DNA of 64,000 bases from Flavobacteriia bacterium. GTDB lineage: Bacteria; Bacteroidota; Bacteroidia; Flavobacteriales_D; Crocinitomicaceae. A program made the position numbers and the translations under genes. This document shows positions 1-64,000 of this stretch, piece after piece; position 1 is the first letter of the stretch; every line of letters begins with the position of its first letter. Location of the stretch: the NCBI GenBank assembly GCA_947446925.1, contig CANFHU010000009.1, forward strand, positions 1 through 64,000. Reading direction: 5' to 3'. The notes beneath the pieces are model-generated. The model saw only the letters and a program-made list of their open reading frames with translations. It was not told the DNA's origin and did not search any database.

Positions 1-69
1 CATCGAATTTTAGTGATGAATAAAACAAAACAACATGCAGATGGGATTGTAGTGAATAGTCCGGAATAG
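1..69 (+). CDS. C-terminal end of an unidentified protein (partial)
   Basis: The reading frame is open from the first base of the window and ends at TAG (67-69), giving 22 residues that end in DGIVVNSPE. The gene starts outside the window. The fragment is too short to assign a family. It is kept as a gene because it abuts a short intergenic region before the next plus-strand gene, but a chance open frame is possible. Confidence 0.4.
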   Translation, partial: HRILVMNKTKQHADGIVVNSPE

Positions 70-106
70 ATCCTTTTTTATCAAATTTGAACAAATAATT
101 TCCACA

Positions 107-622
107 ATGATTAAAATAAAATTTCCATTAATTTTCCTAATAGGATTTGTACTTTCTTTTAAAGTTATTTCTCAAGAAAAACGAATCATTAGTAAATACG
201 TTTCAGAAGAAATCAAACATTTTATTGCGGTCAATTACCCTTCTTTACAAAAAGTAAAATTCTATCAAGAAAAACAAAACGATTCCATTTTTATTGAAGC
301 CGAATTTCATATTGGTAAAGATGAGATCTCTCTAAAATTCTATCAGAATCAATGGACAGAAAAAGAAACAGAATTAGATTTCGAGGAAATTACTGAACAA
401 GTAAAAGCAAACATAAATACCTTCTTGCGCACAGAATTTACAAAACACAAAATAAGGGAATGTTATTTAGTTGAATCACCTAAGAAAAAAAATCAATATG
501 AAATATATGTAAAGGGAACTTATAATAAAAAATCAAACTTATATGAAATTTACTTTGATGAGAAAGGTAATTTTATTCATTCTGAGGTAATTGAAACAGC
601 ACCTATACAATCCCTCTATTAA
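107..622 (+). CDS. Exported PepSY-like protein
   Basis: 171 residues with an N-terminal signal peptide (about residues 1-22, hydrophobic core followed by VISQ) and a charged, beta-rich body of two similar halves (about 25-95 and 100-165). Each half has the pattern of a helix, then alternating strands ending in a fdekGnf-type turn, which recalls the PepSY-like beta-lactamase-inhibitor-like family of Bacteroidota periplasmic proteins. No catalytic residues are evident. One base separates it from the next gene, so the two are probably co-transcribed. The family call rests on pattern only; it may be an uncharacterised periplasmic protein. Confidence 0.65.
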   Translation: MIKIKFPLIFLIGFVLSFKVISQEKRIISKYVSEEIKHFIAVNYPSLQKVKFYQEKQNDSIFIEAEFHIGKDEISLKFYQNQWTEKETELDFEEITEQVKANINTFLRTEFTKHKIRECYLVESPKKKNQYEIYVKGTYNKKSNLYEIYFDEKGNFIHSEVIETAPIQSLY

Positions 623-623
623 T

Positions 624-1355
624 ATGAAAAAGATTCTATTTATTGTTTTTTTCTACCAAACTTTCGTTTTTTCTCAAAACCTAACATTTTACGGCGTTCT
701 CCCAGTAATTAATCAAACTGGTAGAATCTCTCAAAAATTCAACTACAATCTATTTGCTTCTACGACAATAGATGCTTTTAAAAGTCTACAAAACAACACC
801 AATTATCCAGTAAAAGACTTACAATTGTACCTACAACCCAGCATCATCTATGTTGCTTCGCCATCTTTGAATTTTGCGGCAAGTTATACCTACCAACGTA
901 ACAATCCAATCACGCCAGATTTTACCAACGAACATAGACTTTGGCAACAAGTTATCTATTCATTACCGGTTGGAATGGGAAGATTAACCAATCGTTTTCG
1001 TTTGGAAGAACGTTTTATTCAGGCAAAAAACACCGCACCACATACTCTTGCAACGCGTGCTCGTTACCAATTAGGATTCAATATGCCCTTACAAGGAAAA
1101 ACATTGGATGAAAAAGAGTTTTACCTAAATACCTACAACGAGTTTTATTTCAGTTTGACAGGAACTAAAAATGCAACATATAGTGAAAATTGGTCTTACC
1201 TTGGAATTGGTTATAATATGGGTAAAATGGGACGACTTGAACTCGGATATGTATCCCAAATTTATGTTAGAAATACAGCGAAAAATTTACGTTTTCTGGA
1301 ATTAACTCAAATCATGTGGGTAACAAATTTTAACTTTACAAAAAAGAAAAAATAA
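624..1355 (+). CDS. DUF2490-type outer-membrane beta-barrel protein
   Basis: About 243 residues when started at ATG 624. An in-frame ATG at 591 lies inside the preceding gene and would put eleven polar residues before the signal peptide, so 624 is preferred. Residues 1-17 form a signal peptide ending VFSQ. The mature part alternates aromatic and polar residues (YTYQRNNPITPDF, HRLWQQVIYSLPVG, RFRLEERFI), as in DUF2490 barrels of Bacteroidota, and ends in strand-like segments. The likely location is the outer membrane; the function is unknown. It lies between the PepSY-like gene and a DUF421 membrane gene with no gaps. Confidence 0.7.
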   Translation: MKKILFIVFFYQTFVFSQNLTFYGVLPVINQTGRISQKFNYNLFASTTIDAFKSLQNNTNYPVKDLQLYLQPSIIYVASPSLNFAASYTYQRNNPITPDFTNEHRLWQQVIYSLPVGMGRLTNRFRLEERFIQAKNTAPHTLATRARYQLGFNMPLQGKTLDEKEFYLNTYNEFYFSLTGTKNATYSENWSYLGIGYNMGKMGRLELGYVSQIYVRNTAKNLRFLELTQIMWVTNFNFTKKKK

Positions 1356-1859
1356 ATGTTTTCCAATCCATACATACACATCATTATCAGTACAACCGGC
1401 ATATACCTTTTCATTGTTGTTGCACTTCGCATATTAGGAAAAACCGAATTAGCTCAGTTATCGATAACCGACTTAATTTTCGTCTTATTAATCAGTAATG
1501 CGGTTCAAAATGCGATGGTTGGTTCAGACACTTCCTTAGGTGGAGGAATATTAGCTGCAAGTGTATTATTTGTTATAAATTTCATTTTCAAAAAACTGAA
1601 ATACAAATTCCCAAATCTTCGAAAAGTGTTGGAAGGAGAACCTGTCATACTCATACATAATGGCAAAATCATTGAATCCAACTGTCAAAAAAATAACATT
1701 TCTAAAGAAGAACTATTACAAGCAATCCGTGAACACGGAAGTCATACGATAGAAGAAGTAGACAGTTTAATTTTAGAGTCTGACGGCAACATTAGTGTGG
1801 TATCTAATGAATACAAACACCACAGCATTAGAAGATTAAAAAAGAGAAAAAATGCATAA
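1356..1859 (+). CDS. DUF421 (YetF-like) membrane protein
   Basis: 167 residues. Three hydrophobic helices (about 6-25, 36-54 and 62-80) are followed by a soluble domain. The segment RILGKTELAQLSITDLIFVL in the first half and LRKVLEGEPVILIHNGKI in the second are hallmark features of DUF421/YetF proteins. The ATG follows the stop of the upstream gene without a gap, which indicates translational coupling. The role of the family is not established beyond membrane-associated; its linkage here to two envelope proteins suggests an envelope function, which is inference. Confidence 0.8.
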   Translation: MFSNPYIHIIISTTGIYLFIVVALRILGKTELAQLSITDLIFVLLISNAVQNAMVGSDTSLGGGILAASVLFVINFIFKKLKYKFPNLRKVLEGEPVILIHNGKIIESNCQKNNISKEELLQAIREHGSHTIEEVDSLILESDGNISVVSNEYKHHSIRRLKKRKNA

Positions 1860-1875
1860 TTTCTAGCAAAAATAG

Positions 1876-1883
1876 TATCTTTG
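1876..1883 (+). promoter_or_regulatory. TATCTTTG, Bacteroidota -7 element before the MNT-HEPN pair
   Basis: The octamer matches TAnnTTTG exactly and lies four bases before ATG 1888, so a transcript starting at the usual distance would be nearly leaderless. No TTTG is seen at the -33 position, which weakens the call. Confidence 0.4.
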
Positions 1884-1887
1884 ATGT

Positions 1888-2178
1888 ATGAATACAAAAG
1901 CAGAAATAGTTCACAAATTGAAAGAGATTAAATCATTTCTTGAAATGGAATATGCTGTTTCTTCTATCGGTATTTTCGGTTCTTTTTCAAATGAAACCCA
2001 AAATTCAAAAAGTGACATAGACATCTTAGTGGAGTTTAACTCTCCTATTGGGTGGAAATTTTTCACGCTTGAATTGTATCTACAAAAATTATTGAACAGA
2101 AAAGTAGATTTAATTACCAAAGATGCTTTAAAAAGACAATTAAAAGATCAAATTCTAAAAGATACTTTATTCATTTAA
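1888..2178 (+). CDS. mntA: MNT-domain nucleotidyltransferase, antitoxin of a HEPN-MNT module
   Basis: 96 residues, the usual size for MntA-like minimal nucleotidyltransferases. The metal- and nucleotide-binding motif GSX10DXD is complete: G31-S32, then D43 and D45 within KSDIDILVEF. In characterised HEPN-MNT systems the MNT protein neutralises its partner by attaching AMP to a tyrosine of the HEPN toxin. The partner gene starts one base after its stop codon, as expected for a two-gene module. A bound promoter-like octamer lies just upstream. The assignment is strong from motif and context; antitoxin activity itself is inferred. Confidence 0.85.
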   Translation: MNTKAEIVHKLKEIKSFLEMEYAVSSIGIFGSFSNETQNSKSDIDILVEFNSPIGWKFFTLELYLQKLLNRKVDLITKDALKRQLKDQILKDTLFI

Positions 2179-2179
2179 G

Positions 2180-2536
2180 TTGAAAAAAGAAAACCGAACA
2201 TATCGAATGTATATAGAAGATATTCAATTTTCAATGGAAAGAATTGCAGAATATACCGAAAATTACACGCTTTCACTTTTTAGAAATGACCAAAAAACAG
2301 TGGATGCAGTAATTCGAAATTTCGAGATAATTGGTGAAGCTGCAAAAAACATTTCTACAGAAATTAAACAAAAATACGCACATATTCCTTGGGATGAAAT
2401 GTATGCGCTTAGGAACAAAATTACGCATGAATATTTCGGTGTCGATTTTGAAATAATTTGGGAAATTGCAACAAATCATCTTCCTTTAAATAAAATAGAA
2501 ATAGACAAACTATTAGAGGATAAAACTATCATTTAA
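2180..2536 (+). CDS. hepT: HEPN-domain (HepT-like) toxin, DUF86 family
   Basis: 118 residues from a TTG start one base after mntA; an in-frame ATG at 2207 is an alternative that would drop nine residues. The RX4HXY motif of active HEPN ribonucleases is intact: R78, H83 and Y85 in ALRNKITHEYFGVD. In the family the Arg and His cut RNA and the Tyr is the site AMPylated by MntA. Downstream, the stop overlaps the deoC start by one base, so deoC may be expressed from the same message. The toxin role is inferred from the motif and the pairing. Confidence 0.85.
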   Translation: MKKENRTYRMYIEDIQFSMERIAEYTENYTLSLFRNDQKTVDAVIRNFEIIGEAAKNISTEIKQKYAHIPWDEMYALRNKITHEYFGVDFEIIWEIATNHLPLNKIEIDKLLEDKTII

Positions 2537-3201
2537 TGCATCTATTTAATATCATCGACTACACCCTACTCGATCCTGTGGCTTCCGAACAAGAAATTCT
2601 AGACCTATGTGCAAAAGCGATTAAACTTAAGGTGGCATCTGTTTGCATTACGCCTGATAAAGTGCAAATTGCGAAGCAGGCACTTGAAAATTCATCGGTA
2701 CTTGTATGTACGGTTATTTCATTTCCAACGGGAGATAACAGTTTATTAGAAAAAGTCAATGAAACGACCCAAGCCATTCTTCATGGCGCAGATGAAATCG
2801 ATGTTGTCATTCATTACAAAAAAATCACTGACGAATCTTATCTGTTGGAAGAACTTAAAACCTTATGCGATTTATGTCATGCACATAAAAACAAAGTAGG
2901 CAATCCAATCACGCTAAAAGTAATTGTCGAAAGTGGCTTACACACCTTAGCGGAAACTGCATTTTTCACCAACTTATGTATCCAAACAAACGTAGATTTC
3001 ATCAAAACTTCTACCGGAAAAGTGGCAATTGGAGCAGAATTAGAGAAGGTAAAGGTCATGCATCACGAAATTCAAAATGCAAGCTCTACCTTAAAAATCA
3101 AAGCTTCTGGAGGATTACGTGACATGCAGCAAATTGAAACTTTCTTACCCTATGTGCAAAGACTAGGAATTGGTCACCAAACTGTAGATTCTTTTGTTTA
3201 G
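2536..3201 (+). CDS. deoC: Deoxyribose-phosphate aldolase
   Basis: 221 residues, normal length. It cleaves 2-deoxyribose-5-phosphate to glyceraldehyde-3-phosphate and acetaldehyde in deoxynucleoside catabolism. The Schiff-base lysine is K157 in VDFIKTSTG, with the supporting D89 (ADEIDVV) and K189 (KIKASGG). The ATG overlaps the last base of the HEPN toxin gene. The C-terminus RLGIGHQTVDSFV departs from the RLGTS ending common in the family. The stop codon TAG is immediately followed by a long purine-rich repeat region with no other gene. Confidence 0.93.
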   Translation: MHLFNIIDYTLLDPVASEQEILDLCAKAIKLKVASVCITPDKVQIAKQALENSSVLVCTVISFPTGDNSLLEKVNETTQAILHGADEIDVVIHYKKITDESYLLEELKTLCDLCHAHKNKVGNPITLKVIVESGLHTLAETAFFTNLCIQTNVDFIKTSTGKVAIGAELEKVKVMHHEIQNASSTLKIKASGGLRDMQQIETFLPYVQRLGIGHQTVDSFV

Positions 3202-3202
3202 A

Positions 3203-3320
3203 TAAAAGACTTTGAGATAAAAGAAGAAAGACTTTGAGACAAAAGACTGAAAGACAAAAAAAGAAAGACTGAGAGACAAAAGAAGAAAGACTGAAAGAAG
3301 AAAGAATAAAGAATAAAGAA
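3203..3320 (+). repeat. Purine-rich GACAAAAGACTGAAAG repeat tract
   Basis: About ten irregular copies of a GA(C/T)AAAAGAC / GAAAGACTGA phrase start right after the deoC stop codon. The same phrase recurs at 6286-6372 and 37367-37430. It forms the left half of the 384-base region between deoC and the convergent lipoprotein gene; no gene is seen in that region. Confidence 0.75.
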
Positions 3321-3355
3321 TACTGCAGTATTAAATTACACTTTCCGTCAGTCTC

Positions 3356-3585
3356 TTGTCTTTGAGCGAAGCGATCTTTCATCTTTGAGCGAAGCGGTCT
3401 CTTGTCTTTGAGCGTAGCGGTCTTTCATCTTTTAGCGAAGCGATCTTTAAGCGAAGCGGTCTCTTGTCTTTGAGCGAAGCGGTCTTTCATCTTTAAGCGA
3501 AGTGATCTTTTATCTTTAAGCGAAGCGATCTTTCATCTTTGAGCGAAGCGGTCTCTTGTCTTTAAGCGTAGCGGTCTTTTGTCTC
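3356..3585 (+). repeat. Ten-unit array of 23-bp GAGCGAAGCGGTC repeats
   Basis: The heptamer GCGAAGC or a close variant begins at 3366, 3389, 3412, 3435, 3451, 3474, 3497, 3520, 3543 and 3566. Eight of the nine steps are exactly 23 bp and one is 16. Seven copies read GCGAAGC, two GCGTAGC and one GCGAAGT. The filler is mostly CTCTTGTCTTT or TTTCATCTTT. GCGNAGC sequences are known to fold into very stable DNA mini-hairpins with a GNA triloop. The array ends against the stop of the convergent lipoprotein gene. It is not a CRISPR array, since no unique spacers are present. Confidence 0.85.
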
Positions 3586-4008
3586 TCAATTAAATACCCT
3601 TAACAAATTACTTCCATTCCATGTCGTTTGGTATTGACGAAGTCCAAAGGTAGAACCAGAAACGATCGACCCATCGTACAACGAAAATTTTGCACCTGTA
3701 CAACTATCGTTTAATTGCAGCATATTTTGCACATCCATGGTTAAAGGAAATGCGCATTTTGTATCGCTTGCAGGGGATTGACGGTCAAAAGCAACAAATT
3801 CATCCATCGACTTTCGGTAAATGACAATTCCTTGTGCACCACAATTATCGTAATAACATGCCCCACCAATTCCTTGGAGCGCACTATAACTTGGTAATTC
3901 TAAATGAATCGTAACATCAAAAGGAATACTAGGAACCGGATTTAAATTGGTGTTTTTAGTACAGGATAGCACTAAAAAACCAACCAAAAAGAAAAAAATT
4001 CGTATCAT
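3586..4008 (-). CDS. Rieske-like lipoprotein with degenerate cluster ligands
   Basis: 140 residues with a lipoprotein signal (FFLVGFLVLSCTK, lipidated Cys at 16). The body follows the layout of small Bacteroidota Rieske-type lipoproteins: GIVIYRKSMDEFVAFDRQSP, a downstream Cys, then SLYDGSIVSGSTFG and a terminal LRQYQTTWNGSNLLRV strand. The usual CPH and CxxH cluster ligands are not preserved; the first site reads RQSPA and only scattered cysteines remain. It probably keeps the fold but not a normal [2Fe-2S] centre. The stop codon abuts the 23-bp repeat array. Confidence 0.6.
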   Translation of the reverse strand: MIRIFFFLVGFLVLSCTKNTNLNPVPSIPFDVTIHLELPSYSALQGIGGACYYDNCGAQGIVIYRKSMDEFVAFDRQSPASDTKCAFPLTMDVQNMLQLNDSCTGAKFSLYDGSIVSGSTFGLRQYQTTWNGSNLLRVFN

Positions 4009-4037
4009 TAATCATTGAAGGATAAATACATATTCTG

Positions 4038-4337
4038 TTGCGCAAATTTACACATAAATATGGTTTGTTAACTGCCTGGATGCTTCTCCTATCTATCAGT
4101 ATGTCCTTACATTCCTGCGCGACATCCAAAGAAAATAAAGAACCTAACGCAGAAGAAATTGCGCAAGAATTACGTAAACAAAAGAAAAAAGATCTAAAAG
4201 CAGCAAGAAAAGCGAACAATAAAGCGAAAAAAGAATTTTGGGATAAACAAACGCCTGAAATGAAACGACGAATTCGAGAATCTAATCGAAGACAACGAGA
4301 ACAGTTAAAAATGCGTAAAAAAGCAAGAAGATTATAA
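4038..4337 (+). CDS. Small, highly basic putative lipoprotein
   Basis: 99 residues from TTG 4038, which gives a complete lipoprotein signal (KFTHKYGLLTAWMLLLSISMSLHSC); ATG 4080 is an alternative with a shorter signal. After the Cys the protein is almost entirely charged helix: EEIAQELRKQKKKDLKAARK and repeated Arg/Lys to the end. No family is recognised. It runs divergent from the Rieske-like gene with only 29 bases between them and ends one base before the convergent mtfA-like gene. The role is unknown. Confidence 0.6.
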   Translation: MRKFTHKYGLLTAWMLLLSISMSLHSCATSKENKEPNAEEIAQELRKQKKKDLKAARKANNKAKKEFWDKQTPEMKRRIRESNRRQREQLKMRKKARRL

Positions 4338-4338
4338 A

Positions 4339-5601
4339 TTACAACCTACCAACATACTTAACGCTAATTTTATTGGATTTCAACAGTTCGAACCATTGTT
4401 TTTTTTCTTCTTCAGTCATTCGTGCATGAATTAATTCACTTTTTATTTGTGATTGAATACGATATTTCAGGACGAATTGCTTTATCCTTCCTTCTGTAAC
4501 CAATACTAACACAATTCGTGAAAAAGAATAAAATTTGGGTGTTTTTGCATACCAACGTTTTACAAGGACACCTTCAGAATAAAAAGTTACTCTTCGGTAA
4601 TTTATCCATTTTATCAATAAATAAACAGATAAAACGACACTTGGGAACACAATATCAGGATACGATTGATATCCAATAATCAGAATCCCTGCTAAAACAA
4701 AATAATTTAGTGTAAATCCTTTGCTAAATAACACATCCCCATACGTATTATTTTCCAATTCTACTTCCTCTGTTATTTCCCTACTAGTTTCAAATGATTC
4801 ATTTAATTTAAGTGGATTTTGATTTAGAAGCACCACAAAATGGGCGTATAATTCTGTCATTTCTTCCTTAAACTTCCCTGGTCTTTCAAAAAAATTCTCC
4901 ACACAAACGGCAAAAAATTCATGTGCATTTGTTTTTCCATACGCTCTAATAAAATCATCATTTTGTGCATTACTTCTTTCTTCTTTTAATGTACTTCCAA
5001 TTTTAGCAAAATAACTATTGAAAAAATCATCGGAATCCTGTTCTAAAAACTGTTCTACACGTAAAGCATGCGCCATTTCATGTAATCCTAAATTAACACC
5101 GTCATTTTCAATTTTGTTTCCTAAATGAAAATCATGTAATGAGAGGGAGATACTGCCATGAATATTTACTTCTCCTTTATGTCTATTTTTTGTTTTTGAA
5201 TTATAAAAATGGTTTGGATACACATAAATAGTATGAAATCTACTCAAAATAAACGCTTCCAAACCAAAAGTAAGTTGTATTGCAGATGCGGCGATTAAAA
5301 TTTTATCTATTTGACTAACCTCTGTTATTTCTACTGGTATAAATTCTTTTGTTCGAACAAATTTCTTTACACGTGCATAAAACTGATTTTGATATTCTTC
5401 ACTTAGTCTTTTAAAATAAGGCACGCGCGAAAAAAGTACCATGCGATATTCTGCTTCATTTTTCCTAAAATGATAATTCGTTTTACAAATCAAATAAATT
5501 CTTCTGGGGGTTAGCATCGAATTTCCTACCATTAGACTAATGATAATCCAAATCCCCCAAACTGGAAAGGAGAAAAAAAGAATAATACCTAGTATGAACA
5601 T
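4339..5601 (-). CDS. MtfA-like zinc peptidase (M90) with membrane segments
   Basis: 420 residues. The central part (about 60-285) matches the MtfA/M90 family: zinc motif HEMAH at 174-178 with downstream third-ligand region AHEFFAVCVENFF (227-239). E. coli MtfA, a soluble aminopeptidase tied to glucose-transport regulation, has about 265 residues. This protein adds an N-terminal transmembrane helix (about 3-25), then two helices near 300-340 and a C-terminal cytoplasmic-looking domain of about 80 residues. The peptidase domain is therefore membrane-tethered. The catalytic call is firm; the substrate is unknown. Confidence 0.85.
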   Translation of the reverse strand: MFILGIILFFSFPVWGIWIIISLMVGNSMLTPRRIYLICKTNYHFRKNEAEYRMVLFSRVPYFKRLSEEYQNQFYARVKKFVRTKEFIPVEITEVSQIDKILIAASAIQLTFGLEAFILSRFHTIYVYPNHFYNSKTKNRHKGEVNIHGSISLSLHDFHLGNKIENDGVNLGLHEMAHALRVEQFLEQDSDDFFNSYFAKIGSTLKEERSNAQNDDFIRAYGKTNAHEFFAVCVENFFERPGKFKEEMTELYAHFVVLLNQNPLKLNESFETSREITEEVELENNTYGDVLFSKGFTLNYFVLAGILIIGYQSYPDIVFPSVVLSVYLLIKWINYRRVTFYSEGVLVKRWYAKTPKFYSFSRIVLVLVTEGRIKQFVLKYRIQSQIKSELIHARMTEEEKKQWFELLKSNKISVKYVGRL

Positions 5602-5613
5602 GGGCTGTAAATT

Positions 5614-5635
5614 AAAAAAGGGACTAAAAGTCCCT
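5614..5635 (-). terminator. Rho-independent terminator after the slyD-like gene
   Basis: On the minus strand the hairpin AGGGACT-TTT-AGTCCCT is followed by a run of six T. It lies between the slyD-like gene and mtfA, so it should end the slyD-like transcript and isolate mtfA. Confidence 0.8.
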
Positions 5636-5732
5636 AAAAAAAGTTTTATTTATTGATCGAATTGTAATCTTGATTTTTAAAGTAAAATAGGCATAAAAAT
5701 CACCCGCAAATTAAAATTACAGTTCTACCAAA

Positions 5733-6239
5733 TTAATGGTGGTGTCCGTGTTCTCCATGAACGTGACCATGCGAAATCTCTTCTTCAGATGCTTCACGCA
5801 CGCCAATAATTTCTCCTTCAAAATGTAAATCAATACCTGCTAATGGATGATTAAAATCCATCTTCACAAATTCCTCATTGATATCCAATACAGTACCTAA
5901 TAATTGGTGACCTTCATTGTCTGACATTGGAACTTTTGCACCAACATAAATTTCTTCTGTGTTCACTTTTCCATCTTCCATAAAGAAAACATCTAAAGGA
6001 ATCATCGCAACTTGCTCGTCAGAAGGTGTACCATACGCATTTTCACTTTCGATTGCAAAAGCAAACGTATCTCCAATTGTTTTTCCTGAAATATTTACTT
6101 CAAAATCTGGAATAATTGCTTCAACTCCAAATAAAAAAACCATTGGTTGTTCAGCCGTTGTTTCTTCAATTTTCTCTCCTGTTTTGTGGTTTGTCAACTT
6201 GTAATTCAAGGAAACAACTTTGTTTGCTTCAATTTTCAT
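5733..6239 (-). CDS. slyD: SlyD-like FKBP-type peptidyl-prolyl isomerase
   Basis: 168 residues. The FKBP fold is split by an insert-in-flap domain (about 70-125), the SlyD arrangement. Recognisable elements are VSLNYKLTNHKTGEKI at the start, ENAYG, and the closing DFNHPLAGIDLHFEGEI. The C-terminal tail HGHVHGEHGHHH is a metal-binding histidine cluster typical of SlyD, which binds nickel and other metals and acts as a prolyl isomerase and chaperone in the cytoplasm. It is probably a single-gene transcript ended by the hairpin at 5614-5635. The symbol is given by family; orthology to E. coli SlyD is not proven. Confidence 0.88.
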   Translation of the reverse strand: MKIEANKVVSLNYKLTNHKTGEKIEETTAEQPMVFLFGVEAIIPDFEVNISGKTIGDTFAFAIESENAYGTPSDEQVAMIPLDVFFMEDGKVNTEEIYVGAKVPMSDNEGHQLLGTVLDINEEFVKMDFNHPLAGIDLHFEGEIIGVREASEEEISHGHVHGEHGHHH

Positions 6240-6285
6240 AAATCGTTTTTTAAAAATTTCATTAAAATTACGAAAGATATTTAGT

Positions 6286-6372
6286 TAGACAAAAGACTTT
6301 TAGACAAAAGATCAAAGACTATTAGATGAAAGACATAAGACTTTTAGACATAAGACTATTAGACGAAAGATA
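6286..6372 (+). repeat. GACAAAAGAC/GACTTTTA repeat tract
   Basis: A run of AGACAAAAGACTTTTAGAC-type phrases fills the gap between the slyD-like gene start and the stop of the flavin reductase gene. It is the same family as the tract after deoC (3203-3320). It begins about 45 bases upstream of the slyD-like ATG and may separate that gene from its promoter. Confidence 0.65.
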
Positions 6373-6900
6373 TTAGATGCTTTCAATCAGATTTACTTTC
6401 TCCATAAACTTTGCGCGTAATTCTTCATCCAAAATACCATCTGTTTCGGAGAAATTCTGATGGTACTGTGGCAAGGTAAATACAGAAGATATAACTGCTC
6501 CATGTCTCGGAAAACGATCTATAGCATGTTCCAACACACCTACTCCACCTCTAGGACCCGGAGCGGTTGATAATAAAAACAATTTTTTACCTTCAAACAT
6601 TTTTAAATTGACACGCGAAACCCAATCAAATAAATTCTTAAAAACCACGGCATAACTTCCATTGTGTTCTGCGAAAGAGATTATAATCAAATCGGATTCT
6701 TCCAATTTTTGGTGAAATAACACTGCATTTTCTGGCAAACCTTCTTCCGTTTCCATATCCACCGAATAGATTGGCAGAGGATAATCATTTAAATCCAATA
6801 CCTCCAACGCACTACTATTAAACTGATTTGCAGCAAAACGTGCAAACTCTTTATTGATCGATTTCTTACTATTCGATGCTCCAAATGCTACTATCTTCAT
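6373..6900 (-). CDS. NAD(P)H-dependent FMN reductase
   Basis: 175 residues with the flavodoxin-like fold of the NADPH-dependent FMN reductase family. The phosphate-binding loop is GASNSKKSINK (7-17), the second flavin-contact region is SFAEHNGSYAVVFKNLFDW (about 74-92), and the third is STAPGPRGGVGVLEH (about 111-125). It is a soluble enzyme expected to reduce flavin or quinone using NAD(P)H. The stop codon borders the repeat tract at 6286-6372. The substrate is not known. Confidence 0.88.
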   Translation of the reverse strand: MKIVAFGASNSKKSINKEFARFAANQFNSSALEVLDLNDYPLPIYSVDMETEEGLPENAVLFHQKLEESDLIIISFAEHNGSYAVVFKNLFDWVSRVNLKMFEGKKLFLLSTAPGPRGGVGVLEHAIDRFPRHGAVISSVFTLPQYHQNFSETDGILDEELRAKFMEKVNLIESI

Positions 6901-6930
6901 ACTATTATTTTTATTTCGTTTTCATCTCTC

Positions 6931-6966
6931 TTAAGTCGTCACTTCGTCACTCATCACTCGTCACTC
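6931..6966 (-). repeat. GAGTGACGAAGTGACG-type repeat at the mutS2 3-prime end
   Basis: On the minus strand this reads as repeated GAGTGACGAGTGATGAGTGACGAAGTGACG. The same words occur at 10796-10863 (ruvC end) and 29438-29466 (trmH end). Here the repeat runs into the mutS2 stop codon. Confidence 0.6.
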
Positions 6967-9097
6967 ACTTCACCCACATCAACTTTTCTTTCTCTACTTT
7001 CATTTTCAAAAATCCGAAAACAACCGTACATACATTTCCTTGTATTTCTTCTACCGTACCAGACTGTTTGGTTTCAATTAATTTTACGGTAGAACCAATC
7101 CCTATTTTTTCTTGTAAATACGGATCTTTTTTCACTTCTACTACTTTTTGTTTTTTGGTTTTTTTAACCGGAACACCAACTGTCGCTTTTAATGTTTCAA
7201 GACGTCTGGCTTCTTCCGACTTCGATTTCTCTACCGAAATATATTTTTTGATTTCCTCCATTAAGGGAAGATTAATGTCTTTTTTACGACTTTTCGTAAC
7301 GTACCTTCCAATAAACTGTTGAAATTTTTTGCCCAGCACTATGAAGGAATTGTTGGTAGCAACATTGTCTTGCATGGCTTTGTATTTTTCGTCGTACCTT
7401 CTTTTTTGTTCTTCGAAATGTAGTTGCTTTTGTGTAGCGACTTCTTGCGCTTCTATGTGTTCTTTATTTAATTTTTCGAGGTAGGTTTTCTCACTTTGCA
7501 ATTCACTCAACAACTTGTCCATATTGACTTTTTGTTCGTTGACTTTGGACTTTGCTTCCGTAATTAACTCCATGGAAATACCATTCATTTGAGCAACTTC
7601 AAAGGTAAATGAACTACCTGGTTGTCCTACCGAAAAACGATACAATGGTTCTAGGGTTTCCGTATTGAATAACATACATCCATTGATGGCATTCTTTAAG
7701 CGATCGGCTTTTAACTTAATACTCGCGTAGTGGGTTGTAATCACACCAAAACACTTTTTATTGTAGAGATGCTCAAAAAACACTTCCGCCAGTGCGCCAC
7801 CTAAATCCGGATCAGAACCTGTACCAAATTCATCCAAAAGCAATAAAGTTCTTCGATTAGAAACCTCTAAAAAATATTTCATCCGCTTCAAACGGTACGA
7901 ATAGGTACTTAATTCATTTTCAATCGATTGATTATCGCCAATATCACTTAATATCCGTTGGAAAAAACTCATTTTACTGTTTGGATGTACTGGAATAAGT
8001 AACCCAGACTGAAGCATAAGTTGCATCAACCCAATGGTTTTCAAGGTAATACTTTTACCTCCTGCATTCGGACCAGAAATGACTAAAATGCGTGAAAATT
8101 TGTCCAACAAAATCGTTTGCGGAAATGTTTTCTTCCCTAATTGCTGGTTATTTTTCCATAAAATTGGATGGACTGCGTCAATTAATTCAATGCATTGTTC
8201 TTCTGAAATGGAAGGTAAATCCGCGTTTAAATCAATCGCTAATCGTGTCTTTGCATGGATAAAATCTAATTCAACCAGCAAGGATTGATACCCTTGAATT
8301 AAATGTAAATGATGAGAAATATCTGCAGTTAATTGTTTTAATATACGAAAAATCTCTTTTCGTTCATCGTCAATAAGTAATTCTAACTCATTGTTTAGAG
8401 GAATATTAACTTGTGGTTCAATAAACGTTAAACTTCCCGTTTTGGAAGAGCCAACTAAAGAGCCATTTACCTTGCGTTTATGTGTCGAAACAACGGTTAA
8501 TACACGTCGCTCATGGATATAGGTTTCTTTCGTTTCTCCTAACAACCCTTCTTTGATAAGGCGACGCATTTCCCGTTCGAAATTACGGTTGATCTGATTT
8601 TTTAAGACTTGCATTTGTTGTCGAATCACCAACAACATTGGGGAAGCATTATCGCGAATCGTTCCTTTTGCATCGAACACTTTTTCAATCGTTTCGATAA
8701 TTTCCTTCGTGTAATAAACAGAATGCGTTAAAGAAACTAAGTGTGGGAATTCTTCCTCGCGTTTATCAAAAAAATGCAGTAAAGCATTCACCAATTCGCT
8801 GGCACGGTAGATACGCACCACCCCATCTTGGGATAAAACAGCATCTATAATTGGAAGTAAAACCAATTCTTTGGTTAATTCTTCAAATTGTAAACCTGGA
8901 AAAGATTCTCCCGTGGTACGAATCGTATGAAATTCTTTTACCTTTTTAAGTTCAGCAGCAATATCACCAAGCAAAACAATAGGTTCCAAATTTTCAAGGC
9001 GCGCTCTAGCAGATGGTCCAATAGCGAATTCACTCAACCAACCTTGAATGGTAGTAAACTCTAAATCGTGTAAGGTCTGGTGATCGATTGGTGTCAT
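6965..9097 (-). CDS. mutS2: MutS2-type MutS ATPase without an Smr domain
   Basis: 710 residues. The protein has the MutS2 order: a core and clamp region, then the ABC-type ATPase with Walker A GPNAGGKS (about 341) and Walker B LLLLDEFGTGSD (about 416), then a long coiled coil (about 515-590). The last 60 residues form a KOW-like beta segment (IGSTVKLIETKQSGTVEEI) ending WVK. The C-terminal Smr nuclease domain of Bacillus or Thermus MutS2 (about 780 residues) is absent. Family roles are recombination control and rescue of collided ribosomes. It starts divergently from xth with about 90 bases between. Confidence 0.88.
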   Translation of the reverse strand: MTPIDHQTLHDLEFTTIQGWLSEFAIGPSARARLENLEPIVLLGDIAAELKKVKEFHTIRTTGESFPGLQFEELTKELVLLPIIDAVLSQDGVVRIYRASELVNALLHFFDKREEEFPHLVSLTHSVYYTKEIIETIEKVFDAKGTIRDNASPMLLVIRQQMQVLKNQINRNFEREMRRLIKEGLLGETKETYIHERRVLTVVSTHKRKVNGSLVGSSKTGSLTFIEPQVNIPLNNELELLIDDERKEIFRILKQLTADISHHLHLIQGYQSLLVELDFIHAKTRLAIDLNADLPSISEEQCIELIDAVHPILWKNNQQLGKKTFPQTILLDKFSRILVISGPNAGGKSITLKTIGLMQLMLQSGLLIPVHPNSKMSFFQRILSDIGDNQSIENELSTYSYRLKRMKYFLEVSNRRTLLLLDEFGTGSDPDLGGALAEVFFEHLYNKKCFGVITTHYASIKLKADRLKNAINGCMLFNTETLEPLYRFSVGQPGSSFTFEVAQMNGISMELITEAKSKVNEQKVNMDKLLSELQSEKTYLEKLNKEHIEAQEVATQKQLHFEEQKRRYDEKYKAMQDNVATNNSFIVLGKKFQQFIGRYVTKSRKKDINLPLMEEIKKYISVEKSKSEEARRLETLKATVGVPVKKTKKQKVVEVKKDPYLQEKIGIGSTVKLIETKQSGTVEEIQGNVCTVVFGFLKMKVEKEKLMWVK

Positions 9098-9189
9098 AGT
9101 GTAAAATTAGAAGAAATCTACTAAAAACAGGGTAGAAAAAACTGCTTTTATCCAATTAATTTCTATTTTCACCCTTCAAAAATTACCCT

Positions 9190-9954
9190 ATGAAAATTAT
9201 CTCTTTTAACGTAAACGGTATTCGAGCAATTGCGCAAAAAAACTTCTTCGAGGATATGGAAAGCCAAAATCCAGACATCATTTGTTTACAAGAAACGAAA
9301 GCAACTGCCGATCAGGTAAAAGACACGGTAAAAAGTTTATTTGGGTACGAAGTGTATGCCAATGAAGCAGTTAAAAAAGGGTATTCAGGAACAGCAATTA
9401 TCACCAAACATACGCCTATCTCTGTTTCCTATGACATACAAATCGAGGAACATGATCAAGAAGGACGCGTGACCTGTGCTGAATTTGATAAATTCTTTTT
9501 AGTAACTGTTTACACACCAAATTCAGGGGGTGAATTAGCGCGCTTGGGGTACCGTCAAACCTGGGACGCAGCATTTTTGGATTATTTAAAACAGTTGGAA
9601 GATAAAAAACCAGTATTGGTATGTGGAGATTTAAATGTTGCCCATAAAGAGATCGATTTAGCCCGACCAAAAGCGAATTACAACAAGTTTGCTGGCTTCA
9701 TGCAAGAAGAAATCGATGGCATGGATAATTACCACAAAGCAGGAATCGTAGATACCTTCAGACATAAATACCCAGAAGTTGTAAAATATACTTGGTGGAG
9801 TTACCGTGGTGGAGCACGCGAGAAAAACGTAGGCTGGCGGATTGACTATTTCTTAGCCTCTGAAAAATTACTTCCAATTGTAGAAGATGCTTTCATTTTA
9901 AACGAAGTGCATGGATCCGATCATTGTCCAGTAGGGGTTTTGATTAGAGATTAG
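9190..9954 (+). CDS. xth: Exodeoxyribonuclease III
   Basis: 254 residues, full length for the Xth/ExoA family. Active-site blocks are all present: SFNVNGIRA (N-terminus), CLQETKA with the metal-binding Glu, DLNVAHKEIDLA, WRIDYFLAS, and the closing GSDHCPVG with the catalytic Asp-His. It is an AP endonuclease and 3-prime exonuclease of base-excision repair, acting in the cytoplasm. It is transcribed alone. A repeat tract begins at its stop codon. Confidence 0.95.
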   Translation: MKIISFNVNGIRAIAQKNFFEDMESQNPDIICLQETKATADQVKDTVKSLFGYEVYANEAVKKGYSGTAIITKHTPISVSYDIQIEEHDQEGRVTCAEFDKFFLVTVYTPNSGGELARLGYRQTWDAAFLDYLKQLEDKKPVLVCGDLNVAHKEIDLARPKANYNKFAGFMQEEIDGMDNYHKAGIVDTFRHKYPEVVKYTWWSYRGGAREKNVGWRIDYFLASEKLLPIVEDAFILNEVHGSDHCPVGVLIRD

Positions 9955-10056
9955 CAGATTACAGATTGGAAAATTGCAGATTCACAGATTGTGAGCCCGT
10001 CGACACATTTCGACAAGCTCAATGGGGACAGCTCAGGGTGAAATTGCAGATTGACT
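9953..10056 (+). repeat. AGATTGCAGATTACAGATT tandem words with an embedded REP palindrome
   Basis: GCAGATT/CACAGATT words (9955-9990 and 10044-10056) flank a palindrome GAGCnnGTCGA-cacatt-TCGACnnGCTC (about 9993-10020), followed by GGGGACAGCTCAGGGTG. The TTCGACAAGCTCA word is common in REP-like repeats of many bacteria. The first words overlap the xth stop codon. Confidence 0.65.
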
Positions 10057-10092
10057 AGAATTATTGGATATTGAATTTTTAAATTTCTACTA

Positions 10093-10326
10093 TTAATAAT
10101 TACACAAACATTTGTCTAACGCAAAAAAATCGCTATCCAATTGTAAATCAAACAATTTTAAATATCTGATTAAAATAGAATGGGGCAAACAATTTCCTTC
10201 AATACTGAACTGAATAGCATTGTTGAAATGATATATTACATTCGTTATACTGAAATTATCTATATATAGACAAACAAAACCATTGCGTTCAAGATATTCC
10301 AAAAAGCAAGCCGGATTGACTTTCAT
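10093..10326 (-). CDS. Hypothetical protein, second of a coupled pair
   Basis: 77 residues with no recognised domain. Its ATG overlaps the TGA of the upstream gene (ATGA, 10323-10326), so translation is probably coupled. The sequence has a helical N-terminal part (PACFLEYLERNGFVCLYID) and a Cys-rich tail. Length and base composition fit a real gene, but the chance that it is the displaced end of the upstream gene after a frameshift cannot be excluded. Confidence 0.45.
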   Translation of the reverse strand: MKVNPACFLEYLERNGFVCLYIDNFSITNVIYHFNNAIQFSIEGNCLPHSILIRYLKLFDLQLDSDFFALDKCLCNY

Positions 10327-10733
10327 GCAAAAACAAAATTTTCCTCTTGAATGTGGCGAGTAGAAATAAACGCTGATTTTTTGGAGACCTTCTTCTTGAT
10401 TTTTACACTATTTCGAATTACGAAACCTAAATCTAACATATGATTTAAAAAATCATTAAAACTTTTGGATAGTAACCAAAACTTAAAAAAAGACTCAACA
10501 TGTTGACTAGCAAGTAAATTTATCTTTGTCTCATCTTCCGTGTAAAAATGAATATTTAATTCTGGAACAGAACAATAATAGACACTATCGTCCATTAATT
10601 CAAATTGGAGATCAAATCCAAAATTTACATTTTTGATATTTGTAGAATCAACTTCGATAGTTGCTGACCCTTTTTTAAAACAAATCATAAAACAAAGATT
10701 TACATATAAAAATACGGAAAATGATTTTAACAA
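10323..10733 (-). CDS. Hypothetical protein, first of a coupled pair
   Basis: 136 residues. A short hydrophobic N-terminus (about 3-18) is followed by a beta-rich half (VDSTNIKNVNFGFDLQFEL) and a helical half (FFKFWLLSKSFNDFLNHML), then a basic segment KIKKKVSKK. No family is recognised. It is the upstream member of a two-gene minus-strand unit that overlaps the next gene by four bases. The surroundings (DNA-repair genes and repeats) give no functional clue. Confidence 0.5.
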   Translation of the reverse strand: MLKSFSVFLYVNLCFMICFKKGSATIEVDSTNIKNVNFGFDLQFELMDDSVYYCSVPELNIHFYTEDETKINLLASQHVESFFKFWLLSKSFNDFLNHMLDLGFVIRNSVKIKKKVSKKSAFISTRHIQEENFVFA

Positions 10734-10795
10734 ACAACATCATTAAAATTCACTTGTCAACCGAAGGCTCATCACTTCGTATCTCCACTCCCTAA

Positions 10796-10889
10796 CATAG
10801 TCGTCACTCGTCTCTCTCCTCCTCGAACCCTGAGGCTCTCGAAGGGTCCTCTCTCGTCACTTCGAACCCTGAGGCTCTCGAAGGGTTCG
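10796..10889 (-). repeat. REP-like palindromes at and inside the ruvC 3-prime end
   Basis: Two direct copies of CGAACCCTGAGGCTCTCGA plus AGGGTT lie at 10823-10848 and 10861-10889. Each has arms CGAACCC/GGGTTCG around an unpaired centre; the first copy has a damaged right arm. GTCACTCGTC words stand between and before them. The second copy lies within the ruvC coding sequence. Confidence 0.8.
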
Positions 10890-11432
10890 TTCCGGATTTT
10901 TCTTTACAAAGGAACTCCACGAATTCCCTCCTGCTTTATTGTGTTCTCCGATTCCTTTGGAGAAATGGTGACACACTGCAACTCCTAAGCCATCCGTAGC
11001 ATCCAGGTATTTAGGCATGTCCTCAAACTTTAAGAGGGTTTGTAACATGGCTGCTAATTGTTCTTTGGAAGCATTTCCATTTCCAGTTACGGATTGTTTA
11101 ATACGTCTCGGTGAATATTCTTCAAATGGAATGTTATTTTTCAATGCTGCTGCGATGGCAACACCTTGGGCGCGACCCAATTTCAACATCGACTGCACAT
11201 TCTTACCAAAAAATGGTGCTTCAATCGCCATTTCGTCTGGCTTGTATTCTTGGATGAGTCCGTCTACTCGGTCAAAAATGCGCTTTAATTTATCTGGATG
11301 TGTTGCTAATTTGGAAAGTTGAATAATTCCAAAATTTAACATCACCAATTTTTTCCCTTGTACATGAATAATTCCATATCCCATCACGGTCGTACCGGGG
11401 TCAATTCCAAGAATTATTTTATCTTCAACCAT
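10857..11432 (-). CDS. ruvC: Holliday-junction resolvase RuvC
   Basis: 191 residues. RuvC cuts Holliday junctions made during recombination, working with RuvAB. The four acidic metal ligands are visible: D11 (GIDPGT), E71 (AIEAPFF), D144 and D147 (LDATDGLGVA). The reading frame is complete. The last ten residues (RTLREPQGSK) are encoded by an intergenic REP-type palindrome, and the stop is supplied by an adjoining GTGACGAG word, so the native terminus around FVKKNPE has been extended. The ATG lies 15 bases from the divergent flippase-like gene. Confidence 0.94.
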   Translation of the reverse strand: MVEDKIILGIDPGTTVMGYGIIHVQGKKLVMLNFGIIQLSKLATHPDKLKRIFDRVDGLIQEYKPDEMAIEAPFFGKNVQSMLKLGRAQGVAIAAALKNNIPFEEYSPRRIKQSVTGNGNASKEQLAAMLQTLLKFEDMPKYLDATDGLGVAVCHHFSKGIGEHNKAGGNSWSSFVKKNPERTLREPQGSK

Positions 11433-11447
11433 TATTTTGCATAAACG

Positions 11448-12356
11448 TTGTATAAAACTATAAAAAATAGCCCGATTCTCCTACTTTTCGTGAAGTTAAT
11501 CTTTACAGGAATCGTATTAACCATTTTTTATACCCAACTAAAAAAAATCGACTGGAAAGATCTGCATGCTATTTCTATTGTGGAACCGGTTTCATTGGTA
11601 AGCGCATTGCTTCTCGCCTTCGTGAATCAATTTTTAGAGTACCGTAAATGGAAAGCAACCTTATTCTTCCTCGAAGAATCCAATCAAACTGTTCAATCTT
11701 ACTTTGCTGGTGTATTGACCGGATTTTTAACTCCTAGTTTGTTGGGAAATTTTATCGGTCGCATGTACTACTATCCACGCAAAAAACGCACCCAAATTAT
11801 TGTTCTAACATTCCTCGGAAACGGCGCGCAATTTCTAGCAAGTATTAGTTTCGGACTCCTTGCAGTAGCGATTTTAGGACAAGAACAACTCCATATCCCG
11901 AGATTCAATAGTGGTATTGCTTTGGGGGTAATTGCACTAATGCTACTTGTCTATTTTCTGTTTGACAAAAGCCCTGTTCCCATCCAAAAATGGAAAACAA
12001 AAATTATTCCGCTACTTGTAGGAACACAAAAATTACGGTTTAAAATATTACTATTCAGCATCCTCCGATATTTGGTGTTTAGTATACAATATTGCCTACT
12101 CTTTCATGCATTCGGCATACCATTTTCCCTAGATTTAGTGCTTTGGGTATGGCAAATCTATTTTTGGAGCACTTTAGCACCTTCCCTTTGGTTGGGAAAA
12201 CTCTTCATCCGTGAGTCAATTGCTTTATGGATACTCCTCCCAATTATTGGTCACCCAGAAATCATTTTGCTTTCTTCCGTTTCCTTATGGATTATTAACC
12301 ACGGCGTAACAGCGCTTATTGCGTTACCATTTTTTAAAAAACAAGTAAAATGCTAG
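11448..12356 (+). CDS. Flippase-like / LPG-synthase-TM-domain membrane protein
   Basis: 302 residues from a TTG start; no ATG is available near the N-terminus. About eight transmembrane helices follow the UPF0104 (AglD/LPG synthase membrane region) layout, including the typical FVNQFLEYRKWKATLFFL and SLLGNFIGRMYYYPRKKRTQ segments. It overlaps the GT2 gene by seven bases. Such pairs are seen where a membrane GT2 and a flippase-like protein act on lipid-linked sugars. The actual substrate is unknown. Confidence 0.75.
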   Translation: MYKTIKNSPILLLFVKLIFTGIVLTIFYTQLKKIDWKDLHAISIVEPVSLVSALLLAFVNQFLEYRKWKATLFFLEESNQTVQSYFAGVLTGFLTPSLLGNFIGRMYYYPRKKRTQIIVLTFLGNGAQFLASISFGLLAVAILGQEQLHIPRFNSGIALGVIALMLLVYFLFDKSPVPIQKWKTKIIPLLVGTQKLRFKILLFSILRYLVFSIQYCLLFHAFGIPFSLDLVLWVWQIYFWSTLAPSLWLGKLFIRESIALWILLPIIGHPEIILLSSVSLWIINHGVTALIALPFFKKQVKC

Positions 12357-13420
12357 CGATACTGTATATACTTTTTTTTGGTTGTGTACTTGGCATCTTT
12401 TATTTGGGATGGTCTCTAAATGACCGTATTACTAAAAAATCAAAGCAAGAAACGTATAATTTATCTCAAATTTCTGTGGTTATTCCCTTTCGCAATGAAG
12501 TAAGCAATATCCCGAATTTACTTGCTTCCATAAAACAACTTACACATTTACCACTAGAATTTATTTGGGTCAATGACCACTCAGAGGATTTATCATTAGA
12601 TACATTAAAAAACCTTCCTACCAACCATCAATTACTACATTTACCGAACGGTCAATCAGGTAAAAAGGCAGCTATTCGCGCTGGAATTGCTCATACAAAA
12701 GGTTCCTATATTTTGACTTGGGACGCAGATATTACTGTACCTAAAACCTATTTTGAACACCTACAAAAAATACCTATTTCAGCATTAAGCATATTTCCCG
12801 TATGCATGCAAGCGAATTCCATTTGGGAAGTATTTTACGAATTGGATTATTATTTCTTGTCGAGCATTAATGTGGCTGTAAGTGGGTTTACAAACCCAAT
12901 AGTTGCAAGTGGCGCCAATTTACTTTTTGAAAAAGAAAGTTTTCTCGCTTGCGATTCTATCCAACAACACCAACACATCGCTAGTGGAGATGATCAATTT
13001 TTATTGGACGACTTCAAAAAAGCTGGAAAATCAATGCAAGTCATTACTGTAAATGAATTGTGTGTTACAACAACCACACCACGTTCACTTAAAACATTTT
13101 TTCAGCAACGCTTACGATGGATTGGCAAGTCGACTAAAATCAAAGATAAAACAACCACAATAATCGGTTTCATTGGAATAATTTACATTATTCTTTATGC
13201 TTATTTACTCTTCACCCCAAATTGGCAAATGATACTTTGTGCAAAAACCACATGCGATATACTTCTTTTCCTACCTTATTTATCTGTATTAAAACGAAAA
13301 ATCATTTCGGGTTTCATTCCGCTATTTTCATTGTTGTATCCAATTTATTTTTGTTTAATTGGTATTCAAATGTTTTTTATTAAACCACAATGGAAGGGGA
13401 GAGAAATATCCGATATATAA
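12350..13420 (+). CDS. Membrane-bound family 2 glycosyltransferase
   Basis: 356 residues. An N-terminal helix (about 2-21) leads to a GT2 domain: VVIPFRNEVSNIPNLLASI, metal-binding WDADITVP, acceptor-region GDDQFLLDDF, and the QQRLRWIGK motif, which is typical of processive membrane GT2 enzymes. Two or three C-terminal helices (about 265-350) follow. It overlaps the flippase-like gene and is likely in the same transcript. It lies 27 kb from the large polysaccharide locus and need not belong to it. Confidence 0.82.
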   Translation: MLAILYILFFGCVLGIFYLGWSLNDRITKKSKQETYNLSQISVVIPFRNEVSNIPNLLASIKQLTHLPLEFIWVNDHSEDLSLDTLKNLPTNHQLLHLPNGQSGKKAAIRAGIAHTKGSYILTWDADITVPKTYFEHLQKIPISALSIFPVCMQANSIWEVFYELDYYFLSSINVAVSGFTNPIVASGANLLFEKESFLACDSIQQHQHIASGDDQFLLDDFKKAGKSMQVITVNELCVTTTTPRSLKTFFQQRLRWIGKSTKIKDKTTTIIGFIGIIYIILYAYLLFTPNWQMILCAKTTCDILLFLPYLSVLKRKIISGFIPLFSLLYPIYFCLIGIQMFFIKPQWKGREISDI

Positions 13421-13496
13421 AATCTTAAATACTACCAAAAGAAAATTAAAACATCTAATTTTGACTTATACTAAATAAAAAATCATACATATTATT

Positions 13497-13979
13497 ATGC
13501 CTTTCTATTTAACAATACTTATTTTTTTAGTTGTTATTAGTTTGATCATATATCTTATTACATATCGAATAAAATTAGATGAGAAATTAAATACAAAGTT
13601 GAACAACGAGATTAGACAATACAGTAAAACAGATTTGATTTTAACTAAAATTTGTAAAGTAAAAGACTACGATAGCGAAACAATTATTTCATTTCCAACA
13701 AACAGAAGGGTTTGGTTTTTTAAGCAAGGAATTCTTATTTATGATATAAACATAACTGGTTTTGGTTTTAAATCAAATTCTACTTGGATATATTTCGAAA
13801 AGAGAAATAAAAACATGTTTACAGGTACAGTTAGTAGAGGTGAAAAATCAGTACTAAAAAACGAAAAAAACCATTTGATTGTAGAAGCATATATCTTTTC
13901 TAATAAATTACCGATTGCTTTTTCTATGGAAGATAGGAAATTTGAAATTGAAATTGAAATTCCAGAATATAAAGATTAA
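13497..13979 (+). CDS. Hypothetical single-pass membrane protein
   Basis: 160 residues. One N-terminal transmembrane helix (about 3-23, ILIFLVVISLIIYLITY) is followed by a soluble domain of mixed strands with no recognised motif. The tail contains FEIEIEIPEYKD. It stands alone, 76 bases after the GT2 gene. No function can be assigned. Confidence 0.55.
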   Translation: MPFYLTILIFLVVISLIIYLITYRIKLDEKLNTKLNNEIRQYSKTDLILTKICKVKDYDSETIISFPTNRRVWFFKQGILIYDINITGFGFKSNSTWIYFEKRNKNMFTGTVSRGEKSVLKNEKNHLIVEAYIFSNKLPIAFSMEDRKFEIEIEIPEYKD

Positions 13980-14027
13980 TTGGATTCTTAAGCAGAATTA
14001 AATCTTGATTTTTAGTTACTCAATTTG

Positions 14028-14035
14028 TATATTTG
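14028..14035 (+). promoter_or_regulatory. TATATTTG promoter element before a toxin-antitoxin pair
   Basis: A TAnnTTTG match stands 30 bases before ATG 14065, with CTTG 20 bases upstream as a near match to the -33 TTTG. It supports choosing ATG 14065 over a possible upstream start at 14005. Confidence 0.5.
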
Positions 14036-14064
14036 TTTATATAGAATATCATAAATTCTTCATC

Positions 14065-14325
14065 ATGACTCCGCAAAACATTACATTACTTAAGGAAGAT
14101 ATCATTGCTTTATTACACTCGAATAAAGACCTTTCGTTATTAAACAAAATCAAATCGCTGTTAAGTTTTGATAGCGAAATCGTAGAAGTCAGCGAAACAG
14201 AAGTTCCATACATCACCATGACAGAGGAGGAGATAGTAAAGCAAGCAAAACTAGCCGAGGAAGAAATCAAACAAGGAAAAACAATTCCTCACGAACAAGC
14301 ATATCGGGAATTTAAAAAATGGTAG
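14065..14325 (+). CDS. Antitoxin of a RelE/ParE-type module
   Basis: 86 residues from ATG 14065, which follows a good promoter element. The protein is acidic and helical: a first half with KEDIIALLHSNKDLSLLNKI and a second with TEEEIVKQAKLAEEEIKQGK, ending in HEQAYREFKKW. The tail resembles the toxin-wrapping end of small Bacteroidota antitoxins. The toxin gene overlaps it by seven bases, which is the usual arrangement. The DNA-binding fold is not obvious. The antitoxin role rests mainly on context. Confidence 0.7.
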   Translation: MTPQNITLLKEDIIALLHSNKDLSLLNKIKSLLSFDSEIVEVSETEVPYITMTEEEIVKQAKLAEEEIKQGKTIPHEQAYREFKKW

Positions 14326-14642
14326 AGATAAAGAAAAACATCCAATGGAGTAGTTTTGCTTTAAAGAATATCAAAGAAATCCATAATTTCTATCTAAAAA
14401 CTGCATCAAAAAAAGTAGCGAATAAAATTGTGGATGAAATTGTGGATGAAATTTTTCATCATGTAAAAACACTTCAAACTACGAGTTATATTGGACAAGA
14501 AGAAATACTTTTAAATAAATTAAACCAAAAACATCGCTATTTAGTCATTCACCACTGTAAAATTATCTATCGCATAGAAAATGATACTGTTTTCATTACA
14601 CACGTTTTTGATACACGTCAACATCCGAAAAAGTTGAGATAA
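14319..14642 (+). CDS. RelE/ParE-family toxin
   Basis: 107 residues. The RelE/ParE fold is recognisable from the N-terminal WSSFALKNIKEIHNFYLKTA helix pair and the C-terminal strand block HRYLVIHHCKIIYRIEND followed by FITHVFDTRQHPKKL. The Arg near the end of the last strand is conserved in ParE-like toxins. Family members either inhibit gyrase (ParE) or cut mRNA (RelE), and the sequence alone does not decide which. It is coupled to the upstream antitoxin gene. Confidence 0.85.
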   Translation: MVEIKKNIQWSSFALKNIKEIHNFYLKTASKKVANKIVDEIVDEIFHHVKTLQTTSYIGQEEILLNKLNQKHRYLVIHHCKIIYRIENDTVFITHVFDTRQHPKKLR

Positions 14643-14665
14643 AATATTAATAATAAAGAAAGTTC

Positions 14666-15376
14666 TCACCTAACATGAAACACCAATCCAATACTTGCAT
14701 TTAAAGGAGAAGCATCATAATACCCATATTTACTCCCTGATAGTGGGATTGTTATAGAAACTTGACTTGCTATTTGAAGATATTTAAATGGTGAATATCG
14801 AACAGAAAATGCTAGATCCGACCAGATAAAAGCATGCGGAATGGTTAAGTAAGATGGATCTTGCGTATCCACATGATCAAAATAATTAATCCAAAAAACT
14901 CTTGGTGTCAAAACATATTCTACTTGATTTTTCACTTTGCCAAAATCAGCTTGTAACAACCAACGTGCATATTTTGCCGAACGCACATCGTAATTTTGAA
15001 TAACACCATTACCGGTCGCATTCTGCATAGAAGTATTTCCTTGTCCAAAAGCCAAAAAATATTCATGGATGAAATCCTGCTTGTTTTTTCGAAAATGTCC
15101 AATCCCAAATTCATAAAATTCATGGTTCAACTTTGTGTAATTTGTATTGGAAAAACTAGAATTTTTATTGGTAAAACTTAAATTCCCAACCAAACCTATC
15201 GAGTTTGTTACAGCTACTGCTACTTGTCCATCGTAACCAGTTCCACTGGCATGTCCACCAATTTGTACTTCACCTTTATTTTGAAATAAAGGTACATTTA
15301 CCACATTTTGACGATAGATACCACAAGAATTCAAGAACAATAATCCTAAAAGCGAAAAATAAATAGTTGTTTTCAT
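14666..15376 (-). CDS. Putative outer-membrane lipoprotein
   Basis: 236 residues with a clear lipoprotein signal (FSLLGLLFLNSCGIY, Cys 18). The mature part alternates polar and aromatic residues with many Gly and Asn, compatible with a small beta barrel or beta sandwich (YDGQVAVAVTNSIGLVGNLSF, PFKYLQIASQVSITIPLSG). Related proteins in Bacteroidota are annotated only as hypothetical. It is divergent from the ATPase cassette; the left 58-bp repeat begins 38 bases upstream of its start. Confidence 0.65.
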   Translation of the reverse strand: MKTTIYFSLLGLLFLNSCGIYRQNVVNVPLFQNKGEVQIGGHASGTGYDGQVAVAVTNSIGLVGNLSFTNKNSSFSNTNYTKLNHEFYEFGIGHFRKNKQDFIHEYFLAFGQGNTSMQNATGNGVIQNYDVRSAKYARWLLQADFGKVKNQVEYVLTPRVFWINYFDHVDTQDPSYLTIPHAFIWSDLAFSVRYSPFKYLQIASQVSITIPLSGSKYGYYDASPLNASIGLVFHVR

Positions 15377-15414
15377 ACCTCAAAATTATAGAAATAAACT
15401 TCCATTTTTCGTTA

Positions 15415-15472
15415 ACAATCTCACCTTTTTCACTAACTTAAATTAGATAATAACTAAATTATCTATCAAAAT
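15415..15472 (+). repeat. 58-bp direct repeat, left copy
   Basis: Identical base for base to 16695-16752. It contains an inverted repeat TAGATAAT-aactaa-ATTATCTA at 15444-15465 (8-bp arms around a 6-base centre). The right copy is the natural upstream region of comM and ends within its start codon. The two copies enclose a single ATPase gene. Confidence 0.95.
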
Positions 15473-15484
15473 TCACAAAAAAAC

Positions 15485-15516
15485 GTTACGCATTTTGCGT
15501 TACGCATTTTGCGTAA
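15485..15516. promoter_or_regulatory. Tandem palindromic sites before the ATPase gene
   Basis: GTTACGCATTTTGC occurs twice in tandem (15485-15498 and 15499-15512) and closes with GTAA. The second unit forms a perfect inverted repeat TTACGCA-TTT-TGCGTAA at 15500-15516. A TATTTTTG element (15527-15534) follows, five bases before ATG 15539. This looks like an operator array overlapping a promoter. Confidence 0.5.
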
Positions 15517-15538
15517 TAAATTTTATTATTTTTGTTTT

Positions 15539-16663
15539 ATGAAAAACCCATTTATAATTAACGGATATCAAGGTTCTGAATACTTTTGTGACAGAGAGGA
15601 TGAAACAAAAAAGATTGTAAACAATTTAAAAAACGGTATAAACACAACCCTTTTATCGATAAGAAGAATAGGTAAAACTGGATTAATTCACCATGTTTTC
15701 ACTAAAATTCAAACTGAAAACACATTTAAATGCATCTATATAGATTTGTACGCTACGCAAAATTTAAATGATTTAATCGAAAAAACTGCATCTGCTTTAC
15801 TTTCTGCTTTTCCAGAAAAAAAACAAACTGGTAAAAAATTAATGCAACTTATCAAAGGATTTAGACCAGTTATACAATTTGACACCTTAAGTGGTGAACC
15901 TCAGATTACTTTTGATTTCAAGCAAGAAATTCAAATGAACCACACGTTACAAAGTTTATTTACCTTCCTAGAAAATCAACAAACCAAAACAATTTTAGCA
16001 TTTGATGAATTTCAGCAAATTAATGAATATCCAGAAAAAAACACAGAAGCAATTTTACGAACTATTATACAGAATCTTAATAATGTTCAATTTATTTTTA
16101 GCGGGAGTAGTAAACACCTTTTAATGGATATCTTCAATAATAGCAAACGACCTTTTTTCGCAAGTACACAAGCAATTCAACTTGGTTTTATTCCAATCGA
16201 AAAATATAGTAACTACATACAACAACATTTTGAATCCAATAAAAAACACATTACACAAGAAGCAATTTACTTCATTTTAGACTGGTCAAAACGACACACA
16301 TATTACACGCAAGTAGTATGCAATCGATTATTTAGTCTTGAATTAAAAAATATAACCATAAAAGACGTGCATCATTCATGTAATCAACTACTAAATGAAC
16401 AAGAAGTTATATTCTTTCAATATAGAAACCTACTAACTTCCGGTCAATGGAAAGTTTTAAAAGCGATTGCAAACGAAGGGAAGGTATACCAAATGTTAGA
16501 AAAACAATTCATACAAAAACATGCACTTGGAGCAACATCAAGTACACAACGTACATTCGCTGCATTACTGCACAAAGAGATGATTTATGAAGAGCAAGAA
16601 AAGGAAGGAAGTTACTTCTCAATTTACGATTGCTTTCTTTCCAGATGGCTAGAAAAACTTTAA
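15539..16663 (+). CDS. P-loop ATPase of the archaeal-type ATPase_2 family
   Basis: 374 residues from ATG 15539; a TTG at 15509 is in frame but lies within the palindromic operator-like region. The N-terminal NPFIINGYQGSEYFCDREDE, a modified Walker A SIRRIGKTGLI (about 46-56), Walker B ILAFDEFQQI (about 155-164) and FIFSGSSKHLL sensor identify the PF01637-type ATPase family. The last 90 residues form a winged-helix-like region ending in FSIYDCFLSRWL. Members are often present in many copies per genome and are of unknown function. The gene is alone between two 58-bp direct repeats. Confidence 0.82.
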   Translation: MKNPFIINGYQGSEYFCDREDETKKIVNNLKNGINTTLLSIRRIGKTGLIHHVFTKIQTENTFKCIYIDLYATQNLNDLIEKTASALLSAFPEKKQTGKKLMQLIKGFRPVIQFDTLSGEPQITFDFKQEIQMNHTLQSLFTFLENQQTKTILAFDEFQQINEYPEKNTEAILRTIIQNLNNVQFIFSGSSKHLLMDIFNNSKRPFFASTQAIQLGFIPIEKYSNYIQQHFESNKKHITQEAIYFILDWSKRHTYYTQVVCNRLFSLELKNITIKDVHHSCNQLLNEQEVIFFQYRNLLTSGQWKVLKAIANEGKVYQMLEKQFIQKHALGATSSTQRTFAALLHKEMIYEEQEKEGSYFSIYDCFLSRWLEKL

Positions 16664-16694
16664 AAAAATCAAAAAAAACACCTTGTACACTTTC

Positions 16695-16752
16695 ACAATC
16701 TCACCTTTTTCACTAACTTAAATTAGATAATAACTAAATTATCTATCAAAAT
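16695..16752 (+). repeat. 58-bp direct repeat, right copy
   Basis: Identical to 15415-15472. The last two bases are the first two bases of the comM ATG. The internal inverted repeat lies at 16724-16745 and would sit in the comM promoter or leader. Confidence 0.95.
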
Positions 16753-18289
16753 GCTAGTAAAAACGTACGGTAGCGCTGTTTTCGGATTGGAAGCAACAAC
16801 CATCACCATCGAAGTAAATGTATGCACAGGAGTAAATTTTATTTTAGTTGGTTTACCCGACAGTGCAGTAAAAGAAAGTCAACAACGGGTAAAGGCTGCC
16901 ATCAAAAACATTGGACTGAAATTTCCAGGAAAAGAAATCACCGTCAACATGGCTCCAGCCGATATTCGTAAAGAGGGATCTACCTTCGATGTTCCAATTG
17001 CTTTAGGAATACTCGCAGCGAGTGAACAATTAAGTACTTCCAAACTGGAACAATTCATCATTTTGGGAGAATTATCCCTAGATGGACATATCCAAGCAAT
17101 GAAAGGTATTTTACCAATTGCGATTCAAGCGAAGAAAGATGGCTACAAAGGAATTATTGTGCCGAAAGAAAATGCAGAAGAAGCGGCCATTGTAAACGAT
17201 CTAGAAGTATACGGCGTAGAAACATTAAACGAAGTCATCGATTTTTTAAATGGTACCAATGAACTTACACCTACGGAATTCAATATAGAGGCCAAATTTG
17301 AAAAAAAATTAGAGGAACTATCGGTCGATTTTTCCGATGTGAAGGGCCAACTGAACATCAAACGGTCGTTTGAAATTGCGGCAGCAGGCGGACATAACGT
17401 GATCCTTATAGGGCCACCTGGAGCCGGCAAATCCATGTTAGCCAAACGATTACCTACAATCCTCCCCCCAATGAGTATGGAAGAAGCATTAGAAACCACT
17501 AAAATTCATAGTGTTGCTGGAAAAATGGGAAAGAAGATTGGATTGGTAACGGAACGCCCATTCAGAAAACCGCACCACACAATTTCGAATGTCGCGCTCG
17601 TAGGTGGAGGCGGATACCCGCAACCAGGCGAAATTTCCTTGGCACATAACGGGGTACTATTTTTAGATGAATTACCGGAATATCAACGCACAGTATTGGA
17701 AGTCATGCGTCAACCGCTTGAAGACCGAAGCGTATCTATTTCACGTGCTAAATTTACGGTAGATTATCCTGCAAGTTTTATGCTAATCGCAGCAATGAAC
17801 CCCTGCCCTTGCGGCTTTTTTAACCACCCAGAAAAAAAATGTGTCTGTGGAAATGGCGTGGTACAAAAATACCTGAATCGAATATCCGGACCACTCTTAG
17901 ACCGCATCGATCTGCATGTGGAAGTTACTCCAATAACTTACGATGAACTAACAGTCACAACCCCACAAGAAGGTAGTAAAGCAATTCGTGCACGTGTTAT
18001 AGAGGCGCGCTTAATTCAAAAAATACGTTTTGAAAAAAGGGATGGAGTACATTGCAATGCGCAAATGACAACAAAAGATTTGGGAGATTTCTGCAAATTA
18101 GAACCTATAGTAAACGAAATTCTAAAAAACGCAATGGATCGATTGGGGCTTTCAGCTCGAGCCTTTGACCGAATCCTAAAAGTAGCAAGAACCATTGCTG
18201 ACTTAGACGGACTAGCAACAATTTCGGCTAGCCATATTTCGGAAGCAATTCAATTTAGAAGTCTAGACAGAAACAGTTGGGGAAGTTGA
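16751..18289 (+). CDS. comM: ComM/YifB-family Mg-chelatase-like AAA+ ATPase
   Basis: 512 residues, the usual length. An N-terminal Lon-protease-like fold (KTYGSAVFGLEATTITIEV, GLPDSAVKESQQRV) precedes the AAA+ core with Walker A GPPGAGKSML (about 219-228), LFLDELPEY Walker B, and the family-specific cysteine segment NPCPCGFFNHPEKKCVCG, then LLDRIDLHVEV. In Haemophilus and Vibrio, ComM is a helicase that extends branch migration during natural transformation. The start codon is shared with the end of the 58-bp repeat, so its upstream region has been duplicated. Confidence 0.93.
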   Translation: MLVKTYGSAVFGLEATTITIEVNVCTGVNFILVGLPDSAVKESQQRVKAAIKNIGLKFPGKEITVNMAPADIRKEGSTFDVPIALGILAASEQLSTSKLEQFIILGELSLDGHIQAMKGILPIAIQAKKDGYKGIIVPKENAEEAAIVNDLEVYGVETLNEVIDFLNGTNELTPTEFNIEAKFEKKLEELSVDFSDVKGQLNIKRSFEIAAAGGHNVILIGPPGAGKSMLAKRLPTILPPMSMEEALETTKIHSVAGKMGKKIGLVTERPFRKPHHTISNVALVGGGGYPQPGEISLAHNGVLFLDELPEYQRTVLEVMRQPLEDRSVSISRAKFTVDYPASFMLIAAMNPCPCGFFNHPEKKCVCGNGVVQKYLNRISGPLLDRIDLHVEVTPITYDELTVTTPQEGSKAIRARVIEARLIQKIRFEKRDGVHCNAQMTTKDLGDFCKLEPIVNEILKNAMDRLGLSARAFDRILKVARTIADLDGLATISASHISEAIQFRSLDRNSWGS

Positions 18290-18339
18290 TAAATGCAACT
18301 TATTTCTAATTTCTACGTATTTAATAAAAAACCGTAGCA

Positions 18340-19308
18340 ATGTTCCATTTTCGTATCCAAATATTATTTATTATCCTTTGCAGTAGTAGTACGCTATTAT
18401 TTGGACAAAATATTTCTAAAAATGGAACTTCAGAATATATCATCCAACGGAAACTTGATAGTTTATTACTGATTTCTAACATTAAAAACCAAACGATTGA
18501 AAAGTTAAAAGCGGATAATACCCATTTACAAGCGGAAATAGATGCTAATAAAATAAGACAATCCAATACTAAAGTGAAAGGAAATGATTGTACAGATAGA
18601 TTAGCAGAGCAAGAAGAAATAGTTCGTAAACAACGTACTGATATTGAACAATTGTATAAAAAAATAAAAGTATTAGAAACACAACTAGGAAAAGTACCTG
18701 TAAAAGAACAACAAGTAGAAGAAGTAGTAAAAACTTCCATACATACCGTTAAAATCGGTTCACAAACATGGATGACTACTAACCTAAATGTTACCTCATT
18801 CCGAAATGGAGACCCAATCTATGAAGCGCAATCTGTGGAAGAATGGGAACGTTGTGGTAAAAAGAAAATTCCTGCATGGTGTTGGTACGATAACGACCCT
18901 AAAACAGATAAAAAAACAGGAAAATTATATAATTGGTATGCCGTAAATGACCCGAGAGGTCTTACGCCTTCAGGATACCATGTACCAAGTGAATCTGATT
19001 GGAATACATTGGTTAACCATTTAGGGGGTGAGTTAGAAGCTGCTCCTAAAATGCGATTAGGAAAAGAATGGGGAGACTCAGCAACGGTGGTACATAGTAA
19101 AACAAATTTTGCTGCTGTGCCTTCTGGGTGGAGATTAACTAGTCCGGATGGTACTGCTTTTACTAGCGAAGGAGCTTATTGGTGGAGTGCTACACCTCTG
19201 TCTTTAAAATTTGCTTGGACACGTTATGTAGTCTTCTTTTCGAGAGAAGTAAAAAGTTACTGCTACCCTAAATCCAGTGGATTAGCCGTACGTTGTATCA
19301 AAGATTAG
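18340..19308 (+). CDS. Exported FISUMP-domain protein with a coiled coil
   Basis: 322 residues. A signal peptide (1-22, ending LLFGQ) is followed by a coiled-coil stretch (about 32-110, rich in K, E, Q). The C-terminal FISUMP (Fibrobacter major paralogous) domain runs from about 135: KIGSQTWMTTNLNV, WCWYDNDP, GKLYNWYAVNDPRGLTPSGY and the closing YCYPKSSGLAVRCIKD. Such proteins are surface or periplasmic and may bind other molecules; no activity is established. Its 3-prime end overlaps the convergent ABC ATPase gene by 11 bases. Confidence 0.88.
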   Translation: MFHFRIQILFIILCSSSTLLFGQNISKNGTSEYIIQRKLDSLLLISNIKNQTIEKLKADNTHLQAEIDANKIRQSNTKVKGNDCTDRLAEQEEIVRKQRTDIEQLYKKIKVLETQLGKVPVKEQQVEEVVKTSIHTVKIGSQTWMTTNLNVTSFRNGDPIYEAQSVEEWERCGKKKIPAWCWYDNDPKTDKKTGKLYNWYAVNDPRGLTPSGYHVPSESDWNTLVNHLGGELEAAPKMRLGKEWGDSATVVHSKTNFAAVPSGWRLTSPDGTAFTSEGAYWWSATPLSLKFAWTRYVVFFSREVKSYCYPKSSGLAVRCIKD

Positions 19309-20014
19309 GAAAACAAAAAGATATAATTTCGTCTTTGGAGATTTCAGCCGTTTTTACTCCTTTAATTTCTCTCGTTTGTGGATGTATCAATAATAAATTG
19401 TCTGCAACTTCCAACGTGATATCTAAATCATGGGAACTGAAAACAGTACATAACTGATTCTCCTCCGTGCATTTTTTTACGATTTTTAAAATCTTCCATT
19501 TATTCTCGTAATCTAAAAAAGCGGTAGGTTCATCGAGCAAGACAACTCCTGTTTGTTGCACTAAAACTTGCGCAATAGCGATTAACTGCTTTTCTCCATC
19601 ACTTAATTGACTGGTAAATTTGGCTTGTAAATGGGCAATTTGTAACAGATCGATGACTGAACTAACCAATGCTACATCTTGTGCATTTGTTGTGCCAAAT
19701 ATGTTCGTATAAGGCACTCTTCCTAAAAGTAAATAAGAATATACCGACAGATTTTCGATGATTGGAAAAGAAGTACGAACCAATGCAATATTTTTCGCAA
19801 GTTCTTTTTTTCGTAGTGTTTCCAAATTATTTCCCTGCACCAAAATTTCTCCAGATACTGGTGGAATCACTCCTACTAAGGTCTGTAAAAAAGTAGATTT
19901 CCCAATTCCATTACGACCAATAAGCCCATATAATTTCCCCTTTTCCAACTGTAACGATGAAATGTGCAATAACGCCGAAGAATGCCCTATTTCAACCGAA
20001 TTAATTTGTAGCAT
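19298..20014 (-). CDS. ABC transporter ATPase, FecE/BtuD type
   Basis: 238 residues. All ABC motifs are present: Walker A GLIGRNGIGKST (about 32-43), signature LSDGEKQ, Walker B VVLLDEPTAFLD and a switch histidine in FSSHDLD. It is the last gene of a three-gene minus-strand set (substrate-binding lipoprotein, permease, ATPase) and overlaps the permease by 14 bases. It would energise import of an iron chelate, haem or cobalamin. No riboswitch or Fur-like site was identified, so the substrate remains open. Confidence 0.9.
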   Translation of the reverse strand: MLQINSVEIGHSSALLHISSLQLEKGKLYGLIGRNGIGKSTFLQTLVGVIPPVSGEILVQGNNLETLRKKELAKNIALVRTSFPIIENLSVYSYLLLGRVPYTNIFGTTNAQDVALVSSVIDLLQIAHLQAKFTSQLSDGEKQLIAIAQVLVQQTGVVLLDEPTAFLDYENKWKILKIVKKCTEENQLCTVFSSHDLDITLEVADNLLLIHPQTREIKGVKTAEISKDEIISFCFPNL

Positions 20015-21008
20015 GTAGACGATTTTTTAATAGGATCCAAATTACAACTGGTGCACCAAAAAGAGAGGTAATACTATTTAATGGAAGTGCAATTATTACT
20101 TCTAATTTCAACAGTAATAAATCACACACCAGTAATACCAACGCACCAAACAAAGCAGAAGCGCTAATTAAATGCCAATGATTGGATGTTTTATATCGCA
20201 TTTTAACCATATTCGGAACTGCCAAACCAATAAACGCAATTGGACCACAATACGCAGTGATTAGTCCGGTAAATATTGCAACACATAGAATTACCAAAAT
20301 CTTAACTCGCCCAACCGAAATCCCTAATTGTGCGGCGCGCTCCACCCCTAATACATACGTATTTAAAGGTTTAACTAAAAAGAGCAACAAACCTAAAGCA
20401 CCTAAAAAACACAAAAAAATCGCAGGTAGTTGATCAAAACTAACTTGTTGTAAAGAACCAAAGCCCCAAATAGTAAAAGCCTTTAATGCATTTACATCCG
20501 ACATAGATTCAATAACTTGTATTATAGCATTGGTAAAACTTCCCAGCATAATTCCAATGATTAATAATGAGACATTACTTCGAACAAAACGCGAAAAGAT
20601 TAATAAAAATAAACTATAAACAAATGCGCCAAAAACAGCAGCACTAATGATTCCAAAAGAACTAGAAAACAAACTAAATCCTGTCATAATCGCTAGCGCA
20701 ACAAACAAACTTGAACCTGCACTGATACCTAATATCGATGGTCCAGCAAGTGGATTATTAAAAAAAGTTTGCATCAACAAACCTGCAATCGATAAACCTG
20801 CACCTGCCAACAGCGCAATGCTGGTTCGCGGTAAACGTAATTCACGAAAAACAATTTGTGTAGGATTGGTTGTATCCAATGCAAAAATGGAGTTCCAAGC
20901 ATCGGTAAACGAAACGGAAACCTCCCCCATTTGCACATGGACAATGGATAAAACAAGCAAAAGCAAAATTAACACTGTTGTATTTCGAACAATTATACCA
21001 CTCGTCAT
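20001..21008 (-). CDS. FecCD-type ABC transporter permease
   Basis: 335 residues, standard for the family, with about nine to ten transmembrane helices. Typical segments are LRLPRTSIALLAGAGLSIAG, NPLAGPSILGISAGSSLFVA and the cytoplasmic-loop region GVERAAQLGISVGRVK, followed by CGPIAFIGLAVPNMVKM. It forms the membrane channel for the importer. It overlaps the substrate-binding gene by four bases and the ATPase gene by 14, so the three are one operon. Confidence 0.93.
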   Translation of the reverse strand: MTSGIIVRNTTVLILLLLVLSIVHVQMGEVSVSFTDAWNSIFALDTTNPTQIVFRELRLPRTSIALLAGAGLSIAGLLMQTFFNNPLAGPSILGISAGSSLFVALAIMTGFSLFSSSFGIISAAVFGAFVYSLFLLIFSRFVRSNVSLLIIGIMLGSFTNAIIQVIESMSDVNALKAFTIWGFGSLQQVSFDQLPAIFLCFLGALGLLLFLVKPLNTYVLGVERAAQLGISVGRVKILVILCVAIFTGLITAYCGPIAFIGLAVPNMVKMRYKTSNHWHLISASALFGALVLLVCDLLLLKLEVIIALPLNSITSLFGAPVVIWILLKNRLHATN

Positions 21009-22123
21009 TCTGAAAGTTTTCTGTAAAAATAGAGTTTTTTCGCGGAAGCCTCTCCTTTGTTTATTGCTATAAAATCGGATAGTACATGCTGTGGTTCGCT
21101 AGCACTATTTTCCCAATAATAATTTGCTTGGTGCGAATAACAGTAAATTTCCCTATTGGAATACGCGTCCAAAAAACGATATTTAGGATTTAAACGTCCG
21201 AGCGATTTTAACGAAGACACTCCAGGCTCGATCCACACAGCAGCGGTTTTATGGACGTTTAAACAATGTTCCAAGGAAAAAGAAACACTTCCAGTTCCTT
21301 TGGAGTTTTTCTCTTGATAATCGAATTGCGCATCGTGAAAAATATGTGCTGCATAACTATTTCCAGCAGGCATATACCATAAATCGCCAATCAAACAACC
21401 GGCAACAAGGCTACGCTTTCTTGGTTGTTTTATGGCTTGTTTTTTTAACGCGGTGTATTCCTTGGTAACTTTATCAAAATACCGATTTGCCATTTTTTCC
21501 TTCCCTGTCAATACGCCATATAATTTTATCCATTCCGCCTTACCTAGCGGGTCATTCTCTCGCCAATCATAATTTGGCAAACAAACAACACCCAATTTTT
21601 TCAATTTATCTTCCACCACCGGATAAGACCCAAAGCCATCAAAAACAAGCACATTCGCACCTGTTTTTACTACTTTTTCGGCATTCAACTGTGCTATATT
21701 TTCAAATTCACCCACCCTATTTGCAGCAATATTGCGTAATAAGGTAGGATTCCACACATATTTTCGATGGGTAATTCCTTTAACCGTTGCAATTGCATGT
21801 AATTTATGGAGCATTCCAATCGGTGTAGCCGAAAGCGCTATTACCCCTTTCACAGGCACCGAAATCGCCTGAATGTCTTTGGCTAAACGCGGTGATTGAC
21901 CATCAGATATTAACGCATACGTTCGTTCCACGGTTCCTTTCTCCGGATCTAAAATTTGTAATTCGAGGTAATTGGATTTTGGGCGTAATGTAAAGTTTTT
22001 GGCATAGCGAATTCCCGCTTGAAAAAAGGATTTTTTTACGCTATTATTCTCCTTCACAGAACAAGAATATAAACCCATGAAGAGCAGTATGAAGCCCAAA
22101 TAAAAAAAATCACGTCGGAACAT
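21005..22123 (-). CDS. ABC transporter substrate-binding lipoprotein, FecB/BtuF type
   Basis: 372 residues with a lipoprotein signal (LGFILLFMGLYSCSVK, Cys 21). The body has the two-lobe layout of helical-backbone binding proteins for siderophores or cobalamin: VIALSATPIGMLHKLHAI, VGEFENIAQLNAEKVVKTGA and DVLVFDG-like strands, then the second lobe with the acceptor site NYDWRENDPLGKAEW. In Bacteroidota these proteins take the ligand from a TonB-dependent receptor. It is the first gene of the importer operon, with a TAAATTTG element four bases upstream of the ATG. Confidence 0.88.
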   Translation of the reverse strand: MFRRDFFYLGFILLFMGLYSCSVKENNSVKKSFFQAGIRYAKNFTLRPKSNYLELQILDPEKGTVERTYALISDGQSPRLAKDIQAISVPVKGVIALSATPIGMLHKLHAIATVKGITHRKYVWNPTLLRNIAANRVGEFENIAQLNAEKVVKTGANVLVFDGFGSYPVVEDKLKKLGVVCLPNYDWRENDPLGKAEWIKLYGVLTGKEKMANRYFDKVTKEYTALKKQAIKQPRKRSLVAGCLIGDLWYMPAGNSYAAHIFHDAQFDYQEKNSKGTGSVSFSLEHCLNVHKTAAVWIEPGVSSLKSLGRLNPKYRFLDAYSNREIYCYSHQANYYWENSASEPQHVLSDFIAINKGEASAKKLYFYRKLSE

Positions 22124-22127
22124 AAAA

Positions 22128-22135
22128 CAAATTTA
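22128..22135 (-). promoter_or_regulatory. TAAATTTG element before the importer operon
   Basis: A TAnnTTTG match on the minus strand with only four bases to the ATG at 22123. No -33 TTTG is seen at the expected spacing. If used, the transcript would be leaderless or nearly so. Confidence 0.4.
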
Positions 22136-22200
22136 GGTAAACAACTGACTTAATCCCTTTTTACTTTCCACTTTTTACTTTCCACTTTTTACTTTTAGCG

Positions 22201-22208
22201 TATCTTTG
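22201..22208 (+). promoter_or_regulatory. TATCTTTG promoter element before the DEAD-box helicase
   Basis: An exact TAnnTTTG match 21 bases before ATG 22230. It overlaps the in-frame start at 22206, so 22230 is the better start. Tandem CTTTTTACTTTCCA words (22158-22195) stand in the -33 area. Confidence 0.5.
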
Positions 22209-22229
22209 TGTATATACCATACTGTTATT

Positions 22230-23459
22230 ATGAAATTTGAAGATTATCGCATATCCCCAACTATAAAACGTCAATTGGAAGAGTTGGGTTATCACAGACC
22301 TACCGACATTCAATTTAAAGCAATCGATCCTATCCTTCGTGGAGAGGATGTATTAGCGATTGCCCAAACGGGTACTGGAAAAACTGCTGCATTTGTAATT
22401 CCAATCATCGAATTATTAAATACACGCTTTGAAAAACATAAAAAAACACCTGGAATTACCTGTTTAGTACTCGCTCCTACCCGTGAATTAGCCTTACAAA
22501 TTACGGGAGTTTTTCAAAAAATTGGAAAGGGATCCAAAGTAGTTTCTGCGTGTATCTTTGGTGGTGTAGAACAGGACCCACAAATTGCCAAACTGAATGA
22601 CGGTGTAGATGTACTTGTTGCTACTCCAGGTAGAATGTTTGACCTTGTTTCCCAAGGACACCTAAAAATCGACAATGTAAAAATCTTATGTATCGATGAA
22701 GCAGATTTGATGTTGGCCCTAGGATTTATTAAAGATATTACCGATTTATTAAAACACATACCAGCGAAAAGACAAACACTTTTCTTCTCTGCAACCATTA
22801 CAAAAAAAATTAAAGAACTTGCATACTCAGTAGTTCGAAATGCAATACGTATTCAAATTTCGCCTAAAAATCCAGTCGCAAAAAATATTACACACGCTGT
22901 GGTTTTTGTGGAAATGGACGACAAACGTTTCTTCTTAGAAAACACCTTGAAAGAATATGAAGGTTCTAAATTTGTTGTTTTTGTACGAACGAAAGTACGA
23001 GCTGAGCGTGTAGTTGCAGCGATGGAACGGGTGATGGTAAAATCAGAATTCCTACACGGAGGGTTAGACCAAAAAGAACGATTTGCTGTATTAGACCGTT
23101 TTAGAAGTGGCGAAAACATGGTATTAATTACCACCGATGTTGCGGCACGTGGTATAGACATTCCAGATGTTGATTATGTCATTAATTATGACCTACCGGA
23201 AGATCCTGAAAACTATGTTCACCGCGTTGGTAGAACAGGACGTGGAAACAAAAAAGGGCAAGCACTTGCTTTTTGTAGCAAAGAAGAAAAACCGTATTTA
23301 GCAGAAATTGAAGACTATACAGGAGAAGCCATCGAACATTATGAGTTAGACAATGGCGAATACCAAGATATTTTGAAAGATTCGGAAGATGGAAATTACA
23401 ATTGGCAGAAATTAATCAAAGACGCGAATAAAGAAGACGGAAAAGAAGAGGAATGGTAA
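22230..23459 (+). CDS. DEAD-box RNA helicase
   Basis: 409 residues from ATG 22230. All family motifs are present: Q-motif PTDIQFKAI, motif I AQTGTGKT, Ia PTRELALQ, VATPGR, II IDEADLM, III FSAT, then the second domain with TTDVAARGID and HRVGRTGRG. After the helicase core only a short acidic tail remains (EDGNYNWQKLIKDANKEDGKE), so it is close to a minimal RhlE/DbpA-like enzyme without an extended RNA-binding tail. Expected roles are ribosome assembly or RNA turnover in the cytoplasm. Confidence 0.93.
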   Translation: MKFEDYRISPTIKRQLEELGYHRPTDIQFKAIDPILRGEDVLAIAQTGTGKTAAFVIPIIELLNTRFEKHKKTPGITCLVLAPTRELALQITGVFQKIGKGSKVVSACIFGGVEQDPQIAKLNDGVDVLVATPGRMFDLVSQGHLKIDNVKILCIDEADLMLALGFIKDITDLLKHIPAKRQTLFFSATITKKIKELAYSVVRNAIRIQISPKNPVAKNITHAVVFVEMDDKRFFLENTLKEYEGSKFVVFVRTKVRAERVVAAMERVMVKSEFLHGGLDQKERFAVLDRFRSGENMVLITTDVAARGIDIPDVDYVINYDLPEDPENYVHRVGRTGRGNKKGQALAFCSKEEKPYLAEIEDYTGEAIEHYELDNGEYQDILKDSEDGNYNWQKLIKDANKEDGKEEEW

Positions 23460-23492
23460 GGTAATTATGAATTATAGATTTTAGACTAAAAA

Positions 23493-24761
23493 ATGAACAA
23501 ACGAATACTACTTATTTGCTTATTGCTAGCAACAACAATATTGCGCCTAGATGCACAAGAAAAGTGTTATACTGCAATTCGGAGGGCAAAAAAAGTTTCG
23601 GAGAAACCAGAACTAAAAATGATTTTCGAGCAAAAAGAACAGGTATTACAGCAAATTCTCGCAGACAAATCATATGCAAAACGATCCAACATCATTGTAC
23701 CGATAGTAGTTCACATAGTATATAATTTAGATACTGAAAACATTTCAGACGAACAAATTCATTCCCAAATTCAGGTACTAAACGATGATTTTGGATTTAC
23801 AAATAAAAATAAATTAGATGTTTCTCACGCATTTTACAAATATTGCGCAGCATCTGGCATCGAATTTAAATTAGCCAATACAGATCCAACCGGTAATCCT
23901 ACAACCGGAATTACGCGCACTAAAACAGATAAAGATATTTGGAAAAAAACAGAATTTGAAGATGTAAAATTTACGGATTACGGTGGCATAAACAGTTGGG
24001 ATCCTACTTCCTATTTAAATATTTGGGTAGCAAACTTGGATGATTCTTCCGATGTCCTTGGATTAACAATCCCACCAGATGAATTAAGTTCCTACCCAGA
24101 ATATGATGGTTTAGTAATTCGTCATGAAGCATTTGGCACGATGGGCACAGCAGGAACAAATGGCTTTCCTTTCGCAAATCTTGGGAGAACTGTTACACAT
24201 GAAATTGGCCATTGGTTCAACCTACACCATATTTGGGGCGATACCCTATGTGGTAATGATATGGTAGCCGATACGGAACCTGCAGATTCGGCTAATCATG
24301 AATGTCCGACGTTTCCATTACATCCAAAAAACAGTTGTGGCTCCAGTGAAAACGGAGAAATGTTCATGAATTATATGGACTATTCTTCCGATACATGTAT
24401 GAATATGTTTACCATTGATCAAATTGAACGCATGAAAGCAACCATTTCTCTCTATCGTTCTAAACTCCTCACTTCGAAAGGTTACTCCATGGCAAGGATT
24501 GAAGAAAACGACTTACTCCATTATTATGAAATACACCCTAATCCTTCCAACGGGACCTTTCACCTTCGTACAACAAAAGATACAGATATACAAGCTGTCG
24601 TTACTTTGGTAGACATATTAGGAAACACCGTTAAAACGTTCGGAAAAGCAACAAACAACACGTTACTCAACTGCGATGACCTTCCTAATGGAATCTATTT
24701 TATTCAAATCCAAAAAGACGCATTTAGTAAAACCTTAAAAGTCATCCTAAATCGCGAATGA
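23493..24761 (+). CDS. Secreted M43 (pappalysin-type) metalloprotease with T9SS sorting domain
   Basis: 422 residues. A signal peptide (1-22, ending LRLDAQ) leads to a prodomain-like segment, then the M43 catalytic domain with the extended zinc motif HEIGHWFNLHHIWGD (about 232-246) and the Met-turn region FMNYMDYSSDTCMNMF. Paired Cys residues around CGND and CPTF fit an exported protein. The last 75 residues (IHPNPSNGTFHL, then GNTVKTFG and LPNGIYFIQIQ) form a type A sorting domain used for type IX secretion and cell-surface attachment. The next lipoprotein gene overlaps its stop by four bases. Confidence 0.92.
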   Translation: MNKRILLICLLLATTILRLDAQEKCYTAIRRAKKVSEKPELKMIFEQKEQVLQQILADKSYAKRSNIIVPIVVHIVYNLDTENISDEQIHSQIQVLNDDFGFTNKNKLDVSHAFYKYCAASGIEFKLANTDPTGNPTTGITRTKTDKDIWKKTEFEDVKFTDYGGINSWDPTSYLNIWVANLDDSSDVLGLTIPPDELSSYPEYDGLVIRHEAFGTMGTAGTNGFPFANLGRTVTHEIGHWFNLHHIWGDTLCGNDMVADTEPADSANHECPTFPLHPKNSCGSSENGEMFMNYMDYSSDTCMNMFTIDQIERMKATISLYRSKLLTSKGYSMARIEENDLLHYYEIHPNPSNGTFHLRTTKDTDIQAVVTLVDILGNTVKTFGKATNNTLLNCDDLPNGIYFIQIQKDAFSKTLKVILNRE

Positions 24762-25099
24762 AACCCTTTTTTTTGAAATACACCCTCTTATCGTTATGTA
24801 TTTGCATATTTTCTGCCTGCGCAATCCTTCCTTATAACAACAATCGTTTGGTAGAAATACAATTTTACAGCAAAGGCGCCGGAATTGATTTTAAAGCAAA
24901 AAAATTATTGGAAGAATTTATCGTAAACTATACCGAAGCAAATAATGTTACAATCCCTTATACTTTAAAAAAATGGGGGAAAGAAGGAGAAACAAACTTT
25001 ATTATAGATACTTCCAATCTTTCGAAGAAAGAGTTGAAAAAATTTCAAGAGGCAATCCAAGAACAATTAAAAAACGCAAATAACTGTCGGATACAGTAA
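24758..25099 (+). CDS. Small lipoprotein coupled to the M43 protease gene
   Basis: 113 residues with a lipoprotein signal (LLSLCICIFSACAILPY, Cys 21). The mature part is short, basic and mixed alpha-beta (IQFYSKGAGIDFKAKKLLEE, NLSKKELKKFQEAIQEQL), with no recognised domain. The ATG sits in an ATGA overlap with the protease gene, so the two are translated together. A role in handling or anchoring the protease is possible but only inferred from linkage. Confidence 0.65.
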   Translation: MKPFFLKYTLLSLCICIFSACAILPYNNNRLVEIQFYSKGAGIDFKAKKLLEEFIVNYTEANNVTIPYTLKKWGKEGETNFIIDTSNLSKKELKKFQEAIQEQLKNANNCRIQ

Positions 25100-25147
25100 A
25101 CTCACCTACTTTGTATCTCTTGCGATTTCTATACAGTCTAAAAGAAA

Positions 25148-25378
25148 TCAGATTAAATCAATGTATTCAGCGATTGAATAATCCAATGCTGTGATTTGTT
25201 GTTTATCATGCGTAAACAACTCTATTTTCATTTTACTACATTGAAAAACAGTAATATCTGGATGATGCCCAATTTTATCCGCGTGCTTCGCAACTTTTAA
25301 AAAAAATTCTGCTAATTGCGTTTGATTTTCAAAAGAAAACAACTTGGATAATCTATTATTTTGTATTTCCCACTGCAT
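25148..25378 (-). CDS. Pterin-4a-carbinolamine dehydratase
   Basis: 76 residues, at the short end of the family (75-110). The active-site block is present as KIGHHPDITVFQCSKMKIEL followed by FTHDKQQITALDYSIAEYID, with the paired histidines of the HHP motif. Family members recycle 4a-hydroxytetrahydrobiopterin after aromatic-amino-acid hydroxylation; some also bind transcription factors in animals. No hydroxylase gene lies nearby. The Trp usually found after HHP is replaced by Phe in this copy. Confidence 0.85.
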   Translation of the reverse strand: MQWEIQNNRLSKLFSFENQTQLAEFFLKVAKHADKIGHHPDITVFQCSKMKIELFTHDKQQITALDYSIAEYIDLI

Positions 25379-25484
25379 GTCGTAAAATTTAAAATCTAAT
25401 TATAAAATGCTACTGTAAACTGACTGAAGATAGTCTGCAACGATAGTGCTAAACTGTTTTTTTTATAAAAAACTTGTTTAAAAC

Positions 25485-25514
25485 AAAAAACCCTTAGTTT
25501 TCACTAAGGGTTTT
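25485..25514 (-). terminator. Terminator of the tRNA operon
   Basis: On the minus strand, stem AAACCCTTAG / CTAAGGGTTT with a six-base loop is followed by TTTTTTGTTTT. It lies eight bases after the 3-prime end of the tRNA-Leu gene. Confidence 0.9.
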
Positions 25515-25522
25515 AATCACAG

Positions 25523-25606
25523 TACTCGAGGCGGGACTTGAACCCGCACGCCCATACAGGCACAGGATTTTAAGTCCGGCGTGTCTACCAATTCCACCAC
25601 TCGAGC
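25523..25606 (-). tRNA. tRNA-Leu (anticodon TAA)
   Basis: 84 nt, with the long variable arm of a leucine tRNA. The acceptor stem is GCTCGAG paired with CTCGAGT, the anticodon loop CTTAAAA carries TAA, and the T arm reads GCGGGTTCAAGTCCCGC. The 3-prime CCA is not encoded (CTG follows the discriminator A), so it must be added after transcription. Confidence 0.95.
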
Positions 25607-25620
25607 AGACTTAAAAATCG

Positions 25621-25693
25621 AGCGAGAAACGAGATTCGAACTCGCGACCCCAACCTTGGCAAGGTTGTGCTCTACCAACTGAGCTATTCTCGC
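25621..25693 (-). tRNA. tRNA-Gly (anticodon GCC)
   Basis: 73 nt. The acceptor stem is GCGAGAA with TTCTCGC, the D arm AGCTCAGTTGGTAGAGC, the anticodon loop TTGCCAA with GCC, and the T arm CGCGAGTTCGAATCTCG. CCA is not encoded. It is the first gene of the two-tRNA operon, 14 bases ahead of tRNA-Leu. Confidence 0.95.
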
Positions 25694-25748
25694 GATAAAA
25701 CATTAAGGTTAAAAAATAATTCGTTAATTATTCCCTTAAAAGCGTGTG

Positions 25749-25778
25749 CAAAGATAAGTAAGATTTTTAATTCTCAAA
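25749..25778 (-). promoter_or_regulatory. Full Bacteroidota promoter of the tRNA operon
   Basis: On the minus strand TTTG (25778-25775) and TATCTTTG (25756-25749) are 18 bases apart, an essentially perfect -33/-7 pair. The -7 element is 55 bases before the tRNA-Gly 5-prime end. This is the best promoter in the window. Confidence 0.85.
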
Positions 25779-25796
25779 GAATTTATGCAACTTTTT

Positions 25797-28412
25797 TTAC
25801 CCTCCAGTCCATTTTTTTATTTCATTCAATTTCATCAACGCCTCTACAGGTGTTAATGTATTGATATCAATCGCAACTAATTCTTCTCTAATCTGCTCTA
25901 AAACAGGGTCATTTAACTGAAAAAAACTTAATTGCATATCGTCTACACTTGGGCCAGATTTTACTTTTTGTTTTTCTTGTCCAGCATGCGATTTTTCTAA
26001 TTGTACCAAAATTTTATTCGCTCGATCAATCACTTGCTTTGGCATTCCTGCTAATTTAGCCACATGAATACCAAAAGAATGTTCACTTCCACCAGCTACT
26101 AACTTGCGTAAAAACAAAATTTTATTACCCGTCTCTTTCACTGAAACATTAAAATTTTTAATGCGCTCAAATTGATTCGTCATTTCATTCAACTCGTGGT
26201 AATGCGTTGCAAACAAGGTTTTTCCTTTCACTTTCGGATGTTCATGAATATATTCTGCAATCGCCCATGCAATTGAAATTCCATCGTACGTACTCGTACC
26301 TCGTCCAATCTCATCCAATAAAATTAAACTACGATCGGAAAGGTTATTCAAGATACTCGACGTTTCGTTCATCTCTACCATAAAGGTAGATTCTCCAGAA
26401 GAAATATTATCCGAGGCTCCTACACGCGTAAATACTTTATCCACCAAACCTAAATTTGCAGATTTCGCAGGAACAAAACAGCCCATTTGTGCCATCAACG
26501 AAATCAATGCTGTTTGACGCAACAAAGCACTCTTACCTGACATATTTGGTCCCGTAATCATAATGATTTGTTGGGAATCTTTATCTAAAAAGACATCATT
26601 ACTCACATACTCCTCCCCTGCTTTCAATTGTTTCTCAATCACTGGATGTCGGCCATCTTTGATTTCTATTACAAACGATTCATCGACACTTGGTCGAACA
26701 TAATTGTTTGCTGTAGAAATAGTTGCAAAAGATAACAAACAATCCAACTGACCAATTAATAAAGCATTTAATTGAATGGATTGTATATAATCTGCCATAG
26801 AGAGCACCAATTCTTGAAACAAACGAGTTTCAATCACGTGCATACGATCCTCTGCACCTAATATTTTACTTTCGTATTCTTTTAATTCCTGTGTAATGTA
26901 ACGCTCTGCATTCACCAAGGTTTGCTTTCGTATCCATTCTTCCGGAACTTTATCCTTATGGGTATGCGTCACCTCTAAATAATACCCAAAAACATTATTA
27001 AAGGAAACTTTTAAACTCGGAATCCCTGTTCGTTCCGATTCCCGAATTTGCAAATCCTCCAAATAGGCCTTCCCGTTAAACGAAATTTCACGCAATTCAT
27101 CTAATTCTGCATGTACGCCATTCCCAATCACCATTCCTTTACCTATTTGTACCGCAGGCTCTTCCATCAAAGTGGTTGCAATCAGATCGATTAACTTCTC
27201 GCATGGATTCAAGCGATCACCAATCTTTTGTAACGAAACGATATTTGTTTGCCCCAATTCCGCCTTAATCGGTGCGATTTGACGTAGTGTATTTTCTAAA
27301 TGTTTGACTTCTTTTGGATGTACGCGACCAACAGCGACTTTTGAAATTAAACGCTCTAAATCGCCTATGTCTTTCATACGTTCCGAAATGCGGTATGCCG
27401 TTTCCGTCTCTTTCGTGAAAAACTCCACCGAATCCAGACGTTCTTGAATCGGCTTCAATTCTTTTAAAGGCAACACTACCCATCGCTTCAACATTCTCCC
27501 TCCCATTGGTGTCGATGTTTGGTCCAATACATCAATCAGCGTCGTTGCATTTTCGTTGTGCGAGTTGATTAATTCCAGATTTCTTACCGTAAAACGATCT
27601 AACCATACATACTTATCTTCTTCGATACGTGACAGTTGGGTAATATGCCCTAATTTATCATGTTGTGTTTCGGATAAATAATGTAAAATCGCTCCAGAAG
27701 CAATAATCGCTTCCTGTAACCCTTCCACACCAAATCCTTTCAAATTCTTGGTGCCAAAATGTTTGGTTAAGGATTCAAAAGCAAAATCTTCGTTAAATAC
27801 CCAATCTTCCAGTTTGTAGGCATAGTATTTCTCCCCAAAAGATGCTTTAAATTGCGTCGTATATTTTTTTTGATAAATGATTTCACTTGGTTCAAACCCT
27901 TGAATCAATTTATCAATATAATCCATGGATCCTTGCGCTACTAAAAATTCACCCGTCGAAATATCTAAAAAAGAAACGCCATTATTTTTGGCATCCATAT
28001 GCACCGCACACAAAAAGTTATTGCGTTTTTGATCCAATACTAGATCGTTAAACGAAACACCTGGAGTTACTAATTCTGTCACCCCACGTTTCACAATCGT
28101 CTTGGTCATTTTCGGGTCTTCCAACTGATCGCAAATCGCAACACGTTGTCCTGCACGCACTAATTTCGGCAAGTAATTATCTACCGAATGATGCGGAAAA
28201 CCAGCCAACTCAATGTGTGAATCCCCATTTCTACGCTTGGTCAAGGTAATTCCCAAAATACGCGCCGTTTTAATCGCATCTTCTCCAAAAGTTTCATAAA
28301 AATCTCCCACACGGAACAACAATAATGCTTGCGGATGTCGTGCTTTGATTTGATTATATTGCTGCATTAAAGGCGTTTCACTCGCACTTTTCGGTGTTTT
28401 CTCTTTTGCCAA
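25797..28412 (-). CDS. mutS: DNA mismatch-repair protein MutS
   Basis: 871 residues when started at TTG 28412, where the N-terminus reads [19 protein letters not shown] as in relatives; an ATG at 28493 would add 27 residues of unlikely sequence. Domain I carries the mismatch-reading [15 protein letters not shown] (Phe-x-Glu). The ATPase has Walker [14 protein letters not shown] and Walker [16 protein letters not shown], followed by the helix-turn-helix dimer region and a C-terminal beta-clamp-type tail (DMQLSFFQL). It is the canonical mismatch sensor. It is separate from the mutS2 gene at 6965-9097. Confidence 0.95.
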
Positions 28413-28544
28413 ACTCTTGGATTTTGAATTGAGGTGTAAATTTAGAGTGTAGGAGTTTGAAAGGGAAGATTTTAAAGGGAATATTATTAACAAAGGATAA
28501 GATTGATGTTGATATTTCCTTATAGAATTACTTCAACTTCTTTA

Positions 28545-28687
28545 TTTTAACACAAAGTCACCAAGAACACACAAAGTTCACCGAGATAAAGTCTTTGTAC
28601 ACAAAGTTTTTTCTATGAAAACCTCCGAGCCAAATCCAAAAATTTCTTTGTGTATCTACTTGTATTTGAGTACTTAACGATAAAAAA
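28545..28687. repeat. CACAAAGTC/CTTTGTGTATC long inverted repeat, copy A
   Basis: A 143-base imperfect palindrome. The left arm reads TTTTAACACAAAGTC and ACACACAAAG; the right arm CTTTGTGTATCTACTTG and TTTGAGTACTTAACG. The centre holds TCTTTGT-AC-ACAAAG. The right outer arm is less well preserved than in copy B. Together with copy B it fills most of the 498-base gap between mutS and trmH; no gene is seen there. Confidence 0.75.
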
Positions 28688-28694
28688 CACCAAA

Positions 28695-28834
28695 TTTTAA
28701 CACAAAGTCATCATGAATCCACAAAGCTCTCCAAGAATAAGACTTTGTACACAAAGTTATCTCTGAGAACCTCCGTGCCAAATCCAAGTATTTCTTTGTG
28801 TATCTCCGTGTCTTTGAGTCCTTCGTGTTAAAAA
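28695..28834. repeat. CACAAAGTC/CTTTGTGTATC long inverted repeat, copy B
   Basis: A direct copy of the 28545-28687 element, better preserved at the right end: CTTTGTGTATCTCCGTG, CTTTGAGTCCTTCGTGTTAAAA pairs imperfectly with TTTTAACACAAAGTCATC. The centre ACTTTGT-AC-ACAAAGT is a clean palindrome. Sequences of this CACAAAG/CTTCGTG type are seen in intergenic DNA of unrelated phyla. Confidence 0.75.
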
Positions 28835-28910
28835 AAAACTAATTATTTAAGTTTACCTAAAATCATTTACCTAAATTTATTTTCAAATTAAAAAACACCT
28901 CTTCAAGCAG

Positions 28911-29450
28911 ATGAATAGAAAACTAAAATTGTGGGAATTAAACCGTGTTTCGGAAGAGGAATTTAAAACGCAAAAAAAAGCACCCGTAATCGTTATCTTG
29001 GATAGTATTCGTAGTTTGAATAACATCGGTTCTTTTTTCAGAACGGCAGATGCGTTCAATATTGAGAAAATTTATCTCTGTGGGATTACAGCAACTCCAC
29101 CGCATCGAGAAATTCAAAAAACGGCCTTAGGTGCAACCGAATCTGTCACTTGGGAACATCGTGAAAACATCCTAGACCTCATCCACGAATTAAAAGCGGA
29201 AGGAGTAACCATCGCAAGCATTGAACAGGCGGAAAAAACAACCTTTTTACAACATGTTCCAAGCCTAGAATTTCAAAAAATTGCCCTTATCTTTGGGAAT
29301 GAAGTCGATGGTGTTGACCAAGAAGCAATCAACCTGAGCGATCACATACTAGAAATTCCACAATTTGGAACGAAACACAGTTTAAATGTTTCGGTATGTG
29401 CTGGCGTGGTGTTATGGGAGTTTGCGAAACGACAGTTGAGTAACGAGTGA
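28911..29450 (+). CDS. SpoU/TrmH-family RNA 2-prime-O-methyltransferase
   Basis: 179 residues, a compact SPOUT enzyme without an extra N-terminal RNA-binding domain. Motif 1 is LDSIRSLNNIGSFFRTADAF, motif 2 ALIFGNEVDGVDQEAI and motif 3 IPQFGTKHSLNVSVCAGVVLWEF, which contain the SAM-binding knot. It methylates a ribose in tRNA or rRNA; the exact nucleotide cannot be told. The last residues (QLSNE) and the stop codon lie in a GAGTGACGAAGTGACG-type repeat. Confidence 0.9.
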   Translation: MNRKLKLWELNRVSEEEFKTQKKAPVIVILDSIRSLNNIGSFFRTADAFNIEKIYLCGITATPPHREIQKTALGATESVTWEHRENILDLIHELKAEGVTIASIEQAEKTTFLQHVPSLEFQKIALIFGNEVDGVDQEAINLSDHILEIPQFGTKHSLNVSVCAGVVLWEFAKRQLSNE

Positions 29451-29466
29451 CGAAGTGACGGGTGAA
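29438..29466 (+). repeat. GAGTGACGAAGTGACG repeat at the trmH 3-prime end
   Basis: Reads GAGTAACGAGTGACGAAGTGACGGGTG. Reverse-complement copies occur at 6931-6966 and in 10796-10863. It contains the trmH stop and the GTG that could start the next gene. Confidence 0.6.
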
Positions 29467-29758
29467 GGACAAATTATTAAAAGATAATTTAAATATAACA
29501 GTGAAAAACTTGAAAATAAAACCAACGTATAATTATTATAAATATGCCGGGTTACTTTTTGGCCTCATATTTATAAGCATACTAATTATGAGCAAGTTAC
29601 ACGTTTTAAACCTCAAAACAGAGGATTCTAGAATATTCTCACTATTGACACTAATTGCTGTTATTCGGTACAATCAACTAAAAGTAAAACATTTAGAAAA
29701 CCAAATTACAGAATTAAAACTCAAATACGAAGGTGAAAGAACTGAAGTTAGACTTTAA
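29462..29758 (+). CDS. Hypothetical two-helix membrane protein
   Basis: 98 residues if started at GTG 29462, which lies in the repeat. A second GTG at 29501 gives the more natural start MKNLKIKPTYNYYKY (85 residues). Two transmembrane helices (about 30-46 and 60-73 of the long form) are followed by a charged helix KVKHLENQITELKLKYEGER that could form a coiled coil. No family is recognised. It precedes the rhodanese gene by 24 bases. Confidence 0.55.
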   Translation: MKDKLLKDNLNITVKNLKIKPTYNYYKYAGLLFGLIFISILIMSKLHVLNLKTEDSRIFSLLTLIAVIRYNQLKVKHLENQITELKLKYEGERTEVRL

Positions 29759-29782
29759 CAATTAATTTAATCGATACAAATC

Positions 29783-30100
29783 ATGAAAACAATTACAGTA
29801 CAAGAATTAAAATCCTGGATGGATAACAACGAAGATTTTCAATTGGTAGATGTTCGTGAGCCACATGAAAACGAAATTTGCACCTTGAATGCTTTACTGA
29901 TTCCATTAAACGAAGTTCCTGAAAGAGCAGATGAAATAGTAAAAGACAAAAAAGTGGTTGTTCATTGTCGTTCGGGAATGCGAAGTGCGAATGCGATTAA
30001 CTTTTTAGAAGCGCAACATGGTTATGACAACCTGTACAATTTGGAAGGAGGAATTTTGGCTTGGGCGAGAGAGATTGATGATAGTATGGAGACATATTAA
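29783..30100 (+). CDS. Single-domain rhodanese-like protein
   Basis: 105 residues, one rhodanese domain. It starts ITVQELKSWMDNNEDFQLVDVRE, with the active-site loop HCRSGMRSA (catalytic Cys 62). The domain ends with LEGGILAWAREID. This GlpE/PspE-type protein would carry sulfane sulfur on Cys; its acceptor is unknown. It is 13 bases before the second HEPN gene. Confidence 0.92.
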   Translation: MKTITVQELKSWMDNNEDFQLVDVREPHENEICTLNALLIPLNEVPERADEIVKDKKVVVHCRSGMRSANAINFLEAQHGYDNLYNLEGGILAWAREIDDSMETY

Positions 30101-30113
30101 TATACAATAACCT

Positions 30114-30512
30114 ATGGAAGGGGAAGATATACGATGGAAACAACGCTTTCGAAATTTCAACAAATCATTGGAATTATTGGAGAGCGCGTTAAACATTGAG
30201 CAACCAGATGTAGTTCAAAAGGCTGGAATTGTTCAGTTTTTCGAAATGTGCTGTGAACTTTCTTGGAAAGTCATGAAGGATTATTTAGAAGATCAAGGCT
30301 TTACAGAAATAGGAACGCCAAGGAATGCAATCAAGAAATCGTTTGAAATTGGACTCATTGAAGACGGACATGCTTGGATGGATTTGTTAGTGGATCGAAA
30401 TTTATCGGTGCATACTTACGATGAAGAAAAAGCGAATAGTCTGGATTTGCTTATTCACACTAAATATATTCAGTTGTTTCAGAAATTAAGAAATATGCTT
30501 TCTACTAAATAA
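30114..30512 (+). CDS. HEPN protein of the HI0074 (nucleotidyltransferase substrate-binding) family
   Basis: 132 residues, normal for the family. The N-terminal WKQRFRNFNKSLELLESAL and central FEMCCELSWKVMKDYLEDQG are characteristic. An RX4HXY motif is present: R95, H100 and Y102 in LVDRNLSVHTYDE. The partner nucleotidyltransferase starts one base after its stop. In this pair the HEPN gene comes first, unlike the pair at 1888-2536. It probably works as a HEPN-MNT toxin-antitoxin or a regulator of RNA; no direct evidence. Confidence 0.85.
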   Translation: MEGEDIRWKQRFRNFNKSLELLESALNIEQPDVVQKAGIVQFFEMCCELSWKVMKDYLEDQGFTEIGTPRNAIKKSFEIGLIEDGHAWMDLLVDRNLSVHTYDEEKANSLDLLIHTKYIQLFQKLRNMLSTK

Positions 30513-30513
30513 C

Positions 30514-30822
30514 ATGGGAAAATTTGGCCTTATAGACAGTGACCTTGTGTTTTTATCCAACCTTTTTCAAAAATATACTTCTATAGATGAAGTCATCATT
30601 TTTGGAAGTCGAGCAAAAGGGAATTATAAAAATGGAAGTGACGTTGATTTAGCAATAAAAAGTCAATCTATCGGAAATGAAGAGCTAAATGCAATGGATG
30701 ATGCTCTTAATGAAAATTCAAATTTACCCTACAAATTTGACATAGTTCATTATGAAAAAATTCAAACTCCAGAATTGAAAGATCATATAGATCGTGTTGG
30801 AAAAATTTTATTTTTAAGATAA
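30514..30822 (+). CDS. MNT-domain nucleotidyltransferase, partner of the HI0074-like gene
   Basis: 102 residues. The motif GSX10DXD is intact at the same residue positions as in the first module: G31-S32, D43 and D45 in FGSRAKGNYKNGSDVDLAI. The Asp in KFDIVHYEKI is the usual third metal ligand. It is expected to transfer AMP to its HEPN partner. It ends eight bases before the convergent aroA-GNAT gene. Confidence 0.85.
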   Translation: MGKFGLIDSDLVFLSNLFQKYTSIDEVIIFGSRAKGNYKNGSDVDLAIKSQSIGNEELNAMDDALNENSNLPYKFDIVHYEKIQTPELKDHIDRVGKILFLR

Positions 30823-30830
30823 ATTGACAT

Positions 30831-32522
30831 TCACAATTTATATCTCATCTCAAATAAATCATACCCATCTGACCAATAATCTTTAATTATTTTTATTAAT
30901 TCAAATCCAGATTTTTCGTAAAATTTATAGGTATGTTGTGAAGTTCTAACTGAAATATCTTTTATAGAATTTTTATTTAAAAGTCTATCAATTCTATGTT
31001 TTACCAATAATGTTCCATGTCCCTTGTATTGAAAATCGGGATGAATCATATCCCAGCTTAATACTCCGATTGTATTATTTTCACGATAATTAATTCCCCC
31101 ACATCCTATTATTCTATTTTCAAGTTCTAAAATAAAATATTCTTGAATTTTAGTATTTAAGTATTCTATAAAATCATTCTCTTCATCAGTGGCGAAAAAT
31201 GCTGGTGTATTTAGTCGCAATAGTTCGATTAACTCTTTTTTATCCTTTGAATTATAACTTCTAATAGTAACTTGATTTGTGACATTCCCATTTATCATCT
31301 CCTCCCAAAAACTAGGATAACTTTTAATCACCGCCTCCGCCCCATCGATGGTTATCGGAGTCGTAGTAAACATCCCCAACACGCCAAAACACATCGCTAT
31401 TCGGTGGTCGTTATTGGCATTGATTGTTCCTCCAGAAATACTTGACTGACCATGTATGTGCATCACGTCATCGTTTAAATCTATTCGAACTCCTAACTTT
31501 TTAAATTCAGTTTGAAGAACTTTCCCGCGATCACTTTCTTTGTTTTGTAAGCGATGTACTCCATTAATCGATGAAATACCTGGAGTTAATGCAGCAAAAA
31601 CAACTAATGCAGGAAATAAATCTGGGCAATGGGTCGCATCAAATGCAAAGGATTTTAGTTGCGTACCGTTAATTTGAATACCTTTCTTTGATGAATGAAT
31701 CGTACAATTAGCACTTTCAAACGCTTCTAGAATAGCTTTGTCTGCTTGTAAACTTTCGAATGATAGGCCTTGAACGGTAATATCTTGTCCAAGTGCGCTT
31801 GCAACTAACCAATAACTCGCACTACTCCAATCGCCTTCTACTATGTAGTTAACAGGTTGATAAGATTGATTTCCTGGAATGAAAAAACGATTTTCTTCTT
31901 GACTAATTTTAATCCCAAAAGCTTTCAAGGTAGTTAAAGTCATCTGAATATAGGGAGTGCTAACACTGTTTTCGACAACAAATATTGAATCTCGGTGTAA
32001 CAATGGTAATCCCATCAAAAGTCCCGAAATGTACTGTGAACTCTGACTTCCATCTACCACAATTTCTCCAGCTTGTATCCCACCACGAACTTGTAAGGGT
32101 AATGTATTATTTTCGAAGAATGTAAACGTAAGTTGTTGCTCGTTAAACAAATCCACATAAAAATCCATCGATCGTTGTAACAAGGAACCTTCTCCTGAAA
32201 TAGAAAAATTTCCAGGATACATTGCACAAACAGCAATTAACAAGCGTGATGTCAATCCACTTTCGCCACAATTAAGTGCTATTTCATTCGGAAATGTCGA
32301 TAGCCCTTCTATTTCTAACACTTCTCCTTTCCGACTTGTTTTCGCTCCTAATTGCTCAATACAACGAAGCATCGCCAATTCATCCTTGCTATTTCCAAGT
32401 TGATGGATGAACGATTTTCCTTTCGCTAACGCCGCGGACAACAATGCGCGTTGTCCATCACTTTTAGAAGCGGGTATTTGAATGGTACGCGAATAGTTTC
32501 CAGGATGTACTTGCTTTAGCAT
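30831..32522 (-). CDS. aroA: EPSP synthase (AroA) fused to a GNAT acetyltransferase domain
   Basis: 563 residues; AroA proteins normally have 400-450. Residues 1-408 are a complete 3-phosphoshikimate 1-carboxyvinyltransferase: PASKSDGQRALL, NCGESGLTSRLL, VDGSQSSQYISGLLMG, NKESDRGKVL and NNDHRIAM. Residues 415-563 are a GNAT domain (VTIRSYNSKDKKELIELLR, IHPDFQYKGHGTLLVKHRI, YKFYEKSGFELIK). An in-frame ATG at codon 409 (31298) could also start a free GNAT protein. The gene follows the DAHP-synthase gene by three bases. The EPSP synthase call is firm; the fusion has no known purpose. Confidence 0.92.
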   Translation of the reverse strand: MLKQVHPGNYSRTIQIPASKSDGQRALLSAALAKGKSFIHQLGNSKDELAMLRCIEQLGAKTSRKGEVLEIEGLSTFPNEIALNCGESGLTSRLLIAVCAMYPGNFSISGEGSLLQRSMDFYVDLFNEQQLTFTFFENNTLPLQVRGGIQAGEIVVDGSQSSQYISGLLMGLPLLHRDSIFVVENSVSTPYIQMTLTTLKAFGIKISQEENRFFIPGNQSYQPVNYIVEGDWSSASYWLVASALGQDITVQGLSFESLQADKAILEAFESANCTIHSSKKGIQINGTQLKSFAFDATHCPDLFPALVVFAALTPGISSINGVHRLQNKESDRGKVLQTEFKKLGVRIDLNDDVMHIHGQSSISGGTINANNDHRIAMCFGVLGMFTTTPITIDGAEAVIKSYPSFWEEMINGNVTNQVTIRSYNSKDKKELIELLRLNTPAFFATDEENDFIEYLNTKIQEYFILELENRIIGCGGINYRENNTIGVLSWDMIHPDFQYKGHGTLLVKHRIDRLLNKNSIKDISVRTSQHTYKFYEKSGFELIKIIKDYWSDGYDLFEMRYKL

Positions 32523-32525
32523 AGC

Positions 32526-33587
32526 CTAACGATTCATGACACTAATTTGTCGTGTAATGGATTCCAAATGAATGGCATCCAAAATCGAGCGAACAAAATC
32601 ATCGCTTAAATGGAGGGCTTTCGCCATTTGCAAACGAGATTCCAACAATTTTTTCCAATGTTCTTCTTGTAGAATGGTGATGTTATGTTCTTTTTTGAAA
32701 CGACCAATTTCTTCACTAATTTGCATACGTTTCATAAGTATATCAAACAATTCCGAATCTAAAGCATGTACTTGCTTACGAAAAGAATCTAATTCATCAA
32801 ACGAACGTTGTTCCATGACATTCGAACGTAAAACCAATTTATTTAGTAGCTCCGTTAAAACTTCTGCAGTTATTTGTTGTTTTGCATCTGACCAAGCTTG
32901 TTCTGGAGTTGGATGCGTTTCAATCATTAACCCGTTGTAATTTAAGTCCATCGCTTTTTGGGAAACTTCCAACAATAAATCCGTTCTACCTGCTATATGA
33001 CTGGGGTCGCAAATTAATGGAATACCCGCTAATTCTTGCTTCAACGCAATTGGAATTTCCCACGTAGGTACATTGCGATACGTGTCGTGTTTGTATACGG
33101 AAAATCCACGATGAATGGCCGTTAAATCTGAAATTCCAGCTTGTTGTAAACGTTCAAACGCACCTATCCATAAATTAAGGTCCGGATTAATTGGGTTTTT
33201 AATCATTACTGGAATGCTGGTTCCTCGCAATGCATCTGCAATCTCTTGTACCGCAAATGGATTCACCGTAGTTCTCGCCCCTATCCAAAGTACATCTGTG
33301 TCATAACGTAACGCTTGTTCCACATGTTTCGCATTCGCAACTTCCACTGCAAAAGGAATTCCTACTTTTTTGGAAGCCTCCGAAATCCATAGTAATCCTT
33401 GCGCTCCAATTCCTTCAAACGAATCCGGTCTAGTGCGAGGTTTCCAAATCCCTCCGCGAATCAACTGTGTTTTCCCTTCCTTTTTAAGCGTTTGAATAAT
33501 CGTATGTGTTTGTTCTTCTGTCTCTATACTACATGGACCAGCAATAACAAAGGGTCGGATCTTCTTTATTTCTTCGGATACATTCAT
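32526..33587 (-). CDS. DAHP synthase (type I-beta) fused to chorismate mutase
   Basis: 353 residues. The N-terminal 260 residues are DAHP synthase, the first step of the shikimate pathway: FVIAGPCSIE, RGGIWKPRTRPDSFEG, IKNPINPDLNLWIGA and CDPSHIAGR. The C-terminal 90 are an AroQ-type chorismate mutase (LDSFRKQVHALDSELFDIL, then KKEHNITILQEEHW), which can bind prephenate and act as a feedback sensor. It overlaps tsaB by four bases upstream and precedes aroA by three bases, so a tsaB-aroF-aroA transcript is likely. Confidence 0.93.
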   Translation of the reverse strand: MNVSEEIKKIRPFVIAGPCSIETEEQTHTIIQTLKKEGKTQLIRGGIWKPRTRPDSFEGIGAQGLLWISEASKKVGIPFAVEVANAKHVEQALRYDTDVLWIGARTTVNPFAVQEIADALRGTSIPVMIKNPINPDLNLWIGAFERLQQAGISDLTAIHRGFSVYKHDTYRNVPTWEIPIALKQELAGIPLICDPSHIAGRTDLLLEVSQKAMDLNYNGLMIETHPTPEQAWSDAKQQITAEVLTELLNKLVLRSNVMEQRSFDELDSFRKQVHALDSELFDILMKRMQISEEIGRFKKEHNITILQEEHWKKLLESRLQMAKALHLSDDFVRSILDAIHLESITRQISVMNR

Positions 33588-34273
33588 TGCTTTGGAGTTA
33601 ATGCATTTTTAGTACTCACACCAACTACGAAATCTTTCAAATAGTACGGTTCAAAATAAGCCACGTCTTCAAACGACTTGGCTACAAACTTATTATAGGC
33701 TATATTAACTTGTCCAATAGCAGATGCAATTACGGATGGATCAATAGTAACATTTCTATCTTTCCAAAATGCTTGCAACTTTTCTACCCCATCTCCAATT
33801 GCTACAAATGGCTCATATTCGGAATACGTCGTTTCTTCTAAAATATCGGCTGTAATTCCTTTCAATACTTCCCCATCATTAGTATAGACAGACGAGAATA
33901 CTTCCATTCTACGTGCATCAATCATTGGTAGGATGGTTTGATTCGGAAATTTCTCCTGACCTAACGCAAATAAACACTGTAATGAATCGATTGCAATTAA
34001 TGGAATGTCTAATGCAAAACATAAACCTTTTGCTGTAGAAACACCAATACGAAGTCCGGTATAAGAACCTGGACCAGAAGCGACTGAAATTGCTTTTAAC
34101 GCCTTGGAAGAAATCGCTTCTTTTACTAGAATTTCTTGAATAAATAGGGTTAATTTTTCGCCATGAACATATCCCTCTTCGGATGTTTCAAGTACATGTA
34201 GCAACTGCCCATTTTTTGAAAGCGCAACAGAACAAACTTTTGTACTTGTCTCAAGATGCAGAATATAGTCCAT
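33584..34273 (-). CDS. tsaB: tRNA threonylcarbamoyladenosine biosynthesis protein TsaB
   Basis: 229 residues from ATG 34273; an upstream ATG at 34309 lies on the far side of a TATCTTTG promoter element and is rejected. It has the ASKHA-type fold without the metal site of TsaD: LHLETSTKVCSVAL, ISVASGPGSYTGLRIGVSTA and AKGLCFALDIPLIAIDSL. It acts with TsaD and TsaE to make t6A37 in ANN-decoding tRNAs. It is first in a unit with two shikimate genes. Confidence 0.93.
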   Translation of the reverse strand: MDYILHLETSTKVCSVALSKNGQLLHVLETSEEGYVHGEKLTLFIQEILVKEAISSKALKAISVASGPGSYTGLRIGVSTAKGLCFALDIPLIAIDSLQCLFALGQEKFPNQTILPMIDARRMEVFSSVYTNDGEVLKGITADILEETTYSEYEPFVAIGDGVEKLQAFWKDRNVTIDPSVIASAIGQVNIAYNKFVAKSFEDVAYFEPYYLKDFVVGVSTKNALTPKQ

Positions 34274-34291
34274 AGGTAAATGTAGTTTAAA

Positions 34292-34299
34292 CAAAGATA
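34292..34299 (-). promoter_or_regulatory. TATCTTTG promoter element before tsaB
   Basis: An exact TAnnTTTG match 18 bases before ATG 34273 on the minus strand. TTTG at 34315-34312 is too close (12 bases) for a standard -33 element. Confidence 0.5.
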
Positions 34300-34355
34300 A
34301 ATAATTCATTCCAAAGAAGGGTGTGAAGTTAAAAAGAGTCGAACCGCTATTTTAT

Positions 34356-34377
34356 TTAATTATTACCAAATAATTAA
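34356..34377. promoter_or_regulatory. Perfect inverted repeat upstream of the response-regulator gene
   Basis: TTAATTATT-acca-AATAATTAA (9-bp arms) lies just before the -7 element of the regulator gene, where the -33 contact would be. A repressor or autoregulatory site is plausible. The arms are pure A/T, so chance is not negligible. Confidence 0.45.
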
Positions 34378-34383
34378 TATTCT

Positions 34384-34391
34384 TATCTTTG
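34384..34391 (+). promoter_or_regulatory. TATCTTTG promoter element before the response regulator
   Basis: An exact TAnnTTTG match 24 bases before ATG 34416. It overlaps a possible TTG start at 34389, which is therefore unlikely. Confidence 0.55.
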
Positions 34392-34415
34392 CGTAACATA
34401 CAACTAACATGCAAG

Positions 34416-35081
34416 ATGAGTCATATTTTAATCATTGATGATGAACAAGACATTCTAGATATTCTAGAATACAATTTAGTTAAAGAAGGATTTGAAGTAA
34501 CTACCTCATCAGATGGATCTAAAGGAATAGAATTGGCCAAGAAAATGTTGCCAGATTTAATCATTCTAGATGTAATGATGCCCGACACAGATGGAATTGA
34601 AGTATGTGAAACTCTACGTAAACTCCCCGAATTAGCACATACACGTATTTGCTTTTTAACTGCCAGAGGAGAAGATTATTCGCAAATCGCTGGATTGGAT
34701 GCTGGAGCAGACGATTACATCACCAAACCAGTAAAACCAAAGGTATTAGTTAGTCGTATAAAAGCAATTATTCGTAGAAGTGGTGGATTAAACGATGAAG
34801 GTGCTGCGGAACCAACATTCATCATCAATAGAGAACGTTATTTAGTAGAAAAAAATGGACAAACATTTCATCTTCCCAAAAAAGAATTTGAACTCTTAGC
34901 GCTATTAGCCTCTAGACCTGACATCGTTTTCGAACGCGACGTAATTTTAGAAAAAGTGTGGGGAACAGACATCGTGGTTGGAGATAGAACGATTGATGTA
35001 CACGTGCGTAAATTACGCGAAAAACTTGGCGACCACCATATCAAAACAGTAAAAGGGATTGGGTATAAGTTTGAGAACTAA
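34416..35081 (+). CDS. OmpR/PhoB-family response regulator
   Basis: 221 residues. A receiver domain (1-120) has the acidic pair D8-D9, phospho-acceptor D52 (IILDVMMPDTDG), the Thr of FLTARGED and the Lys of YITKP. A winged-helix DNA-binding domain (about 130-221) contains FHLPKKEFELLALLASRPD, WGTDIVVGDRTIDVHVRKLR and GIGYKF. No sensor kinase gene lies beside it; the next gene is on the other strand. PhoB-like regulators are common in Bacteroidota, but no phosphate genes are nearby, so the target is open. Confidence 0.92.
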   Translation: MSHILIIDDEQDILDILEYNLVKEGFEVTTSSDGSKGIELAKKMLPDLIILDVMMPDTDGIEVCETLRKLPELAHTRICFLTARGEDYSQIAGLDAGADDYITKPVKPKVLVSRIKAIIRRSGGLNDEGAAEPTFIINRERYLVEKNGQTFHLPKKEFELLALLASRPDIVFERDVILEKVWGTDIVVGDRTIDVHVRKLREKLGDHHIKTVKGIGYKFEN

Positions 35082-35083
35082 AC

Positions 35084-36286
35084 CTAACGTTCAGCGCGAA
35101 CAAGAATATTCGAAAATAAAATTCCAAACACTAATGCCATTGCTGTCATTAACATAGTTAATGCGGTTTGGATTCCTGCTACTACATCACTTTGCACCAA
35201 ATGCGAAATACTAAAAAAACCAAGGGAACCAGGCACTAGTAATATCATTCCAGGCACAAGTAGTAAGGATGAATTTCTTTTTTTTATTCTGGAAAATAAA
35301 TTACTTACTACCCCAAGTAACAAAGAAGCCAAAAACACAGCAACAGGCTCACTAAAAATAGTATTGCCAAATACATACGAAAAATAAGAACACCAACAAG
35401 CAAAAAGGATCCAGCCAAAATCCCTTTGTTTCGCTTTAAATAAAATCATAAATCCTAGAGGCACAAAAAATAAAGCAATCCACTTACTCCAACTTGGTAT
35501 GACGGATATAGTTATTTCTGGATTTGGCAATGTAAATTGTCCCATACATTTCATTCCAACTGCAATTCCAATAGCAATCATCGCAAACGTAATAAAGGCA
35601 TTCGTAAACCTTGTTAGGCCAGCAATCAAATGATTATTAACCATTTCCGTAATAGAAACTGTAAATGAAAATCCAGGAATTAAAATAATTAAACCACAAA
35701 CTGTAGCAATATCCCGTTGAAAATTGGCAAAATAACTTTGAAATAAAGCAGCCACACAACATGCCCATACAGCGGAGATTAATACAAAGAGTTTTCCAAA
35801 GCGCGGTATATATGCTAAAACTCCTTGAAAAATGCCAATACCCAAACCGATAATTAAAGAACAACTAATTTCTGGTAAATTACCACCAAAAATACATGCA
35901 GCACTTCCCGTAGATAATCCGAAGAATAAGGTCATGACCCAATTTGGATAGCGACTTTTTGCGTGATTTATTGCTTCTAATGCTTTAATTCCATCCGAAA
36001 AATCCAATGTTTTAGCTGAAACTTTCGTACACACTTCTTGAATCGCATCAATTTTCTCCAAATTTAAATCCCCTTCTTGTGAAACTTTCACCATATGTGG
36101 TTGTTTAACACCATCATTTACAATACTTGCGAAAATAGAACCCGGTGTCGTGAACAATTCAGCCTCCACTTCCACCGAAACACAAAATTTCTGGATAAAA
36201 TCTTCCACCCGATGCGTAGGTAACCCACTCTCATGCAACGATTTTGCGGCTAATAAGATAAAATCAATTTGAATGGATTTGGACAT
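35084..36286 (-). CDS. Threonine/serine exporter family (ThrE-like) membrane protein
   Basis: 400 residues. The soluble N-terminal part has the typical LLAAKSLHESGLPTHRVEDF segment. About ten transmembrane helices follow in two parts, the first with GLSTGSAACIFGGNLPEIS and GLIILIPGFSFTVSITEMVN, the second with VFGNTIFSEPVAVFLASLLLG and LLLVPGMILLVPGSLGF. This joins the ThrE (DUF1212) and ThrE-2 (DUF3815) halves in one chain, as in Corynebacterium ThrE. It would export threonine, serine or small peptides. It is convergent with the regulator gene, two bases apart. Confidence 0.85.
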   Translation of the reverse strand: MSKSIQIDFILLAAKSLHESGLPTHRVEDFIQKFCVSVEVEAELFTTPGSIFASIVNDGVKQPHMVKVSQEGDLNLEKIDAIQEVCTKVSAKTLDFSDGIKALEAINHAKSRYPNWVMTLFFGLSTGSAACIFGGNLPEISCSLIIGLGIGIFQGVLAYIPRFGKLFVLISAVWACCVAALFQSYFANFQRDIATVCGLIILIPGFSFTVSITEMVNNHLIAGLTRFTNAFITFAMIAIGIAVGMKCMGQFTLPNPEITISVIPSWSKWIALFFVPLGFMILFKAKQRDFGWILFACWCSYFSYVFGNTIFSEPVAVFLASLLLGVVSNLFSRIKKRNSSLLLVPGMILLVPGSLGFFSISHLVQSDVVAGIQTALTMLMTAMALVFGILFSNILVRAER

Positions 36287-36466
36287 ACTAAAAGTTAATC
36301 AGTTGCATCTTTTGGTGAATGAAATAGAAAGTAATTTATTTGTTTGATTACAAATTTAATCAATAAACCGAATAATAATCTGCTGTACAACGCATTCGAG
36401 TGCACGTAAAATTAACTTATATAAAAATCTTACGCATGATTTATAAGGAATGCCAAACCAAAATTT

Positions 36467-36474
36467 TACCTTTG
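36467..36474 (+). promoter_or_regulatory. TACCTTTG element abutting the EamA transporter start
   Basis: A TAnnTTTG match three bases before ATG 36478. It favours that start over an upstream ATG at 36400, which would put the promoter inside the gene, and it implies a leaderless message. Confidence 0.5.
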
Positions 36475-36477
36475 CAC

Positions 36478-37389
36478 ATGTCCAAAAAATCTCTCGCCTG
36501 GTGCTACCTGCTCTTTCTCGGAATCATTTGGGGAGGCTCATTTATCCTTATGAAACGTGGGATGCACGCTTTGGATGGATCGGATTTATTCAGCAGTACA
36601 CAAGTAGCCTCGCTTCGTATGGGAATAGCAGGAATTATATTATTGCCTATCACCCTACTTAATTTCAAAAAAATCCAACACAAAAAAGACATCATGTACT
36701 TTGCGTGCGTTGGTTTTTTCGGTAATTTTTTTCCGGCTTTTTTATTTACCTATGCTGAAACGGGACTATCTTCGGGTTTAACAGGAGTGATGAATAGTCT
36801 TACCCCAATTTTTACAATTTTAATTGGCTATTTGGTATTCAAACATACGATTTCAAGATTTCAAATGACAGGTTTAGCCATTGCAATTAGTGGTGTTGCA
36901 CTACTTATTATGGGAGGGGAAAATGTTACATTTACTGGTAATTTCCCGCAAATCCTTGCAGTTGCAGCTGCTACGCTTTGTTATGCGATTTCAGTAAACG
37001 TGATAAAATATAAACTAACGCAGTACAAATCCATCGAAATTGCTTCCATTGCATTCGGAACCACCTTACTATCAAGCATAATTCTACTGTATTTGAGTGG
37101 TGCCATCGGTTTCTTACAACATACACCAAAGGCATGGGAAGGACTTGGATTCATTGCAATACTTAGTATTGTAGGGACCGTAATTGCGTTATTTTATTTT
37201 AATAAGTTAATCGCGATTTCCTCCACCATATTTGCGAGTAGTGTAACCTACATCATTCCAATTGTGGCCTTGTTTTTTGGTTTATACGATGGGGAAACAA
37301 TAAATTACACGCAAGTGGTAGCGATGTTCGTTATTCTGGGCGGGGTATTTATGGTGAATCGCTCATCTAGACAAAAGACAGAAAGATAA
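36478..37389 (+). CDS. EamA/DMT-family transporter
   Basis: 303 residues from ATG 36478. Ten predicted transmembrane helices form two EamA repeats: WCYLLFLGIIWGGSFILMKRG in the first and LAVAAATLCYAISVNVIKYK in the second. It is an inner-membrane metabolite or drug exporter; substrate unknown. The last residues SSRQKTER and the TAA stop are encoded by the start of a GACAAAAGAC repeat, so the native terminus has been replaced. Confidence 0.87.
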   Translation: MSKKSLAWCYLLFLGIIWGGSFILMKRGMHALDGSDLFSSTQVASLRMGIAGIILLPITLLNFKKIQHKKDIMYFACVGFFGNFFPAFLFTYAETGLSSGLTGVMNSLTPIFTILIGYLVFKHTISRFQMTGLAIAISGVALLIMGGENVTFTGNFPQILAVAAATLCYAISVNVIKYKLTQYKSIEIASIAFGTTLLSSIILLYLSGAIGFLQHTPKAWEGLGFIAILSIVGTVIALFYFNKLIAISSTIFASSVTYIIPIVALFFGLYDGETINYTQVVAMFVILGGVFMVNRSSRQKTER

Positions 37390-37495
37390 AAGACAAAAGA
37401 CAGAAAGACAGAAAGATAATAGAGTAAAGACCATTTAATGAAACGTCTTTGAGTGAAACGCTCTTTTTTCTTTTCTTCTTTTATCTTATTGCCTA
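37367..37495 (+). repeat. Composite GACAAAAGAC tract with a GTGAAAC hairpin unit
   Basis: A purine-rich left half (AGACAAAAGACAGAAAGATAAAAGAC, 37367-37427) is followed by TGAAACGTCTTTGAGTGAAACGCTC and a pyrimidine-rich right half (TTTTCTTTTCTTCTTTTATCTT). It is a small version of the 3203-3585 region. The unit GTGAAAC (37453-37459) replaces GCGAAGC with a compensating base change. It starts inside the EamA coding sequence. Confidence 0.65.
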
Positions 37496-37516
37496 TTTTT
37501 ACAAAAAAAATCAACC

Positions 37517-38908
37517 ATGCAAAACACACAAAATTATATTCAAAAAAACAAGGAAAAATTCCTTAACGAACTAATAGATTTATTACGTATTCCTTCCATT
37601 TCTGCCGATCCAGCATACGCAACAAGTGTTAACGACGCGGCGAAATCGGTAGCGGATCACCTGACACGTGCTGGTGCGGAAAACGTGACTATTTATCCTA
37701 CAAAAGGCTACCCTATTGTATATGGGGAGAAAATTATCGATCCAACTTTACCAACCGTATTAGTTTACGGACATTACGATGTACAACCAGCAGACCCTTT
37801 GGAATTATGGGATAGCCCAGCGTTTGAGCCGGTGATTAAAACTACCCCAATTCATCCGGAAGGTGCCATTTTTGCTAGAGGCGCATGCGATGATAAAGGA
37901 CAAATGTTTATGCATGTGAAGGCCTTTGAAGCGATGGTGCAAGCGGGAGAATTAGCATGTAATGCGAAGTTCATGATTGAAGGAGAAGAAGAAGTTGGAA
38001 GTGTGCATTTGGGTACATTTATCGAAGAATATAAAGAATTATTAAAAGCGGATATCATTTTAGTTTCGGATACTGGAATGTTAGCAAACGATACTCCTTC
38101 CATCACTACTGGATTACGAGGATTGAGTTACGTAGAAGTGGAAGTAACAGGACCAAACCGCGATTTACATTCTGGTTTATACGGTGGTTGTGTTGCAAAT
38201 CCAATCAATATTTTAACCAAAATGATTGCTTCTTTGCACGACGAAAATAACCACATCACGATTCCAGGGTTTTACGACAAAGTGGAAGAATTAACACGTG
38301 CAGAACGCGACGAAATGGCGAAAGCACCATTCAGTCACGATGCCTACTGCAAAGCCTTAAACATTGAAAATGTATATGGAGAAGATGGCTACTCTACCAT
38401 GGAACGCGGTTCAATACGTCCAACCCTAGATGTCAATGGAATTTGGGGAGGGTATATCGGTGAAGGTGCAAAAACGGTAATCGCTTCCAAAGCCTATGCT
38501 AAAATATCTATGCGTTTGGTACCGCATCAAGTACCGGACGAAATCACCGAATTATTTAAAACACATTTTGAAAGCATTGCGCCTGTAGGAACAAAAGTAG
38601 TGGTTACACCACACCATGGTGGTGACCCTGTAGTTACGCCAGTAGATTCTATCGCGTATCAAGCAGCTAGTAAAGCATACGAAACAACCTTCGGAAAACC
38701 AGCAATTCCAGTTCGAAGCGGTGGTAGTATTCCGATTGTAGCTTTATTTGAAAAAGTACTCGGATTAAAAACGGTCATGATGGGATTTGGATTAGACAGC
38801 GATGCGATACACTCTCCGAATGAGCATTATGGCTTATTTAATTATTATAAAGGAATAGAAACAATCCCGTATTTTTATAAGCATTTCGCAGAGATGCATG
38901 GGAAGTAA
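37517..38908 (+). CDS. M20-family dipeptidase
   Basis: 463 residues, the length of the carnosinase-like M20 group. Metal ligands and catalytic residues appear in order: VYGHYDVQPADP (His, Asp), FARGACDDKGQM (bridging Asp), IEGEEEVGS (catalytic Glu and Glu ligand), VSDTGM (Asp) and DAIHSPNEHYGL (His). The dimerisation domain lies between (about 205-360, GLRGLSYVEVEVTGPNRDLH). No signal peptide is present, so it is cytoplasmic. It hydrolyses dipeptides; the exact preference is unknown. Confidence 0.92.
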   Translation: MQNTQNYIQKNKEKFLNELIDLLRIPSISADPAYATSVNDAAKSVADHLTRAGAENVTIYPTKGYPIVYGEKIIDPTLPTVLVYGHYDVQPADPLELWDSPAFEPVIKTTPIHPEGAIFARGACDDKGQMFMHVKAFEAMVQAGELACNAKFMIEGEEEVGSVHLGTFIEEYKELLKADIILVSDTGMLANDTPSITTGLRGLSYVEVEVTGPNRDLHSGLYGGCVANPINILTKMIASLHDENNHITIPGFYDKVEELTRAERDEMAKAPFSHDAYCKALNIENVYGEDGYSTMERGSIRPTLDVNGIWGGYIGEGAKTVIASKAYAKISMRLVPHQVPDEITELFKTHFESIAPVGTKVVVTPHHGGDPVVTPVDSIAYQAASKAYETTFGKPAIPVRSGGSIPIVALFEKVLGLKTVMMGFGLDSDAIHSPNEHYGLFNYYKGIETIPYFYKHFAEMHGK

Positions 38909-38939
38909 ACTATAAATAACACAAACTTACGATACAAAA

Positions 38940-40679
38940 ATGTTTCTACTACTTATCTTGTTTTTCGGTTTACTTTCTATCAACTTTTTCTTTCATAAAA
39001 AAGGTTCTATATCACTAGCATTTTTATTTACAGGAATACTTTTTGGAATAGCAACAGCCCTCGTTACGGAAATATCTAGTTTTTTCCATGCTTACAATAG
39101 TAGTTCTGCAATATTATTTTGGTCCATTTTATGCAGCATACTTGCAATTGTCACTTTCAAACAGAAATTATTCGATTGGAATAAATATAAATTTCTTTAT
39201 GCTACGAACAAAAAAATAATTTGGCTTGTAGGAAGTATATCCATTTTACTTTTCATCCAAGGAATCTTATATCCCCCAAACAACTGGGATTCAATGACCT
39301 ATCACATGGCTAGAATCGCCCATTGGGTAATGAATGAATCTATTGAACCTTATCCAACGCATATTTATAGACAGATATATCAACCTCCTTTAGCGGAATG
39401 GATGATTGCGCAAGTATGTATTTTGAATAAAGCAGATTACTTTGCGAATGCAATTCAGTTAATTTTTCTCATAGCTTCCCTTGGCGTAATCAACCAAATT
39501 ATGCTTTTATGGAATCAAAGTAAAAGTAGAAGAATGATAGCAATTTGTATTGCGTTTACAACCCCTAGTGTTTTTATGCAAGCAACGTCCACCCAAAACG
39601 ACATCGTAGTTTCCTTTTTTTTACTGAGTACTATATTTTTTTTAATTGACTATTTCAAAAGATTTAATATTTCCAGTGCAATCTATATAGGTTTATCCAT
39701 TGGTTTAGCAATCTTAACAAAAGGAACTGCATTAGTTTACATAATTCCAATTATTAGTTTTTGTTTGTTTTTTTTATGGAAGGCATTTTTGAAGAAACAA
39801 ATAAATTTAATCAACTTTTTACCGCATTTCTTTCTCATTGCTTCACTTAGTATTGCTATTGCTTTTCCTCACTATTATAGAAACTATGCACTTTCCGGGG
39901 ATATTTTCGGTGCATCGGATGACCATTATTTCAATAAAAACATTACATTAAAAAGCACCGGATTAAATCTTCTGAAAAACATTGCAAATCATGCAAGTAC
40001 ACCAATAACATCCAACCTAACAAATCAAATCGTTGAAAAAACACATTTAACACTTAAAATTCCAATCAATGACGAAAATTACAGTTACAAAGGGATTCAC
40101 TTTAAGTTAAATAACTGGAATCACAATGAAGATGAAGTCTCTAATTTTCTACAAATAGTTTTATTCGCTGGAGTTCTACTGTTTTTAATTTTAAATTGGA
40201 AAAAAATAGAACCCTTTATAAAATTCTCGGCTCTATTTTGCCTTTTAGCGTTCTGCTTATTTTCTTTTTTATTAAAATGGCAACCATGGCACATGAGACT
40301 ACAAGTTCCTTTATTTATAATGGCTAGCATACCTATAGCGCTATTTTTAGATCATTTTAGTCTAAAAAAAATAGTGTCTCCAATACTTGGTTTTGCAATT
40401 GTATACTGTTTAATATTAGCAGTACTAAATCCAAATAGACCTATTATTAAAAATACCAAACAAGCAAAATTGGTAACTAGATTTGACAACTATTTTATCG
40501 CTATGCCTTCCTATGAAAAGGAATATAAAATTTGGAGGTATAAACTTAAATCGAATAATCCTGTTAATTGGAATGTACATGGAGATACTTGGGAATATCC
40601 TATTTATTATGACTGCTACAGTACTAAACGAAAAGCATTCAAGAGTATAAACATTCAAAATCAAACAAAAAAACTCTAA
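38940..40679 (+). CDS. Polytopic membrane glycosyltransferase, GT39/ArnT-like
   Basis: 579 residues with about 12 transmembrane helices. The large loop after the third or fourth helix contains the conserved acidic-Asp region NNWDSMTYHMARIAHWVMN and IYQPPLAEWMIAQVCI, typical of PMT/ArnT-fold enzymes that take sugars from polyprenyl-phosphate donors. The C-terminus is a short soluble segment. It is the first gene of the polysaccharide locus on the plus strand and ends one base from the convergent GT2 gene. Donor and acceptor are unknown. Confidence 0.75.
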   Translation: MFLLLILFFGLLSINFFFHKKGSISLAFLFTGILFGIATALVTEISSFFHAYNSSSAILFWSILCSILAIVTFKQKLFDWNKYKFLYATNKKIIWLVGSISILLFIQGILYPPNNWDSMTYHMARIAHWVMNESIEPYPTHIYRQIYQPPLAEWMIAQVCILNKADYFANAIQLIFLIASLGVINQIMLLWNQSKSRRMIAICIAFTTPSVFMQATSTQNDIVVSFFLLSTIFFLIDYFKRFNISSAIYIGLSIGLAILTKGTALVYIIPIISFCLFFLWKAFLKKQINLINFLPHFFLIASLSIAIAFPHYYRNYALSGDIFGASDDHYFNKNITLKSTGLNLLKNIANHASTPITSNLTNQIVEKTHLTLKIPINDENYSYKGIHFKLNNWNHNEDEVSNFLQIVLFAGVLLFLILNWKKIEPFIKFSALFCLLAFCLFSFLLKWQPWHMRLQVPLFIMASIPIALFLDHFSLKKIVSPILGFAIVYCLILAVLNPNRPIIKNTKQAKLVTRFDNYFIAMPSYEKEYKIWRYKLKSNNPVNWNVHGDTWEYPIYYDCYSTKRKAFKSINIQNQTKKL

Positions 40680-40680
40680 A

Positions 40681-41628
40681 TTATTTTTTAAGGATTCTTC
40701 TAAAATATTTAAAGCCAAAACCTAAAATAGGAATTTGATCCAAAAATATTACTAACATCGTTTTGTTTGCATTCGAATTATATCCATTCGGAAAAAGGAA
40801 AAATGCTTTTAGAATGTGGTAATGCACCAAGAAAGGATTAAAAGAAGTACTCATAGCCATCGCAATTTTATAATGACACATACTTAGCAATCTTCTTTTG
40901 GATTGAATTGGTAATAAATCTTTTAAAATTTGTTTCGTAAATACATAGTTAAAAAGCGATAATTCTCTTTTGAAGCGATTTGGCGCAGAAATTGAATAGG
41001 ATTCGTCATGTATCTGATATACAATTGTTCTTTCTTTAATTTGCAAAACTGGAAACTTGGTTGCAATACGTAACCATAAATCCAAATCCTCCAACCCTGG
41101 AATCTGTTCATCATATTGAAATTCAGCTAAAATAGACCGATGAATTGCAACTCGTGCAGGATTAAATGTATAAGTTAAAATGTATTCAAAAAGATTATAA
41201 TTAGTTAAATCAGGACAAATACGCTCTTGTAAATTTTCAAAATTATAAGTCTCGTAAGCATTCGTAAAAAATAAGGCTGTTTTTATCTTCGATGCTTGAA
41301 TTTCATCATAAATAGCTTGAAGATGATTTGGTAAATATTCATCATCACTATCTAAAAAACATACATAATTACCCTTTGCGTTTTGTATCCCGCGATTTCT
41401 TGCAAAACAACGCTCTTTATCGATTTCATTTTTAAGATAGTGTAATCGCGGTTCCTGTAGCTGAACTAATACTTCTTCCGTATTATCTGTGGAAGCATTA
41501 TCTACAATTAGAATTTCAAAATCTTGAAAGGATTGTTTGAGTATACTTTGAACAGCTTTTACAACTAAAGCCGCTCTATTTTTAGTCGATATAACAACAG
41601 AAAAAAATGGTGTATTATGGCTTTTCAT
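40681..41628 (-). CDS. Family 2 glycosyltransferase
   Basis: 315 residues. GT-A fold motifs: FFSVVISTKNRAALVVKAVQ, FEILIVDNASTDNTEEV, the metal-binding CFLDSDDEYLPNHL and ED in the acceptor region (GLEDLDLWLRIA). It shares the DSDDxxLPNHLQ block and overall order with the GT2 at 54984-55901, so the two are likely paralogues. It overlaps the upstream GT2 gene by 14 bases and is the last gene of the minus-strand block. Confidence 0.9.
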   Translation of the reverse strand: MKSHNTPFFSVVISTKNRAALVVKAVQSILKQSFQDFEILIVDNASTDNTEEVLVQLQEPRLHYLKNEIDKERCFARNRGIQNAKGNYVCFLDSDDEYLPNHLQAIYDEIQASKIKTALFFTNAYETYNFENLQERICPDLTNYNLFEYILTYTFNPARVAIHRSILAEFQYDEQIPGLEDLDLWLRIATKFPVLQIKERTIVYQIHDESYSISAPNRFKRELSLFNYVFTKQILKDLLPIQSKRRLLSMCHYKIAMAMSTSFNPFLVHYHILKAFFLFPNGYNSNANKTMLVIFLDQIPILGFGFKYFRRILKK

Positions 41629-42637
41629 CTGTTAAAGCTTTAAATCCGTTTAATTTTGCACATACTGCTAATATCTGTTTTACATTAGAGTCATACTTAG
41701 ATCTCTCGCGTACTAAAAACAACACCCTATAAAAATCATTTTTAGATTTGAAAAAAGATTTAAAAAGAAAAAATACACTATATAAAAATTCTTTTACCCA
41801 AAAATTACTAGGAATTACCAGTAACGATTTTCCGAAAAAATAATCTCTATAAAACTTGACATAAAAACCAGACTTATCCATTCCATTTTGCATTCTATGG
41901 AAATATTCTTTCGTCAATCTATTAGCTGTAATAAAATGTTCAAATTGTAATGTTTCTTCATAGATAATTTTCCAGCCCATAATTTGTACAGCAAGACATA
42001 GCTCGCTGTCTTCACCTGCGCTAAGCGAGGAGCCTGTCCTGCCAAGGGACTGAAAACAAAATCCTCTTTTAAACAAAGCGATCATTACCTTGGTTCTGAT
42101 TACCATTCCTGCACCATACACCACATTACGTTCCCCAATCACTCTTCCTGATTTGGGCATTTGAGGCCCTACAGCATAATAACCTTGTACAGATTCAAAC
42201 CAATTTGGAAGTTCCATAGAACTTATGGCAGTACCCTTTCCTCCTAAAATACCAACTTCGGTATCATTTCGCATGATTTCTTCTGCTTGCGAAAGATATG
42301 TTTCTGACAACCAATTATCATCATCGCAATAAACAATCAAATCATAGGAAACATGCTTTAATCCGCAAATGCGTGCATTTGCAAGGCCGGGTTTTGATTC
42401 GTGTACAATTTTCCAAGAAAAAACATCAAATCCTTCGAGTTCTTGTTGAATAATCGCTTCACTACCATCAGTAGAAGCATTATTTACTAAAACAAGTTCT
42501 GTATTTTCATTCGTCCTATCACGTTGGGCTTGAATATATTTTAATGTATTAACAATTCTTTCACCTGCATTATAAAAACAGATAATAATGGATACACCTT
42601 GTTTATATGACTTTTCAGTATTTATTAATTCATGCAT
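41615..42637 (-). CDS. Family 2 glycosyltransferase
   Basis: 340 residues. It starts GVSIIICFYNAGERIVNTLKY with VNNASTDGSEAII, metal-binding VYCDDDNWLSETYL, the GILGGKGTA segment, and GEDSELCLAVQIMGW in the acceptor region. The C-terminal 90 residues are basic and helical and may contact the membrane. It lies seven bases after the next upstream GT2 gene, so the block is transcribed as a unit. Confidence 0.9.
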   Translation of the reverse strand: MHELINTEKSYKQGVSIIICFYNAGERIVNTLKYIQAQRDRTNENTELVLVNNASTDGSEAIIQQELEGFDVFSWKIVHESKPGLANARICGLKHVSYDLIVYCDDDNWLSETYLSQAEEIMRNDTEVGILGGKGTAISSMELPNWFESVQGYYAVGPQMPKSGRVIGERNVVYGAGMVIRTKVMIALFKRGFCFQSLGRTGSSLSAGEDSELCLAVQIMGWKIIYEETLQFEHFITANRLTKEYFHRMQNGMDKSGFYVKFYRDYFFGKSLLVIPSNFWVKEFLYSVFFLFKSFFKSKNDFYRVLFLVRERSKYDSNVKQILAVCAKLNGFKALTDEKP

Positions 42638-42644
42638 CAGAATC

Positions 42645-43472
42645 TTATTTCTTGCTAATTAGAAAATGGTTGAACTCAAATTTTATTTTATCTACTACTT
42701 TATTGAATGCAGTTTGTATTAAAGGAAAATACTTTCTTTTTACCCGATAAAAATACACCAGAAATTGTATTGGCAATGAAACTGTTTTTAAATTTCCATA
42801 CACCAATTCTTTTTTACGTAACTCTAATTGATTAGAAGACTGGTCTTCAAATGTTTTTGCATTGGGTAACATCCTGAAATTCCCCCATTTTTTAGGATAA
42901 TAAGTGAATTTGGTCACTTTTCTAAACTGGAAAATCATTTCTAAATCCATTGTATAATGATTGGTTAAAGAATAATACCCAACTTCTGCGTGTAAACTTT
43001 TCTGATAAAAATAGGCTGTTGGGTTCACGGAAAAATGAAATCCACTAAACACATGCCATTTTTGAACTTTTGATGGTTTATTGACATATATCAAATCGCC
43101 ATATTGATCCCATACATTACAATCCCCTACTAAATATTGTATGCTCGGATTATGAGTTAAAATACCAACAACTTCCTCCAAACAACCGGGTGAATAATAA
43201 TCATCTACATTTAAAAAACTAATATATTTTCCTTTAGCTAGCTTAATCCCTTTATTCATAGCATCCGATTGTCCTTGGTCCTTTTCAGAGATCCACGTAA
43301 TAGATGCATGAATTTTAGCATACGCTGCAATCACATCAACAGTACCATCCGAGCTACCTCCATCCACAATAATAATTTCGCTATCGGCACAAGCTTGAGA
43401 AAGATAATTTTCTATCGCTTTTGCAATATAAACCACATTATTATATACCGGAGTGATGATAGAAAGCAGCAA
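42645..43472 (-). CDS. WcaA-like family 2 glycosyltransferase
   Basis: 275 residues. Characteristic WcaA-type features are LLSIITPVYNN, IIIVDGGSSDGTVDVI, WISEKDQGQSDAMNKGIKLA and the acid cluster SFLNVDDYYSPG. The same WISEKD-AMNKG blocks occur in the GT2 at 55903-56616. It sits four bases downstream of rfbG. The sugar donor is not known; a CDP-deoxysugar made by the neighbouring genes is one candidate. Confidence 0.9.
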   Translation of the reverse strand: MLLSIITPVYNNVVYIAKAIENYLSQACADSEIIIVDGGSSDGTVDVIAAYAKIHASITWISEKDQGQSDAMNKGIKLAKGKYISFLNVDDYYSPGCLEEVVGILTHNPSIQYLVGDCNVWDQYGDLIYVNKPSKVQKWHVFSGFHFSVNPTAYFYQKSLHAEVGYYSLTNHYTMDLEMIFQFRKVTKFTYYPKKWGNFRMLPNAKTFEDQSSNQLELRKKELVYGNLKTVSLPIQFLVYFYRVKRKYFPLIQTAFNKVVDKIKFEFNHFLISKK

Positions 43473-43476
43473 ATTA

Positions 43477-44541
43477 TCAGTGCGTTAGGTTAGAAACGTA
43501 GTCGTGAATTTGATTTAACGTAATTTCTTTCGCATTTTGCGTTGTTTCAAATTCGCGGTACCAAGCGACCGTTTTTTGAATAATTTCTGGATTTCGATAA
43601 AGTAAATTCCATCCTAATTTTTCTTTTACTAAATCGACATTCAATTTTAAAAAATTAGCTTCATGATAGGTACGTTCACCCAAATTTTCATAAGTACCCT
43701 TCCCATATGCTTGAATCATTAATTGCACCAATTCTTCCACCGTCAAAACATCCGACTCGGAAGGACCAAAATTCCATGCAGGCACAAAAGTAAGCGTAGG
43801 ATTGTTAGTATACAAAGCAACTTGTAAATATCCATAGGTAGCATCTAATACATGCTGCCAAGGCCTCACTGCAGAAGGATCACGAAGATATACTGGTTCA
43901 TCCTGTTGGATCGAACGAATGACATCTACGACAATGCGATCTTTGGACCAATCCCCTCCTCCTAAGATATTACCCGCACGTACAGAAACTATTTTGATGT
44001 TACCATCTTTGAAAAAAGAATGACGATAGGAATGAATTACCAATTCTGCACACGCTTTACTGGCGCTGTAAGGATCGTCTCCACCCATAGCATCCATCTC
44101 TTTAAATCCAAATCGTTTTTCTTCGTTTTTATAACATTTGTCACTAGTTACAAGAACCGCAACCTGAACAGAAGACACCGAACGTATTGCTTCCAATACA
44201 TTGGCTGTACCAATAATATTTGTTTGTAAAGTTTCTAAAGGGTTTTCATAAGAGGTTTTAACAATGGCTTGAGCTGCTAGATGAAAGACAAATACAGGTT
44301 GATGTTTTTCAAAAACATGCGTTAGATATTCCAGATTGTTGATATCCCCAGCATAATGATGTATTTGTGACTTCAGGTCCAATAATTCATATAATCGGGT
44401 ATTATCGGTCGTTTCCAAGGAATACCCTATAACTTCCGCCCCCAACTGTAATAACCACTGGGTTAACCAAGCGCCTTTAAAACCAGTGTGTCCAGTAACA
44501 AGTACTGTTTTCCCTTTAAAATCTTCCAATGTCTGTATCAT
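43477..44541 (-). CDS. rfbG: CDP-glucose 4,6-dehydratase
   Basis: 354 residues, full length. The Rossmann motif is VLVTGHTGFKGAWLTQWL (GxxGxxG at 17-23), and the catalytic tyrosine and lysine are in DDPYSASKACAEL. The segments SDKCYKNEE and GGDWSKDRIVVDVIRS identify the RfbG group. It converts CDP-glucose to CDP-4-keto-6-deoxyglucose, following RfbF in the same operon. A promoter-like element (44573-44580) precedes it inside the end of the upstream reductase gene. Confidence 0.95.
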   Translation of the reverse strand: MIQTLEDFKGKTVLVTGHTGFKGAWLTQWLLQLGAEVIGYSLETTDNTRLYELLDLKSQIHHYAGDINNLEYLTHVFEKHQPVFVFHLAAQAIVKTSYENPLETLQTNIIGTANVLEAIRSVSSVQVAVLVTSDKCYKNEEKRFGFKEMDAMGGDDPYSASKACAELVIHSYRHSFFKDGNIKIVSVRAGNILGGGDWSKDRIVVDVIRSIQQDEPVYLRDPSAVRPWQHVLDATYGYLQVALYTNNPTLTFVPAWNFGPSESDVLTVEELVQLMIQAYGKGTYENLGERTYHEANFLKLNVDLVKEKLGWNLLYRNPEIIQKTVAWYREFETTQNAKEITLNQIHDYVSNLTH

Positions 44542-44566
44542 TTCTTTCCTGTGAAAGTTAAACTAT

Positions 44567-45427
44567 TTATAACAAAGTTAAAAAACCATCTGCAATTGCA
44601 ATAGAAGCTTTCCAAAATCTATTCTTTGCGATTGGTGCAATATTCTCCATTTTTTCCTCCATTCGATACGGAATTCCTCCAAAATCAATTGCTGTTTTTT
44701 TGTTCGATAAAATTTCTAGGAGTTGTGCAGCTTCTTTTAAGGTGGTACCTGTTCCTGTTCCCACGAATATATCCTCCAATGTATCGGTAGGTTTTTCGTC
44801 TAATAATTGCAAACACAAACGTACAACATCATCTACATGTACAAAATCCAATAATTGTTCCCCGGGACTCATGGCTACAACTTCCTTTTGCCCCAAGGAA
44901 TCTACAATGTAATTCAATGCTCGTTTAGTTGTATCCCCTTTACCATATACATTAAATAATATAAGGTTAAAAACAGCTATTTTGTTCTGAGATGCAAAAA
45001 AAGCAAGTGTTTGATAAAAACAAGATTTCGTTAAGGCATAATAGGAATACGGAAATAGTTCACTCCCTTTGTAGGCAAGAGAAGTAGTTAAATTAACAAA
45101 GGTTACATTTGGAATTTTTAGAATTACATCTACTAATTTATTTCCAAAACGAACATTCGCATCCCATAATTCCTCTTTTTCTGCAAATGACTTTGGGTAG
45201 TTCGATTTACCAGCTAAATGAAAAATAAACTCAGGTAAAAAATCAAATACTTCTTTTTCCCAAGTTTGATTATGAATAGTAATTTCTTGAACATTATTAG
45301 AGGCTGAAGTAGAAGTAGAAGAGTGCAACAAAACAGCTATTTCATGTCCGTTGTTTTGAAGTACCGAAACTAATTTTCGGCCTATAAAACCGGAAGAACC
45401 CGTTACAAGAATACGTTTACTTACCAT
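44567..45427 (-). CDS. NAD-dependent short-chain epimerase/dehydratase, probable CDP-deoxysugar reductase or epimerase
   Basis: 286 residues from ATG 45427, which overlaps the rfbF stop (ATGGTAA); an upstream ATG at 45457 is inside rfbF. The nucleotide motif is TGSSGFIGRKLV, and YxxxK is present as YYALTKSCF. The segments FHLAGKSNYPKSF and LDFVHVDDVVRLCLQL are typical of extended SDRs. Its place between rfbF and rfbG suggests it acts on CDP-4-keto-6-deoxyglucose, for example as a reductase of the abequose/paratose synthase type or for CDP-6-deoxysugars; sequence alone does not settle this. Confidence 0.8.
   Translation of the reverse strand: MVSKRILVTGSSGFIGRKLVSVLQNNGHEIAVLLHSSTSTSASNNVQEITIHNQTWEKEVFDFLPEFIFHLAGKSNYPKSFAEKEELWDANVRFGNKLVDVILKIPNVTFVNLTTSLAYKGSELFPYSYYALTKSCFYQTLAFFASQNKIAVFNLILFNVYGKGDTTKRALNYIVDSLGQKEVVAMSPGEQLLDFVHVDDVVRLCLQLLDEKPTDTLEDIFVGTGTGTTLKEAAQLLEILSNKKTAIDFGGIPYRMEEKMENIAPIAKNRFWKASIAIADGFLTLL
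44573..44580 (-). promoter_or_regulatory. TAACTTTG element upstream of rfbG
   Basis: A TAnnTTTG match on the minus strand 31 bases before the rfbG ATG, with ATTG 17 bases further up. It overlaps the end of the preceding gene and could be an internal promoter of the rfb block. Confidence 0.4.
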
Positions 45428-46191
45428 ATTTTCCAAGGAGCATTTCCAGTATTCCAATATTCTTCTAATACATTCTTATCGTTTAAGGAATCCATTGCTC
45501 TCCAAAATCCATCGTGCTTAAAAGCGCTTAATTCGCATTCCATAGTTAGTTTTTCTAAAGGTTCTTTTTCAAAACTAGTAGCGTCCCCTTCGATATAGTC
45601 AAAAACACTTGGCTCTAACACAAAAAAACCGCCATTAATCCAGGATACGTCCTCTTTGTTTTTCTCTTTAAAAGAAGAAACTTGACCGTTTTCAGTAATG
45701 TCAATTACGCCAAAACGACCAAAAGGTTTCGTTGCAGTTAACGTTGCTTTTTTGCCACTTTGTTGGTGATGTGCTAATAATGCTTTGATATCTAAATCAC
45801 CAACACCATCCCCATAGGTCAAGAAGAATGGTTCATTCCCAACATGGTCTTTAATTCTTTTTACCCTACCTCCGGTCATGGTTAACTCTCCAGTATTTAC
45901 GAGGGTAATATTCCAATCTTCTGTTGGACTGGAATGTATGGTAAGTTGATTGGATTTAGTATTGATAGTGAAATCGCTTTCTTGTAATAAATAGTTTGCG
46001 AAATACTCTTTGATGACATGCCCTTTATATCCGCAACAAATGACAAAATCAGTAAAACCATAACTTGCATAAATTTTCATGATATGCCAAAGTATCGGTT
46101 TATCTCCGATTAAAACCATCGGTTTCGGTTTGTAAACTGTTTCTTCACTAATACGGGTGCCAAGCCCACCTGCTAATATTACAACTTTCAT
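45421..46191 (-). CDS. rfbF: Glucose-1-phosphate cytidylyltransferase
   Basis: 256 residues. The nucleotidyltransferase signature is VVILAGGLGTRISEET with the Lys of YKPKPMVLIG; GDKPILWHIMKIYASYG, LTYGDGVGDLDI and INGGFFVLEPSVFDYI complete the RfbF pattern. It makes CDP-glucose from CTP and glucose-1-phosphate, the first step towards CDP-linked deoxysugars. Its ATG is 15 bases downstream of a TAAATTTG element. The gene order is rfbF, reductase, rfbG. Confidence 0.96.
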   Translation of the reverse strand: MKVVILAGGLGTRISEETVYKPKPMVLIGDKPILWHIMKIYASYGFTDFVICCGYKGHVIKEYFANYLLQESDFTINTKSNQLTIHSSPTEDWNITLVNTGELTMTGGRVKRIKDHVGNEPFFLTYGDGVGDLDIKALLAHHQQSGKKATLTATKPFGRFGVIDITENGQVSSFKEKNKEDVSWINGGFFVLEPSVFDYIEGDATSFEKEPLEKLTMECELSAFKHDGFWRAMDSLNDKNVLEEYWNTGNAPWKIW

Positions 46192-46205
46192 GGAATTAAT
46201 TTTAA

Positions 46206-46213
46206 CAAATTTA
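46206..46213 (-). promoter_or_regulatory. TAAATTTG element upstream of rfbF
   Basis: A TAnnTTTG match on the minus strand overlapping the stop of the membrane-protein gene, with 14 bases to the rfbF ATG. It could start the rfbF-rfbG message independently. No -33 TTTG at the proper distance. Confidence 0.4.
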
Positions 46214-47557
46214 AGACTTACTTTCTAGTTTCGGTAGTTCATTTTCTTTTTTATACATTAATACCAAAAACAAAAAGGGTAATAATGGTGCTTTAAAGCG
46301 AACTAATACGCCAAATAAACCAGAGGTATATCCTGCAAAAAAACCTAATATAAGAGAAAAAACCAAAGACGCCATTAACATTTCGTGATTACGGATATCA
46401 CTAAATGATTTTAAAAAATTTCCCGAAAATATTAATCTAATAGTCAAAAACAAAAAAAACAAAGCTTCTAACGCACTGATTTTGATAAACAAACTTCCTG
46501 GTTCCCATACAAATGGACGATAAAAAGCGGTGAAAATGGATATTGGCATAGCTCTGATCATTCCTAAAGCAGAAAAATCATTGATTCCTAAATCATAGCG
46601 GTTTTCACCATAACTTTCATTTGTTTTTAGGTCATTTTGAATAACTTCTGCTTCTTTTGTAAATTCAGCTCCTTTTTCAGAACCTAAAAAAGTTATCAAC
46701 AAAAAAAAGATCATGCTAATAAATAAAAACTGAATAAATATTTTTGAAAAAGTAGACTTTTGTCGACTACTCCAGCGAGAGCCAATAGCCATAAAAAACG
46801 GCCCAATAGCGGAAAGTAACATGAAATCTCTGATATTTATAATCAAAAACACTGAACTAACAATTAACAACCAATTACGTTTTTGTTTGGTTAAATTAGA
46901 ATCAAAGAAACCAATAAACTGTATGAATAAATAAATTACACAAGAATAAATAATCATATCTTTAGTGATGCCTGTACACCAAAAACAAGTGGAGGGTATA
47001 AATAGCGAACCAATAGCTGCAATACGTTCCTTAAATAACCCGTACCTCAAAATCATTTCATATAGCATCCAACTCACCCGAAACGAAACATACGCAGTAA
47101 TCATCGTCATAGCAAAATAACTTTTAAACGTTAAAAAGGACAATAATGAAAATACCTTAGCAGCAAACCACGCTTCATCTTCTTTGTAAATCCAATTGGG
47201 AGGTAAACCAGTTTCTAAATCAAATGAATCATAACGCATGCGTAAAGGGTTCATGGAAAACATTTCATGGAAATATTTTGTAGGACTATCCCAAAAAAGA
47301 TTATTAAGTTTCTGCGCAGAATCCCAATAAGCCGTTGAATCCCCCCCCTGGTAATTAATTATATAAATAATTGAAAAAATGATTGCAGAAAAAAATTTTA
47401 CATAAAATGCATTTTTATAATATCGAAAATAACTTTTAGTTTTATTATTCGAGTAGGTAGTAGATACGAATAAAAATAAAATAATGAACCACAAAAAAAT
47501 GGAAAAAAAATCAAAAAAACCTAAAAATTGAAAACTACCCTCTTCTGTAAAATTCAT
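46211..47557 (-). CDS. Polytopic membrane protein, O-antigen-polymerase candidate
   Basis: 448 residues with about ten to eleven transmembrane helices and a large periplasmic loop (about 75-125, NYQGGDSTAYWDSAQKLN onward) plus a shorter one near 290-330. This layout is shared by Wzy-type polymerases, which show little sequence conservation. It stands between a GNAT gene and rfbF. The Wzy call is from topology and context only. Confidence 0.55.
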   Translation of the reverse strand: MNFTEEGSFQFLGFFDFFSIFLWFIILFLFVSTTYSNNKTKSYFRYYKNAFYVKFFSAIIFSIIYIINYQGGDSTAYWDSAQKLNNLFWDSPTKYFHEMFSMNPLRMRYDSFDLETGLPPNWIYKEDEAWFAAKVFSLLSFLTFKSYFAMTMITAYVSFRVSWMLYEMILRYGLFKERIAAIGSLFIPSTCFWCTGITKDMIIYSCVIYLFIQFIGFFDSNLTKQKRNWLLIVSSVFLIINIRDFMLLSAIGPFFMAIGSRWSSRQKSTFSKIFIQFLFISMIFFLLITFLGSEKGAEFTKEAEVIQNDLKTNESYGENRYDLGINDFSALGMIRAMPISIFTAFYRPFVWEPGSLFIKISALEALFFLFLTIRLIFSGNFLKSFSDIRNHEMLMASLVFSLILGFFAGYTSGLFGVLVRFKAPLLPFLFLVLMYKKENELPKLESKS

Positions 47558-48486
47558 ATATCATCATAATTTAACATGGTGATTTGATTAACAAAAAAAT
47601 TAATGTTTGCAGTTTTATCCTTTGATTGTATAATATTCAAATCCATCGTTGATCGCATTTTTCCAAAAGAGAATAAATTGGTCAAGTAACCTTTATTAAC
47701 AAAAAGTAAAAATAGAAAAGTTCTCTTTGGTAATAATGCAATCTGTTTTTTTTTAGATAGATTTCCAAAATCATGCAACTTACGAAATAATTGATTTTTA
47801 ATTTTTCGCGAAGAAAAATCAGTAAAATAAACTATCTGAATAATATCACGAACTATTGAGAACAGAATGAAATGAGAAATATTATCCTTTTTTATCACAT
47901 ATATACCGTATTTAAATTTAGTATTCGCTGTTCTCCATTTTAAACTATTTTTCAAATACGTTGAGTAATCTTCATCATAAGGTAAATTTAATTGGTCAAT
48001 AACTACATTTAAATTATCAAAATGAATATTACCAATGTGTTTATTAGCTAATGAAGGAAGAAAAGGAATCCTAAAAAAATAAATCATTTCATCTTGATGA
48101 CGCCAACCTGAACCAAAAAAAGATTTTGAAGCAATTTTAGAACAAATAGTATACAATAAAAAGGATTCATTTAAACCTCTTTTTGTTAATGCATCTACCA
48201 TTTTTTTTGCTAATCCTTTCCCTCTATAATTTGGATCTGTCATTAAGTCAGTACATTTATAAATAACATCTGATTTCTTTTCAAAAAACAATAATTCAGG
48301 AAGTAAGGCTCCTGACGCGATCAATTTATCGTTGTCAAAAAAACCACAAACGAAGGCGTTTCCAACAGGATTTTCAAAATATTTCCATTTAAAAAAATCG
48401 TTAGACAATTCATTATTTTTAAAACAAATTGAAAATAAATCATGAATTTGATGGATGTCAAACTCACTTAACCATTTTAATTCCAT
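47554..48486 (-). CDS. GNAT-family N-acetyltransferase
   Basis: 310 residues. The acetyl-CoA-binding motif A is LMTDPNYRGKGLAKKMVDAL (about 82-101), followed by IASKSFFGSGWRHQDEM. The C-terminal half (160-310) may be a second, degenerate GNAT-like domain, as in some polysaccharide-locus proteins. It might N-acetylate a sugar nucleotide or lipid-linked sugar; the substrate is unknown. It overlaps the downstream membrane-protein gene by four bases and the upstream deacetylase gene by ten. Confidence 0.78.
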   Translation of the reverse strand: MELKWLSEFDIHQIHDLFSICFKNNELSNDFFKWKYFENPVGNAFVCGFFDNDKLIASGALLPELLFFEKKSDVIYKCTDLMTDPNYRGKGLAKKMVDALTKRGLNESFLLYTICSKIASKSFFGSGWRHQDEMIYFFRIPFLPSLANKHIGNIHFDNLNVVIDQLNLPYDEDYSTYLKNSLKWRTANTKFKYGIYVIKKDNISHFILFSIVRDIIQIVYFTDFSSRKIKNQLFRKLHDFGNLSKKKQIALLPKRTFLFLLFVNKGYLTNLFSFGKMRSTMDLNIIQSKDKTANINFFVNQITMLNYDDI

Positions 48487-49451
48487 ATTTTAGTTTTAAT
48501 ATCTCTTAATTTAGGCAGCAATCCTATGGATTGAAGAATAGCCATTTCAAGGTCCTGTTGATACATATTGATACGATAAAAAATGTTGGAGGGAAATTTA
48601 CCATGATGATTTAACCTGTCGCCTGTTTTTAAGATAATTTTAAACCCTTGATTTTGAATTAACCCATCAGTATATTCTTCTGCCTCACCATTTGGATAAG
48701 CAAATACTTCTATTTTCTTATGTAAAATTTCTTCCAAAAGATTTCGTGATATACTAAGTTCAGTTTTAATTTGTTCTGAATTTAATTCACTAAATATAGG
48801 ATGACTATGGCTATGAGAACCAAAAGAAATCAAAGTATTTTCTTTTTGTTTTTCTATCCAATTAGCAGAAAGTACTTTGGTGAAACAGTTTTGTTGCAAT
48901 CCCAGGTTCAAACGCATACGATCGATAAAGTCTTCTTTTTCAGAATTACGCATAGGTGAAAGTAAATACGTAAATGCGGATTCTGTTTCATATGGCTGAA
49001 CATAATTAACACTAATTCTTTCTTTCATATACTTTGAATCATAATAAGATTCTATTTTAGTTGAATGGTTTAATATATCATATACTTGAATAAAATATTG
49101 TGGCTTTGAATCAATCAAAATTTTAGTATCTATATTAATGGTGAATTTAACCTTTCTTTCCATCATAAAATCATATACATTCGTTCGTATATCATCCATT
49201 CCGTCATCAAATGTGATTACTAATAATGGTTTTTCTTGCTTTCCTAACAAATATTCAACTTCTTCGAAATGTACAATTTGAAAATGAAGAATAATATATT
49301 CAATCAAGTTATAAAATGTTTTCGTTGGCATTCCTTTGTAGAAAACATCAGAGTCATCATTTACTTTATGAAACATCAAAACATAAACCTTGTCTTTACT
49401 TAAAAAAAAACGGTAATCAAATAAAATTTTACGTATCAACTTTAAAATCAT
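48477..49451 (-). CDS. Polysaccharide deacetylase (NodB-type) family protein
   Basis: 324 residues from ATG 49451, in an ATGA overlap with the upstream glycosyltransferase; an ATG at 49496 would add 15 residues inside that gene. The CE4 motifs are present: VLMFHKVND, TFDDGMDD, and the metal-binding FGSHSHSHPIF, then FAYPNGEAEEY. It hydrolyses N-acetyl (or O-acetyl) groups from sugars. No signal peptide is evident, so it may act on a cytoplasmic or lipid-linked intermediate. Confidence 0.85.
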   Translation of the reverse strand: MILKLIRKILFDYRFFLSKDKVYVLMFHKVNDDSDVFYKGMPTKTFYNLIEYIILHFQIVHFEEVEYLLGKQEKPLLVITFDDGMDDIRTNVYDFMMERKVKFTINIDTKILIDSKPQYFIQVYDILNHSTKIESYYDSKYMKERISVNYVQPYETESAFTYLLSPMRNSEKEDFIDRMRLNLGLQQNCFTKVLSANWIEKQKENTLISFGSHSHSHPIFSELNSEQIKTELSISRNLLEEILHKKIEVFAYPNGEAEEYTDGLIQNQGFKIILKTGDRLNHHGKFPSNIFYRINMYQQDLEMAILQSIGLLPKLRDIKTKIWN

Positions 49452-50734
49452 ACTTTTTCTTTTTTTATTAATTGTGCTAAAAATTCTGTTTGACATAAAA
49501 TGGAATACTTTTCAATTTTTTCATCATCTACAGTTAGAAAAGAGGAGGAGGAATACTTATACTTAATCAATGTAGATATATATTCGTATGCTTGATCATC
49601 CGTATTAGCCACAAAACCCAACCCAGAGTCACGTAATATAGATGCAATCACATCATAATCTGTTTTGAACAGCAATATATTTTTAGTTGTTGCAACATAA
49701 TCGAACAATTTACTTGTCGGTATCCCTTTAAATCCTTGATAAGGAAATAACAATAAAAGATCCATTTGAGTTTGAAGTTGAGCATAAGATGCTTGGGTAT
49801 CCCATGGTAAAATATGAATCTTATTTTCGTAATTGATACTTAAATCTTGTAATCGCTTGGTTTGTTTTTTATCGAATCCCAATCCTGCAAAATACAAGTT
49901 CACCTCTTTTCCAGCAATTTTAAAATGATACTTTTTCAAAAATGTAATAAAAGCTTCTAAAGGTTGATTATAGTATAAAGTACCAGAATAAAGAATATTA
50001 AAAGTTTGTGAATCGGAAAATTCAGAATAATTTTTACGTTTTAAATATCCATTATAGATAGTATGACCTGGAGTTTTTACAATTCCCTGAATTTGATTAA
50101 CATAATGATCAGAGACACTGGTAAAAAAAACAGCTGTATTCACCCACTTTTTCTCAAAAAACCGATATAACTTGTACAAATACATATTAAACCGTCGAAC
50201 TCCGATTGCCATTTTATTGGTAGTCCAAGAATCCCGATAATCTGCAATCCAAGAAATTGCAAACGCTTTCTGAAGCTTATATCCAAATTTAAAAAGCACG
50301 AAAGGATTTCCTGAAACAAAAACATACTTTACGTCTTTATTTTCACTTAAATATTTTTTAGAAAACGAATAAATATTGGAAAAAGGAACAAAAAGATTGG
50401 TCAAAGGCTCTGAAATTAAATAAACTAAAGTCAATATTTTACTTAACAAACTAAACAACTTAACTTTATCTGAATTAAGTAATAAACGATCTCGAAGGGA
50501 TGAACGATAGGGTAAATAATATACTTCATACCCTTCATAGTAAATATGTTGGATTTCAGATTGAGTTGTAGTCAATAAATCATCTCTATTTGCAACTTTT
50601 TTTTGCCAATGGCGAGTGATTACTATTGGGTAAATACCAAAACGATGCAAATTGGAAACAATACCAAAAACGCGATTGGATGCCGTTAACGCACATGGTG
50701 GAAAAAAATAAGAAAGTACTAATATTTTAATCAT
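49448..50734 (-). CDS. Family 4-like glycosyltransferase
   Basis: 428 residues from ATG 50734. The GT-B N-terminal domain starts ILVLSYFFPPCALTASNRV with a WFEED-like acceptor face; the C-terminal domain has ILYSGTLYYNQPLEAF, LYFAGLGFDKKQ and the donor-binding segment PYQGFKGIPTSKLFDYVAT. The usual GT4 Glu pattern EGxPxxxxEAxxxG is replaced by GIPTSKLFDYVAT, as in several GT4 relatives of O-antigen clusters. It is the most upstream gene of the minus-strand block and has a TACCTTTG element 6 bases upstream. Confidence 0.82.
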   Translation of the reverse strand: MIKILVLSYFFPPCALTASNRVFGIVSNLHRFGIYPIVITRHWQKKVANRDDLLTTTQSEIQHIYYEGYEVYYLPYRSSLRDRLLLNSDKVKLFSLLSKILTLVYLISEPLTNLFVPFSNIYSFSKKYLSENKDVKYVFVSGNPFVLFKFGYKLQKAFAISWIADYRDSWTTNKMAIGVRRFNMYLYKLYRFFEKKWVNTAVFFTSVSDHYVNQIQGIVKTPGHTIYNGYLKRKNYSEFSDSQTFNILYSGTLYYNQPLEAFITFLKKYHFKIAGKEVNLYFAGLGFDKKQTKRLQDLSINYENKIHILPWDTQASYAQLQTQMDLLLLFPYQGFKGIPTSKLFDYVATTKNILLFKTDYDVIASILRDSGLGFVANTDDQAYEYISTLIKYKYSSSSFLTVDDEKIEKYSILCQTEFLAQLIKKEKV

Positions 50735-50740
50735 ACAACA

Positions 50741-50748
50741 CAAAGGTA
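50741..50748 (-). promoter_or_regulatory. TACCTTTG element before the minus-strand polysaccharide block
   Basis: A TAnnTTTG match on the minus strand, six bases before ATG 50734. It probably drives the 50.7 to 46.2 kb genes. No -33 TTTG at 18-20 bases. Confidence 0.5.
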
Positions 50749-50782
50749 AAAAATTTATGTACCTTAGATTTATATTTAGGGT

Positions 50783-51991
50783 ATGAAAAAAAATCTATTC
50801 TTAATTACTGCTTTATTTCCATATGGTAATGCTGAAACATTTCTTGAAACAGAAATTAATTTCGCTTCTGTTTTTTTTGATAAAATCAATATTATACCTC
50901 TAAACAAAACGTTATTTAAAAGGAAAATACCTGAAAACTGCTTTGTTAATGATTTTGAGATAATAAATAAATGGCATGTTTTCAAAATAATAACGCTACT
51001 TCGAAAAAAATTAATTTTGATTGAATTTTTAAAATTAATATTAAAAAAAAATCGTGTAGGCATTGCCAAAACGATGATTGTTTCCTTGAATAAAGCAATC
51101 CAAATCGATTTTTTTTTACAAAAACTATTAAACAAACAAACGATACAAGATACCGTTTTTTATTCGTATTGGTGTGATGATAGCGCACTTGCTCTAGCCT
51201 TGTTAAAAGAGCGACATCCATCAATTACAACCATTTGTCGCGCACACGGATGGGACCTTTATTTTGAAACAAACAAATACAATCACCTACCATTCAAGCC
51301 ATTTATATCAAAATATACAAATCAAATTTTCACAATATCTAACACGGGTAAAAAATATATACAAGAACGATGGAATGCAAAAAGTGAACCTAATACAGCT
51401 TTTCTAGGTGTAAACTCAAATAACTTATTAGCACCAAATAAAAATGAATTTATTCTAGTCAGTTGCTCTAATACCATTAAAATAAAACGGGTGGAATTAA
51501 TCTTGTATGCCTTACAACAAATAACAAACACATCAATGAAATGGGTCCATTTTGGAGATGGTGCCGAATTTGAAAACTTAAAAGAAATAGCACAAACTAT
51601 TAATTCCAAAATTCAAATCGAATGGAAAGGTAGGGTGGAAAATGAAGCTGTAATGCAGTATTACAAGAAAGAAAACCCCTCCTTATTTATCAACGTGAGT
51701 AGTACAGAAGGTATTCCTGTTTCTATTATGGAGGCTTTTTCATTTGGAATTCCTGCTATCGCAACAAACGTTGGTGGAACACATGAAATTTTAATAGACA
51801 ATTATAATGGTATTCTATTAAAGGAAAATCCAACCATTGAAGAAATTAAATCCGCTATTCTTAAAATCAAAAATTTAGATGTTAATGAATATGAAAAATT
51901 CAAATTCAATGCATGGAATACAATCAATAAAAAATTTGATGCAGAAAAGAATTACAAAATATTTTATGAAACACTATTAAACTTTTCGTAA
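50783..51991 (+). CDS. Family 4 glycosyltransferase
   Basis: 402 residues. The N-terminal domain starts KNLFLITALFPYGNAETFLETEI; the segment TICRAHGWDLYFE is typical. The C-terminal Rossmann domain has FILVSCSNTIKIKRVELIL, WVHFGDGAEFENLK and the donor site STEGIPVSIMEAFSFGIPA (retaining GT4 Glu). It runs divergent from the previous gene and its 3-prime end overlaps the convergent GT4 gene by 15 bases. Confidence 0.88.
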   Translation: MKKNLFLITALFPYGNAETFLETEINFASVFFDKINIIPLNKTLFKRKIPENCFVNDFEIINKWHVFKIITLLRKKLILIEFLKLILKKNRVGIAKTMIVSLNKAIQIDFFLQKLLNKQTIQDTVFYSYWCDDSALALALLKERHPSITTICRAHGWDLYFETNKYNHLPFKPFISKYTNQIFTISNTGKKYIQERWNAKSEPNTAFLGVNSNNLLAPNKNEFILVSCSNTIKIKRVELILYALQQITNTSMKWVHFGDGAEFENLKEIAQTINSKIQIEWKGRVENEAVMQYYKKENPSLFINVSSTEGIPVSIMEAFSFGIPAIATNVGGTHEILIDNYNGILLKENPTIEEIKSAILKIKNLDVNEYEKFKFNAWNTINKKFDAEKNYKIFYETLLNFS

Positions 51992-53131
51992 TTTATTTTG
52001 CTCTAAGTATAACAATTTATAATATTCAACTAATTTTTCAACATATTTTTTTATGTCATAATTTTCAGCAAAAGAACGAGCATACTGAGAAATCAATTGA
52101 TACTTTTCTCCATCGTTCATCAAATCGATAATTTTAGAAACAAACATAGTAGGTTCATTTTCTTGAAGTAAAAAACCATTTTTACCGTTTAAAATAATAT
52201 CCCTATTACCCTTACCATCTAAACTGATAACAGGCAATCCTGCAGCCATAGCTTCTAATAACACCAACCCAAAAGGCTCATAAAGTGCAGTATGTATAAA
52301 AAAAGTTGCTTGCCTTAAAAAAGAAGGTACATCGTGAACATTCCCTAATAAATGAACTTGATTTATTAACCCTAGTTTAATTATTTCTTTTTCTAAAAAA
52401 GGTCGCTTTGGACCATCCCCCAAAATTTGCATTTCAAAATCAATCTCTTTTACTTTCAACAAAGCAGCAATAAGAAGCAATAATTGCTGGTTCTTTTTCT
52501 CTACCAAACTCCCAACGGCAATTAACCTTATTTTTGGTGTTATTTTTTTCTCCCCAGCAAAGTAAAACTGTTCAAAATCAATCGCGTTTGACAACTCAAA
52601 AATAGCATCACTCAACTTGTTATTTCTAAAGGAAGTTTTTAAAAAGTGGGTGGTATTCTTTGAGATAGATATAAATTGATTATTAAATTTACGATACTTC
52701 TTTGTAATCCAATGTTTTTCGTATCGATTTAGTAACTTTTTTTTATATGGCTTGTAAAAAAAAAAGTTTTCTAATTGTGTTATATTATCGTGAACATGTG
52801 TAATATAAACTATATTTGGATAAGGTTTATACCTACTCAAAACTTCTGCCTCAAACAAATGAGAATGTATAATATCAGGCTTAAAACTTCTTATAATGTC
52901 ATCAAAATGTGATGAAGAAATTTTATTTTTCTTCCAAATAGAAAGATTTATTTTTGTATCCGTAACTACATAACTTAAAGTTGCAGGTAATTCATACTTT
53001 ATATCATTCGTCATTAATACTAATTGCACTTCTACATCTTTACGGTCAGCAAGATTTTTGCAAATATCAATAGTCAACCGCTCCGCTCCACCTTTATTTA
53101 AAGTTGGAATAATATGTAGTACCCTAATCAA
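51977..53131 (-). CDS. Family 4 glycosyltransferase
   Basis: 384 residues from TTG 53131; no ATG is available that keeps the conserved RVLHIIPTLNKGGAERLTID N-terminus. The GT4 signatures are present: HSHLFEAEVL, AVGSLVEKKNQQLLLLI, QILGDGPKRPFLEKEI, and the donor-binding YEPFGLVLLEAMAAGLPVI. It is a single minus-strand gene between two plus-strand genes, at the switch between the two blocks of the locus. Confidence 0.9.
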   Translation of the reverse strand: MIRVLHIIPTLNKGGAERLTIDICKNLADRKDVEVQLVLMTNDIKYELPATLSYVVTDTKINLSIWKKNKISSSHFDDIIRSFKPDIIHSHLFEAEVLSRYKPYPNIVYITHVHDNITQLENFFFYKPYKKKLLNRYEKHWITKKYRKFNNQFISISKNTTHFLKTSFRNNKLSDAIFELSNAIDFEQFYFAGEKKITPKIRLIAVGSLVEKKNQQLLLLIAALLKVKEIDFEMQILGDGPKRPFLEKEIIKLGLINQVHLLGNVHDVPSFLRQATFFIHTALYEPFGLVLLEAMAAGLPVISLDGKGNRDIILNGKNGFLLQENEPTMFVSKIIDLMNDGEKYQLISQYARSFAENYDIKKYVEKLVEYYKLLYLEQNKLRKV

Positions 53132-53257
53132 AATATGTATTGATAAATAACAACAATAACTTTTACAATTAAAAAAAATAGATTCTTAGATTTTTTATCA
53201 AGTATAAACCTAAAAATAACTAATTTTATCGCTAATTTAGATATAATTTTCAAGTGT

Positions 53258-54064
53258 ATGTTTACAATTTTAGATAAATTAGATTCCATTGAATTAAAAA
53301 AAATGGGAGAAACGTTCAGAGCAAACCGCCCATTCAATCACATTGTTATTGATAATTTTTTAGATGAAAACGATGCAATGGCGATTGCTGCGGAGTTTCC
53401 TAATTTTGATAACGATTGCTGGTATGCCTATGAAAACCCTTTAGAAATAAAAAAAGCAACCAACAATTGGAATCATTTTGGCACTAATACTTACAATTTT
53501 TTCTCCCATATTCTTTCGGATGCTTTTACGAAAAAATTAGACTTTTTACTTTCAGGGGACAATAGCATACAATTAGTTCCTGACATAGGATTACATGGAG
53601 GTGGTTTACATAGCCACAAAAATGGGGGAAGATTAAACCCACACTTGGATTATTCTATTCATCCAAAATTATTGTTGCAAAGAAAAGTAAATATAATTCT
53701 TTACATAAACCCTGAATGGAAAGCGAATTTTGGTGGAACTTTAGGTTTGTGGTCTGATAAAAATGGACAGCCAGACCAGTTGGTTCAGAAAGTAGACACA
53801 CTATTCAATAGAGCGTTAATTTTTGATACAACTCAAAATTCTTGGCACGGCATCTGCGAAGAAATAAATTCGGAGTTTGACTTAACTAGAAATAGTCTTG
53901 CTACCTATTACCTAACAAAACCTTCCACGGATGCTGATCCTAGAATGAAAGTGAAATATGCCCCAAGAGAAGATCAAAAAGGAGATCTTGGTATTGAAGA
54001 ACTCATTATCAAACGACAATCGATGGCAGACTTTCAAAATGTATACAGAGTTGAAAAGAATTAA
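53258..54064 (+). CDS. 2-oxoglutarate/Fe(II)-dependent oxygenase
   Basis: 268 residues. It has the 2OG-Fe(II) oxygenase fold of the prolyl-hydroxylase type: iron ligands H and D in LNPHLDYSIHP and the distal H in NSWHGICEE, with the 2-oxoglutarate-binding Arg in TRNSLATYYL. An Arg/Lys-rich tail follows. Such enzymes are found in some O-antigen and glycan clusters, where they hydroxylate sugar or lipid substituents. The substrate here is unknown. It heads the plus-strand block, 24 bases before a GT2 gene. Confidence 0.83.
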   Translation: MFTILDKLDSIELKKMGETFRANRPFNHIVIDNFLDENDAMAIAAEFPNFDNDCWYAYENPLEIKKATNNWNHFGTNTYNFFSHILSDAFTKKLDFLLSGDNSIQLVPDIGLHGGGLHSHKNGGRLNPHLDYSIHPKLLLQRKVNIILYINPEWKANFGGTLGLWSDKNGQPDQLVQKVDTLFNRALIFDTTQNSWHGICEEINSEFDLTRNSLATYYLTKPSTDADPRMKVKYAPREDQKGDLGIEELIIKRQSMADFQNVYRVEKN

Positions 54065-54088
54065 TTACAAGTCAATACAATTTTCTTT

Positions 54089-54919
54089 ATGAGTAATCAG
54101 CCATTAATTAGTATTTGCATCCCAACATACAATCAAACGTTACACCTAAGAAAACTGTTAAATACAACATTTAGCCAAAAAGATGTAACATTCGAGATAA
54201 TTATCACGGACGATAGTTCAACAAATGATGTAGCTGAATTAGTAAATGAGTTCAGAAATAATGGTTTTACTATTAGTTACCACAAAAACATCCCTGCTTT
54301 GGGAGCGCCAAAAAATTGGAACTACGGTATCGCTCTTGCAAAAGGAGATTATATTAAAATCATGCACCACGACCAATGGTTTGAAGACGATTTTGCACTT
54401 AAAAAATTATTAGATAAAATAATAAACGATAAAAAAACCTTCGTTTTTTGTGCTGCTTTAAGTAATTTTAGAAATGAAATAACAGAATTCAAAATAAACA
54501 ACAAGGATTTAAAAAAAATCAAATATGAACCGGAAAACTTAATTTTAGCAAATTTAATTGGCGGACCTACTGCTATTATGTACCATAAAGACGCAAACAT
54601 TTTCTATGATGAAAAAATTATTTGGTTAGTAGATGTGGAATTTTACCTTCAACTATTTAAAAAAGGCTTTAAAATAGAATACATCGATGAGATTCTTTAT
54701 ACATCTATGACAGATGCAGACAGCTTGACAAATAACAATTTAATAGATTCAGAAAAGCAACTTTATGAATATTCTTATTTGTTTAATAAATATATAAAAC
54801 AACTTCCGATTTTAAAAAGAATAAAATACGTAATTGGGATCTATAAAATAGTAATCTTACCTATAAATAAAAAAAGCTACCTGACACAATTTGTAAGATT
54901 TAGTAAGCGTATTGTTTAA
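54089..54919 (+). CDS. Family 2 glycosyltransferase
   Basis: 276 residues. GT2 motifs: PLISICIPTYNQTLHLRKLL, FEIIITDDSSTNDVAELV, and the metal-binding-loop region IKIMHHDQWFEDDFAL, where the usual DxD/DD is replaced by HHDQ. The acceptor-side WLVDVEFYLQLFKKGFKIEY is present. The change from DSDD to HHDQ is shared with some O-antigen GT2 enzymes. It follows the oxygenase gene directly. Confidence 0.85.
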   Translation: MSNQPLISICIPTYNQTLHLRKLLNTTFSQKDVTFEIIITDDSSTNDVAELVNEFRNNGFTISYHKNIPALGAPKNWNYGIALAKGDYIKIMHHDQWFEDDFALKKLLDKIINDKKTFVFCAALSNFRNEITEFKINNKDLKKIKYEPENLILANLIGGPTAIMYHKDANIFYDEKIIWLVDVEFYLQLFKKGFKIEYIDEILYTSMTDADSLTNNNLIDSEKQLYEYSYLFNKYIKQLPILKRIKYVIGIYKIVILPINKKSYLTQFVRFSKRIV

Positions 54920-54983
54920 CATACTTACAATAAACTGCCTTTTCGCTTGTTTTTTTTGAATTTTAACACCAAAGCGTACATAA

Positions 54984-55901
54984 ATGAGTCGCCCTTTTTT
55001 TTCGATTATTATACCAACCTACAACAGAGAAAAATCCATCAGAAACTGTTTAAAAAGTGTTATTAATCAAACGTTTTCTGATTTTGAAATACTTGTTATT
55101 GATAATAAATCAACAGACAATACAATCGATGAAATAAAGAATTTTTCAGACAAAAGAATAAAACTATTTTCTAATGAAAAAAATTACGAAAGATGTTATT
55201 CTAGGAATAAAGGTGTAAAAAATGCAACTGGTGAATACATTACTTTCCTGGATAGCGATGATTTATTATTACCAAATCACCTTCAAAATTGGTTCGACTT
55301 TATAATAATAAAGAAAAAAGAAAATTCATTTTACATTTGTAACAAACTAATCTGTAAGGATAATGAAGAAGTAATTAAACCTAGTCATACAAATTACGAG
55401 GACATAGAAAATTTATTAAAATCCCCAGTTATTCCTGGTCAAACTTGTATCCCATCTAAAATAGCAAACTCTTTTCAATTTGAAACAGATTACCTTATAT
55501 TTGAAGATACTGCACTATGGTTACAAATGGCTATGAAATATGAAATCCAAACTGCTAATTTCAATTCGTATTCTTATTCTGTAAATAATGATAATTCAGT
55601 TAACGTTAAAAAAAATAATTTTGGTGCAATTAGATGCAGTTCAATAAAAAATTTCATGTCGCAAAATCCAGATATCGTTTCGGCATTAGGTTCTAAACTA
55701 TTTAAAATCGAACTTTCAAAATCAATATTCGCAATTGCTAAATTTTATATGGCGAACCAAAATAGAATGAAAGCAATCAAACATCTAATTAAATCTATCT
55801 CAATTTATCCGACGTTATTCCAATTCAAACACAAATGTAGATTAATCATACTCTTATTACTTAACAAAGAAATTATAGAATATGGATTTAAATCCAAATA
55901 A
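54984..55901 (+). CDS. Family 2 glycosyltransferase
   Basis: 305 residues. It begins FFSIIIPTYNREKSIRNCL, with ILVIDNKSTDNTID and the metal-binding FLDSDDLLLPNHLQNWF. It is a likely paralogue of the enzyme at 40681-41628 (shared NERCxSRNxG and DSDDxxLPNHLQ blocks, and similar length). The stop overlaps an upstream ATG of the next gene, discussed there. Confidence 0.9.
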   Translation: MSRPFFSIIIPTYNREKSIRNCLKSVINQTFSDFEILVIDNKSTDNTIDEIKNFSDKRIKLFSNEKNYERCYSRNKGVKNATGEYITFLDSDDLLLPNHLQNWFDFIIIKKKENSFYICNKLICKDNEEVIKPSHTNYEDIENLLKSPVIPGQTCIPSKIANSFQFETDYLIFEDTALWLQMAMKYEIQTANFNSYSYSVNNDNSVNVKKNNFGAIRCSSIKNFMSQNPDIVSALGSKLFKIELSKSIFAIAKFYMANQNRMKAIKHLIKSISIYPTLFQFKHKCRLIILLLLNKEIIEYGFKSK

Positions 55902-55902
55902 A

Positions 55903-56616
55903 ATGAGAATTGGAATTGTTACTATTAATTTCAATAACCTACAAGGATTGATTAAAACCATAAAAAGTGTAAAAAATCAAACGTGTACAAATATTCAATT
56001 CATAATTATTGACGGTGGTTCGACAGACGGATCGAAAGAAATTATACAAGAAAATTCAGATTGGATAAGTTATTGGATAAGTGAAAAAGACAACGGTGTT
56101 TACCATGCCATGAATAAAGGACTAAAAGAAGTAACAGCAGATTATTGTTTATTTTTAAATTCAGGCGATTACTTATTAAATCAGCAAACTATTGAAAATG
56201 TAAAAACTCAAATCGATTCTAATGCAGCAATGAGTTATGGTTTGATTCAATGGGAAGATACTAATTTACTTTGGAATCCAAAAAAAGACTTAAAGGCCTT
56301 TGAGATGACAAAAAAATCCTTGATTCCGCACCAAGGAACTTTTTTCAATACAAACATTCTCAAAAAATTAAACGGTTACAAAGAAAACTATAAAGTGATC
56401 TCTGATTGGGGTATTATGTTAGAACTTCTAGAAAAAGAGTACAAAACTCAAAAATTAAATTTAATTATCAGCATCTGTGAAAAACAAGGAATTAGTGCAT
56501 CATTGGAAGATCAAATAAAAAAAGAAAGGAGAAGTTACCTTTTTAAGTATGCTAAAAAAACTATGATTTATGGCTACCTTTATGCACTAAAAAAAATCTT
56601 CAAACTTCATAAATGA
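55903..56616 (+). CDS. WcaA-like family 2 glycosyltransferase
   Basis: 237 residues from ATG 55903, one base after the stop of the upstream gene; an in-frame ATG at 55882 would add seven residues and overlap it. WcaA-type blocks: RIGIVTINFNNLQGLIKTIK, IIIDGGSTDGSKEII, YWISEKDNGVYHAMNKGLKE and FLNSGDYLLN. It resembles the GT2 at 42645-43472. The next gene starts in an ATGA overlap. Confidence 0.9.
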   Translation: MRIGIVTINFNNLQGLIKTIKSVKNQTCTNIQFIIIDGGSTDGSKEIIQENSDWISYWISEKDNGVYHAMNKGLKEVTADYCLFLNSGDYLLNQQTIENVKTQIDSNAAMSYGLIQWEDTNLLWNPKKDLKAFEMTKKSLIPHQGTFFNTNILKKLNGYKENYKVISDWGIMLELLEKEYKTQKLNLIISICEKQGISASLEDQIKKERRSYLFKYAKKTMIYGYLYALKKIFKLHK

Positions 56617-57734
56617 AATCCATACTCGTAATAACACACGATACTTCTCTATCTGGAGCACCCAAATCATTATTATTAATGCTTGAACAACTCTCCAAGG
56701 TAGATTTTGAAATTACAACGATTGCAATAAAAGGAAATGGACCACTTGAAGTTCGATTTAAAAAAAATAGTAATCAGTATTTCAATTTTGAAAAAATCGA
56801 TAATTCAAAAGATTACAGCATAATAAACAGATTAAAACGAATTTTATACAAAAAGCCCATAGTATCCGAAAGAGAAAAATTCACAAACTATATTAATTCA
56901 CAAACATTTGACTTTATCTATGCAAATACAATAAGTGCATTAAAAATAGGTATTCGTTTTTTTTACAAAGAAAATGTACCGTTTATTTTACATGTTCATG
57001 AACTAAAAACTGTAATTGATGAATTCGTTCCAAACTTAAAAGAATACGATCATAAAATAAGACATTATATCGTACCTTCCGAATTAAATAAAAACACACT
57101 GATAAAATACTTTCAAATTAATGAAACAAAAATTTCAATCGTAAGAGAAACATCTACATTACTAAGTGTTGAAAGCCCTAAAATGAAGGATGATCGATTG
57201 AAAATTGTGATGTGTGGTGGAGCGTATTGGAGAAAAGGAGATGATTTATTTGTTCAAATTGCAGCAAAAGTAATTGAGCGAATTAAAAATAGTGATTTTT
57301 ATTGGATTGGACATATTACAGAGGAACGATTGAGAGTAAATCTCGCAGATGCTGAAAAATTAAAGATTACGGATAATATTCACTTCATTCAAGAAACGAA
57401 TACACCCGAAAGTTGGATGTCTAATGCAAACCTATTCATACTAACTTCTCGAGAAGATCCTTTTCCTTTAGCGGCTATAGAAGCAGGATTATCAGGGTTA
57501 CCGATTGTTTGTTTTCAAAAAGCAACAGGTATAGCCGAAGTCATCAACAAAGAATGTACTATACCTTATTTAGATGTAGAAAAAATGGCAAGTAAAATTA
57601 TAGAATTACTTCACAACAATACTAAAAGAGAAAAACTTGGAGAAGAAAACAAACTTTATTTTGAAACACTTACTCCTAAAAATATATCAAAGCAAGTGAT
57701 TTCTATTTTAAATAATCTACAAACCAAAAATTAA
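56613..57734 (+). CDS. Family 4-like glycosyltransferase
   Basis: 373 residues. It starts SILVITHDTSLSGAPKSLLL, a hallmark of a GT4 subgroup in which the usual glycine loop reads SGAPKS. The C-terminal domain has IVMCGGAYWRKGDDLFVQIA, IHFIQETNTPESWMSNANLF and the donor-binding LTSREDPFPLAAIEAGLSGLP. The ATG overlaps the previous stop by four bases. Donor and acceptor are unknown. Confidence 0.87.
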   Translation: MKSILVITHDTSLSGAPKSLLLMLEQLSKVDFEITTIAIKGNGPLEVRFKKNSNQYFNFEKIDNSKDYSIINRLKRILYKKPIVSEREKFTNYINSQTFDFIYANTISALKIGIRFFYKENVPFILHVHELKTVIDEFVPNLKEYDHKIRHYIVPSELNKNTLIKYFQINETKISIVRETSTLLSVESPKMKDDRLKIVMCGGAYWRKGDDLFVQIAAKVIERIKNSDFYWIGHITEERLRVNLADAEKLKITDNIHFIQETNTPESWMSNANLFILTSREDPFPLAAIEAGLSGLPIVCFQKATGIAEVINKECTIPYLDVEKMASKIIELLHNNTKREKLGEENKLYFETLTPKNISKQVISILNNLQTKN

Positions 57735-57746
57735 TTCGTTCTAGGT

Positions 57747-58619
57747 ATGATAGTAGTTAAATTAATGGGAGGCCTAGGAAATCAACTTTTTCAATATGCA
57801 CACGGACGTGCATTAACAACAAAGTTCCAAACCGAATTAATCCTTGATCTTGAATTCTTGTTAAACAGAAATCCAAAAAACGATTTTATTTTTAGAGATT
57901 TTGATCTCGATATTTTCAAATTGAACAATCATCAGGTGTTAAATGATCGATTAAGCAAAAAATTTTACAATGCTTCCTTTTTTCATGAAAAACCTATCAC
58001 CTGCATAGAAAATGGTTTTCATTTTCAGCCAATAGAACTTAAAAAAAAGAATCCTAAAGTCTACCTTGATGGGTACTGGCAGAGTTTTAAATACTTTCAA
58101 GACATTGAAAACGAAATAAGAAAAGAACTTGTTTTTAAATTTCCCCTTACTATAGAACAACAACAATTAAAAGAGAAAATTAAAAACTCAACAAGTGTCT
58201 GTATCAACTTCCGTAGAACTGATTTTGTGACGATACCTTCTGCAATAAAAACACATGGGGTTACTGATTTAAAGTATTATATGGATGCCTTAAATCTTTT
58301 AGAGCAAAAATTGGGAAATGAACTTGAATTGTTTGTTTTTTCGGATGATATTGAATGGTGTGAACTGAATTTTAAAACACATTTTAAAACACATTTTGTT
58401 AAACATGAAATTTACAAAGGAGATCGTTTTGCTTCTTATTTAGAACTTATGACAAATTGTAAACATTTTGTAATACCAAACAGTACCTTCGGATGGTGGG
58501 CAGCTTGGCTATCTTCATTCGAAAATAAAATTATTATTACGCCAGAAAAATGGTTTATAAATGAAACCTTACAAGCGCAAACAAACGACTTGCGACCAGT
58601 AAACTGGCTTAAAATCTAA
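57747..58619 (+). CDS. Alpha-1,2-fucosyltransferase family (GT11)
   Basis: 290 residues, normal for the family. The N-terminal MGGLGNQLFQYAHGRAL block, central VCINFRRTDFV, downstream LELFVFSDDIEWCE and NSTFGWWAAWL blocks are the four GT11 regions, in order. It transfers fucose from GDP-fucose to a galactose-type acceptor. No GDP-fucose synthesis genes (gmd, fcl) are seen in the window, so the donor must come from elsewhere or the sugar differs. Confidence 0.92.
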   Translation: MIVVKLMGGLGNQLFQYAHGRALTTKFQTELILDLEFLLNRNPKNDFIFRDFDLDIFKLNNHQVLNDRLSKKFYNASFFHEKPITCIENGFHFQPIELKKKNPKVYLDGYWQSFKYFQDIENEIRKELVFKFPLTIEQQQLKEKIKNSTSVCINFRRTDFVTIPSAIKTHGVTDLKYYMDALNLLEQKLGNELELFVFSDDIEWCELNFKTHFKTHFVKHEIYKGDRFASYLELMTNCKHFVIPNSTFGWWAAWLSSFENKIIITPEKWFINETLQAQTNDLRPVNWLKI

Positions 58620-58622
58620 AAA

Positions 58623-59594
58623 ATGAACTTACCACTCATTTCGGTAGTTTTACCTGTTTACAATGCTGAACAGTATGTAAAAGATACTATAAAAAGCATT
58701 TTAGTTCAATCCTATCAAAATTTTGAACTCATCATAATAAACGATGGTTCTACTGATAACTCTGAAGAATATATAGTACAATTCAAAGACACAAGAATCA
58801 AATACATTAAAAACGAAAAAAATCTCAAACTAATTCAAACCTTAAATTTAGGATTGCGTTTAGCCAAAGGAAAATACATTGCACGTATAGACGCAGACGA
58901 TATTGCTTTACCAAACCGTTTTGAAAAACAAATTGATTTCCTAGAAAACAACCTAGAATACGGAATAGTTGGTTCTTTTGCAGAAACCTTCGGCAGTAAA
59001 AAAGAAAAATTAACATTTGTTCAAGAAGATTTAGAGATTAGATTCGCCTTATTGACGCACAATCCTTTTGTACATTCTTCAGTGATGATTCGAAATCAAA
59101 TCCTTATTAAAAACAAATTAAGTTTTGATTTAAATCAATTGCATGTCGAAGATTATGATTTATGGATTAAAATATTAAAGTATTCAAAAGGAAAAATTTT
59201 ACCTGATAGTTTGATAAAATATAGAATTCATGAGAGCCAAATCAGCGTGGTTCATAACAACATTCAAGAAATAAACACTAAAAAAATACAAAAAAAATAC
59301 TTAACATCCTTATTACCAGAATTCAAAGATGTGGATTTATTATTCGATATTTTCCACAATCAAAAAAGGACGATCTCTGATGTAATCCTTTTTCTATCAA
59401 ACATTAAATCAATTAATTTAGAAAACATAAACAGCTTTAATAAAAAACTAACCAAAACATTAATCAAAAAAGCAAAAAATAAAATTATAGATGCTAAAAA
59501 AATAACACACAAAGAGCTTTTAATACTTTTCAAATACAGAAATGAATTTACAATAAAACAAAAAATCGTACTTTTAACTAAATTAAATTTTTAA
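58623..59594 (+). CDS. Family 2 glycosyltransferase
   Basis: 323 residues. Motifs: PLISVVLPVYNAEQYVKDTI, FELIIINDGSTDNSEEY, and the metal-binding IARIDADDIALPNRFEKQ, with VEDYDLWIKILKYSKG on the acceptor side. A long basic helix-rich tail (about 255-323) follows the catalytic domain. It overlaps the next membrane-protein gene by one base (TAATG). Confidence 0.9.
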   Translation: MNLPLISVVLPVYNAEQYVKDTIKSILVQSYQNFELIIINDGSTDNSEEYIVQFKDTRIKYIKNEKNLKLIQTLNLGLRLAKGKYIARIDADDIALPNRFEKQIDFLENNLEYGIVGSFAETFGSKKEKLTFVQEDLEIRFALLTHNPFVHSSVMIRNQILIKNKLSFDLNQLHVEDYDLWIKILKYSKGKILPDSLIKYRIHESQISVVHNNIQEINTKKIQKKYLTSLLPEFKDVDLLFDIFHNQKRTISDVILFLSNIKSINLENINSFNKKLTKTLIKKAKNKIIDAKKITHKELLILFKYRNEFTIKQKIVLLTKLNF

Positions 59595-60826
59595 TGCTGT
59601 TTCTAAACAAACCTTTTTCTAAAATTCAACTTCAAACAATTGTATTAATTTTATTCTCGATTGTTTTTTTGTTAATCGGTCTCCCTCCTTTATACAAAAG
59701 AATTATGATTTGGTCGGATGGATACGCATTAGGTGATTGGTTGATTAACTATGAAGATGGAGGCTTCAAAAGACGTGGTTTATCTGGGACAATCTTTATT
59801 TCTCTAGCAAGATTAACAGGAATTTATGTTGGCAAAATCGTATTCAGTTTTGTTGCATTTCTCTATTTTACGTTTTTAATCTTACTAGTCAAAACGGTAA
59901 GAAATATCAAATTTGATTTTCAGTTTTTGTTATTCTGCTGCCTGCCAACGGTATTCCTTTTCCCTATAAATGACTTTTATGCTTTCGGTAGGAAAGAAAT
60001 TATATTTTTTAATATTTTTTTACTTTTCATTAACGCTTATCAAAAAAGAAATATTTACTCTTGGAAATTTACCTTGATACTTAGTTTTTTTATTGCTATT
60101 GCTACCCTTTTTCATGAATTAGTGGTATTTTATGTTCCCTATTTTCTTATTGTATATCTATTTCATTTTGTAAAAGATAAAAAAGGAAGTTTATTAAAAA
60201 TGACGGTAATAGGTGCCTCTGCTTTTATTCCCGCCTTTATTATTTTTACTATAGGAAAAGACATTAATGAAGGGAATTCTTGGGGAATATTCAATAATCT
60301 AGGTGTTGCGGAAAATGTGATGAAAGGGATTTTTGATTGGCCAAAAGAGGGATTTGGTAAAGGAAAAGTGAATGCACTTACTTTTGCAAAAGAAAGAAAT
60401 TATGCGTTATACGCAATTTCATATTTAATTACAATAGCCATATTTTTTAGTGTTTTACTTAAAAATATCACCTCCAAATCAGAATTAATCAAAATTGGTG
60501 TAATTCATATTGGTTTAATAACACTTAGTGTTCCCATGTTTTTTCTGACAATTGATTGGGGAAGATGGTTAAACATACATTTTGTTTGTATGGCATTTGT
60601 TTTAATCTTATTTTATAAAAAAAGAAACCCTTCTGAAACAACAAGTATAAAATCATTAATACTGCACTTTATTTCGATTAAGAATATCAGTAAATTACTG
60701 ATATTTTCAATCTTTGTTTTTGGATTTTCTATGGATCATGTAGAAATTGGTTTTAAATTAGGCCAAAATGGGGTTTTAAAAGCAATTAGAGATGTATTTT
60801 GGAATCTACGACAGTTTAATTTTTAA
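59594..60826 (+). CDS. Polytopic membrane protein, second polymerase candidate
   Basis: 410 residues with about ten transmembrane helices and a loop MIWSDGYALGDWLINYEDGGFKRRGLSG after the first helix. The RRGLSGT motif and the charged loop suggest a family of O-antigen-locus membrane proteins without known activity. It is coupled to the preceding GT2 gene. It could be a polymerase, a flippase-like protein or a membrane glycosyltransferase; the sequence does not decide. Confidence 0.55.
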   Translation: MLFLNKPFSKIQLQTIVLILFSIVFLLIGLPPLYKRIMIWSDGYALGDWLINYEDGGFKRRGLSGTIFISLARLTGIYVGKIVFSFVAFLYFTFLILLVKTVRNIKFDFQFLLFCCLPTVFLFPINDFYAFGRKEIIFFNIFLLFINAYQKRNIYSWKFTLILSFFIAIATLFHELVVFYVPYFLIVYLFHFVKDKKGSLLKMTVIGASAFIPAFIIFTIGKDINEGNSWGIFNNLGVAENVMKGIFDWPKEGFGKGKVNALTFAKERNYALYAISYLITIAIFFSVLLKNITSKSELIKIGVIHIGLITLSVPMFFLTIDWGRWLNIHFVCMAFVLILFYKKRNPSETTSIKSLILHFISIKNISKLLIFSIFVFGFSMDHVEIGFKLGQNGVLKAIRDVFWNLRQFNF

Positions 60827-60849
60827 ATTTGTAACTCGACAATTTTAGC

Positions 60850-61920
60850 ATGCAAAAAACAATATTAATTACAGGAGGATGTGGTTTTGTGGGATCAAAC
60901 TTGGCGATTTCGTTTAAAAAAGTGAATCCAACCTATAAGATTATTGCATTAGACAATTTAAAACGCAGAGGATCAGAATTAAATATTGCTCGTCTGAGAG
61001 CCATGGATATACAATTTATTCATGGTGACATTCGTAATACAGAAGATTTTGATGAAGTTGGTACCATTGATATACTAATAGATGCAGCAGCAGAGCCTTC
61101 TGTAGTCTCAGGCATGGAAACTACTCCTGATTACTTGATAAATACAAATTTAGTAGGTACTGTAAACTGTTTGAATTTCGCCTTGAAAAACAAAGCCTTG
61201 TTTGTACTTCTATCCACAAGTAGGGTTTATCCTATCGGCTTATTGAATGAAATACCATTAACTGAAACTGAAACTCGTTTTACAATTAATAACGAAGAAA
61301 ATACTATCGTTGGTGTTAATAAAGAAGGGGTTAATGAACAATTCCCCTTAAATGGTGCCCGTTCCTTTTACGGTACATCGAAATTGGCTGCAGAATTATT
61401 GGTGGAGGAATATGCTGCGTTTTATGGCTTGAAAACGATTATCAATCGTTGTGGTGTATTAACTGGTGCATGGCAGATGGGCAAAGTAGATCAAGGTGTA
61501 GTTGTACTTTGGATGGCAAAACATTTTTGGAAAAAAGAATTGGGGTATTTTGGGTTTGGAGGGGAAGGGAAGCAAGTACGTGACATGTTGCATGTAAATG
61601 ACCTCTACCGTTTACTTGAAATACAAATTGCAAATCCATCCGTTTATGCAGGTAAACCTTGGAATGTTGGAGGAGGTAATTCAGTTTCTGTTTCTTTGCA
61701 GGAATTGACCCAAATTTGCGAGAAAATAACAGGAAATAAAATTCCGATTAAAAGTGTGAAACAAAATCGAGTGGCTGATATTCCTTGGTATATTACTGAT
61801 TCCACTGAAGTGAAAGAAATGTCAGGATGGGAACCAAAATATACAGTTGAAATGATTATGCAGGATGTATATGATTGGATGAAGGAAAATCAAGAGTTGT
61901 TGAAACCGATTTTGGAGTGA
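60850..61920 (+). CDS. NAD-dependent epimerase, CDP-paratose/tyvelose 2-epimerase-like
   Basis: 356 residues. It has TGGCGFVGSNLA (GxxGxxG at 9-15), DNLKRRGSELNIARL, FIHGDIRNTEDF and the catalytic YGTSKLAAE, the arrangement of CDP-tyvelose epimerase (RfbE) relatives. Segment KQVRDMLHVNDLYRLLEIQI follows. The paralogue-like gene at 62046 shares the same layout. It might epimerise the CDP-sugar made by rfbF and rfbG, although those genes are 15 kb away on the other strand. The exact substrate is uncertain. Confidence 0.8.
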   Translation: MQKTILITGGCGFVGSNLAISFKKVNPTYKIIALDNLKRRGSELNIARLRAMDIQFIHGDIRNTEDFDEVGTIDILIDAAAEPSVVSGMETTPDYLINTNLVGTVNCLNFALKNKALFVLLSTSRVYPIGLLNEIPLTETETRFTINNEENTIVGVNKEGVNEQFPLNGARSFYGTSKLAAELLVEEYAAFYGLKTIINRCGVLTGAWQMGKVDQGVVVLWMAKHFWKKELGYFGFGGEGKQVRDMLHVNDLYRLLEIQIANPSVYAGKPWNVGGGNSVSVSLQELTQICEKITGNKIPIKSVKQNRVADIPWYITDSTEVKEMSGWEPKYTVEMIMQDVYDWMKENQELLKPILE

Positions 61921-62045
61921 TTGGTATAAGACAATAAAAGGAAAGAGTAAATAGTTTTTGAAGAATAGTCACTAGGCAAAGTGAAAACTATAGCTTTTTG
62001 TTCTGGTTTATGGAGATGGGGGTATAAATTTTGAAAAAATAAATA

Positions 62046-63107
62046 ATGAAAATAGCATTAGTAACAGGATCGTCGGGGTTAATAGGAGGAGAATCGGTAG
62101 AGTTTATGTCAAAAAAGTTTGACTTAGTGATTGGCATAGACAATGATATGCGTTCGTATTTTTTCGGGAATGAAAGTTCAACGAATTGGAATAAAAACCG
62201 TTTAGAAGCATCTTGTTCAAATTTTAAATCTTATCAAGCAGATATAAGATCAGTGGATGCATTGTCTCCGATTTTTGAAAAATATGGAAAAGATATTGCG
62301 TTGATTATACATACAGCGGCTCAACCGAGTCATGATTGGGCAGCTAGAGAACCGCTAACTGATTTTGGTGTAAATGCAACTGGTACGATAAATTTATTAG
62401 AAATGTGTCGTATTCATTGCCCTGAAGCTGTATTTATTTTTACATCCACCAATAAAGTATACGGTGATACACCTAACTATTTGCCTTTAATCGAGCAAGA
62501 TAAACGATGGGAGATTGATACTACGCACCCTTATTTTACGGATGGAATTGATGAATTAATGAGTGTAGATCAAACCAAACATTCTGTATTTGGTGCAAGT
62601 AAAGTGGCTGCTGATATAATGGTGCAAGAATATGGTAAGTATTTTGGAATAAAAACGGGTATTTTTAGAGGGGGCTGTTTAACTGGCCCTAATCATTCAG
62701 GAGCCCAATTACATGGTTTCTTGGCTTATCTGATGAAATGTGCAATTACCAAAGAGCATTACACTATTTTTGGATACAAAGGAAAACAGGTTCGAGACAA
62801 TATTCACAGTTATGACTTAGTAAATATGTTTTGGCATTTTTACCAAGATCCAAAAGCAGGCGAAGTATACAATGCAGGGGGAGGGAGACATGCAAACTGT
62901 AGTATGCTAGAAGCGATTGATTTGTGTGAAGAAATCACAGGGAATAAAATGAATTTTAGTTATTCGGAAACAAACCGTATAGGGGACCATATTTGGTACA
63001 TTAGTAACTTGAATAAATTTAAAACGCATTATCCAACATGGAATTGGAAATATGATTTAAAAGAAACCTTAGCAGAAATGTATAATGGTATTAAATCCAG
63101 ATCTTAA
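62046..63107 (+). CDS. NAD-dependent epimerase-like protein with Phe in place of the catalytic Tyr
   Basis: 353 residues. The Rossmann motif is [12 protein letters not shown] and the segments [20 protein letters not shown] and [10 protein letters not shown] are typical of CDP-tyvelose-epimerase-like proteins. The YxxxK catalytic site reads FGASKVAAD, with Phe replacing Tyr, and is followed by [17 protein letters not shown]. The change may be family-typical, so activity could be different or lost. It is 125 bases after the previous epimerase gene with no feature seen between them. Confidence 0.8.
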
Positions 63108-63114
63108 TCTTTCG

Positions 63115-63852
63115 ATGAAATTAAGTGTAGTTATACCCGCATACAATGAAAGTGAATCTATACCAGAAACGCTTTCAACTTTGTATGAAACTTTACAAAG
63201 AGAAAATATACCTCATGAAATTGTAGTTGTCAATGACAATTCAAAAGACACAACCTTAGCGGTACTGACTGAATTGAAAAATACAATACCTACACTAGTG
63301 GTTCATACAAATCATGGTCCTAATGGTTTTGGGTATGCAGTTCGTTATGGTTTAGAGCGATTCACAGGGGATGTTGTCGCTGTAATGATGGCAGATTTAT
63401 CCGATTCTCCAGAAGATCTAGTTAAATTTTATTCAAAAATACAAGAAGGATACGATTGTGTTTTTGGAAGTCGTTGGATAAAAGGAGGCGCAGTGTATGA
63501 TTATCCACTATTGAAAAAACGCATAAATCGCGTTGCTAATTGGATTGTAAAAGTTGTTTTTGGATTAAAATACAACGATTGTACAAATGCTTTCAAAATG
63601 TATCGTAAAGAAACGATTGAAGGAATCAAACCTTTTCTTGCACCTCATTTTAATTTAACCCTTGAATTGCCTTTAAAAGCAATTGTTAGAGGTTACTCCT
63701 ATACTGTACTACCAAATAGTTGGACGAATCGTAAATATGGAGAATCAAAATTGAAAATTAAAGAAATGGGAAGTCGGTACTTCTTTATAATGATGTACTG
63801 TTTAATCGAGAAATATTTCTCGCGTGGTGATTTCAATAAAAAAAATAATTAA
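63115..63852 (+). CDS. DPM1-like family 2 glycosyltransferase
   Basis: 245 residues from ATG 63115, seven bases after the epimerase gene; an upstream ATG at 63085 would overlap it. The polyprenyl-phosphate-sugar synthase pattern is clear: SVVIPAYNESESIPETLSTL, IVVVNDNSKDTTLAVLTEL, MMADLSDSPEDLVKFY and FGSRWIKGGAVYDYPLLKK. No C-terminal membrane helices are present, so it is a soluble or peripheral enzyme making a lipid-linked monosaccharide. It is the last complete gene of the window. Confidence 0.9.
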   Translation: MKLSVVIPAYNESESIPETLSTLYETLQRENIPHEIVVVNDNSKDTTLAVLTELKNTIPTLVVHTNHGPNGFGYAVRYGLERFTGDVVAVMMADLSDSPEDLVKFYSKIQEGYDCVFGSRWIKGGAVYDYPLLKKRINRVANWIVKVVFGLKYNDCTNAFKMYRKETIEGIKPFLAPHFNLTLELPLKAIVRGYSYTVLPNSWTNRKYGESKLKIKEMGSRYFFIMMYCLIEKYFSRGDFNKKNN

Positions 63853-63854
63853 GA

Positions 63855-64000
63855 ATGAAAATAAAAAAAATGATTATTAAGTTATTAGAATTTCTAATAC
63901 ACAAATACTTCATTTTTTTCTTGAAAAGTTTTATTTACCTAAAAGGGAGTAAAAACAATTTAAAACAGAGAACAAATCAAAATTCAATTGCCGTTATTAA
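63855..64000 (+). CDS. N-terminus of an unidentified locus gene (partial)
   Basis: An ATG at 63855, two bases after the GT2 stop, opens a frame that continues to the window edge (48 codons: KMIIKLLEFLIHKYFIFFLK, then SFIYLKG and a polar stretch ending SIAVI). A hydrophobic N-terminus is followed by basic residues. Too little is present to name a family; it continues the polysaccharide locus. Confidence 0.6.
   Translation, partial: MKIKKMIIKLLEFLIHKYFIFFLKSFIYLKGSKNNLKQRTNQNSIAVI

Follow-up and report, generated by a model that had tools for sequence, protein, structure and literature searches.

Organization of the comM locus

The window, a 64,000-nucleotide stretch at the start of one contig of a Flavobacteriia genome (G000), contains an ATPase gene enclosed by two direct copies of the leader of comM, a DNA-uptake gene. 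The features of the locus are:

14666-15376, - strand: lipoprotein-like gene, the left neighbour; no Pfam match; a 61% identical gene adjoins comM in the relative G004
15415-15472, + strand: left copy of the comM leader, identical to the right copy; upstream flank contiguous with the lipoprotein-like gene, as in G004
15444-15465, no strand assigned: dyad in the left copy, 8-bp arms and 6-bp spacer, TAGATAAT-AACTAA-ATTATCTA
15484-15516, + strand: array upstream of the ATPase gene, two 14-bp tandem units CGTTACGCATTTTG (15484-15511) and a partial third
15539 (ATG)-16663 (stop), + strand: inserted ATPase gene, 374 aa, AAA_14
16664-16694, + strand: gap between the ATPase stop and the right copy, resembling native comM-upstream sequence of relatives
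16695-16752, + strand: right copy, the comM leader in place; direct repeat
16724-16745, no strand assigned: dyad in the right copy, 8-bp arms and 6-bp spacer, TAGATAAT-AACTAA-ATTATCTA
16751-18289, + strand: comM, 512 aa; ChlI, Mg_chelatase and Mg_chelatase_C domains

The two copies agree at 58 of 58 bases and lie 1,280 bp apart, which confirms the perfect repeat described in a first-pass annotation of this DNA. Its reading of the right copy as the native comM leader also holds, the copy reaching 2 bases into the comM ATG at 16751. Weak in-register similarity extends on either side of the 58 bp (80% over 110 nt). Such a repeat is far beyond chance: in 1.25 Mb of G000, four of 1,039 gene leaders, comM's included, have a copy upstream (at least 50 nt, at least 95% identity, within 6 kb). 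The three other direct-repeat families in the window (at least 40 nt, within 8 kb) are all closely spaced arrays, with a spacing of 150 or less. Nearly full copies of the leader occur in the genus genomes at comM only. A dispersed repeat was considered and rejected on this ground and because all 17 partial leader matches that were inspected, a part of the total, share a promoter-like motif ahead of other genes.

The inserted ATPase gene

No open reading frame of at least 80 aa besides the ATPase gene lies between the repeat copies, in keeping with the earlier description of a one-gene insert, and the open reading frame list agrees that the insert encodes no recombinase. The gene had been called ATPase_2; it does encode an ATPase, but the family is better given as AAA_14, whose Pfam cut-off the protein passes (5.7e-10; 39.7 versus 27 bits), ATPase_2 scoring just under its own cut-off (30.1 versus 33.2 bits). 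The gene is unique in G000, where it matches only itself at E 0.001. By sequence, the closest proteins of solved structure are 2fna, named a conserved hypothetical protein, and 2qen, named a Walker-type ATPase. An NCBIfam search gave no match, and a PADLOC search gave one weak match (PDC-S01, 4.3e-6).

The operator-like sites proposed ahead of the gene are genuine repeats, with two 14-bp units at 15484-15511. A significant upstream repeat of about 14 bp is present in 18 of the 19 ATPase-family members tested, the exception (L008) being the closest relative. The repeated sequence differs among members (L009-L025), with CGTTACGCATTTTG, ATACAAAATGTATA and others, and these arrays are possibly cognate operators.

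Single-copy sites in relatives

The empty site that would be expected of an insertion does exist in relatives. The order in G004 is lipoprotein-like gene, one leader, comM, and its locus (L061) aligns with the window through the left junction (14670-15486, 69.7%) and again rightward from 16667 (78%). In G008 an antitoxin-like gene is followed by one leader and comM. Of 13 genus genomes, 12 have a leader match, with one comM leader copy in ten and two in G000 and G009. A scan of named genome contigs, in which records of the window's own genome may be left out, found ten genus loci under the labels Flavobacteriia, Chryseobacterium, Chitinophaga and others, and one of the ten has two leader copies.

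Recurrence at comM with unrelated cargo

A search of 99 genomes found comM in 96, of which nine with fragments only were left out. The survey of its upstream DNA covered 88 regions from 87 genomes, up to 6 kb each (some longer, many shorter at contig ends). A second leader copy of at least 58 nt is present in three of these, G000, G009 and G045. The copy in G000 is 61 nt at 98% and its cargo is the AAA_14 ATPase. In G009, 60 nt at 97% surround 4.46 kb that carry a dlt-like operon on the other strand; two of its products match the models of DltB and DltA with scores under the curated cut-offs, and two further genes, judging from position, are presumably dltC- and dltD-like. G045 belongs to another genus and has a comM leader of different sequence, of which 74 nt at 98.6% surround a FISUMP gene. 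The similarity in G045 reaches about 74 bases past the comM start, for a total of 145 nt at 91%, near-identical at first and then diverged. Within the genus of G045, G026 has one copy, G099 has a 78% match and a 50-nt match on another contig, and G059 and G100 have no leader match. No other second-copy match among the 88 regions exceeds 47 nt. In G075 a decayed fragment of comM (codons 95-141, 51% identity) lies upstream of comM.

The duplicated piece ends just before the ATG in G009, 2 bases into the ATG in the window, and about 74 bases inside comM in G045, so that no fixed crossover point exists. A transposon is not indicated either: the insert has no second open reading frame of at least 80 aa and, compared by eye, the window and G009 inserts share no ends. 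The rate of 3 in 88 exceeds the 4 in 1,039 of leaders in general (p 0.013), a post hoc comparison between different genomes in which comM is itself among the four. None of the open-access literature titles among the matches listed concerns duplication of a comM leader.

That all ten named genus loci come from metagenome-assembled genomes, and that a repeat of this length can confuse small k-mers, would fit an assembly artefact. However, the junction between leader and ATPase gene must exist in some molecule, and similar structures are present in two other assemblies (G009 and G045), which makes an artefact very improbable.

The dyad is a native feature of the comM leader

Each repeat copy contains a dyad, and its geometry had suggested a passive cassette moved by host Xer, after the manner of pdif modules. 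In pdif modules and IMEX elements a small passenger gene lies between short repeats that have two 8-bp arms and a 6-bp spacer. The comM locus is alike in its small passenger gene and in repeats with arms and spacer of these lengths. In contrast to those elements, the dyad here is part of the native comM leader, and the repeat does not start or stop where the dyad does.

Among comM leaders taken from 13 contigs of the genus, perfect 8-bp arms are present in 11, in the form TAGATAAT..ATTATCTA with a loop of 6 or, in G007 and G011, TTAGATAA..TTATCTAA with a loop of 8. The perfect 8-bp dyad is absent from the leader of G002 and from that of the main comM copy in G012. The leaders of G000 and G009 are duplicated and that on contig C98 of G012 lies beside an ATPase remnant, and the other eight leaders with the dyad have no second upstream copy. 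Its presence in leaders with no visible insert makes the dyad a genus-level trait of comM leaders rather than the signature of a cassette. Outside the genus, perfect 8-bp arms occur in 2 of 75 leaders, about as in shuffled sequences (14/750). The window contains no third perfect match to the dyad; at three or fewer mismatches there are three window matches, which is not unusual (18 of 100 shuffles reach as many).

The proposed link to Xer is not supported by these comparisons. A cassette moved by host Xer, or by another tyrosine recombinase acting on the dyad, would fit the dyad geometry, the two events (window and G009) that end near the comM ATG, and the presence in G010 of a phage-integrase-family gene that shares the upstream motif of comM. 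Against it stand the native dyad, the boundaries of the copied piece, which differ among G009, the window and G045, and the use of a leader of different sequence in the like event of G045. The leader pattern was absent from viral contigs and the leader from plasmids, and a phage search with the leader gave one weak 46-nt match. Given the variable boundaries and the native dyad this explanation was rejected, and we regard it as highly unlikely. A loose dif-like pattern gave 66 matches in G000 versus 121 for the reversed control.

Origin of the two copies and a proposed route of insertion

Upstream of the left copy the sequence continues into the lipoprotein-like gene, an arrangement also found in G004. 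Other alignments of the left copy start at 15382-15421, and here too alignments to relatives extend 3-33 bases past the repeat. Right-copy alignments start at 16605-16667 for six loci (L057, L058, L060, L061, L062 and L063), at 16659 for the left copy of G009 (L059), and at 16687-16705 for the right copy of G009, L064 and L068. For L057, L058, L060, L062, L063 and L059 the start is at or before 16663, the ATPase stop. In an ungapped comparison of the 30 bp ahead of the right copy, G008 agrees at 24 of 30 positions, C98 of G012 at 23, G005 at 21 and other genus leaders at 10-20; 20,000 random 30-mers from the window reached at most 19. The 30 bp ahead of the left copy agree with genus leaders at 7-18 of 30, with 18 for the right copy of G009. 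Evidence for a native flank at the right copy is thus graded, not clean. The pattern of the flanks fits recombination between comM regions of different lineages and falls short of clean proof.

A donor-like order is present on contig C98 of G012, where a 3' ATPase remnant lies directly before one leader and comM. The contig ends within comM and its bin has another comM; it may be a mis-binned contig of a close relative. In this locus (L057), genes that we take to be prkA-yeaH-spoVR-like directly precede the remnant and comM. Relatives that all carried the ATPase with one repeat copy had been named as evidence against a cassette, and this contig answers that point in part, with a single leader beside a remnant of the gene. 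No intact donor with the order ATPase, leader, comM was found among the genomes searched.

The insertion is real, and on moderate evidence we favour, as somewhat probable, a recombination event that used the comM leader and had one non-homologous junction. In its favour are the single-copy sites of G004, which aligns through both junctions, and G008, the three comM cases with unrelated cargo, the comM pieces in G045 and G075, the native-looking 30 bp ahead of the right copy, the order on C98, the like designs at AIM24 and in G013, and the E. coli assay described below. The ATPase gene would have adjoined comM in a related strain and been brought in on DNA of that strain. One end of the donor DNA would have recombined through the conserved comM leader and gene, and the other would have been joined without homology just past the resident leader. 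An equivalent route would be circularization of trimmed donor DNA followed by a single crossover. Either route would leave, in order, the resident leader ending where comM starts, the incoming gene, and a full leader with comM, so that both comM and its left neighbour would stay whole. We infer the donor arrangement, the route of recombination and any link to natural transformation. Besides the graded flank and the absence of an intact donor from the genomes searched, two observations at comM count against recombination through the leader. At 15473-15486, five of the six bases past the 58-bp repeat differ from comM, and then AAAAACGT matches comM in register, a return of similarity that we cannot explain. 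In addition, the ends of the duplicated piece in G009 and in the window fall within 3 bases of each other. The flank of the AIM24 right copy and the single case of overlapping flanks among six G000 insertions (see below) weigh against it too.

It is possible, if rather unlikely, that this is a true long target duplication, in which non-homologous DNA was taken into a staggered break of the comM leader and the 58 bp were doubled by fill-in synthesis. The AIM24 case of G000 (see below), with 57 bp and no native sequence past the repeat, is in line with this, as is the variation in length, which excerpts of PMC3031569 report for restriction-modification genes. Plain duplication would not have brought the native-looking comM-upstream sequence to the left of the right copy. 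A third explanation is that leader and comM were duplicated in tandem and the first comM was then mostly lost, which would make the cargo a gene that once adjoined comM. G045 keeps a piece of comM after its left leader, G075 has a comM piece upstream of comM, and the FISUMP cargo of G045 is of a kind found after comM in the window. Yet the 1.5 kb that follow comM in G045 contain no FISUMP gene in the orientation of comM, and neither the ATPase in the window nor the dlt genes in G009 follow comM, so that tandem duplication seems improbable.

Comparison with known insertions

The event is well explained as one of a known kind, target-duplicating recombination, and what is new is the cargo and the recurrent site. 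The comM locus is also a landing site of resistance islands in Acinetobacter, where transposons insert inside comM with short duplications, whereas in the window comM is intact and the duplicated leader lies upstream of it.

Insertion with long and variable target duplication has been reported for restriction-modification genes in the excerpted text of PMC3031569, PMC1643837, PMC3154945 and PMC4978471; the original descriptions, cited through the first two, are those of Nobusato et al. 2000 and Furuta et al. 2010, and a passage of PMC2654758 cites it. As in those insertions (excerpts of PMC3031569 and PMC1643837), the gene is absent from relatives and is flanked by long, variable direct copies of the host target. 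The target is single-copy and the insert absent in relatives of G000, the direct repeats are long (58 identical bp in the window), and length and position vary (57, 58, 60, up to 145 and about 200 bp among the cases found). The difference lies in the cargo, which in the excerpted reports, first from Helicobacter pylori, is restriction-modification genes and here is an AAA_14 ATPase, a dlt-like operon and FISUMP or lipoprotein-like genes. Because the cargo is not a restriction-modification system, the claim is narrowed to the same kind of event with other cargo.

In an E. coli assay of homology-facilitated illegitimate recombination, 56 of 60 clones had the structure predicted for a partial duplication, and in the 14 that were sequenced the duplications measured 109-950 bp, which the authors attribute, in the excerpt, to single crossover of a shortened circular molecule (PMC3240628). 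The order of that product, truncated homologous piece, insert, intact homologous piece, is that of the comM locus, but the excerpted assay used a laboratory plasmid and 109-950 bp, compared with 58-60 bp in two comM cases (PMC3240628). For the T6SS effector-immunity arrays of Vibrio cholerae, excerpts of PMC5361080 propose anchoring of incoming DNA by one conserved flank and non-homologous joining of the other end, with old parts retained. The proposal of one-sided homology and the persistence of old beside new are alike, whereas the effector gene is displaced in the arrays (excerpts of PMC5361080) and comM here is whole.

A lone gene can thus settle beside a core gene harmlessly: the leader of the target is copied and comM therefore stays whole. 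The three comM cases in two genera, together with others, extend long-target-duplication insertion beyond restriction-modification genes, and the natural junctions of these cases allow models of recombination to be compared.

Duplicated gene starts elsewhere

A 57-bp start of the AIM24 gene (98%) flanks a lipoprotein-like gene without Pfam match in G000. The AIM24 start is single-copy in G001, G004, G005 and G009. The sequence left of its right copy is unlike native leaders (6-9 of 20), and the donor signature is therefore absent there. In G013 a DUF1016 nuclease gene lies between near-identical copies, about 200 bp long, of the leader and start of the next gene. Repeats of 156 nt (89%) in G000 enclose a gene pair, which we take to be toxin-antitoxin-like, upstream of a dxr-like gene. 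Duplication is not the rule: where about 65 kb of G000 and G008 were aligned, G000 has six insertions, and one of them has overlapping flanks. A repeat around another DUF1016 gene (C1:66862/68364) was not used as evidence, because G001 and G005 too have matches to the end of the gene and to the region on its right, and these lie too close together to hold the nuclease.

Flanking direct repeats of at least 40 bits were found for 28 of 1,053 genes in 1.25 Mb of G000. The repeat scan that preceded this count kept 20 of 64 raw pairs; its filter (more than two copies or low complexity) removed 44, including the window's own pair. By class, such repeats flank 4 of 10 AAA-type ATPase genes, all three DUF1016 genes, one of four ParE-type genes and the one GxxExxY gene, and none of the three AbiEi, AbiEii and ORF6N genes in G000. 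ATPases and DUF1016 together differ from the rest by Fisher's test (p 6.5e-9), with the classes picked after the repeat scan had been seen.

At independent loci, flanking repeats were found for 4 of 29 DUF1016 genes tested (30 fetched), 1 of 28 AAA_14 genes tested (30 fetched) and 2 of 18 members of the ATPase family, against backgrounds of 1/202 and 3/283, two of the latter three being an AAA-type ATPase and a DUF1016 gene. At least one independent locus (L303) was tested on the wrong reading frame. Among the DUF1016 cases, L305 is G000's own, L304 is the same insertion in G004, and L310 lies between two genes that presumably encode type I specificity subunits, so that inspection leaves L309 as the only clean case. 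The AAA_14 case is a hairpin-like repeat. The ATPase-family repeats are in G005 and G003, and part of the G005 repeat recurs elsewhere. A p of 0.0013 predates this inspection and is not to be relied on. Solitary ATPase and DUF1016 nuclease genes may be especially prone to such insertion, the enrichment in G000 being strong but post hoc and the DUF1016 signal in other genomes shrinking to one clean case. It is doubtful, on present evidence, that the comM leader is a preferred landing site and that solitary AAA ATPases and DUF1016 nucleases spread singly by an undescribed long-duplication route, perhaps coupled to competence.

At about 29-40 kb of contig C4 of G000 (L227), repeats of about 100 nt lie between small genes, some of which we assume to be toxin-antitoxin-like. 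This is possibly an integron-like cassette array.

Other observations near comM

In the window an antitoxin-like gene (so named by position; no Pfam match) and then a ParE-family toxin gene occupy 14056-14642, left of the lipoprotein-like gene. Near comM in G008 and G009, only the antitoxin-like gene of this pair was found.

The promoter-like motif AACTTTTTCACTAACTTAAATAAGAAA (15423 and 16703 in the window) precedes comM. Within the genus it also precedes RadC, ORF6N, DUF559, PDDEXK_3, phage-integrase, DUF2851 and GIY-YIG genes (L083, L084, L085, L087, L090, L006 and L007). Judged by the shared motif, these genes may perhaps form a competence regulon. Among the matches listed, no open-access literature title concerns a competence promoter motif of this group. 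The comM gene of L068 (G006:C43) is interrupted near codon 200 by a stretch of about 9 kb, in which two putative recombinase genes lie.
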